From: Planctomycetaceae bacterium
GTDB lineage: Bacteria > Planctomycetota > Planctomycetia > Pirellulales > UBA1268
Direction of reading: 5' to 3'
Assembly (NCBI GenBank): GCA_021300535.1
Contig: JAJTED010000079.1
Coordinates: 1-33,668 of the forward strand
DNA: 33,668 nt
Positions 1 through 33,668 of the stretch are shown in pieces (the stretch's first letter is position 1; each line of letters starts with the position of its first letter). The notes beneath the pieces were generated by a model, which did not search any database, had not been told where the DNA came from, and worked only from the letters and a program-made list of their open reading frames with translations. The position numbers and the translations under genes are program-made.

Positions 1-90
1 CGCACCCCCTTTCACCGCCGTCGGCGGCACGATCGCGATCCCCAGGGCGGCACCGCGGGCCCGAGCGGAGAGGCCGCCCCTCTCCGGCAT
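1..90 (-). CDS. Possible N-terminus of a gene running off the left edge
   Basis: An open frame on the minus strand begins at the ATG complementary to 88-90 and stays open for all 30 codons to the window edge. The peptide has a basic start followed by a short apolar stretch (residues 13-25). No Shine-Dalgarno sequence is visible upstream and no family can be recognised from 30 residues. It may be chance in high-GC DNA. Confidence 0.22.
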   Translation of the reverse strand, partial: MPERGGLSARARGAALGIAIVPPTAVKGGA

Positions 91-696
91 GGCGCCGTAA
101 CACTTTGCTGAAACGTTGCTGAAGGGTCCTGACTTTGCCCAAAACGGGCCGCTCTGTCTCAACACCAGCCAACGATCACAAGTCGTTGACAGGCATGGAC
201 ATTGCGTCAGAAATCGCAGAACATCCGTGAGAGCGGAAAACGGGCTCGAAAGAATCCCGCCCTCTCCGCTGGTGGAAGAACGTCGAATCAAACATGCCTT
301 GTTTCCAAGGCCCTGTGATCCGCGCGTCATGTTTGGCCTCCGCGACGTTGCTGAAACTGAGCGGCCGCCTTGCCACCCCCGGGCGGGTTTGTCCCGGGCA
401 TCGCGCTCCATGGCGCCGGCAGCGCCGTCGGTCGCGACCCGGAAGCTGTTCGCCCGGGGTGCGGCCGCAGAGCGGCGGCTGTTCCGGCGAGAGCATCGAG
501 ATGCCCCCGATTCCGTTGATGTTCTTTCCTTCCCGCAAGCCGCCGCCCTGCGCGCGGCCAAAAGACCAGCGTGAGACACGGGGCCGTCGCGGCCGCTCTT
601 GTCGCGAATCACGGGGAGCCGGAAAGTCTGTTTGCGATCGGGCCGCCACATGTGCGTGGATCACGGCTCACCCTTTCACGAACGACGAGGGCCAGA
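91..696. other. Gene-free stretch, no supported feature
   Basis: Open frames exist on both strands, but they are Arg/Pro-rich, overlap one another and match no family I know. The 11-mer ACGTTGCTGAA occurs twice (113-123 and 345-355), which may be a remnant of an old duplication. The promoter of the downstream glycosyltransferase should lie near the right end. I see no RNA gene or mobile-element end here. Confidence 0.4.
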
Positions 697-1653
697 ATGG
701 CTGCTGTGCTGATCCTATGCCCGACGTTCGACCATGCCGAAACGCTCTTCGCCTCGACCGCCAGCGTGCGGGCGCAGACGTTTCAAGACTGGGAGATGGT
801 CGTCATCGGGGACGGAGCGCCGGAGCGCACGCGTGCGATCATGTCGGCCGTGATTCGGTGCGACGACCGGATCCGCTATGTGGCGCACCCGAAGTCGGCA
901 CGCTACGGCGAGCCCTATCGTGACCGTGTGATCAGGGAGTCGAGCGCCGACGTCGTGCTTCAGCTGGGCGACGACGACCTTTGGGCTCCGGACCATGTCG
1001 AGCGGATGCTCGAAGTCGTGCGCCATGCTGATTGGGCAAACCAGGCGCCGCTGCGGATCGACGCCGAGGGCGGGATGGAATGGTGGCCGATCAACCACGG
1101 CACGGCGCGGCTGCGGGCCTCGATCGTGCGCGGCGTGCCCGTGAGCGCGGGGCCCAACTACGTGGCGTACCGCCGCGAGGCCTATCTCCGGCTTCCGGAG
1201 GGATGGACGTGCGCGCCACCCAGCGGTCCGTCGGACGCTTTCATGTGGGCCAAGTTCTTCCGGCTCCCGGCGCTCGCGGTGGCCAGCACCGCCGCGACCA
1301 CCGCGATCAAGTTTCCCGCCCGGATCGGCCGGCGGGCGACCTTCGATGGCTGCGAGCGGCTGGCGGAACTGCAGCCCTGGCTGGCCCGCATCGCCGAGCC
1401 GGGGTTCTTGGGCGGCCTCTGCCGCCAGGCCTCGGTGCGGGCGCGGATGCTGTCGCTCTACGAGGTCCACGACGTTCCAGAGACAGCCTCCTGGATCGAT
1501 GCCTTGCGGCACTGCGGTCTCGATCCAGTGGCCTCGGACCGACCGGCCGCCTCGGCCATCAACGGTGCGTTGATGCCGCTGCCATTGACGTCCGCTCAAT
1601 GCCAGCAGGCGGAGCAGGCCTGGGAGGAATATCGACGGTTGCATGCAGCATAG
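697..1653 (+). CDS. Glycosyltransferase family 2 protein
   Basis: Predicted GT-A fold glycosyltransferase of 318 residues, likely transferring a sugar from an NDP-sugar to a polysaccharide or lipid-linked acceptor at the cytoplasmic face. Residues 1-40 carry the typical GT2 opening: a hydrophobic strand, PT near residue 9, then SVRAQTFQDWEMVVIGDG at 23-40. The acidic metal/nucleotide-binding cluster is GDDDLW at 91-96. The open frame extends upstream to 571, but the ATG at 697 is preferred because the GT2 fold begins right there and a GACGAGG-like ribosome site precedes it. It converges on the sugar epimerase gene with only 3 nt between stops. A role in surface glycan synthesis is inferred; the acceptor is unknown. 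Confidence 0.85.
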   Translation: MAAVLILCPTFDHAETLFASTASVRAQTFQDWEMVVIGDGAPERTRAIMSAVIRCDDRIRYVAHPKSARYGEPYRDRVIRESSADVVLQLGDDDLWAPDHVERMLEVVRHADWANQAPLRIDAEGGMEWWPINHGTARLRASIVRGVPVSAGPNYVAYRREAYLRLPEGWTCAPPSGPSDAFMWAKFFRLPALAVASTAATTAIKFPARIGRRATFDGCERLAELQPWLARIAEPGFLGGLCRQASVRARMLSLYEVHDVPETASWIDALRHCGLDPVASDRPAASAINGALMPLPLTSAQCQQAEQAWEEYRRLHAA

Positions 1654-1656
1654 CGG

Positions 1657-2208
1657 TCAGTCGAGCGGGGCTCCGCGGCTCGCGCAGAGGGTCCGCAGCG
1701 TCGGCATTCCCGCGTCGCTGGCGGAGAGGATCGGCGAGGTAGTCGGCCACGCGACGCCCAAGTCGGGGTCGTTCCAGATCACCCCGCCGCGACCCGTGGG
1801 GCGGAAGGGCGCCGAAACCTCGTTGAGGTAGTCGACCTCGGTATGGCAATAGAACGCATTGCACAGGCCTTCGGCGATGAAGAGTCGGACTCGCTCGCCA
1901 GGCGGATCGCCAAGCAGGAACGACGCCGTGCGGCCGAAGGTGTCGCTGCCCGGGCGGATGTCGGCGACGACGCAGGTAGCCGTTCCGCGGGCGACGTAGA
2001 CGCACTTGTCCCAGGGCTCAGCGTGGAACCCCCGCAGTACCTGGGCCTGCGACCGAGAATGGTTGCCCTGGAGCAGGCGGACCTCCCGCCCCAGGACCGC
2101 AGCAATCTCTGCCACCTGGTAGGTCTGTTGAAAGAAGCCCCGCTCGTCCACATGCTCGGGCCAGCGGATGACGAGCAATCCCGCGATGCACGTGGTCTCG
2201 ACAGCCAT
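1657..2208 (-). CDS. rfbC: dTDP-4-dehydrorhamnose 3,5-epimerase (RmlC/RfbC-like)
   Basis: 183-residue cupin-fold sugar epimerase, the usual RmlC length. The family epimerises C3 and C5 of dTDP-4-keto-6-deoxyglucose in the dTDP-L-rhamnose pathway. Visible family features are DERGFF at 21-26, LRGFHAEPWDK around 58-68 with the expected catalytic His at 62, the VADIRPGSDTFG strand near 81-92, and HTEVDYL near 122-128 with a candidate catalytic Tyr. The LRGFHAEPWDK box differs from the commoner LRGLHYQ form, so a related 3-epimerase or 3,5-epimerase on another NDP-sugar is possible. It lies 60 nt downstream of the TetR gene on the same strand. No rmlA, rmlB or rmlD is in the window. Confidence 0.85.
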   Translation of the reverse strand: MAVETTCIAGLLVIRWPEHVDERGFFQQTYQVAEIAAVLGREVRLLQGNHSRSQAQVLRGFHAEPWDKCVYVARGTATCVVADIRPGSDTFGRTASFLLGDPPGERVRLFIAEGLCNAFYCHTEVDYLNEVSAPFRPTGRGGVIWNDPDLGVAWPTTSPILSASDAGMPTLRTLCASRGAPLD

Positions 2209-2268
2209 GGCTCTCTCGCTTGAACCGCTCCGAACGATAGTGTCTTGTGCCGGTAGGCCAATCCAGCT

Positions 2269-2928
2269 TCAGCGAGACCGGGACGTGCCGCGCGGAGGCG
2301 TCGCCGCACACAGCCCCAGCACCCCAAACTCGAGGGCAGACTCGAGGGCCGCGTGCCGCTGCCGCCCCATCGGAACGGCGTCATGACCGGCCAGCGCCAG
2401 TGACGCAAAGCCGTGGACGAGGCTCCACGCCTTGAGTTCCGCTCCTTCCCGCCGGCTGGCAGGCAGCAGACCGTCGGCGACGAGCGCGTCGAGCGCGCGG
2501 CTGAGAAGCTCCCACGGCGCCGGGGTCGCCAAACCGGCCGCGCCGGCGGCCAGGCATGCGACGCCGCTCCCGCTAAACATGAGGCGAAAGAGTTCCGGGT
2601 GCGCCAGCGCGAACTCGACGTACGCCCGCCCGACGGCCTTGAACCGGGCGATCGCCGGCCGCTCGTTTCCCCCGCTCTCGGCGGCGCGGTCCATCGCCTT
2701 CAGCATCCGGCTTGCCAGCTGCTCGAGTCCGCCGGCCGCGGCAGCGGTGAGGAGGGCCGACTTGTCGTCAAAATGACGGTAGGCCGCATTCGCGGAGACG
2801 CCCACGTCGCGGGCTGCTTCCCGGAGGCTGAAGGTGGCCTCGCCGCCCTGCTCGATCAGTCGCACCGCGGAGGCAATCAGCGCGTTGCGGAGATTTCCGT
2901 GGTGATATGCCGCGCGTGTCTGGCCCAT
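2269..2928 (-). CDS. TetR/AcrR-family regulator with WHG-type C-terminal domain
   Basis: 219-residue transcriptional repressor. The N-terminal helix-turn-helix spans about residues 14-60 (LREAARDVGVSANAAYRHF around 35-53). The C-terminal ligand-binding half ends with WSLVHGFASLALAG, the hallmark of the WHG (TetR_C_33) class. The frame is open to 3219, but the ATG at 2928 gives the standard TetR length and avoids overlap with the divergent gene. A perfect TTGACA (complement of 2959-2964) sits 17 nt from a weak -10 (CAACAT, complement of 2936-2941), which would place the transcript start at or next to the ATG, suggesting a leaderless mRNA. It probably represses the divergent NmrA/Dev cluster and itself; this is inferred from the arrangement. 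Confidence 0.87.
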   Translation of the reverse strand: MGQTRAAYHHGNLRNALIASAVRLIEQGGEATFSLREAARDVGVSANAAYRHFDDKSALLTAAAAGGLEQLASRMLKAMDRAAESGGNERPAIARFKAVGRAYVEFALAHPELFRLMFSGSGVACLAAGAAGLATPAPWELLSRALDALVADGLLPASRREGAELKAWSLVHGFASLALAGHDAVPMGRQRHAALESALEFGVLGLCAATPPRGTSRSR

Positions 2929-3016
2929 AAACCCATGTTGACGCCATCCCCCTCGGTTGTCAAAGTGTACGGCGTGAACATTCCGCCCAGCCAAGGCGTC
3001 GAAGGAGGGCCTTCCC
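2929..3016. promoter_or_regulatory. Divergent promoter region with candidate TetR operator
   Basis: The 88 bp between the divergent starts contain an imperfect inverted repeat: TGTTGACGCCAT (2936-2947) and ACGGCGTGAACA (2969-2980), matching at 10 of 12 positions with a 21-bp spacer. The spacer holds a perfect minus-strand -35 (TTGACA, complement of 2959-2964). A GAAGGAGGG ribosome site at 3001-3009 serves the plus-strand gene. A symmetric site overlapping the promoter fits TetR autoregulation. Confidence 0.55.
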
Positions 3017-3883
3017 GTGACCGCAGGCAACCGTGTGCTTGTTTGTGGCGCCACCGGGCGGCAAGGCGGCGCAGTCTCGCGTGCGCTCTTGTCCCATGGC
3101 TTCGAGGTGCTCGCATTGACGCGAGCGCCCCAGACAGGCGCAGCCAAAGTGTTGGACCGCCTGGGAGCGCAGGTCGTCGTTGGCGACCTGAGCCAGGCGG
3201 CATCGCTCCACCCGATCATGAGGGGCGTAGACGCCGTTTTTTCCGTGCAGAACTACTGGGAACGTGGCGTCGGGGCTGAAGGCGAAGTGCGGCAAGCCGA
3301 GAACCTGTTCGCCGCCGCCGAGGCGAACGGCGTCCGTCATGTCGTGCAATCGATCATGGCGCGGGCACGCACGTATGACGGCATCGCGCACTTCGAGTCA
3401 AAGCAGCGCATCGCCGATCGACTGCGTCTCGGACCGCTTCCCTTCACGACGCTCGGCACGGTGTGGTTCATGGACAACATCCTCGATCCCAAGATGGGCG
3501 GATCCCAGACGCTTCCGATCCTCGCGGGTGCACTCGCCAGCCACGTCTCCTTTCCGATGGTGGCCACAGCCGACATCGGAAAGGCCTGCGTGAAGATTCT
3601 GCAGTCCCCGTCCGCCCACGCCGGGAAGCACTTCGACCTGATCGGAGATCGTTTGACCGTGGCGGAGATGAAGCAGGTCTACGCCCGCCTGACGGGCCGG
3701 CGGGCAAAATGGTATCGCATGCCACGCTGGGCCATGCGGTGGATCAACAAGGAATTCGCCGAGCAACTGGCGTGGCACAACCGAGTTGATTTTGATGGGC
3801 AACCGGATCAACTCCGGACGTGGCTTGGCGAGACCGTGACCTTCGAGCAGTTTCTGCGGCAGCACCCAAACATCAGCCTGTGA
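3017..3883 (+). CDS. NmrA-like NAD(P)-binding protein
   Basis: 288-residue Rossmann-fold protein of the atypical short-chain dehydrogenase NmrA/HSCARG group. The N-terminal dinucleotide motif is GATGRQGG (about residues 11-18). It is followed by GDLSQAASL and the DAVFSVQNYWE segment typical of the family. The C-terminal half carries DIGKACVKIL and a substrate-lid region. Members are NAD(P)H sensors or quinone/flavonoid-type reductases, so enzymatic activity is uncertain. The start is GTG at 3017, 7 nt after a strong GAAGGAGGG site. It faces the TetR gene, a common pairing, and its TGA overlaps the ATG of the next frame (TGATG), suggesting translational coupling into the downstream cluster. 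Confidence 0.85.
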   Translation: MTAGNRVLVCGATGRQGGAVSRALLSHGFEVLALTRAPQTGAAKVLDRLGAQVVVGDLSQAASLHPIMRGVDAVFSVQNYWERGVGAEGEVRQAENLFAAAEANGVRHVVQSIMARARTYDGIAHFESKQRIADRLRLGPLPFTTLGTVWFMDNILDPKMGGSQTLPILAGALASHVSFPMVATADIGKACVKILQSPSAHAGKHFDLIGDRLTVAEMKQVYARLTGRRAKWYRMPRWAMRWINKEFAEQLAWHNRVDFDGQPDQLRTWLGETVTFEQFLRQHPNISL

Positions 3884-4260
3884 TGCGTTGCCTGCGGGTC
3901 GCTCCGAAACATGGAAACAACCATATCCCCCCTCACCAAAGGCGTGTTTTATGCAAGCGTGCGAACGGATTTCCCTCGGAGGCGCGAAAGGCGGTCACGA
4001 TCGCCGAGGTCGCGATCCGGGGCGGTCAGGCTGAGGTCGACGTCGAGGTTCCGGCGTTGGAGAGGCGGTTGGCGGTGTCCGTGATGCACGACGAGAGCGG
4101 TAACGGAAAAATGGACGGCAATTTTCTGGGCATCCCGCTCGAAGGGTACGCAACGTCGAACAACGTGCCGCACTCGATGATCGGTCCGCCGCGCTACAAG
4201 GATGCCGAGTTCGAGATCCGGGAAACACCTGCGATCGTCCAGATCAAGATGCTGTATTGA
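3883..4260 (+). CDS. DUF2141 family protein, 5' end probably frameshifted
   Basis: The C-terminal 90 residues match DUF2141: FPSEARKAV, then VMHDESGNGKMDGNFLGIP (the family's HDENGNGKLD...LGIP signature), then EGYATSNN and a final FEIRE strand. The frame given starts at the ATG overlapping the NmrA stop, but its first 28 residues are basic and unlike the family. The other frame starting at 3911 encodes TISPLTKGVFYASVRTDFP, which does resemble a DUF2141 N-terminus. A one-base shift between about 3935 and 3985 would restore a normal protein. The export signal usual in this family is absent. Function unknown; the family is mostly periplasmic or secreted. Confidence 0.6.
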   Translation: MRCLRVAPKHGNNHIPPHQRRVLCKRANGFPSEARKAVTIAEVAIRGGQAEVDVEVPALERRLAVSVMHDESGNGKMDGNFLGIPLEGYATSNNVPHSMIGPPRYKDAEFEIRETPAIVQIKMLY

Positions 4261-4323
4261 TCCGCTGGGGCTTTCACGACAGTGGTTGAATTCGCTCGGC
4301 ACTCAACGTGAGAGGGTAGCCAA

Positions 4324-5001
4324 ATGGCATGGTGGAGCAGCATGGTGTCGTCGGTCGCCTTCGGGATCGCACTTGCCGTGGCGGCATACAGTTGGCGGCG
4401 GATGCGCGTGGTTTCACTCGGGGTGATGGCCTGGTGCGCCGCAGCCTGGGCGATTTCGCTCCGCGGCTTTTTTCAATATGCCGGGGGGTGGAACGCCGCC
4501 GACATTCCCGGCTTCCTCCTATTCGGCACCTTGATGACGCTGCCGCTGGTGGTGTTCGCATACGGGTGGTATCGCTCACCGGCGTTTCGCGGGTTTCTCG
4601 AAGCGACCCCCGTTCCCTTGCTCATCGGTATTCAGGTGTATCGGCTGGGCGGCGGCATTTTCCTGTGGATGCAGGCGGAGGGCCTGATGCCATCCGAGAT
4701 CGGCATCGTCGCCGGGTGCGCCGATACGTTCGTCGGCATCACGGCGATTCCGTTGGCGTGGGCGGTCGCGAGGAACATGGGTGGCGTCCGCGGGCTCGCG
4801 ATCGGCTGGAATCTGCTCGGTATCGCCGATTTCCTGGTCGCGGTGAGCATGGTGTCGCTGTCGTTCATCGGTGTCTTGTCCTTGCAGCCGGCCCCCGTCC
4901 GCATCGGTCTGCATCCGCTGGCGCTCATATCGCTCTTTCAGTTGCCGCTCTCCATCGCCATACATCTGCTCGCGATTCGCCGGCTCATGTCGCCAGGCTG
5001 A
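4324..5001 (+). CDS. Uncharacterised multi-pass membrane protein
   Basis: 225-residue integral membrane protein with about seven hydrophobic segments (roughly residues 7-23, 32-50, 60-82, 92-110, 125-145, 155-180 and 195-218). I do not recognise a family. The start is the ATG at 4324, 7 nt after GAGAGGG (4310-4316). It lies between the DUF2141 gene and the DevC permease on the same strand, with 63 nt and 32 nt gaps, so co-transcription is likely. It could be an accessory subunit of the exporter, but nothing in the sequence proves that. Confidence 0.75.
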   Translation: MAWWSSMVSSVAFGIALAVAAYSWRRMRVVSLGVMAWCAAAWAISLRGFFQYAGGWNAADIPGFLLFGTLMTLPLVVFAYGWYRSPAFRGFLEATPVPLLIGIQVYRLGGGIFLWMQAEGLMPSEIGIVAGCADTFVGITAIPLAWAVARNMGGVRGLAIGWNLLGIADFLVAVSMVSLSFIGVLSLQPAPVRIGLHPLALISLFQLPLSIAIHLLAIRRLMSPG

Positions 5002-5033
5002 GCCGGCGGAACCAACGACCAGGAAACCGACCC

Positions 5034-6170
5034 ATGGGCTGGGTTGCCCTCAAGATGCTGACGGGAGACCGGGCCAAATACCTGGGCCTCGTATTCGGCG
5101 TGGCGTTCGCCAGCATGCTCATGTCGCATCAGGTGAGCATCTTCTGCGGGCTCATGCTCCGCACGGCCAGCCAGATTCTCGACGTGCGCGACGCCGGCAT
5201 CTGGATCTGCGATCCGGAGCTGCAGACTGTCGACGAGATCAAGCCGCTCGCGGCCACCGATCTCTACCGGGTGCGGAGCGTGCCCGGGGTGCGCTGGGCG
5301 GCACGGCTTTCGAAGGCGCTCGGCCGCATCCGCACCGCCGATGGCCGCTACCGCACCGCCATCGTCATGGGCCTCGATGACGACAGCTTTGCCGGCGCCC
5401 CCCAGCAGATGCTGCTCGGGTCGTGGCATGATCTGCGGCGGCCGGACGGGGTGATCCTCGACGACGCGGGGTTCAGTTATCTGTTTCCGGGCGAGCCGGT
5501 CGCCCTCGGCAAAACGCTTGAAATGAACGACCGCCGCGTGGTCGTCGTGGGCATCTGCCGGGTCGCCGCGCCGTTCCAGACGTTTCCCGTCATGTACTGC
5601 CGCTACAGCCAGGCGTTGCAGTACGTGCCAAACGAGCGGAATACCCTCGGCTTCATCGTCGCCGACGCCGTTCCCGGTGCCGATCCGCGCGAGGTGTGCC
5701 GGCGGATCAGTGAGCGGACCCGGCTCGCGGCCTACGACGCGCGGTCGTTCGCGTGGCTGACGATCGGCTATACCATGCGATCCACTGGCATCCCCGTGAA
5801 CTTCGGGATCACCGTGGCCCTCGGTTTCATCGTGGGAACGGCGATCGCCGGCCAGACCTTCTATCTGTTCACGCTCGAGAATCTGAAGCAGTTTGGGGCG
5901 CTCAAGGCCATGGGCGTCACGAACAAACGGATTCTCGTCATGATCCTGCTCCAAGCGGGAGTCGTCGGCGGGCTCGGCTACGCGCTGGGCATGGGCGCCG
6001 CCAGCGTGTTCTTCGAGGTCACCAAAGACATCTACCACCTCCGCGGATTCTTCCTGCCCTGGCAGGTGGCCATCGGCACCGCCGGTTCCGTGGTGGTGAT
6101 CATGTTCCTCGCCAGCGTCGTCAGCATCCGCCGGGTGTGGACGCTGGAGCCGGCGATCGTTTTCAAGTAG
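5034..6170 (+). CDS. devC: ABC transporter permease, DevC/FtsX-like
   Basis: 378-residue permease of the DevC branch of the FtsX/MacB superfamily. There is an N-terminal membrane segment (residues 15-45), a periplasmic domain of about 220 residues, then three membrane segments in the C-terminal 130 residues. The family signature around the second membrane helix is plain: ENLKQFGALKAMGVTNKRI, followed by a glycine-rich helix and the final VWTLEPAIVFK tail. The frame is open upstream to 4329, but the ATG at 5034 follows an AGGAAA site and gives the normal DevC length; the upstream part is a shadow of the membrane-protein gene. It should pair with the ATPase and adaptor immediately downstream to form a DevBCA-type exporter. 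Confidence 0.86.
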   Translation: MGWVALKMLTGDRAKYLGLVFGVAFASMLMSHQVSIFCGLMLRTASQILDVRDAGIWICDPELQTVDEIKPLAATDLYRVRSVPGVRWAARLSKALGRIRTADGRYRTAIVMGLDDDSFAGAPQQMLLGSWHDLRRPDGVILDDAGFSYLFPGEPVALGKTLEMNDRRVVVVGICRVAAPFQTFPVMYCRYSQALQYVPNERNTLGFIVADAVPGADPREVCRRISERTRLAAYDARSFAWLTIGYTMRSTGIPVNFGITVALGFIVGTAIAGQTFYLFTLENLKQFGALKAMGVTNKRILVMILLQAGVVGGLGYALGMGAASVFFEVTKDIYHLRGFFLPWQVAIGTAGSVVVIMFLASVVSIRRVWTLEPAIVFK

Positions 6171-6184
6171 TCACGGGTGTTTCC

Positions 6185-6913
6185 TTGAGAGCCGCTTCCG
6201 CCAGCCGCACAGCCGTCGCCTGCACGGGCGTCACGAAGGTCTTCGGTTCGGGGGACACGCGGGTGCAGGTGCTCCATGGAGTCGACGTCGAGGTCGCCCC
6301 GGGAGAGATCACGCTGCTGGTCGGCCCTTCGGGCTGCGGCAAGACGACGCTGATATCGATCGTCGCAGGACTGCTCGAGCCCACTTCCGGCGACGTCCGG
6401 ATCTTCGACCGACGACTTGGCGATCTTCGCGGGGATGCGCTCGTCGCCTTTCGAGCGCGGATGATCGGCTTCGTTTTTCAGCAGTACAACCTGCTTCCGG
6501 CGCTGACGGCGGCCGAGAACGCCTGCCTCCCACTCCTGGTGCAAGGCAGGCGGCGGAGCGACGCCATTCGCGAGGCCCGCGAGCTGCTCGCCGCCGTGGG
6601 GCTCGGCGGCAAGGCGGACGCTCGTCCCGCCCAACTCTCCGGCGGCCAGCAGCAGCGTGTCGCGATCGCCCGGGCGCTCGTCCACCGTCCAAGGCTCCTG
6701 GTCTGCGACGAGCCCACGGCGGCCCTCGACGCCGATTCCGGCCGCACCGTCATGGAACTCTTGCGGCGGGTCAGCCTGGATGCGGATCGGGCGGTGATCG
6801 TCGTCACCCACGACAGCCGGGTCTATGGATACGGCGACCGCATCATCGAGATGGGCGACGGGCGTGTGACGGGCGTCTCGGCCGCTGCCGATTTCCGGGA
6901 GTCACACTCATGA
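6185..6913 (+). CDS. devA: ABC transporter ATP-binding protein, DevA/LolD-like
   Basis: 242-residue ATPase that would power the DevC permease. All catalytic motifs are present: Walker A GPSGCGKT (47-54), Q-loop Gln near 100 in FVFQQYNLLP, ABC signature LSGGQQQ (151-157), Walker B LLVCDEP (171-177), D-loop ALD (180-182) and H-loop VTHD (His 209). No ATG precedes the fold. TTG at 6185, 14 nt after the permease stop, is the best start; it has only a weak upstream ribosome site, as expected for a coupled gene. Its end overlaps the adaptor gene by 4 nt (ATGA). The family exports glycolipids or lipoproteins, or acts in MacB-type efflux; the substrate here is unknown. Confidence 0.88.
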   Translation: MRAASASRTAVACTGVTKVFGSGDTRVQVLHGVDVEVAPGEITLLVGPSGCGKTTLISIVAGLLEPTSGDVRIFDRRLGDLRGDALVAFRARMIGFVFQQYNLLPALTAAENACLPLLVQGRRRSDAIREARELLAAVGLGGKADARPAQLSGGQQQRVAIARALVHRPRLLVCDEPTAALDADSGRTVMELLRRVSLDADRAVIVVTHDSRVYGYGDRIIEMGDGRVTGVSAAADFRESHS

Positions 6914-7907
6914 GCGGCAAGATCGGAACACTGTTTCTGCCTCTGCTGGCCCTTGGTTCCGCAGGCTACGCGAGTTGGCACGTCTACCGGGCCAACCAGC
7001 CGCTCCCCAAGGCGGCGCCGCCGATTCCCCCGGTGATGGCCCCTTTTTCGCGGACGCTCGCCGCCTCGGGGATCGTCGAACCGATCACCGAAGACGTGGT
7101 CGTCGGCACGCACGTCTCCGGCGTGGTCGAGCGGGTCCATGTATCGGCCGGCGATCGCGTGGCGGTGGGCACGCCGCTGTTCGGCATTGACACGCGACAG
7201 GCCGCCGCAGAACTTGCCGTCCGTGAAGCCGGCCTCGCCGATGCCGCGGCGCATCTCCACCGCCTCCGATCGCTCCCCAGGCCCGAAGAGGTGCCGGCGA
7301 GCGAGGCGCGGGTCAGCGAGGCTCGGGCAGCCATGGTGGCGGCCGAGGATGCATACCGCCGGCCGTCAGGCGGGCACGAGCCCAGGTCGAGCAGGCCCGC
7401 ACCGAGATCGAACGGCTCACGGTGACGTCGCCGATCGACGGCGACGTGCTCAAGGTCGACGTCCGGGCCGGGGAGCAGGTTGGCACCGCAGCCGGCCAGC
7501 GGCTCATGGTGCTGGGACGGGTGCAGCCGCTCTGCGTGCGGGCCGACTTCGATGAAAGTGAGATCCCGCGATTCGACAAGACCGCGAGAGCACGGGCTCA
7601 TCCGCGCGGCGATGCCGGCCGATCCTATCGGCTCCGATTCGTGCGTGTGGAACCCTATGTCGTCCCGAAGCAGTCGCTCACGGGCGACAACCGCGAACGA
7701 GTCGACACCCGCGTCCTGCAGGTGGTGTATGCGGTGGAAGACGATGCGCCGGGGCTGTTCGTCGGCCAGCAGGTAGACGTGTTCGTGGAGCTCGACGACG
7801 TGACGGCAACGGGCGACAAGGCGGTGACGGTGCCGCCCGCCGCTTCTGGCGGTTTGTGCATTGCACGGCCCGTCCCCGGTACCATATTCCGAGCACTCGG
7901 TCGGTGA
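6910..7907 (+). pseudogene. devB: DevB/HlyD-type membrane fusion protein, internally deleted and frameshifted
   Basis: Periplasmic adaptor of the exporter. The 5' part (frame of 6910) has an N-terminal membrane anchor (residues 5-22), the first lipoyl half (VVGTHVSGVVERVHVSAGDRV) and the start of the coiled coil (RPEEVPASEARVSEARAAM), then runs into a stop at 7425. The family C-terminal half continues in another frame from about 7365: AVRRARAQVEQARTEIERL, then TSPIDGDVLKVDVRAGEQV, then the DevB hallmark KQSLTGDNRERVDTRVLQV, to a stop at 7907. Compared with typical DevB, the middle of the coiled-coil hairpin (roughly 60 residues) is missing at the join (about 7355-7365). Either the adaptor is truly broken or the assembly has collapsed. 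The 5' ATG overlaps the ATPase stop. Confidence 0.8.
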
Positions 7908-7933
7908 CGGTATTCCCCTGGAGATTCTTCGAC

Positions 7934-9502
7934 ATGCATCTGCCCCGCCTCGCCCCCGGTCTCCGCAGCCCAGTCGCCATCGCGCTGGTGATCGCGGCCA
8001 TCGGTCTCGTCGCGCACGCCTCCGCGGCGGAGCCGGCCCGGCAGCCCAACATTCTCGTCATCTGGGGGGACGACATCGGCCAGTTCAACGTTGGGGCCTA
8101 CAACCTCGGCATGATGGGCTACAAGACGCCGAACATCGACCGCATCGCCCGCGAGGGAGCGCTGTTCACCGACTGGTACGGCCAGCAGAGCTGCACCGCC
8201 GGACGGGCGGCGTTCATCACCGGGCAGTCGCCGATCCGCACCGGCCTCACGAAGGTCGGCCTGCCCGGGGCCCCGGAGGGCATGCGCAAGGAAGATCCCA
8301 CGATCGCCACGCTGCTCAAGGCCCGGGGCTACGTGACCGGCCAGTTTGGCAAGAACCATCTCGGCGACCGTGACGAGATGCTGCCCACCAGCCACGGCTT
8401 CGACGAGTTCTACGGCAACCTCTACCACCTCAATGCGGAGGAGGAGCCGGAGCACCCCGACTATCCGCAGAATCCCGAGTTCAAGAAGCGGTTCGGCCCG
8501 CGCGGCGTGATCCACTCCTTCGCCAACGGTGCGATCACCGACACGGGCCCGCTGACCAAGAAGCGGATGGAGACGATCGACGAGGAGGTGAATGCCAAGA
8601 CCGTCGCCTTCATGGAGAAGGCCAAGCAGTCCGGCAAGCCGTTCTTCGTCTGGTGGAACTCCACCAAGATGCACATCTTCACGCACCTCAAGCAGGGCGT
8701 GGCGGGGAAGACCCGGCTCGGCATCTACGCCGACGGCATGGTGGAGCACGACCGCCAGGTGGGTGAGATCCTCGCCAAGCTCGACGAGCTGGGGCTCGCC
8801 GAGAACACGATCATCATGTACTCCACCGACAACGGGGCGGAGGCCTTCACCTGGCCCGACGGCGGCACGACGATGTTCCGCGGCGAGAAGAACACGCAGT
8901 GGGAGGGGGGCTATCGCGTCCCGTGCGCGATCCGCTGGCCGGGCGTGATCAAGCCGGGCACGGTGATCAACGACATCGCCGCCCACGAGGACATGCTGAC
9001 CACGTTCTGCGCCGCCGCCGGTGACACGACGGTGAAGGAGGACCTGAAGAAGGGCCGGCAGATCGGCGATCGCACCTACAAGGTGCACCTCGACGGCTAC
9101 GACCTCGGTCCGGCCCTCCGCAGCGCGGCGGCCTGGCCGCGGAAGGACTTCATCTACTGGACCGACGACGGCAGCGTGGCGGCGCTGCGGTACGAGAACT
9201 GGAAGGTCACGTTCCTCGAGCAGCGGGCCCATGGCATGCACGTGTGGCAGCAGCCGTTCGTGGAGCTCCGGGCCCCGACGCTCGTGAACCTGCGGATGGA
9301 CCCGTTCGAGCTCGCGCAGGACATCGGCATGGACTACCAGCGCTGGTACCTCGAGCACATGTTCGCCATCGCGCCGGCCGCGGCGTACGTCGGCGAGTGG
9401 CTGCAGAGCTTCCGGGAGTTTCCGCCGCGGCAAAAGCCGGGCAGCTTCAACCTCAACCGCGTCATGGAGGCGGTCACGGCGGGAGCCGGCTCGGGCCGCT
9501 GA
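7934..9502 (+). CDS. Exported arylsulfatase, CTAGR type
   Basis: 522-residue type I sulfatase that hydrolyses sulfate esters, probably in the periplasm or at the cell surface. A signal peptide covers residues 1-31 (cleavage near ASA-AE). NILVIWGDDIGQ (39-50) supplies the metal-binding Asp pair. SCTAGRAAFITG contains the Cys 87 to be converted to formylglycine and Arg 91 (C-x-A-x-R form). GKNHLGDR, YSTDNG and the long C-terminal segment with VHLDGYDLGPAL, DDGSVAALRYENWK and FPPRQKPGSF are typical of this arylsulfatase group. The open frame begins upstream at 7856; the ATG at 7934 directly precedes the signal peptide. Activity needs a formylglycine-generating enzyme or anSME, which is not in the window. 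The substrate, perhaps a sulfated polysaccharide, cannot be read from the sequence. Confidence 0.93.
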   Translation: MHLPRLAPGLRSPVAIALVIAAIGLVAHASAAEPARQPNILVIWGDDIGQFNVGAYNLGMMGYKTPNIDRIAREGALFTDWYGQQSCTAGRAAFITGQSPIRTGLTKVGLPGAPEGMRKEDPTIATLLKARGYVTGQFGKNHLGDRDEMLPTSHGFDEFYGNLYHLNAEEEPEHPDYPQNPEFKKRFGPRGVIHSFANGAITDTGPLTKKRMETIDEEVNAKTVAFMEKAKQSGKPFFVWWNSTKMHIFTHLKQGVAGKTRLGIYADGMVEHDRQVGEILAKLDELGLAENTIIMYSTDNGAEAFTWPDGGTTMFRGEKNTQWEGGYRVPCAIRWPGVIKPGTVINDIAAHEDMLTTFCAAAGDTTVKEDLKKGRQIGDRTYKVHLDGYDLGPALRSAAAWPRKDFIYWTDDGSVAALRYENWKVTFLEQRAHGMHVWQQPFVELRAPTLVNLRMDPFELAQDIGMDYQRWYLEHMFAIAPAAAYVGEWLQSFREFPPRQKPGSFNLNRVMEAVTAGAGSGR

Positions 9503-9530
9503 GGCGGTCGGCGCGGGGCGGTCGCGGGCG

Positions 9531-10271
9531 TCAGGCCCGCGCCCGCCGCAGGGTCTCGGACGGCAGTTCGCTGAACTGCCTGCGGTACCGGGCGGCGAAG
9601 CGGCCGAACTCCCAGATCCCGTGCCGCGTGAGCACGTCCGCCACCGTTTGGTCGAGCGGTGCGCCGGCCCGCAGGACGCGGCGGCAGCGTCCGCTCGGTG
9701 ACGTCGATCCGGGCGGCGAGGCTGCGCGCCGTCGGCGTCGCCGGTGCGGTCTCGATCACGGCCATGGCATCACGCACGATCGCAGCGCGATCGAGCCGCG
9801 GCCGGCCCGTGGCCGGATGGGCCGGCTGCGGGGCCGGCAGGCAGGCGGTCACGGCGGCGACGATGTCGAGGCCGGCGGCGCGATGGGCTTCGCTTGCGGC
9901 CGGCCTGTCCATGACCGCGCCGGCGATGCGCTGCACGAGGTTTCGCAGCCGCGGCACGGAGCCCGGATGGCAGGCGACCCGGCCACTCACCGGCAGCGCG
10001 GAAGTGGCGATGGGGCAGTCCATCGGGAGGGCGATCGAGCACCAACGTGCACCCCCGTATGGGTGAGCGGCAGAAAGACCGTCGGCCCGGGGTGTGTGTT
10101 CGCGCCGTAACAGAGATTGCCACCGCCCTCTTCCGCCACCTGCAGGAGGACGTCCCCCAGCGGGACGACGCCCAGCGTCCAGCAGGGGTTCTCGACCGCG
10201 TCGCAGACGAGCCGGAGGTGTGCGCCGCTGATGGCATCCGCAAAGGCATCGAAATCATCGAAGGATGTCAT
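9531..10271 (-). pseudogene. AraC-family regulator, broken in at least two places
   Basis: Pieces of one AraC-type regulator are recognisable on the minus strand. From the ATG at 10271, FDDFDAFADAISGAHLR and GNLCYGANTHPGPTVFLPL look like the N-terminal domain. Near 10030-10055 the frame changes, and LPVSGRVACHPGSVPRLRN to SLAARIDVTERTL (the first HTH) follows. Near 9675-9690 the frame changes back to the first, giving TVADVLTRHGIWEFGRFAAR and FSELPSETLRRARA, the second HTH and C-terminus. About 247 codons span what is normally a protein of some 320 residues: most of the sensor domain after GVHV and about 30 residues between the two HTH motifs are absent. Possible regulator of the flanking sulfatase or barrel genes before decay. 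Confidence 0.72.
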
Positions 10272-10374
10272 GGGAGTCAGAATAAGGACGCCACTCGGCC
10301 GGGGGCAATCGGCCTCTTGTGGCGGAAATTGCATGGCGTTTCCGTGGCGTTGCGCCGGGCCGCGTCGCCGCTTT

Positions 10375-11199
10375 TCAGTATCGCCAGCCGACCCCTACGT
10401 TTGAGAAGAACGCCGGCGTCGTCTCGTTGAGTCCCCAGCCCACGCGGAGGCCGATCTCGAGGTCTTCCGTCGCCAGGACGTGCCCCCCGCAACTACCGTA
10501 CTGGATGTTGAGCGGGATTTCCTTGCCGGTCGAGAAGATGCCGAAGTATTCGGCATGCACGTTCCACCGCGCGCCGACGGGAACCTTGATCACGCTCGAC
10601 GGCGCCCATTGGCTGAAGGCATCCGTCTCCTCGAAGCCGGTGCCGTACCGCATGGCCGTCGTCCACTCCCAGCCCCCCGCGAATCGCCATCCCCATGCCT
10701 GGCCGCACACGAGCGTCGACTTGTTCGACGGCCCGGACACGGGCGTGTAGCCCTGGAGGATCACCGCCGAACGGGGCAGCCAGCCGTCCTGCTCGGTGGT
10801 CTCGACCTTGGTGCCGTAGAGGATGCGGCTCTCGTCCTCGGTCTCGATGTCTTCGCCGCCGAACTCACTGCCCGAAACGGTGCCCGGTCCGCCGGCCTCG
10901 TAGTTGACCCCGAGGCGGAGCTCCACCTTCTCGCCCCAGCCCCGCCGGAGCAGCACCTCCGGGAAGCTGTGGGCTTCCGGCCCCAGACGGTTGTCGATGA
11001 ACGAGTATGAAGCCTCGAGAATCGACGTGTCAGGGCCGGCCGTCGTCGGGGCGAACGTGAACGAGTCGCGATCCGTCTCGAGTTCCTCGCGGCGGATCGT
11101 GGGCTGCTGGCCGCGGACCCCCAACGTCCCACTCCACACGGCTGCGCAGGCGACGAGGCCGAGCACCAGCCGGCGGAATCCCGTCTTCGTCATCACCAT
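10375..11199 (-). CDS. Outer-membrane beta-barrel protein, transporter (MetA-pathway-like) type
   Basis: 274-residue exported protein with a signal peptide (residues 1-30, cleavage near VRG-QQ) followed by alternating amphipathic strands. SFTFAPTTAGPDTSILEASY, LRLGVNYEA, SAVILQGYTPVSGPS and the ending FFSNVGVGWRY (C-terminal aromatic residue) are typical of the planctomycete 'transporter' barrels related to PF13557. It may be a passive channel or an outer-membrane structural protein; the function is not known. An alternative start is the ATG two codons downstream (11193). It is transcribed toward the broken AraC gene. Confidence 0.75.
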   Translation of the reverse strand: MVMTKTGFRRLVLGLVACAAVWSGTLGVRGQQPTIRREELETDRDSFTFAPTTAGPDTSILEASYSFIDNRLGPEAHSFPEVLLRRGWGEKVELRLGVNYEAGGPGTVSGSEFGGEDIETEDESRILYGTKVETTEQDGWLPRSAVILQGYTPVSGPSNKSTLVCGQAWGWRFAGGWEWTTAMRYGTGFEETDAFSQWAPSSVIKVPVGARWNVHAEYFGIFSTGKEIPLNIQYGSCGGHVLATEDLEIGLRVGWGLNETTPAFFSNVGVGWRY

Positions 11200-11511
11200 G
11201 CGCCCCTGTGACCTCGGAGCAATCGGTACGACCCGAACCGGGGCTTGAGGCGGCGGGTTTGCGGCGGAAAAGACACAGAGCCTGGGAGGATTCTGCGGCC
11301 GGACTGGAGGCCGGGAAATCCGGGGAGTTTGCCCAGCCGCTGCCGATCGGAGGATCCGGCGAGGCGGCCCGTGACTTTTTCTCCGGTCCTGCCCGGCGCG
11401 ACGGATCTGCCGGTGGTGGCGCCGAAATCAGAGGCGGCGACGGGCGCGGGTGGGCCAGGCGGCGAACGATTTCGTCCGCACTCACCGCAGTCGGCCGCGG
11501 GAGAATCGTGC

Positions 11512-12828
11512 ATGCGTGGCGGCGTGAAGCATGGCGGGCGCGGCGTAGGGGGTCTCATGTGCGCGCTGGCGGCGGTGGCCGTGGCGGTCGCCCAGGAAGA
11601 CGTGTTCGTCGGCAGGCCGGGCCAGGTGGGCGGATTCGAGTCCTTCGATCCGGTGCTGACCGACGAGGTGATGACGGGCATCATTCCCTCCGGGCAGGAC
11701 TGGTTCCTGTTCGGGGCCGGGGACCGCGGCGGCGTGTATGGCTGGCTCGACGGCGGCTTCGTCGGCAACTTCGGCGTGCCGGCGAGCAAGTTCAACGGCC
11801 CGTACAACGCGGTCGACCGCGCCAACGAGGCGATGATGAACCAGGTCTACATCATCGCCGAACGCACGCTGCCCACCGACGGCTCGAGCGGCATCGGCGG
11901 CCGCACGGACGTGCTCTACGGCGAGGACTTTCCGCTCGCGATGTCGCTCGGGTGGGAGACGAATCCCGGTCCGCGTGACTGGAACAGCGGGGAGTATTAC
12001 GGTCTGGCGATCCCGCAGTTGTACGCCGAAGTCGGCAGCCAGGACCTGTCGCTGAAACTCGGCCACTTCTACACGATCGTGGGTTACGAGGGCGTCCCGG
12101 CCGTCGGCAACTTCTTCTACATGAAGAGCTACAGCTACCAGTTCGCCGGCCCGTTCACCCACTGGGGCGGCCTCGTCAACTGGAATGCGACGGACAACGT
12201 GGAGGTGGACGCTGGGCTCGTCAACGGCTGGAACGGTCTCGCTTCGGCCTACAGTAAGGCCAACTTTCTGGGCCGCATCCGCGTTCGCAACGACGACAAC
12301 TCGTTCGCCACGTCGTTCGCCATCATCAGCGGTGACGAGGGCAACGACTTCTCGCCGCTCTTTCAGCCGGCACCCCCGTTGACGTCGGCGAATCGCACCC
12401 GCTACAGCCTGATCTTCGAGTCGCGGCCGGCCGCCAACTGGGAGTATCTGTTTCATCAGTGGCTCGGCACGCAGTCCAAGGGGCTGGCGGACGGCGGCAC
12501 CGCCCTGTGGGTGGGCATCGACCAGTATCTCTACTACCGCGTCAGCGACGTCTGGTCGTGGGGTGCGCGGTTCGAGTGGTTTCAGGACACCGACGGCACC
12601 CGCGTCGGCCTCAACCGGCCGAGCAATCCCAACCACGTGCCACTGCCCGGCAACTTCTACTCCCTCACCCTCGGGCCGAACTGGACGCCGACCGGCAACT
12701 TCCTCATGCGGCCGGCGTTCCGCTGGGACTTCTTCGGCGGCCCGTACGGCGGTCCGCGGGCGGCCTACAACGACGGCATCAGCAACCAGCAGACGATGCT
12801 CGGTTTCGACATGATCCAGAAGTTCTGA
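11512..12828 (+). CDS. OmpL/BBP2-like outer-membrane porin
   Basis: 438-residue predicted beta-barrel porin of the BBP2 (OmpL-like porin-2) group common in planctomycetes. It has a signal peptide (about residues 1-28, after GGLMCALAAVAVAVAQ), then GGVYGWLDGGFVGNFG, a long series of Tyr/Trp-rich amphipathic strands (LSLKLGHFYTIVGYEGV, YSLIFESRPAANWEYLFHQW, WSWGARFEWFQDTDG) and a terminal Phe (QTMLGFDMIQKF) as in outer-membrane barrels. The frame is open from 11245, but ATG 11512 follows a GGGAGA site and begins the signal peptide. It would admit small solutes across the outer membrane. It is divergent from the other barrel gene, with 312 bp between their starts. Confidence 0.85.
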   Translation: MRGGVKHGGRGVGGLMCALAAVAVAVAQEDVFVGRPGQVGGFESFDPVLTDEVMTGIIPSGQDWFLFGAGDRGGVYGWLDGGFVGNFGVPASKFNGPYNAVDRANEAMMNQVYIIAERTLPTDGSSGIGGRTDVLYGEDFPLAMSLGWETNPGPRDWNSGEYYGLAIPQLYAEVGSQDLSLKLGHFYTIVGYEGVPAVGNFFYMKSYSYQFAGPFTHWGGLVNWNATDNVEVDAGLVNGWNGLASAYSKANFLGRIRVRNDDNSFATSFAIISGDEGNDFSPLFQPAPPLTSANRTRYSLIFESRPAANWEYLFHQWLGTQSKGLADGGTALWVGIDQYLYYRVSDVWSWGARFEWFQDTDGTRVGLNRPSNPNHVPLPGNFYSLTLGPNWTPTGNFLMRPAFRWDFFGGPYGGPRAAYNDGISNQQTMLGFDMIQKF

Positions 12829-12869
12829 TCACGCGGCTCGTGCGCGGCTGCAGTGCCCGTGGGCCGGCG

Positions 12870-12887
12870 CCGCCTTCTGGCGGTTTC
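12870..12887 (+). terminator. Weak terminator-like hairpin after the porin gene
   Basis: CCGCC (12870-12874), loop TTCT, GGCGG (12879-12883), then TTTC. The stem is short and the T tract poor. A similar hairpin (TTCTGGCGGTTTGTG) occurs at the 3' end of the devB pseudogene near 7842-7858, so it may be a recurrent small element. Confidence 0.35.
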
Positions 12888-13015
12888 TGTACAGCCCGAT
12901 CGCCGGCCGTGTCGTAGCGCCCGATCGGGTGGCGGAAAACTCGTGTTCCGCGACGACGCGGCACTGTGTTATCACCCGCTCGATGATCGAGCTGGTTCAC
13001 TCAGGAGAAACCGCG

Positions 13016-13546
13016 ATGCATGCGATCGTGAAACGGATGATGGGCGGCGGATTGGTCCTGTTGGCGACGGCGACCGCGGTGATCGCGCAGGCCGGCCCGC
13101 CAACGCTCAGCACCAACCCCGGCAATCTCGCGATCTTTCCCGCCAAGGGGCAGAGCCCGGAGCAGCAGAGGGCCGACGAGGCGGCCGCCTATGATTGGGC
13201 CACGAAGCAGACCGGCTGGGATCCCTATCAGGCCAAGGCCACGTTGGATCAGCAGGCCCATGCTTCGGCCGCGGCGGCCGGAGCCGCTCGGGGCGGCGCC
13301 GTCAAGGGGGCGGCTGGTGGCGCCCTGGCGGGCGCGGCGATCGGCGCGATCGCCGGTGATGCCGGCAAGGGCGCGGCCATCGGCTCGGCGTCGCTGGGCA
13401 TGACGGGCGGCGTCCGTTCGCGGCGCGCGATGCGGGCCGCCGGCGGTGCATCCGATGCCGCGGTGGCGGCCTATCAGCAGCAGTTCGCGGTGTGGAACCG
13501 GAACTTCATGGCCGCCATGGAGGCGAAGGGCTACACCGTGCGGTGA
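13016..13546 (+). CDS. Exported glycine-zipper (YMGG-like) protein
   Basis: 176-residue protein with a signal peptide (residues 1-25, cleavage near IAQA-GP). A conserved central part follows (DWATKQTGWDPYQAK near 62-76), then an Ala/Gly-rich glycine zipper at about 90-135 (GGAVKGAAGGALAGAAIGAI and a second GxxxG run) that could form a membrane-embedded helical hairpin. The C-terminal helix includes YQQQFAVWNRNFMAAMEAKGY. The ATG at 13016 is favoured by an AGGAGA site about 8 nt upstream and by the signal peptide; the open frame begins at 12929. Such proteins are common in planctomycetes with no defined role, and probably sit in or on the envelope. Confidence 0.8.
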   Translation: MHAIVKRMMGGGLVLLATATAVIAQAGPPTLSTNPGNLAIFPAKGQSPEQQRADEAAAYDWATKQTGWDPYQAKATLDQQAHASAAAAGAARGGAVKGAAGGALAGAAIGAIAGDAGKGAAIGSASLGMTGGVRSRRAMRAAGGASDAAVAAYQQQFAVWNRNFMAAMEAKGYTVR

Positions 13547-13625
13547 TCCCTGGCAGGCAGCGGCGGCCCGTGTGCGGGATCGCCGGCGGAACTCGACACC
13601 TTTCACTCCTCAAGGACATGGAATC

Positions 13626-14042
13626 ATGATCATGCGAAACACGAAGATCGGCGTAGCTGTGGTGATCGCGGCCTTGGCGACATGCGCCGACGCATGGGCT
13701 GGCCAGAGCTGGCTCTGTTCGATCGCCTCGGCGGTCGCAGTGGACGAAGACGGCACCGTCGGTCCGCCCGATCTGGGTGACCGCGAACGCCCCACGTTCT
13801 TCCGCGTGGATGCCGAGAAAAAGCAACTGACGCTGCTCGGCCCCGACTCACGCCGCGGTGAGGTGACGAAGCTGGAGTCGGTTCAGGAGATGGACGGGCA
13901 GCACGTGTTCAGCGGCGTGGAGAACGGCCGCGTCATCAGCGTGATCATCACCAAGGACGGCCGGATGACACTGTCGATCATCAGTGACGGTGTCGTCTGG
14001 TCGGTCTTCGGGCACGCGCTGCGGGACGAAGACAAGAAGTAA
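13626..14042 (+). CDS. Small exported protein of unknown function
   Basis: 138-residue protein with a clean signal peptide (residues 1-24, cleavage ADAWA-GQ). The mature part is a compact mixed alpha/beta sequence ending in repeated beta strands (VENGRVISVIITKDGRMTLS, GVVWSVFGHAL). I do not recognise the family. The start is ATG 13626, 9 nt after AAGGA. It follows the glycine-zipper gene by 79 nt on the same strand and may be co-transcribed with it. Confidence 0.7.
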   Translation: MIMRNTKIGVAVVIAALATCADAWAGQSWLCSIASAVAVDEDGTVGPPDLGDRERPTFFRVDAEKKQLTLLGPDSRRGEVTKLESVQEMDGQHVFSGVENGRVISVIITKDGRMTLSIISDGVVWSVFGHALRDEDKK

Positions 14043-14105
14043 CGCGCCTCACACGTGAACCTCGCGCGTGACGCTGGTCGGGGTTCCCCATGCCCCATCG
14101 CCGGG

Positions 14106-14174
14106 CGTGCGGCATGGATGGCGGGGTGGTTTTTATGCCCGGAGTCCCCGGGTTTCCACCCGGGGCTTCTTGGG
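14106..14174. repeat. 69-nt interspersed palindromic repeat, copy 1
   Basis: A 69-nt sequence here recurs at 18982-19050 with 66 identical positions. Its core is the perfect hairpin CCCGGGTTTCCACCCGGG. Both copies lie in non-coding DNA and each has a terminator-type hairpin (CCCCCGGC...GCCGG) close by, so the element behaves like a REP/BIME-type repeat. The whole gap 14043-14305 holds only this repeat and the adjacent terminator. Confidence 0.85.
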
Positions 14175-14179
14175 GGCAC

Positions 14180-14202
14180 AAAAAGCCCCCGGCGGGAGCC
14201 GG
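14180..14202 (-). terminator. Intrinsic terminator downstream of the SEC-C gene
   Basis: Read on the minus strand, CCGGC, a 4-nt loop and GCCGG (with further G residues) are followed by TTTTT (complement of 14180-14184). It lies about 100 nt beyond the stop of the minus-strand SEC-C gene and is adjacent to the palindromic repeat. Confidence 0.6.
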
Positions 14203-14305
14203 AGCTGCGCTGGTCAGCCACGCCGGCCCGCGGTGCATGGGCAGCCACTCCCTGACCGTTGTTGGCCAGCAGCAGGTCGTGTGCGAGGCCCAAGTGTGAG
14301 CTGGA

Positions 14306-16510
14306 TCACCCCGGCGTCCAGATCGTCTTCTTCTCGCCGCCGCCGGCCGTCTCACCGCCGGGCGTCCACAGCTTGCCGGGCTCGGCGGCGGGGGCCGCCG
14401 CGGACATGCCGGGGACGGTAGCGCCGGGCATGCCGCCGGCCGCGCGGCCGGCGAGGGCGTTGAGATCGACTCCCGCCTCCATCAACACCTCGGCAACCGC
14501 CTGCAGCACCTGCTGGTCGCGGGTGTGCTCGCGCCGCAGATGGTCGAGCAGCCGCATGATGTCGGCTTGGTCGCCGCGCTGCAGACGGACGCGGAGTTCG
14601 GCCACGTCGAGCATGCCGTCGTTGGCCTTGAGAGCCTTGGCGATGCTCCGGAGCTCGCCGAGCAGTTCGAGCTTGCGGACCGTGGAGTCGGCCCGCTCCT
14701 CGAGCACGCCATACGCCTCCCAGCGGTCCTCCGGGGTCGTGTCGCCGCGGGCGACGACGGCCTCGGCTGCCCGTTCCGCGGCCCGGTCGAAGCCGGCATC
14801 GACGGACGTCACGAGCACGCCCCGCAACTGGTCGAGGTCGACCTTCGCCATGTCGAGGCGATGCCAGCGCAGCGGCGGCACGCTCTCGAGCGGCTTCTCC
14901 TCCACGATCGGCGCGGCGGCCGGCATGCCGAGTTGCTGGCGCACCGCCGTCCACGCGTCGGCGGCGTCGCGGCGGCGCGACGTGGCCTCGCCCTCGGCCA
15001 CGAGCGCCTCGACGCGGCGGGTGCCCTCGGCGTCGGCCAGCGCCTGCCGCGGCGTCTTGCCGAGCAGTTCAGGCAGCGGCGTCTCGGGCCAGCGGTCCAC
15101 AAACCGCGACCAGAGGGCGGCCTGCTGTCGGGCCATGAGCGTGTCGAACAGGCATGGGCTGCCGGCGGCCGGCGGCGCGGTCGGGGGTTCGGCGGCGGGC
15201 ATGCGGAACTGGCCGCCCATGAGCCACGACGTCGGCGGCGTGGCGGGCATCCCCGTCGCCGTTTCGGCCCCCGTGAACGTGCAGCCGAGCAGCTCCTCGG
15301 CGATCGGCCGCGCCTCGGCCACGTCCGGCGCGAAGCCCTGCAGCACGGCCTCCGGCTCGCGGTCAGTCTGACGGCCGAAGACGAGCAGCGAGGCGAGCAT
15401 GCGGGCGGGGCGATCGCCGCCGGCCGCCGGCTCGTAGATCCGCCACACCGACCGCGGCGGCACGGCGCCCCGCGACACCCAGCTCGAGCGGTCGAACGGC
15501 GCCGTCTCGCAGCGGCTGTCGTGCCGGAGTTTGTCTTCGAGCAACTCCAGCGCCGTCGTGCCTTCTTCGCCGGTGCCCACGGCCAAGGCGGCAATCGCGG
15601 TCGCAAACGACACCAGCGGCGAGCGGTCGGGATCGGCCTCGGTTTCCAGCGCGATCGCCCGGCCCGTGGCCTCGACGGCGTCGTCGTGCGACACATCCCG
15701 CAGCTTCGCCACCGCCAGCCAGGCCTCCGCCGCCTCGAAGGGCCGGGCCAGCATCTCGCAGATCAGCGCGATGTTGGTGAACAGCTCCCGGCTTTCGCCC
15801 GCCACACTCTTGAGGCTCCGGAACGCGGTCAAGGCCTTGGAGAGCCGCCACTGGCGGGCATGCTCGAGCGCCGCGTCGAACTCCGGTCGCCAGGCCGCGT
15901 CGGCAGCGGTCGGCGCGAGCCGCACCTTCGTCCGCAGGGCGGGCGGCACGCCGGCCGAGCCGACGATCGCGGCCAACAGCCGCCGCTCCTCGTCGGAGCC
16001 AAGGCCGCGGTCGAAGAGCCACTCCACGATGCCCTGCGCGAAGCCGACGTGGCCGAGCTGGGCACCGGCCTGGACGAGCGTGGCCGCGATGCGCACGAGC
16101 TCGGGCGACACGTCGTGGCCCCCCTCGGTGCGGCCGGCGGCCAGGGCCGTGATCCGCGCCTTGTCGAATAGCGCCGCGGCCTCCTGCACGCGGCCGGCGA
16201 CGGCGTCGGTGACGGCTGCCTGACCGAGGGCGAGCGGATTCTCGGGATGGGCGGTGAGAAATGCCTGGCTCGACACGGCGGCCTCGGCGAATTGCTTCGT
16301 GCCGAGTTCCAACTTCGTCCGCGTGGCCATGAGGCAGGGGCGGTCGGGATGTTTGTCGGACAGCCGCCGCACCTGGTCGAGTGCCGCCGAGATCTGGTCT
16401 CCCTCGATGAGCCGATCGAGTTGCTCGAGGTCGCCGACGAGGTCGGCACAGCAGAACTTGATCTTCTTGCCGGTGCCTCCCGGGCACGGGGCGTAGGTGT
16501 CGATCGCCAT
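14306..16510 (-). CDS. Large SEC-C motif protein of unknown function
   Basis: 734-residue cytoplasmic protein. A SEC-C zinc-binding motif opens the chain: PCPGGTGKKIKFCC (residues 8-21), a variant of the PCxCGSGKKYKKCC consensus with Gly in place of the second Cys. The rest is mostly alpha-helical and looks like tetratricopeptide-type repeats (LIEGDQISAALDQVRRLSD, AVAGRVQEAAALFDKARI), then a Pro/Ala-rich linker and a final helical segment. The C-terminus repeats the tail LWTPGG / TIWTPG. The ATG at 16510 is chosen because the zinc motif follows at once; the open frame reaches 16717 without similarity. It is divergent from the sigma-54 regulator. Function not known; SEC-C domains are found on SecA and on many uncharacterised proteins. 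Confidence 0.8.
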   Translation of the reverse strand: MAIDTYAPCPGGTGKKIKFCCADLVGDLEQLDRLIEGDQISAALDQVRRLSDKHPDRPCLMATRTKLELGTKQFAEAAVSSQAFLTAHPENPLALGQAAVTDAVAGRVQEAAALFDKARITALAAGRTEGGHDVSPELVRIAATLVQAGAQLGHVGFAQGIVEWLFDRGLGSDEERRLLAAIVGSAGVPPALRTKVRLAPTAADAAWRPEFDAALEHARQWRLSKALTAFRSLKSVAGESRELFTNIALICEMLARPFEAAEAWLAVAKLRDVSHDDAVEATGRAIALETEADPDRSPLVSFATAIAALAVGTGEEGTTALELLEDKLRHDSRCETAPFDRSSWVSRGAVPPRSVWRIYEPAAGGDRPARMLASLLVFGRQTDREPEAVLQGFAPDVAEARPIAEELLGCTFTGAETATGMPATPPTSWLMGGQFRMPAAEPPTAPPAAGSPCLFDTLMARQQAALWSRFVDRWPETPLPELLGKTPRQALADAEGTRRVEALVAEGEATSRRRDAADAWTAVRQQLGMPAAAPIVEEKPLESVPPLRWHRLDMAKVDLDQLRGVLVTSVDAGFDRAAERAAEAVVARGDTTPEDRWEAYGVLEERADSTVRKLELLGELRSIAKALKANDGMLDVAELRVRLQRGDQADIMRLLDHLRREHTRDQQVLQAVAEVLMEAGVDLNALAGRAAGGMPGATVPGMSAAAPAAEPGKLWTPGGETAGGGEKKTIWTPG

Positions 16511-16728
16511 GAAAGAATCGGCTCCGGGGGGCGTGCGGCCCGCGGAAAATGCGGCTGCGGACCCTGAAATGTACCAGAGCGCACCCCAGGCGAAAGCGGC
16601 CGCGCGGCTTGCCCGCCTCCGCCACGGCCTGCATACTCGTGGACCTGCGAGCGAGGGTAGGCGGCCGGCGCGGCAGGGCCTCGCGGCGTCTCCGCGAGGC
16701 GACCGGCGAACCATCACGCATTCGTCCC

Positions 16729-17969
16729 GTGCAGCAGCCGCGCATCCTGATCGTGGATTCCGAAGGCCCCGAGGGCCTGCCCTACGCCCGGCTGATCGCC
16801 CGGCTGCAGCCGATGGAGGTGCGGGTCGAGACCTCGCTGGAGAAGGCCCTCAGCACGCTCGCCCGCGACTCCTGGGATCTCGGCGTCGTCACGGCTCGTT
16901 CGGGGCCGACGGCCGACGTGCTCTACGGCGCCCTCCACAAAGCCGACCCGCAACTGCCGATGGTGGTGGTCGACCCGCGACCGTCGGTAGACACGGCCCG
17001 CGCCTGCCTGCAGGCGGGTGCCGGTGACTACCTCGACATCGCCCGCACCGAGACGGATCTCGAGGATGCGCTCGTGCGGCTGCTGACGGCGTCGCGGCGG
17101 CGGGCGGCGGAGGAGGTGCTGCGGCGGGCCGTCGAACGGCCCTATTCGTTCGACGACTTCCTGGGCGAGAGCCCGGCGATGCAGCAGGTGTATTCGATCA
17201 TCGAGCGGGTGGCCGTGAGTTCCGTGGACGTGCTGGTCACCGGGGCGCCGACGCCCGGCGGATGGGGCTCGTCGAGTTCGCCGACGGCGGCACGCTGTTT
17301 CTCGACGAGATCGGCGAACTCCCGCTGCCGCTCCAGGCCAAGCTCCTACGGGTGCTGCAGGAGCGGCGAGTGCGGCGGGTCGGGGCCCGGCAGGAGAACG
17401 CCGTGGACGTGCGGGTCGTCGCCGCGACGTCGCGAAACATCGACCAGATGGTGGAGCGGGGCGAGTTTCGCCGCGACCTCTTCTACCGGATCAACGTCGT
17501 GCGGATCGACCTGCCGCCGCTGCGGTCGCGCGGGGACGATATCGGCCTGCTGGCCGAATGCTTCGCCAACCGGGCCGCGCAGGAGATGGGCCGCACGGTG
17601 GGCGGCCTGTCCACCGACGTCTACCAGATCCTCAAGAGCTACCACTGGCCGGGGAATGTCCGCGAACTGCAGAACGTGGTGCGGCGGGCGATCGCGATGA
17701 CACGGTCACCGATGGCGGGCGTGGACGACCTGCCCGACGAGGTGGTGGCGGCGGCCGGGCGTGCGGCCGGCGCGGAGGCGGGGGCCGTCGGCTTCTTCGC
17801 CCAGCGGGCCGAGCACGTGGCCCGCTTCGAGAAGCAGTATCTCGCCGACCTGCTGAACAGGCATTGGGGCGACGTGTCGGCCGCGGCCCGCGAGGCCCGG
17901 CTCCCCCGAGGCACGCTCTACCGGCTCATGAAGGGGCACGGCCTCGACGGCGCCTCGTTTCGAAAATAG
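16729..17969 (+). pseudogene. NtrC-like sigma-54 activator lacking Walker A and GAFTGA, frameshifted
   Basis: The first frame (GTG 16729 or an upstream start) has a receiver-like domain: PRILIVDSEG at the start, then WDLGVVTARSG where the phospho-acceptor Asp would be, with Thr instead. FDDFLGESPAMQQVYSIIERVA then opens the AAA+ domain and reaches LVTG. At about 17240-17262 the frame changes and the chain resumes at GLVEFADGGTLFLDEIGELP (Walker B), continuing through FRRDLFYRINVVRIDLPPLR, YHWPGNVRELQNVVRRA and a Fis-type HTH (DVSAAAREARLPRGTLYRLM). The roughly 70 residues carrying Walker A and the GAFTGA loop are missing, so this product could not activate sigma-54. The sequence at the join (ACCGGGGC) fits recombination between the codons of LVTG and GAFTG. 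It lies just upstream of glnB, which has a sigma-54 promoter. Confidence 0.82.
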
Positions 17970-18092
17970 CGCCGCGCCGGCGCGACAGGCTGGTTTCCGG
18001 CGGGAAAAGCCGCACCGGCGTTCGTCACGGCGGCTGGTGGGGCCGCGGGGCGCCGCACCGGCGCGACGCGCCGGGCACGCGGATTGGCGTGA

Positions 18093-18536
<444 letters not shown>

Positions 18537-18562
18537 CTTCACGCCCGCCGGGCCATCCATGG

Positions 18563-18814
18563 CCCCGGCAGGCTTGGCCCGGCGTGGTCGCAGCGCGGTG
18601 CGACCAGCCGGGCGTTGGCTCGCCCTCCAGGCGAGCCTCGCCGTAAGCCGTCGCAGGCCCGCAGGGATGCGCCGGCGCGAAACACAGCCCCCGGCAGGCT
18701 TGGCCCGGCGTGGTCGCAGCCGAGGTGCGACCCGCCGGGCGATGGCTCGCCCTCCAGGCGAGCCGCGCCGAAAGCCGCCGCAGGCCCGCAGGGATGCGCC
18801 GGCGTGAAACTGCG
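18563..18814. repeat. Two tandem copies of a 126-127 bp structured repeat
   Basis: Two head-to-tail copies begin at CCCCGGCAGGCTTGGCCCGG (18563 and 18689). Each carries two hairpins. The first is GGTCGCA...TGCGACC, whose stem is identical in both copies while the loop differs (GCGCGG in one, GCCGAGG in the other). The second is GGCTCGCC-CTCCA-GGCGAGCC, identical in both. Conserved stems with a changing loop suggest that structure is what is kept. The gap 18537-19224 holds only this array, a terminator and the 69-nt repeat; the Arg/Pro-rich frames across it look like chance. Confidence 0.85.
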
Positions 18815-18890
18815 GCATCGTGCTGCAGTTCGCTTTGCGGGCCTCCGCCCGCGTGCAGTCAACCCGGCCCTCCGAGCCTGGCGCTCACAC

Positions 18891-18916
18891 AAAAAGCCCC
18901 CGGCGGAAGCCGGGGG
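18891..18916 (-). terminator. Strong intrinsic terminator, minus strand
   Basis: On the minus strand CCCCCGGC, loop TTCC, GCCGGGGG forms an 8-bp perfect stem followed by TTTTT (complement of 18891-18895). The nearest minus-strand gene upstream is the Cys-containing exported protein ending at 19225. It resembles the hairpin next to repeat copy 1 and may also be part of the same repeat family. Confidence 0.65.
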
Positions 18917-18981
18917 ACTCCGGGTGGCATGCCGTCCCAGGTACCATGCGATGCGGGTTTGAATCGGGGATCACGTTCCGT

Positions 18982-19050
18982 CGTGCGGCATGGATGACGG
19001 GGTGGTTTTTATTCCCGGTGTCCCCGGGTTTCCACCCGGGGCTTCTTGGG
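18982..19050. repeat. 69-nt interspersed palindromic repeat, copy 2
   Basis: 66 of 69 positions match the copy at 14106-14174, including the CCCGGGTTTCCACCCGGG hairpin. It is in the same orientation as copy 1 and lies in non-coding DNA. Confidence 0.85.
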
Positions 19051-19224
19051 TGATCTTTAGGCCCGGAGGGCCGGGTCAATCAGCAGCGGGCATCGCGTCG
19101 CTCCACCAAAACCCGACGCGGATTCGCTCGGCTCGCGCCTCAGGCGTGACGGCACTGCCGCACATCGCCACGTCGCCATCACGGCCGGGCCGGCGGAGGC
19201 TATGGCGGCTCCGCCGGCCGGCGG

Positions 19225-19626
19225 TCACATGCCGGCGCCTTCGATCGGCATGCCGCAGTGATGGCACCGGGGCAGGGCCAGCGGCCGGGGAGTGGGCATG
19301 TAGCCCTCGGCGCACCACGTGTGCAGCCGCGGAAAGAGCGACGGCATGGTCGCTCCCGTCGCGTGCAACTGCTGACGCACGTGCAGTTGACCGCACGGGT
19401 TCGCGTGGAACATGCCTCCGTGAGGGGCATATGCCGGCCCGCAGGCTGGCCCCCTCACGCTCCCGTGCCATGGCGGCCGCTGGACGCCCTTGCAGCCACA
19501 GTCGGACCCCGGCGCGGCACCTTCCATGATGACCGTCTCTTGCGCGGACACTTCCCGGATCGTGGCGATCGACGAGAACGCGGCGACGGCGAGGGCGGCG
19601 ACGAGGCCGCGACGGATGGTGCGCAC
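19225..19626 (-). CDS. Small exported Cys/His-containing protein
   Basis: 133-residue protein with a signal peptide (residues 1-30, cleavage near VSA-QE). The mature chain has CGCKG near residue 45 and ends in CHHCGMPIEGAGM, a possible zinc- or other metal-binding CxxC knuckle, with further Cys and His residues between. I do not recognise the family. GTG at 19626 is chosen as start because a GAGGAG site lies about 8 nt upstream and the basic n-region of the signal peptide begins there; the frame is open to 19674. It is followed by the terminator at 18891-18916. Confidence 0.68.
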   Translation of the reverse strand: MRTIRRGLVAALAVAAFSSIATIREVSAQETVIMEGAAPGSDCGCKGVQRPPWHGSVRGPACGPAYAPHGGMFHANPCGQLHVRQQLHATGATMPSLFPRLHTWCAEGYMPTPRPLALPRCHHCGMPIEGAGM

Positions 19627-19774
19627 CGGATGGGCTCCTCTGGCAGGCTGCTCGGGCGAGGGGCGGGCACACACCCGCCTCGACGTTCGTTTTCGTCGTG
19701 CCGGGCGGCGGGGGTTCAGCGGTCGTGCCGCCGGGTGGGGTGGTGCGGGTGGCGCCGGTCGTGCGGCGGCCGCC

Positions 19775-21169
19775 TCACCAGATCCGGGCCACCCCGAGCA
19801 TCACGGCGGCGATCACTGCCAGGCCGACCAGGTCGAGGATCACGCCCCCGGCCATCATCGCCCGCAGCGGGATCCGGCCGGTGCCATAGACGATCGCATT
19901 GCACGGCGAGCTGACCGGCATCATGAAGCCGAGGCTGGCCGCGAAGGTGGCGGCCAGGGCGGCGACGAGGGCGTTGCCCCCCACGGCCTGGCCCAGGGCG
20001 ATGACCACGGGCACGACCATCGTGGCGCTGGCCACGTTGCTCGTGAACTCGCTGGTGAACACCGCCAGAAGTGCCGCCGCAACCACGAGCAGCGTGCCAG
20101 CCCACGCGCCCGCCGGAATCCAGCCGGTGATCGCCGTGCCGGCCGCGCTGGCGAGCCCCTGGCTGAAGCACAGTTCACCCAGGGCGATGCCGCCGCCGTA
20201 GAGGAGCACCACGTCCCAATCGATCCGCGCGTCTTTCCAGGCCAGGGCGGGGCGGCCAGCGTCGCCCGGCAGAATGAAGAGCAACGCCGCGCCGATGATC
20301 GCGGCCACGCTCTCGGGGAGCCTGTTCTTCAGCCACACGCAGACTTCATGGTCGGGGCCGAGCGCCGCCAGGAGGAATCCCGGCACCATCCACATCGCGA
20401 CGGTCGCGGCGAAGGCCAGCGCGGTCGACCATTGCCCGGCGGTCCACGGGCCGAGTCGTGCCCGCTCGGCGGCGACGTAGGCCGACACGCCGTCGAGTCG
20501 GGCGATGCCCGCCGGGAAGAGGCGGCCGAGCACGAACACCGTGATCGTGGTCATCACGGCCACGATCGGCAGGCCGATAGCGCACCAGCCGACGAAGGAG
20601 ATCGCCACGCCGAGCTCGTCGGCGATGAACCGCAGGCCGATGAGGTTCGTGGGCGTGCCGATCGGCGTGGCGAGGCCGCCGATCGACGCCGCGAAGGCGA
20701 CGCACAGCAGGAGCCCCGTGGCGAAGGCCGGATCGGGGCGGCGGCCGGTCTTCACGGCAGCCTCGTCGATCGCTGCCAGGATGCCCGACACGATCGCCAC
20801 CATCATCGCCGCGGTGACCGTGTTGGAGATAAATGCACTGATGGCAACCGACACCACCGCCACGGCGGCGAGCATGCGGACGGGCTTCTCGCCCACCCAG
20901 GGCACGGCGAGCACCGCGTAGGCGAGCCGGCGGTCGAGGCGGTGTAGGCGGATCGCCTCGGCGAGCAGGAACGATCCGATGAACAGGAAGATCAGCGGGT
21001 CGGCGAAGGGCCGAAACACCTCTTTAGCCGGGGCCACGCCGAGGAGCACGCAGGCCGCTGCCCCGAGCAGAGCCGTCACCGCCAGCGGCAATGCCTCGGT
21101 GCACCAGAGGACGATGACGACGGCGACGATCGCCGCCAGCCGCCAGGCTTCGGGGGTCAGGGCTTCCAT
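19775..21169 (-). CDS. SLC13/DASS-family anion transporter
   Basis: 464-residue inner-membrane transporter of the divalent anion:Na+ symporter family, which moves dicarboxylates, sulfate or related anions. About eleven to thirteen hydrophobic segments are visible. The two family SNT-type motifs are present: ISNTVTAAMMVA (about residues 110-121) and EFTSNVASATMVVPV (about 385-399), which line the substrate and sodium sites. GGLATPIGTPTNLIGL and a closing MPVSSPCNAIVYGTG are also typical. The ATG at 21169 begins the first helix; the frame is open further upstream without similarity. Which anion is carried cannot be told; sulfate released by the window's sulfatase is only a guess. Confidence 0.9.
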   Translation of the reverse strand: MEALTPEAWRLAAIVAVVIVLWCTEALPLAVTALLGAAACVLLGVAPAKEVFRPFADPLIFLFIGSFLLAEAIRLHRLDRRLAYAVLAVPWVGEKPVRMLAAVAVVSVAISAFISNTVTAAMMVAIVSGILAAIDEAAVKTGRRPDPAFATGLLLCVAFAASIGGLATPIGTPTNLIGLRFIADELGVAISFVGWCAIGLPIVAVMTTITVFVLGRLFPAGIARLDGVSAYVAAERARLGPWTAGQWSTALAFAATVAMWMVPGFLLAALGPDHEVCVWLKNRLPESVAAIIGAALLFILPGDAGRPALAWKDARIDWDVVLLYGGGIALGELCFSQGLASAAGTAITGWIPAGAWAGTLLVVAAALLAVFTSEFTSNVASATMVVPVVIALGQAVGGNALVAALAATFAASLGFMMPVSSPCNAIVYGTGRIPLRAMMAGGVILDLVGLAVIAAVMLGVARIW

Positions 21170-21234
21170 GGCAACACTGTATCGCGCCTCCCGATGGGAT
21201 GGGCGCGGGCCGATGTCGTCTTCCAGACGGCTCT

Positions 21235-21376
21235 GGCTTCCGGCTACCGCTACCCCATCGCCGGACGTTCGCTGCGCCCCTCCTGGGCCCCGCTCACTCG
21301 ATGCTGCCTGCGCTCCGGCATCCCTGCCTGCGCTGGCCAGCAACGCCGGCTCCCGGGGCAGCGATAGCCGAAAGCC
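21235..21376. repeat. 142-bp element with 22-bp terminal inverted repeats
   Basis: The ends 21235-21256 and 21355-21376 are inverted copies matching at 19 of 22 positions; the three differences are transitions that still allow G-U pairing in RNA. The core contains a direct repeat of CTGCCTGCGCT (from about 21304 and 21325). It occupies most of the non-coding gap between the transporter start and the ppdK stop (21170-21451). No target duplication is obvious. It resembles a MITE or an ERIC-like palindromic repeat. Confidence 0.75.
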
Positions 21377-21451
21377 TCCCGTCGTGTGATGAACGGCGAC
21401 TCGGTGCTTTCTCGCAGCGGCCGCTGCCTCGTTGCAAGCCGGGTTGCGTGC

Positions 21452-24286
21452 TCATTCAGGGAATGCCACGGAGGCGTGCTCCGCCCTGCACGCGGCCACC
21501 GATCGCCGCCTCGGCGCGAGCGCGGCCTGGGCGGCGGCCAGCCGGGCCACCGGCAGGCGGAACGGCGAGCAGCTCACGTAGTCGAGCCCCACGTGGTGGC
21601 AGAAGACCACCGAGTGGGGATCGCCGCCGTGCTCGCCGCAGATGCCGAGCTTGATGTCCGGACGGCTCTTCCGCCCCTTCTCGACGGCGATCTCCATCAG
21701 CTTGCCCACGCCCGTGGCGTCGATCGACGCGAACGGGTTGGCCTTGAAGATGCCCTCCTCCGTGTACTTCTGCAGGAACGAGCCCATGTCGTCGCGGCTC
21801 ATGCCCAGGCAGGTCTGGGTGAGGTCGTTGGTGCCGAAGGAGAAGAACTCGGCCGTCTCGGCGATCTCGTCGGCCGTCAGCGCGCCGCGCGGGATCTCGA
21901 TCATCGTGCCGACGAGATACTTGATCTTCTGTCCCGTCTCCTTCTGCACCTGCTCCGCCACCCGGTGGACGATGTCCACCTGGTTGTCGAGCTCCTTCTT
22001 GAAGCCGACGAGCGGGATCATGATCTCGGGCTTCACCTTCCCGCCGTCCTTCTGCACCTTGGCCGCGGCCTCGAAGACCGCTCGGGCCTGCATCTCGGAG
22101 ATCTCGGGATAGCTGATGCCGAGGCGGCAGCCACGGTGGCCGAGCATCGGGTTGAACTCGTGCAGGGCATGGACGCGGGCCTTGACCGTCTCCACAGGGA
22201 GGCGGAGCTTCTTGGCCAGGTCGGCCTGGGCCTTCTCGTCGTGCGGCACGAATTCGTGCAGCGGCGGGTCGAGGAAGCGGATCGTGGCCGGCCGTCCCTC
22301 GAGGGCCCGGAAGATGCCCTCGAAGTCGTCCCGCTGGTAGGGCAGGAGCTTGGCGAGGGCCTCGCGGCGGGCCGCCTCGTTCTCGGCGAGGATCATCTCC
22401 CGCATGGCGTCGATGCGGTCGCCCTCGAAGAACATGTGCTCGGTCCGCGTCAGGCCGATGCCCTCCGCGCCGAAGGCGATCGCATGCCGCACCTGCTCGG
22501 GCGTGTCGGCATTGGTGCGAATGCCGAGCTTCCGGTGCTTGTCGGCGAGCTTCATGATGAAGTCGTAGTACTGGAAGACCTCCGAGTCGCCGGGCTTCAT
22601 CGTCTTGGCGATCAGCACCTGCTTGAGCTCGCTGTCGGCCGTCTTGATGCCCCCGGCAAACACCTCGCCGGTCGAGCCGTTGATCGAGATCGCGTCGCCC
22701 TCGCGGAGCGTCTGCCCGGCACACTTGAGCGTGCCCGCGGCATAGTCGATCTGGATCGCGCCGGCACCGGCCACGCACACCTTCCCCATCTGCCGGGCGA
22801 CGAGGGCCGCGTGGCTGGACACACCGCCGCGGCTGGTGAGGATGCCCTCGGCGGCGATCATGCCGCGGAGATCCTCGGGCGACGTCTCCACGCGGGCCAG
22901 CACCACCTTCACGCCCTTGTGGGCGAGTTCCTCGGCCTTGGCGGCGGAGAACACGAGCTGGCCGGTGGCGGCGCCGGGGCCGGCCGGCAGGCCGGTGGTC
23001 AGGAGCCGGCCGCTCTTCTTGGCCGCCTCGTAGTCGTGGCGGTCGAAGATCGGGGCGAGAAGTTGCGACAGGGCGTCGGGATCGGCCGACTGGATCGCAT
23101 GCTCGGCGGTCATCAGCTTCTGCTTGACCATGTCGTGGGCGATCTTCACGTAGGCCAGCGCCGTCCGCTTGCCATGCCGCGTCTGCAGCATGTAGAGCTT
23201 CTTCTTCTCGACGGTGAACTCGAAGTCCTGCACGTCGCCGAACTTCTTCTCCAGCGTCTGGCGGACCTTTTCCAGCTGCTTGTAGGTGCCGGCGAACATC
23301 GGCTCGTGGGCCATCTCGGCCACGGGCTTCGGCGTCCGCACGCCGGCCACGACGTCTTCACCCTGGGCGTTGACGAGATATTCGCCGTAGAAGACGTCCT
23401 CGCCGGTGGCCGGGTCGCGGGTGAAGGCAACGCCCGTGGCGCAGTCGTCGCCCATGTTGCCGAACACCATGCTCTGCACGTTGACAGCGGTGCCCCATTC
23501 GTCGGGGATCTTGTACTTGCGGCGGTAGAGGATCGCCCGCTCGTTCATCCAGCTGCCGAAGACGGCGCCCACGGCGCCCATCAGCTGCCCGAAGGGCTCC
23601 TGCGGGAATGTCTTGCCGGTCCGCTCCTTGATGAGTCGCAGGTAGCGGCTGATCAGCTCGCGGAGATGGGCCTCGGTGAGGTCGGTGTCGTCGTGGATCC
23701 CGAGCTGGTGCTTGAGCCCCTCCATCGTCTCCTCGAAGGGGTCGTGCTCGTTCTCGTGCCGCTTCTGCACGCCCATCACCACGTCGCCGTACATCTGGAT
23801 GAAGCGGCGGTAGGAGTCGTAGGCGAAGCGGGGATTGCCGGTGGCTTCGGCCAGGCCCTTCACGGTCTCGTCGTTGAGGCCGAGGTTGAGGATCGTGTCC
23901 ATCATGCCCGGCATGCTGTCACGGGCACCGGAGCGAACGCTGACGAGCAGGGAGTTCTTCGGGTCGCCGAACTTCTTCCCCGTCTCCTTCTCCATGAGCT
24001 TCATGGCGGAGGCGACCTCCTCCTCGAGGCCCTTGGGGAACTTCTTGTGGTTCTTGTAGTAGTCGATGCAGACCTGCGTTGTGATCGTGAAGCCCGGGGG
24101 CACCGGCAGCCCGATCTTGGTCATTTGGGCGAGGTTGGCCCCCTTGCCGCCGAGGAGCGGCTTCATCGTGCCGTCGCCGTCGCACTTTTTGGCACCGAAG
24201 TAATAGATCATCCGGCCCTGCTTGCCCCCGCCTCCCGACTTCTTGGCGGACTTCTTGGCGGACTTCTTTCCGAGGGAGGTGGCCAT
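21452..24286 (-). CDS. ppdK: Pyruvate, phosphate dikinase
   Basis: 944-residue enzyme interconverting pyruvate + ATP + Pi and phosphoenolpyruvate + AMP + PPi, in glycolysis or gluconeogenesis in the cytoplasm. The nucleotide-binding domain opens with [20 protein letters not shown] and has [19 protein letters not shown]. The swivelling domain holds the phosphorylated His 492 in [19 protein letters not shown]. The PEP/pyruvate barrel has [33 protein letters not shown] and [10 protein letters not shown], ending near [18 protein letters not shown]. Two oddities are a Lys/Ala/Ser-rich N-terminal extension of about 25 residues and a 25-residue C-terminal tail with no family similarity. It is divergent from the exported Pro-rich gene. 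Confidence 0.96.
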
Positions 24287-24555
24287 GGGAACGTGGAGCC
24301 CTTTCGACAGGAGGAGGAGTTACAAGCGACTACGGCGGGCCGATTCCCGCGAAAATCGGGTCGAATCTACGTTCGTGACCGGGGCACGTCAACGACGGCG
24401 ACGGCCGGGCGGGGCGGCGAGGCACGGGGTGACGATGGGGGGCTTCCGGTGCCCGCCGCGGCCGAACGGTCCCGCGAATGGGCGACATTTCTCATTCCCG
24501 TTAGACTGCTCGAATCGCGGCGCGACCGTGCCGCCAGACTCGCAGGAGCAGCCGC

Positions 24556-25158
24556 ATGTTCGCGGTTCGTTTTCGGGCTGTTGTGATCGTCGCGGCGGCG
24601 ATCATCTCCCTTGCCGCCTTCGCGGCCGATGCGTCGGCCTCTCCGGCCCGCCGTCTCGCGCGGCGCGGCGTGCTCCCGGCCCCGCCGCCCGGCACGGCTG
24701 TCATTCCGCCGGCCGGTCCACTGCGGCCCAATCCGCTGTTGGCAGTGCCGATCACGCCCGGGGGTCCGGCGATCGTGGTCGGTCCCGCCGGCCGCGTCCG
24801 CCGCCGGCTGGCGATGCCGGCCGATGTCGCGCCCGCGCCGGTCGTCACAGTGACTCCGGGCGTGGGGCCGGCGATCGCGTCGCCGCCGCTGGTGAAAGCG
24901 CCGGCCGCTGCGGCAGTTCCGGCTCAGCCCTTGGCCGCGAAGCCGGCAGACCGACCGGCTCCAGGCCCGCAGCCGGCTCCCGTCGCGCAGCCGCCCGCGG
25001 CCCTCGCCGTGGAGCGGATTCCCGCGCCGCTGCCGCAGCCGCGGGCCACCGGCGATCGTGGCGTGGTGCCGGCCGGCGGTGAGCTCGAGATTCCAGACGG
25101 CACGCGGAGCGTGCTCGTGCCGGCGGGCAACGAGCAGCCCACGCCCGCCGGCCGCTGA
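24556..25158 (+). CDS. Exported Pro/Ala-rich protein
   Basis: 200-residue protein with a signal peptide (residues 1-28, cleavage near ASA-SP). The rest is low-complexity Pro/Ala/Val/Arg sequence with no recognisable domain, except a compact end (GGELEIPDGTRSVLVPAGNE). The ATG at 24556 follows AGGAG with good spacing. Frames on the other strand are shadows. It probably lies in the periplasm or envelope; function unknown. The 269-bp gap to ppdK must hold both promoters, but I could not pick a convincing hexamer pair. Confidence 0.65.
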   Translation: MFAVRFRAVVIVAAAIISLAAFAADASASPARRLARRGVLPAPPPGTAVIPPAGPLRPNPLLAVPITPGGPAIVVGPAGRVRRRLAMPADVAPAPVVTVTPGVGPAIASPPLVKAPAAAAVPAQPLAAKPADRPAPGPQPAPVAQPPAALAVERIPAPLPQPRATGDRGVVPAGGELEIPDGTRSVLVPAGNEQPTPAGR

Positions 25159-25194
25159 TTGCCGGCGCGGCACAGGCCGGCCTGCACCACCTGG

Positions 25195-26490
25195 CTACTC
25201 CGTATAGAACCGGCGTGACAACTCGATGGCGGGGTTGTCCTTGAGCCGCCCGAGGGCCGTAGGTCCGATCTGCGTGATGCCGCGCAGCGCGAGCGTCACG
25301 CCGGCGTGGGTGGCAAGGACCGCGGCGACGTCGTCGGTCACCCGTTCCAAGCAATCCAGCGCGAGGAGTGGGTGCCTGACCAGTTCGCGGGCCACGTCGA
25401 CGCTGAGCGTCCGTAGGCCATGGAGTGCCAGCCCGCCGGCGCGGTGCGTGGCCAGGATCGCGGCGGTCGCGGGCGTGAGCCGGGTGACGCCGCCGAGGCC
25501 CAGGTAGGAGAGCCCCGCGATACCGCGGCAGAAGGGCTGGGCCGCGAGCGCCAGCGCCCGCCGCTCGTCGAGCGAGGCGATGCCGGCGAGTTCGAGCGGC
25601 CCCCGGTGCCGGAGGAGCGCCTGGAGTCGATGGTGCGGGAGATCGTCGGGCACGCGAATCAGCAGTGCACCCTCGTGGTGGCCGAGCGCTTCGGCCACGT
25701 CGTCGGTGACTGAGACCTCGTAGAGGTGGAGTTCGCCCGTATGGCTGGCGAGCCCCTGTGCCTGTCGGGGTGAGAGATGGCGGACATTCTTCAGGCAGAG
25801 GTGTCCCTGCCGGCCGCCGAGCGTCTCTGCGGCACCGTCCGACAGGGCGGTCAGGCCGTGGAGGTGCATCGAGCCGCGGTAGCGGGCGAGGTGCCTGGCG
25901 AGCCGCGGCGGCAGCACCTGCAGGCCGTCGAGCGTGAGATTGCCACCGTGCAGCGCCAGCGCCGCGGCGGCCCCGCTCGAGAGCCGGGTGAGCCCGTCGA
26001 GCGACAGCCTGCCCCTGTGCGGTGTGAGCCCCCGGGCTGCCGACGCGGGGAGCGTTTGCAGGCCGTTGAGAAACAGATCGCCGTCGTGGTGGCCGAGGGC
26101 GGCGGCAGCCTCTTCCGAGAGGGATCGCAGACCGTCGAGCGAAAGCACGCCCCCCTCGTGCCGTGCCAGTGCCTCGGCCACCGCGGCGGTAATGGTGGCC
26201 ACGTCATCGAGGAAGAGGTGGCCGCGGTGCCGGGCCAGTTCGCGGGCGACCGACAGGGGGAGCCGCCGCACGCCCGGGAGGCGCAATTCGGTCTGGTAGT
26301 TGCCGATCGCCGTGGGCGGCGTGCCCGGCCCGGTCGGCAGCCCGAGCGTCAGCCGGCCGTCTGTGGCTGCGACGAGCGGGTCGGAGCGGTCGAAGGTGAG
26401 GCAGCCCCGGCCGTCGATCACTGCAGCCCGCTGGGCGCCGGTCACCAGACCACGAGCCCGCGCCCGGTCGAGATGCACGATGCTCTGCAT
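25195..26490 (-). CDS. Solenoid protein of about fourteen 23-residue LSLDGL-type repeats
   Basis: 431-residue protein made almost wholly of repeats of about 23 residues with the pattern s-x-x-A-A-x-A-L-a-x-H-x-G-x-L-x-L-d-G-L-x-x-L. Clear units include LPASAARGLTPHRGRLSLDG and LSSGAAAALALHGGNLTLDG. Each unit pairs a short helix (AAxALxxH) with a strand (LxLdGL), giving a leucine-rich-repeat-like solenoid. Similar arrays are widespread in planctomycetes without a known role; protein binding is the usual guess. The ATG at 26490 is preferred over the GTG at 26520 because GGAGG lies 8 nt upstream. There is no signal peptide. Confidence 0.78.
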   Translation of the reverse strand: MQSIVHLDRARARGLVTGAQRAAVIDGRGCLTFDRSDPLVAATDGRLTLGLPTGPGTPPTAIGNYQTELRLPGVRRLPLSVARELARHRGHLFLDDVATITAAVAEALARHEGGVLSLDGLRSLSEEAAAALGHHDGDLFLNGLQTLPASAARGLTPHRGRLSLDGLTRLSSGAAAALALHGGNLTLDGLQVLPPRLARHLARYRGSMHLHGLTALSDGAAETLGGRQGHLCLKNVRHLSPRQAQGLASHTGELHLYEVSVTDDVAEALGHHEGALLIRVPDDLPHHRLQALLRHRGPLELAGIASLDERRALALAAQPFCRGIAGLSYLGLGGVTRLTPATAAILATHRAGGLALHGLRTLSVDVARELVRHPLLALDCLERVTDDVAAVLATHAGVTLALRGITQIGPTALGRLKDNPAIELSRRFYTE

Positions 26491-26638
26491 GCCAGGAACC
26501 TCCGACAGGACGAAGTCCACGCTGCATCGTATCGGCCATGAGCTGCCGGAAACGCTTTTTCGGCCGCCTTATGACACGCTTGCCACGATGCCTCCGTCCG
26601 CGGCACGACGGGCGAGGAACAGGATGGAGTTGGCGTGC

Positions 26639-27334
26639 CTACCGGGCGTGCAGGACGGCGAGTGCATCCGGCGCCTCGGCGAGCAGCGGTGAATGTCCGA
26701 GGTAGCGCTCCGCCATCTCCCGGCGACCGCGGGCGAGGAGCGTCGCGTAGACGTGCAGTTCGAAGTGCAGCCGCAGTCGTCCCTCCGCATCGAGCTCGCC
26801 GGCGCCGCGCAGCACGCCCAGCAGCGCCTCGGCGGTGGAGAGCTGCGTCGGCCCCGGCTGGTCACGGAGCCAGTAGCGGCCCGGCTCGCTGCTGGCGTCG
26901 GGCAGACGGACACAGCGGCCCAGGGCCTCGACGCTGCGCAGCATTTCGCCGGCCTGCCGCCAGGTGCCGTCGAGGAGCAAGACCGTCGTGCCTGTGTATT
27001 GTCCGCCCGCGGTCGCTGCGACTGGCTCGGGCATCGGGTCTCCGCCGGGATGCAGGATCCACAACTCGCGGCCGGGCTCGAGCGAGTCGGCGGCAAACCC
27101 GGCGGCGGGATGGAAGCGGGTTGCCCGTTGAAACACGTGGCACGCGGCGCCGGCCACGGCCCGTACAATGAGCCGGCCCGTGCTCGACGGCTTGCAATGT
27201 TCGCCGCGATGGATCAGCACGTGCACGGCGAGCTGCGTCTCCACGGGCGGCAGCAGGTCGCAGGTGCACCACCGTGGCGGCAAGCTGCACCGCGGGCAGC
27301 GGGCGGCCCCGGCGCGAACGACGCTTCTTCCCAT
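26639..27334 (-). CDS. DTW-domain tRNA-uridine aminocarboxypropyltransferase
   Basis: 231-residue enzyme of the DTW/TapT (E. coli YfiP) family, which transfers the 3-amino-3-carboxypropyl group of S-adenosylmethionine to uridine in tRNA to make acp3U. The zinc-binding start CPRCSLPPRWCTC (about residues 13-25), the motif LLLDGTWRQAGEML (about 117-130) containing the family's D-x-T-W, and LSTAEALLGVL (about 163-173) are all visible. The ATG at 27334 gives the zinc knuckle at the expected place. It is upstream of the solenoid gene on the same strand, with 148 nt between them. Confidence 0.88.
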   Translation of the reverse strand: MGRSVVRAGAARCPRCSLPPRWCTCDLLPPVETQLAVHVLIHRGEHCKPSSTGRLIVRAVAGAACHVFQRATRFHPAAGFAADSLEPGRELWILHPGGDPMPEPVAATAGGQYTGTTVLLLDGTWRQAGEMLRSVEALGRCVRLPDASSEPGRYWLRDQPGPTQLSTAEALLGVLRGAGELDAEGRLRLHFELHVYATLLARGRREMAERYLGHSPLLAEAPDALAVLHAR

Positions 27335-27488
27335 GAAGCGACAGCCTAGCCGAACGTGCGGCCGGAAACGGCGGATCGCCTATACTCCTCCTGTCGTTCC
27401 CCGGCGACGGCTGGGGAGATAACCGCCCGGCGGCGATCTCGCAGTGATCGCGACGGCTGGGATTCCTTTGGCGAAAGGAGGTGGTCTA

Positions 27489-27524
27489 GTGACGCAAGAC
27501 TGTACCGGAGGGCTGCGCCGATAG
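27489..27524 (+). CDS. Possible 11-codon leader peptide inside the structured RNA
   Basis: GTG at 27489 lies 7 nt after AGGAGG within AAAGGAGGTG (27474-27483), the strongest ribosome site in the window. The frame encodes VTQDCTGGLRR and stops at TAG. The first part of the ribosome site is paired with TCCTTT in a hairpin, so translation could be regulated. It may instead be a chance frame in an RNA. Confidence 0.35.
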   Translation: MTQDCTGGLRR

Positions 27525-27575
27525 CGGCGAGTCGACGGGCCTGCCGTTGATGCAGCCCACCAAATAGTTCCTACG

Positions 27576-27608
27576 GCTGCCGCCCCCTCGTGGGGCGGCA
27601 GCTTTTTT
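27576..27608 (+). terminator. Strong intrinsic terminator
   Basis: GCTGCCGCCCC (27576-27586), a 5-nt loop, GGGGCGGCAGC (27592-27602), then TTTTTT. The 11-bp perfect stem with a six-T tract is the best terminator in the window and has no plus-strand protein gene before it, so it must end a non-coding or leader transcript. Confidence 0.9.
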
Positions 27609-27713
27609 GTCGGGGGCGTCGGTTCTGCCCCTGACGTGCATCGCGGTCATCGGTGAGGCCGGCCAACGATGCTTCCGCAACCGTGTGCTGGTCGAGGAGT
27701 CGGGCATTGCCCG

Positions 27714-28889
27714 CTACCGGTAGAGTGGCAACTCCGAGATGCGGCGGTCGATCTCGCCCAGCAGCCGCCGGGTCTCCGTGCCGCCGAGACCACCGTAGTC
27801 CGCTTGGAGCTGGTCGCGGGTGATGGCCTCCGGTAGGCCACGGATCGACGGCAGCAGGTCGGAGACCTCCACGCCCTGCCGGATTCGGGTTTGCATCGTG
27901 TGGGCCGATCGCGAGTTCCGGGTGGCCTCGACCGCCAGGCGAATGCCGGCGGAGTTGGCCGCCATGTCCACGAACGAGAAGCCCGAGCCTCCCGGCGTCG
28001 AATCCATCGCCTCCTTGGAGAGACCCACGGCGATCGCCCGCGACTCGTCCGACAGCGCGGCCAGCGCCGCACTCACCCAGAAGTGCTGCGACAGATCGCC
28101 GCGACCGCCGAGCAGGATTCGTCGGCGCAGTGCGATCCGGTCGTTGGCCGGCCCGAGGTCGAGATCACGGCCCCCGACTCGGGCCACGCTGTCGTCACCG
28201 AGGATTTTTCCCAAGGCGAGGATCGCGGCTCGATTAGGCAGGACGGCGTCGGTACCGTGCGAGTTGTCCTCGGCATATGCAAGCGCGATCTCCAGCAGCC
28301 GCAGGAACCCCGCGTCGCCGTCGGGGACGTCGGCGGCCGCCTCGAGCACGTGACGGGCCGTGCCCTGCCAGGCCTCGTACAAGTCGTCGGCCACGCCGGT
28401 GGTAGCGCCCCATGCGGAGAGGCCGCCGGCGAGGATCGCAAGTGTGCCCAGGGCCGCCCAGTTGCGACGCAGTGCCAGGCCGGCAAGCCCGCCCAGAAAC
28501 GCGACGAGCAGAATGAACATCAGCTGCGGCCAGATGGGCAGTGCCCCGAAGTTGATCCGCTTGGCGGCCAGCGCGAGCAGGGGTGCGCCGACGAGCAGGG
28601 TCGGCACGGCGGCCCGCGACTTCCAGCCGGACAGGGAGATGGCCAACAGCACGCCGATCAGGCCGACGCCGGCACCGCGAAGCAGCGCCGTCGCCGCGAA
28701 TCGTGCCTTTGGTTCACTGAGCGCGGCCACGCGCTGGACGAGCTGCACCGTCCACTCCGGCGCACCCAGCGGCCGCGGGTCGGGCAGCACGCAGAGCATC
28801 GCGAGCCAGGCCACGAGTCCGACGCCCGCAATCCGCACCGCCAAGCGTTGCTTCAAAAACGAATGTACGAACGAAGTGGCGATCGACAT
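27714..28889 (-). CDS. Membrane-anchored protein of unknown function
   Basis: 391-residue protein. The N-terminal 165 residues contain about five hydrophobic segments (roughly 15-35, 65-85, 92-108, 116-134 and 140-160). The rest is soluble and includes SQHFWVSAALAALSDESRAI and a conserved-looking GGSGFSFVDMAANSAGIRLA. I have a sense that the GSGFSF-type block recurs in uncharacterised bacterial proteins, but I cannot name a family. The ATG at 28889 is the start nearest the first helix; the frame is open to 28940. It converges on the structured RNA at 27381-27608. Confidence 0.7.
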   Translation of the reverse strand: MSIATSFVHSFLKQRLAVRIAGVGLVAWLAMLCVLPDPRPLGAPEWTVQLVQRVAALSEPKARFAATALLRGAGVGLIGVLLAISLSGWKSRAAVPTLLVGAPLLALAAKRINFGALPIWPQLMFILLVAFLGGLAGLALRRNWAALGTLAILAGGLSAWGATTGVADDLYEAWQGTARHVLEAAADVPDGDAGFLRLLEIALAYAEDNSHGTDAVLPNRAAILALGKILGDDSVARVGGRDLDLGPANDRIALRRRILLGGRGDLSQHFWVSAALAALSDESRAIAVGLSKEAMDSTPGGSGFSFVDMAANSAGIRLAVEATRNSRSAHTMQTRIRQGVEVSDLLPSIRGLPEAITRDQLQADYGGLGGTETRRLLGEIDRRISELPLYR

Positions 28890-29257
28890 GGATTGCAGTC
28901 TACAGGGACAATACCCCCGACAGGGATCAGTGAATCTCAATGAACCCCGATAAACACGCAGGTTTTCAAAACCGACTTCCCTAGATCCGACCCTGTTTCA
29001 GGGCAGGCCGTCGCCCTTGGCGGACGACCGCTGAAAAGAGAGACCGGGATGGCCGGCGAGGAGGGCGACGGCAGGGATGGAAAAGCGCCGCCGGGCGTCA
29101 TAGTCCCTCGGCTCCTCGGTGTTGGTCAGGGCAGAGTCGGTGCCCTTGGGTGCCGCCACTGTCTGCTTTCAAATGCCGCAACCACTTACGGTGCTGACCG
29201 CACTGTCCGCCCGTAGACTAAAAACGGTTTGACGTTGCCCCATGAGGTGCCGCACCC
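28890..29257. other. Gene-free stretch at the edge of the toxin-antitoxin region
   Basis: No convincing gene or RNA is seen. The stretch is less GC-rich than the DNA to its left in places and marks the change from single-copy chromosomal genes to accessory genes. The promoter of the antitoxin remnant at 29258 should be near its right end. Confidence 0.4.
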
Positions 29258-29489
29258 ATGAATCGCCACCACCAGCCTGTGCATGTTCAGGCGACAGTCG
29301 GCGCGCACGGCTCTGTCATTATCGAACAGTTGCCATTTGCACTTGGCCAACGGGTGAAGATCACGATCAGCCCGATTGCTGCATCCAGATGCAGACGGTA
29401 CGTCACGGTATCCGCTCAGTGGAATGAAGGTGGAGTATGACGGTCCGTTCGAGAGTGCGGCTGAAGCGGACTGGGAGGCAAAACAATGA
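29258..29489 (+). pseudogene. VapB-like antitoxin remnant, frameshifted
   Basis: The frame from ATG 29258 gives VHVQATVGAHGSVIIEQLPF and GQRVKITISP, a small beta-rich antitoxin-like N-terminus, but drifts to a stop at 29440. Another frame contains the expected C-terminus: RYPLSGMKVEYDGPFES then EADWEAKQ and TGA (29487-29489), typical of antitoxins encoded just before PIN toxins. A one- or two-base indel around 29375-29400 separates the halves. The stop overlaps the ATG of the toxin remnant, as in intact pairs. Confidence 0.65.
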
Positions 29490-29530
29490 TCGGTATCGAA
29501 ACCGATCTGCCACTAATGCGAGTAGGCTAA
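29486..29530 (+). pseudogene. Start of a PIN-type (VapC) toxin, truncated after 14 codons
   Basis: ATG at 29486 overlaps the antitoxin stop (ATGA) and encodes MIGIETD, matching the usual VapC opening (M-I-x-x-D-T) except that Asp is replaced by Glu. A TAA follows after LPLMRVG. The remaining 100 or more residues of a PIN domain are not found downstream. Confidence 0.45.
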
Positions 29531-29570
29531 ACGAGGTCTGAGGGGCGGGTCGACCGCTTGCGGTCAATGG

Positions 29571-29762
29571 CTACCGGATACCGTCCCGCGATTTTCCGGC
29601 CTTCGACGCCAGAAGCTGCAAGAACGGGCTCAAATACCGATGCGCATGGATGTGTTCGAGCAACGACTTTCCTGTCTTCGCCTCGATCTCCTGATTCAGT
29701 TGGTCACGGACGCGGCGTATCTGCGGGACCGCCGTCTCCGGATGCTTTGGCGTCTCACTCAT
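29571..29762 (-). CDS. Small helical protein downstream of the PIN fragment
   Basis: 63-residue charged, helical protein (IRRVRDQLNQEIEAKTGKSL in the middle, then HRYLSPFLQLLASKAGK). Its ATG overlaps the end of the PIN-fragment frame by 8 nt, so it is translationally coupled. I cannot assign a family; short basic helical ORFs beside PIN toxins are common and may be antitoxin- or toxin-related. Confidence 0.5.
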   Translation of the reverse strand: MSETPKHPETAVPQIRRVRDQLNQEIEAKTGKSLLEHIHAHRYLSPFLQLLASKAGKSRDGIR

Positions 29763-29892
29763 CGCTGATCACCTGCCGGGGGTTCCAGATTTCAAGGACT
29801 GCATACTCGACTGGAAGAGTTGGCTTATGCTGGTCGAGTTGTTCAATGCGGTCGAGCGCTACGAAGGCTGACGTGTCAACGATGACGCGCAT
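29755..29892 (-). pseudogene. Truncated PIN-domain (VapC-like) toxin
   Basis: 45-codon frame starting MRVIVDTSAFVALD, the standard first strand of a PIN ribonuclease with its first catalytic Asp (residue 6). The chain then becomes DRIEQLDQHKPTLPVEYAVL and ends LEIWNPRQVISDE, far short of the 125-140 residues of a PIN domain and lacking the other acidic residues. It overlaps the UPF0175 antitoxin by 17 nt and the small downstream ORF by 8 nt. It is probably an internally deleted toxin. Confidence 0.6.
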
Positions 29893-30145
29893 CTGCGATT
29901 GCCTTCACATCCTCGGCAAGCTCATCAGCGGTCTGTTGGAAAACGCTGACGCCGTGCTGTCCGCAAAGGGCGAGAAACTCGGGTCGTGGCAGTCCAGCTA
30001 GTTCCGCAGCCATGCCTCCCGAGATGCGGCCGCATTCAAACATCTTGAGGGCCGCCATGAGCTGGATTTCCCTCGCCACATCCGCAGGGCGCTTGCCCAG
30101 AGCAGATGGCAGTGCCGGAGGCATCTCGATGGTTACGGTCGCCAT
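29876..30145 (-). CDS. UPF0175-family antitoxin
   Basis: 89-residue protein matching UPF0175 (PF03683): a short beta strand at the start (VTIEMPPALPSAL), then helices with LMAALKMFECGRISGGMAAE, LAGLPRPEFLALCGQHGVSV and a final acidic helix TADELAEDVKAI. The central part forms a helix-turn-helix. Members are usually encoded just before PIN-domain toxins and act as their antitoxins and operon repressors. Here the PIN frame overlaps its 3' end but is truncated, so this may be an orphan antitoxin. Confidence 0.82.
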   Translation of the reverse strand: MATVTIEMPPALPSALGKRPADVAREIQLMAALKMFECGRISGGMAAELAGLPRPEFLALCGQHGVSVFQQTADELAEDVKAIADARHR

Positions 30146-30244
30146 GATGTCCCTTCCATTAGCCGTGTTGGCGGGCTAATGGCCGAAGTAGATCCGAGGC
30201 AAGTAGCCTCAAGCTGACCCGTCGGCGGCAAGTTTCCCGGACCA

Positions 30245-30439
30245 TCATGATGCCGGCGATTCGGGGCCGCTCGACGGTTTTGGACTCCGCCGCCAGATTG
30301 TATGACCACAGCTTTCCTGTCGCTTCTTGGCGTCCTCGAGAATCGCCGAGAGATCGCCACCGAACTTTTCTGCGATGCGGCGTCGCGTCCGGTGAATGTC
30401 CGAGATCGTAGTGTCGTGATCTTTGGGTTTTAGCGTCAT
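30245..30439 (-). CDS. Small TA-associated protein
   Basis: 64-residue protein with the pattern ISDIHRTRRRIAEKFGGDLS followed by AILEDAKKRQESCG, which resembles a common small antitoxin-like ORF (V-x-x-I-R-x-x-R-x-x-I-A-x-x-F-x-x-D-L-x-x-I) often found beside toxin genes. The tail after residue 45 is unlike the family and may reflect a late frameshift. The ATG at 30439 follows GAAGGAG. It precedes the UPF0175 gene on the same strand by 99 nt. Confidence 0.6.
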   Translation of the reverse strand: MTLKPKDHDTTISDIHRTRRRIAEKFGGDLSAILEDAKKRQESCGHTIWRRSPKPSSGPESPAS

Positions 30440-30545
30440 GGCCCAGGCTCCTTCTTGCTGAAGCGGCAAGCCGTCTCACGGGCTAGCGATCCTAGCCAAT
30501 AGATTACTCGCACTCTGTAGACCGATTACGAAAGGACCCTCACGT

Positions 30546-30890
30546 ATGCCCGTCCTGCTCCAGACGACGCTCCTGCTGATCTGCTCGAACGTGTTCATGA
30601 CGTTCGCATGGTACGCCCACCTCAAGGACATGAGTGGCCGGCCCTGGTTCATCGCGGCGCTCGTAAGCTGGGGCGTGGCGCTTGCCGAGTATCTGTTGCA
30701 GGTGCCCGCGAACCGGATCGGCTACACGACGATGAACCTCGGGCAGTTGAAGATCCTGCAGGAGGTGATTGCGCTCTCCGTGTTCGTGCCGTTCGCGGTG
30801 CTCTACATGAAGCAACCGCTGAAGCTCAACTACCTGTGGGCGGCCATGTGCATCTGCGCGGCCGTCTACTTCGTGTTTCGGGAGTCTTGA
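30546..30890 (+). CDS. DUF486 / DMT-family membrane protein
   Basis: 114-residue inner-membrane protein of the DUF486 family (PF04342), a single-domain relative of the drug/metabolite transporter superfamily. Four hydrophobic segments and the family phrases SNVFMTFAWYAHLK (14-27), SWGVALAEYLLQVPANRIGY (41-60) and LGQLKILQEVI (65-75) are clear. The ATG at 30546 follows AAAGGA. Function unknown. It lies between toxin-antitoxin genes and the Cys-rich gene, which converges on it with 21 nt between stops. Confidence 0.9.
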   Translation: MPVLLQTTLLLICSNVFMTFAWYAHLKDMSGRPWFIAALVSWGVALAEYLLQVPANRIGYTTMNLGQLKILQEVIALSVFVPFAVLYMKQPLKLNYLWAAMCICAAVYFVFRES

Positions 30891-30911
30891 CGGCCGCGTG
30901 CCCGACGCCGC

Positions 30912-31316
30912 TCACCGCCGCATGGCCCGGCACGCGTCGTGGCACTTCTTGCAGGCCGCCGCACACGCCTTGCAGCAGGGCTCGTCGCCGCACTTCGTGC
31001 ATTCGGCGGCGCACTGCTCGCATGCCTCCTCGCAGACCTCGCACATCTCCTCGGCCAACGGCGAGTCGTACTCCAAGAGCGCGACGCACGTCCGGCACGT
31101 CTCGATGCAGGTGAGGCAGGTTTTCTCGCAGCCCGGGCAGTCGCAGCCGAGAATGCATTCGCGGCACGCCCGGAGACACTCGTTGCAGGCTTTGATACAC
31201 GCGTCCTTGGCGGCGGCATCGGCGTGCGGGGCATCCGCGGCGTAGGCGGCCACCGGCAGCGTCATGGCGGTGGCGAGAACGAAACGCATCATGAGCGGCG
31301 AGGTCGGCGTCAGCAT
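30912..31316 (-). CDS. Exported Cys-rich four-helix copper-storage (Csp/DUF326-like) protein
   Basis: 134-residue protein with a Sec-type signal peptide (about residues 1-27, cleavage near AYA-AD) and 24 cysteines in the mature part. They are spaced mostly as C-x3-C and C-x2-C (CIKACNECLRACRECILGC; EMCEVCEEACEQCAAEC), as in Csp1-type four-helix bundles that fill their core with Cu(I) bound to Cys thiolates. Periplasmic copper storage or detoxification is the likely role. The start may be 31316 or the ATG at 31292; 31316 has an AAAGGG site upstream. No copper-responsive regulator is seen nearby. Confidence 0.87.
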   Translation of the reverse strand: MLTPTSPLMMRFVLATAMTLPVAAYAADAPHADAAAKDACIKACNECLRACRECILGCDCPGCEKTCLTCIETCRTCVALLEYDSPLAEEMCEVCEEACEQCAAECTKCGDEPCCKACAAACKKCHDACRAMRR

Positions 31317-31416
31317 GGGTCGGCCCTTTTTCGGTTCGAGGTAGGTGAGCGGGAGCGGCTCACAGGAACTCTACGCAGACCCGCGGTAGGCCGGCCAACA
31401 GGCCAGCGGGGCTTTG

Positions 31417-31456
31417 GCCGACGGGCGTCGTAGCCCGGTCGGCTCTTTTGTTTTTT
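31417..31456 (+). terminator. First of two tandem intrinsic terminators
   Basis: GCCGACGGGC (31417-31426), loop GTCGTA, GCCC-G-GTCGGC (31433-31443), then TCTTTTGTTTTTT. The stem has one bulged G. It points in the plus direction and is followed 3 nt later by a second terminator. Confidence 0.75.
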
Positions 31457-31458
31457 GC

Positions 31459-31501
31459 GGCAGGGGCGGTGCCCTCGGGTGCCGCCCCTGCCTTCTTTTT
31501 T
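31459..31501 (+). terminator. Second tandem terminator, directly upstream of a small gene
   Basis: GGCAGGGGCGG (31459-31469), a 12-nt loop that can pair inwardly (CCC with GGG), CCGCCCCTGCC (31482-31492), then TTCTTTTTT. It ends 13 nt before an ATG and 3 nt before its ribosome site. Any transcript entering the small gene from upstream must read through both terminators. Confidence 0.8.
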
Positions 31502-31514
31502 CACGGAAGGTCCC

Positions 31515-31739
31515 ATGGTGAAAGTCACCACATTCAACGATCGGCCGGTGCAGCATGTTCGATACATGCCCGACGGCTCCGTCATCCTGAAACTCTACGA
31601 GCGGCGGCCGACTGGCCGTGCTCGCCATCTCCGCGTGTCGCTGGCCCAGTGGCTGGCCGGCCGCGGGGTCTATCTGTTGGAAAGCCACGCCTCACGGCGT
31701 GCTCAGGCCCGGCAGCTCGCCCGCCGCCGTTGCGGGTGA
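31515..31739 (+). CDS. Small protein of unknown function behind two terminators
   Basis: 74-residue basic protein: VTTFNDRPVQHVRYMPDGSV forms a beta-rich start, then KLYERRPTG and a helix RVSLAQWLAGRGVYLLES, with an Arg-rich tail. I do not recognise a family. The ATG at 31515 is 4 nt after GGAAGG. The two terminators directly upstream suggest transcription attenuation, or a very short promoter region I cannot see. It converges on the abiEii gene with 3 nt between stops. Confidence 0.55.
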   Translation: MVKVTTFNDRPVQHVRYMPDGSVILKLYERRPTGRARHLRVSLAQWLAGRGVYLLESHASRRAQARQLARRRCG

Positions 31740-31742
31740 CGT

Positions 31743-32627
31743 TCAGGCGACACGTGTCGCCATATCCACTACCAGCGCTATCGCCCTATCTAGGTCGAAG
31801 TCGCGAAACTCTTCTTCCCGAAGCACAGGTTTGAGCTTTGCGTCGACCTGCCTTCGCAAGTCAGCCATCCGATCGCTGCCGACGTCCACGGGCGGATTAT
31901 CTGGAATCGCCAGCTTTTGGCGCACCATGTCGACGAACGACGCGCTGCCCAACTCCAGCGACAGCTTCCGCGCCGCATAGTCGAGGTCATAGAAGTCGCG
32001 TATGGCGACATCGCGCCGGGACAGCGCGGCCCGAAACTTCTCCGCCATGGCTTCCAAGGCGTTGATACAGGCGACCTCTAACCCGGGTACAGCGGACTGT
32101 CCGCTGATCGGGTCCATCAGCACCGTCCGAGCAGTGAAGGAGGCGGGCGCCACCAGTGCCGGCTCGCGAACGCTAACGTCTATGAGAATCGTTTGCGGTT
32201 CGTCGCTCAGGACGGATCGATAGGTCACAACGCCGCTGTATTGGGCCGAATCGTTGGCACCCTTGAGTTCCGCGACGCACGAAAAACCGGGTAGTCGCTG
32301 CGACACGCCTGCCACGGCCTGCTTGATGGCGTCTGCAGCACGACTCCGTTCGCCGCGGCTGGCGTCGACCGGCATCGGAATTGTGAAATCGAGATCCTCG
32401 CTGAGCCGGTAGAAGCCCACGTGCACTTTTGCAAGGCACGTGCCGCCCTTGAAGATCAGATCGGCCCCGCCATGGCGGGCGAAATCATCGAGCAGAACGG
32501 TGCAGAAGTAGTCCTTCTCGATCACCGATGCATTGAAGCCGGTCTTCGCCGCCGTGAATGTGATCGCCTCGCGAAATAGCAGGACATCTTCATGAAGCTT
32601 GATGAGGGCGTATTCGCGGTCAGCCAT
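31743..32627 (-). CDS. abiEii: AbiEii-type nucleotidyltransferase toxin
   Basis: 294-residue toxin of the type IV AbiE system, a DNA-polymerase-beta-like nucleotidyltransferase. In related systems it halts growth during phage infection; some relatives modify tRNA ends. Key motifs are FKGGTCLAKV (about 59-68) and YRLSEDLDFTI (73-83), whose Asp residues bind metal and nucleotide. RRDVAIRDFYDLDYAARKL further on is the conserved family motif near the active site. The length is normal. Its ATG overlaps the end of the antitoxin gene by 8 nt, the usual AbiEi-AbiEii order. Confidence 0.92.
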   Translation of the reverse strand: MADREYALIKLHEDVLLFREAITFTAAKTGFNASVIEKDYFCTVLLDDFARHGGADLIFKGGTCLAKVHVGFYRLSEDLDFTIPMPVDASRGERSRAADAIKQAVAGVSQRLPGFSCVAELKGANDSAQYSGVVTYRSVLSDEPQTILIDVSVREPALVAPASFTARTVLMDPISGQSAVPGLEVACINALEAMAEKFRAALSRRDVAIRDFYDLDYAARKLSLELGSASFVDMVRQKLAIPDNPPVDVGSDRMADLRRQVDAKLKPVLREEEFRDFDLDRAIALVVDMATRVA

Positions 32628-33414
32628 TGATCACAACTCCCCACGCTCTTGAGACGGGCCCGCGGGCCGGGCGAGTTGGTACTAGCGGGATCTTCGCGGT
32701 CGTTGCCGTCACTGCTCGTTCGAGCCGTGACCTGGCGGCCTTGCTCGCATCGATACGTTCGAGGATCGCTCCGATGCGGCGTATCGTCCCCATGTTCCCG
32801 TATTGCACGGCGGCCCGGGCCAACTCGTCGGCTGTGATCCTGCCGGCGGCGAGGTCGGCTCGAATCCAGTCATAGGCCTCGGGCAGGCTATCGAACTGGG
32901 ACCAATCGTAAACGGCATCGACGAGGGTGCGGGCGCGGGATGAGTACACGAGGGTCTCGCCGGAAGGCATTCGGACTTTCTCAACACCGCCGAGCCTATC
33001 GCGGGCGACCTTGATGAGTTTCAGCGAGACGCTCCCAACCCGTCGCTCGCCGGAGATCGCGTCGTTGTAGATAGTCGTGAGAGCAGGGAGTTGCTCCGAA
33101 TAGCCATACCGATTGAAGGCTTTGGGCCCGGTGATCTGATAGCGGGCGTTCTTGTCCGCCATCAGGGCGTTGATGGCGGTGGCCTCGTCCGGCGTCCAGA
33201 GCCCGCCGAGAGGCAATCGCGGGGGAAACAGGTACAGCCCCTTGCGGACGTTTGCGATCATGCCGGATCGCGACATGCGGCTGAGGAGCTCCCGCTCTTG
33301 CTTCGCCGACAGGCGTAGCCCGGAGGCCAGTTCGCCCACGCGCATGGTGCGGAGATTCCGCATCTGGGCGAGGGCGAGAGCGGCGGTTTCGAGTTGGCCA
33401 AGCTTCCGGGGCAT
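32620..33414 (-). CDS. abiEi: AbiEi antitoxin and transcriptional repressor
   Basis: 264-residue type IV antitoxin. The N-terminal winged helix is about residues 10-70 (GELASGLRLSAKQERELLSR, then GMIANVRKGLYLFPPR), and the C-terminal domain includes AYDWIRADLAAGRITADELA and GTIRRIGAILERI. Family members repress their own operon by binding inverted repeats and neutralise AbiEii without forming a stable complex. A matching inverted repeat lies just upstream of the ATG. The -10 box TAGAAT ends 7 nt before the ATG, so the mRNA is probably leaderless; no Shine-Dalgarno site is present. Confidence 0.9.
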   Translation of the reverse strand: MPRKLGQLETAALALAQMRNLRTMRVGELASGLRLSAKQERELLSRMSRSGMIANVRKGLYLFPPRLPLGGLWTPDEATAINALMADKNARYQITGPKAFNRYGYSEQLPALTTIYNDAISGERRVGSVSLKLIKVARDRLGGVEKVRMPSGETLVYSSRARTLVDAVYDWSQFDSLPEAYDWIRADLAAGRITADELARAAVQYGNMGTIRRIGAILERIDASKAARSRLERAVTATTAKIPLVPTRPARGPVSRAWGVVING

Positions 33415-33420
33415 GGAGGT

Positions 33421-33466
33421 ATTCTATTTCTCGATAATTGCCTGTGAAGCAATAATCGCAAAATAG
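33421..33466 (-). promoter_or_regulatory. abiE promoter and AbiEi operator
   Basis: Two 17-nt arms (33424-33440 and 33450-33466) are inverted copies matching at 14 of 17 positions with a 9-nt spacer. On the minus strand TTCACA (complement of 33443-33448) and TAGAAT (complement of 33421-33426) form a good -35/-10 pair with a 16-nt spacer, both inside the palindrome. A repressor bound here would block the polymerase directly. Confidence 0.75.
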
Positions 33467-33531
33467 CGTACCTCGCCGCAGGCGGCCTGCCGCTATTGCG
33501 CTAGGTACCGGCAGAAGAGGTGCAAAACAGC

Positions 33532-33627
33532 CGGTTTTCCGGGAGAGTAAGCAGCCGGGAATAGGTGCGTTTCCCGAACGGGTAACTCGCTTATTCCCGG
33601 TTGCTCACGCCACGGGTTTTCCCGGGT
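33532..33627. repeat. 62-nt near-perfect palindrome flanked by short direct repeats
   Basis: Arms 33547-33569 and 33586-33608 match at 18 of 23 positions; most of the differences are transitions allowing G-U pairing. The 16-nt centre (33570-33585) is itself palindromic (TTTCCCGAACGGGTAA). Similar phrases CGGTTTTCCGGGA (33532-33544) and CGGGTTTTCCCGGGT (33613-33627) flank it in the same direction. Beyond it, to the window end, I see only more CCCGG-rich sequence and no gene. Confidence 0.75.
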
Positions 33628-33668
33628 ATTTGGCAGGAAAAATCCCGGCCGTCACAATCGTCCGGCCG

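Follow-up and report, generated by a model that had tools for sequence, protein, structure and literature searches.

Positions 27381-27608 on the plus strand of the window, by which is meant the whole 33,668-nt stretch of planctomycete DNA analysed here, hold what looks like an autonomous small RNA gene of about 216 nt. Its conserved RNA structure, an extended Shine-Dalgarno element (SD1), the frame of a short ORF (the minigene) and the position of a second Shine-Dalgarno-like site before the stop codon (SD2) can all be read directly from the sequence and its relatives. We regard it as an even bet that this is an autonomous RNA of the Planctomycetota in which SD1 catches the 30S subunit, the minigene is translated and SD2 provides a hold at the stop codon. 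A structured RNA unit had been proposed at this place by a sequence-only reading of the window, and it is present as described, far above chance. Among the identities offered there, that of a new small RNA stands up well, with covarying stems, no Rfam match at gathering score and a single match in each matching genome of the phylum, and a ribosome-binding regulatory RNA is the most likely kind, as judged from sequence evidence.

The RNA itself probably spans 27393-27608 (about 216 nt, plus strand, as are all of its features given below), its start being placed from a -10-like box, TATACT, at 27381-27386 and its end at an intrinsic terminator; in the alignment of relatives, sequence conservation sets in at about 27393. 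As judged by eye, TA-rich boxes at a similar spacing to the first hairpin, P1, occur in most of the loci L001-L022 and are absent from L023-L027. The unit had been credited with its own -10 box, and this hexamer is indeed there; no sigma-70 promoter pair passes the promoter scan. The terminator (27575-27608) has a stem of 12 pairs instead of the 11 first counted, 10 of them G-C, followed by a T-run. On folding, the plus strand is more stable than 200 of 200 shuffles (z -3.89). The minimum free energy fold pairs a 5' CUCCU with the Shine-Dalgarno sequence; this CUCCU lies upstream of the likely start and is variable in relatives.

The flanking genes, called on the basis of ORFs alone, had both been described as facing away from the RNA, which holds for the left one only: a gene for a DTW-domain protein (26639-27334, minus strand) is divergent, whereas the right-hand ORF (27714-28940, minus strand), which has no Pfam match, would converge on the RNA. 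Within flanks of 0.4-1.7 kb, a homologue of the DTW gene accompanies the RNA only in L001 and L005, and one of the right-hand ORF only in L001; in L005 the DTW homologue adjoins the RNA at the opposite side compared with the window. ARAGORN finds no tRNA or tmRNA gene in the whole window. A second copy of the RNA in its own genome was considered and rejected, since BLASTN gives one strong match; the other own-genome match to the Rfam family CC2171, on contig C196 with 21.4 bits, looks coding by eye.

Three helices of the RNA covary. In hairpin P1 (27398-27417) a Y-G pair closes the loop GACG (27406-27409); over 24 sequences, 4 of its 7 pairs show two-sided changes and 100 % of cells are paired. 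Hairpin P2 (27426-27461) has GACG bulged out of its 3' strand, and in its inner stem such changes affect 4 of 5 pairs over the same number of sequences. The closing helix P3 of a three-way junction, GGGCTGC/GCAGCCC (27510-27516 with 27552-27558), is too constant among close relatives and was therefore judged over 21 planctomycete sequences; two-sided changes are seen in 4 of 6 pairs and 97.6 % of cells are paired, a count that leans towards the helix since the rows were cut at a 3' strand chosen by eye. The P3 alignment (A3) takes 21 of the 23 members whose 3' strand of P3 was recognizable by eye, without L019 and L028, and L033, L034, L040-L043, L048-L060, L070 and L071 are among the other loci absent from the count. 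Shuffles reach the five measures for P3 in 0, 1, 0, 13 and 0 of 500 cases. Within the junction, hairpin P4 (27517-27528) carries the stop codon in its loop, with 97.9 % of cells paired and no two-sided change (24 sequences). Hairpin P5 (27531-27551), containing UCGACGGG, is a GACG tetraloop hairpin in many distant members; its stem hardly varies in the kin of the window, which itself forms no 4-bp GACG hairpin there.

Taken as a whole, the structure has 97.8 % of cells paired and 11 pairs with two-sided changes (24 sequences), and on every one of the five measures all 500 shuffles fall short of it. The underlying alignment A1 comprises 25 sequences, leaving out L020, L021 and L028, and A2 is also without L003; L020 and L021 have an insertion in the junction. 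Across these 25 sequences, of which the window is one, no variation is seen in AGGAGGTG, in the start codon's TG, in the GACGG that P1 and P5 each contain or in most of the junction's 3' half. The hairpins and the three-way junction that had been predicted thus receive support from covariation in P1, P2 and P3, and the stems are conserved over the planctomycete relatives, where a lack of conservation would have spoken against the prediction.

GACG-loop hairpins, which the sequence-only reading had not mentioned, are a recurrent element of the family; roughly every second divergent member has one upstream of SD1 or downstream of the minigene. Among 39 members (28 representatives and 11 loci found with a covariance model), 19 have a GACG tetraloop hairpin with at least 4 pairs on the 5' side of SD1 and 21 have one on the 3' side, in comparison with 7 and 2 members for the next best tetraloop, and with means of 0.67 and 0.56 (maxima 5 and 3) in mononucleotide shuffles. 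A longer 5' domain with a recurring GGGCGATG.GCC lies upstream of SD1 in L037-L039, L043, L044, L074 and L133, followed, as seen by eye, by a GACG-loop hairpin, a GGAAAAG-like stretch and CCGGCGGC.

SD1 was first noticed as a textbook anti-SD complement, AAAGGAGGTG (27474-27483), and proves to be longer than claimed. This stretch is part of the element AAAGGAGGTGGTCTAG (27474-27489), which overlaps the G of the start codon and complements CUGGAUCACCUCCUUU of 16S rRNA over 16 nt, in 16 contiguous pairs of which two are G-U. We take CUGGAUCACCUCCUUU, the part of 16S rRNA after helix 45, to be its free tail. No 16S gene was found in the own genome, and the tail was therefore taken from relatives: the 16S genes of three members of the same genus and of five other relatives end in CTGGATCACCTCCTTT, followed by a variable stretch. 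When the tail is taken with 3 nt beyond its predicted end, the longest complementary run in the window amounts to 18 pairs and ends at 27490; the longest runs in 60 simulated windows, single strands, are of 11-15. Duplex energy alone discriminates poorly (-28.4 kcal/mol for SD1, and as low as -26.7 for other sites of the window), which is why contiguous pairing was chosen as the test.

In the members found without the motif, 27 rows including the window (a 28th, L006, in which pairing breaks at the last bases, is not tabulated), all 16 tail bases are paired without a break in 21, G-U pairs being allowed. The rows contain 46 changes from the exact complement, of which 34 keep the pair as G-U and 12 break it. 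In L005, L007, L008, L009, L010 and L012, between one and all three of the final tail pairs are lost, so that full-length pairing, broken in 6 of the 27 close members, is not indispensable. Nor does SD1 alone imply a special function, since at 6 of its 13 sites on viral contigs the frame behind it is longer than 50 codons.

SD1 had been described as half buried in a TCCTTT-GGCG-AAAGGA hairpin. This weak hairpin (27464-27479) does mask the 5' part of SD1 in the window, but its 6-bp form is specific to the window, with about 4 bp in most relatives and none in some; in the 4-bp core, UCCU/AGGA, 92.4 % of cells are paired (24 sequences including the window), with no two-sided change. Over 38 members, the masking stems have a mean of 5.03 versus 4.35 pairs (0 of 500 shuffles), a small excess. 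As a conserved core of the RNA the hairpin was rejected, being without covariation and missing in some relatives.

As far as can be judged by eye, some loci also contain segments that resemble the 16S rRNA itself. In L054, L055 and L057 a copy of the 16S 3' end, GGATCACCTC, lies about 110-130 nt 3' of SD1 and is able to pair with the RNA's own SD1. By eye, L050-L053 are similar, with GGTGTTCC as SD1 and GGAACCTC as the 3' segment, which looks like compensation. TCACCTC is present within Bradyrhizobium minigenes and CTGGATC within other alphaproteobacterial ones. To the eye the internal anti-SD is striking in some lineages, and such segments could possibly serve as an internal competitor of the ribosome.

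The 11-codon frame that had been noted after the Shine-Dalgarno sequence is there as described. It consists of GUG, ten codons and UAG at 27489-27524 (GTG ACG CAA GAC TGT ACC GGA GGG CTG CGC CGA TAG), encodes MTQDCTGGLRR and is backed by frame conservation as well as by its sequence. In 28 planctomycete representatives, GUG or UUG opens a frame of 9-19 codons. The sole indel inside the frame in the 25 aligned sequences is one of 3 nt, in nine rows, and 1- and 2-nt indels are found outside it. A type I toxin-antitoxin system was rejected, as MTQDCTGGLRR and its close relatives are polar by eye, in place of the short hydrophobic toxin of such systems. A different arrangement from that of the window is seen at L031 (1415-1560), where two tandem minigenes with a strong Shine-Dalgarno sequence, 85 bases apart, encode the lysine-rich VKKSKPSPKK and VKKGKGCSPKK.

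SD2, GGAGGG at 27507-27512, lies 9 nt before the UAG. It had not been noted in the sequence-only reading, came to light as a recurring GGAGG-like site when the short frames were compared with one another, and is backed by a scan of anti-SD affinity and by codon shuffles; its typical place is 5-10 nt before the stop codon. In 78 representatives, thinned at 75 % identity, the mean affinity reaches -6.2 kcal/mol 8 nt before the stop, as against -0.9 to -3.0 outside the range of 4-11 nt. The mean at SD2 is -8.15 kcal/mol versus -3.78 after codon shuffling in the 28 planctomycetes, -10.05 versus -5.42 in 10 loci of the Rhodobacterales type, -5.17 versus -2.90 in the mostly alphaproteobacterial rest (35) and -9.24 versus -3.74 in five loci outside both groups, one of them from a betaproteobacterium; in each of the four groups, none of 2000 codon shuffles is as low as the observed mean. 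Values of -6 or lower are found in 24 of 28 planctomycetes, 10 of 10 Rhodobacterales-type loci and 17 of the 35. No SD2-like peak appears in long ORFs, for which 249 loci each supplied their longest stop-to-stop frame with a minimum of 300 codons; 42 of these 249 ORFs have -6 or lower in the SD2 range. These statistics exclude L006, L029-L031, L035, L146 and L153, and L090 and L120, with frames of more than 33 codons, are excluded from the representatives; the grouping follows the record names for loci up to L140 and sequence likeness for later ones, L174 counting as a planctomycete.

Strong sites before the stop also occur in four SD1 minigenes from outside the two main groups, L079 (Krumholzibacteriia), L091 (Chloroflexi), L101 and L115, the last two bearing the names Lujinxingiaceae and Myxococcales; several of the 30 alphaproteobacterial loci from the class search have none. 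As SD2 and the 5' strand of P3 share bases in planctomycetes, the conservation of SD2 could partly serve pairing. Pairing is probably not the whole reason for it, however, since SD2 is also found in Rhodobacterales, L079, L091 and L101. A second ORF started by SD2 was rejected, there being by eye no consistent NTG at the stop codon. We know of no function for a Shine-Dalgarno sequence placed for a stop rather than a start codon.

The RNA is widespread in its phylum. BLASTN matches below 1e-20 were obtained in 27 of 60 genomes, its own included, and in none of 23 genomes from the order's other families. A covariance model, R1, covering the part from SD1 to P3 (91 positions), matches 105 of 392 Planctomycetota genomes at an E-value of 0.01, exactly once in each, and leaves 287 without a match; this amounts to 73 of 216 good genomes and 71 of 267 genera, and the matched genomes include many of 98-100 % completeness and some in a single contig. 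E-values of R1 are rough and matches were read at 29 loci, three of which had no core in range, with L242 and L255 misanchored and L250 two bases off register. Its specificity was checked on 142 alphaproteobacterial genomes, where R1 gave nine matches in eight genomes, all on SD1 sites already listed. Since the training members carried both elements, R1 matches are no independent proof of SD1 or SD2. A motif search allowing one mismatch found 42 of the 392 Planctomycetota genomes, compared with 5 for a reversed-pattern control. Scanning genomes with the SD1 pattern gave at least 117 stretches, and among 80 records that were listed 63 or more are alphaproteobacterial by name; with no cap set on length, the frame has 33 codons or fewer at 115 of 117 such sites, the GTG being required by the pattern itself.

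From these features we infer that the RNA is transcribed and translated, parks ribosomes, switches and has an output. SD1 would capture the 30S subunit via the free tail of 16S rRNA, by about the strongest pairing that the tail allows, the limit presumably lying near the base of helix 45. Since no spacer remains ahead of the GUG when all 16 bp are formed, a capture state and an initiating state probably alternate, the former with full pairing and no initiation, the latter with only AAAGGAGG paired. Some ten codons would then be translated, after which the stop codon would be reached with the tail on SD2, and release would be slowed or the 30S subunit held. Because the spacing of SD2 to the stop codon mimics that of a Shine-Dalgarno sequence to its start codon, a terminating ribosome, or its 30S subunit, should be retained. 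A ribosome parked at the stop codon would have to unwind P3 as well as P4 and would thereby free the 3' strand and P5, so that ribosome supply would set the conformation of the RNA. The output may be storage of 30S subunits, or the presentation of hairpins and 3' strand to a partner. More tentatively, we suggest a new class of ribosome-parking RNAs, single-copy and spread across the Planctomycetota, whose double grip would sense or buffer free 30S subunits, with an incidental peptide and with counterparts, convergent or distantly related, in Alphaproteobacteria, Myxococcota and others.

The conserved frame could also be that of a small mRNA for a functional micropeptide, MTQDCTGGLRR and its kin, the structures stabilising the message and SD1 maximising its translation. 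The invariant TG of the start, the restriction to 3-nt indels and the in-frame stops would suit such an mRNA, as would the recurrence of D-C-T/x..G-L in the window's kin and in five other loci (L037, L039, L044, L045 and L074). However, the peptides of distant planctomycete members are unlike one another (MMIVRGSIRRWVR, MCSSCMIGGLAT, MGSPNRRPSS), several constant residues coincide with the codons that form SD2 and P3, and the synonymous fraction of single-base codon differences (0.343 versus 0.286 expected) barely exceeds expectation. SD2 at the stop codon would moreover go unexplained, and we consider a micropeptide gene unlikely. What counts seems to be the frame rather than the peptide, within the phylum and beyond it, and selection looks to fall on the ribosome contacts instead; with the frame kept and the peptide weakly constrained, the RNA is therefore read as one that would catch and park ribosomes. 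Improbable to much the same degree is a trans-acting sRNA for which ribosome loading would mean protection or turnover, regulation being exerted by the 3' strand or by protein-bound GACG hairpins. The excess of these hairpins over other tetraloops and shuffles argues for it, and so do the RNA's own terminator and -10-like box, against which it has to be set that no partner protein or target is known and that just a part of the members carry the hairpin on both sides, and the window on the 5' side alone.

A leader-peptide attenuator that has lost its gene had been among the first suggestions, and the minigene, stems and terminator do resemble one. Moreover, arfB (RF-1 domain), which encodes an alternative ribosome rescue factor, lies on the same strand downstream of an 18-codon SD1 minigene in 34 of 39 Rhodobacterales-type loci; it starts 178-315 nt past SD1 in 33 of the 37 loci that have arfB, and in L125 (3132-3554, minus strand), the one locus read for this, a terminator separates the two. 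Nevertheless, the RNA and its minigene are conserved in detail while the neighbouring genes change, and purifying selection on a dead leader would be unexpected. The nearest right-hand ORF of the window, taken as the next gene, is encoded on the minus strand and shows no conserved association with the RNA, so that a co-directional gene appears to be missing. An attenuator that is dead in the window, its gene being gone, is in our view very improbable. The last alternative turns on one row of a motif table whose middle column we take to be the cis-regulatory call. It holds that the RNA is identical with the Rhodopirellula-1 motif (Weinberg et al. 2010) or another described, uncurated motif; in the tabulated part of PMC2864571, this motif is indeed given for Proteobacteria and Planctomycetes and has no Rfam number, but its row reads '? 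y ?', and a cis-regulatory reading would misfit a stand-alone gene. Such an identity is hardly credible to us.

A Shine-Dalgarno sequence at the stop codon in several distant lineages points to a regulation of termination, recycling or 30S supply. With its sharply defined contacts, this widespread, apparently single-copy RNA is directly testable.

The RNA is not described in those portions of the literature that a search brought up, including portions of PMC4117421, PMC13009471, PMC10117765 and PMC2864571. The rnTrpL-peTrpL RNA of Sinorhizobium, leaderless and a tryptophan attenuator according to PMC10117765, likewise contains a short ORF within a small RNA; the RNA described here differs in being dominated by SD1 and SD2 and in having no co-directional gene behind it. 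Like a dual-function sRNA, the RNA has a short ORF, whose frame and start are kept and whose translation is predicted from sequence. Extended Shine-Dalgarno initiation of mRNAs and sORFs in Staphylococcus aureus, as far as the excerpted text of PMC13009471 goes, is similar in its extended, start-codon-proximal pairing with the 16S tail, and differs in that no Shine-Dalgarno sequence at a stop codon is described in that text.

A scan of the whole window against Rfam 15 gave no match at gathering score, so that no known family, which would have counted against a new RNA, was hit; the best sub-threshold match was rli32, with 22.7 bits versus 100. To CC2171 (RF01867; Caulobacter, alphaproteobacteria) the window scores 21.0 bits (E 0.02-0.04), mainly over SD1, and membership was rejected against the gathering score of 75. 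By our own criterion, which is not that of Rfam, the RNA does resemble this family in having a 16S-complementary 5' element and a GUG minigene. A literature search combining CC2171, Caulobacter and small RNA found no paper; small RNAs of Caulobacter are reportedly treated by Landt et al. (2008).

The likeness to CC2171 lies in a consensus that opens with the same CGAAAGGAGGUGAUCCAGUG element and in a GUG minigene, of 21-25 codons in the four loci, out of 18 submitted, that reach the RF01867 cut-off. In contrast, the CC2171 model is without a counterpart of P1 and P2 before SD1, and its ORF is longer and different. By eye, RNase R-like and UPF0178-like genes lie 3' of the CC2171-like minigene in L072, L139 (Bosea), L078, L111 and L145. 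The Rhodobacterales RNAs share SD1, an 18-codon minigene, a GGAGG-like site before the stop and, in L125, a terminator; they differ in the sequence 3' of the minigene and in the downstream arfB, and they are closer to CC2171, L125 scoring 37 bits over the whole CC2171 model, still below its cut-off. The RNAs of planctomycetes and alphaproteobacteria may have a common origin or have converged, and the RNA described here also hints at what the alphaproteobacterial RNA CC2171 may do.
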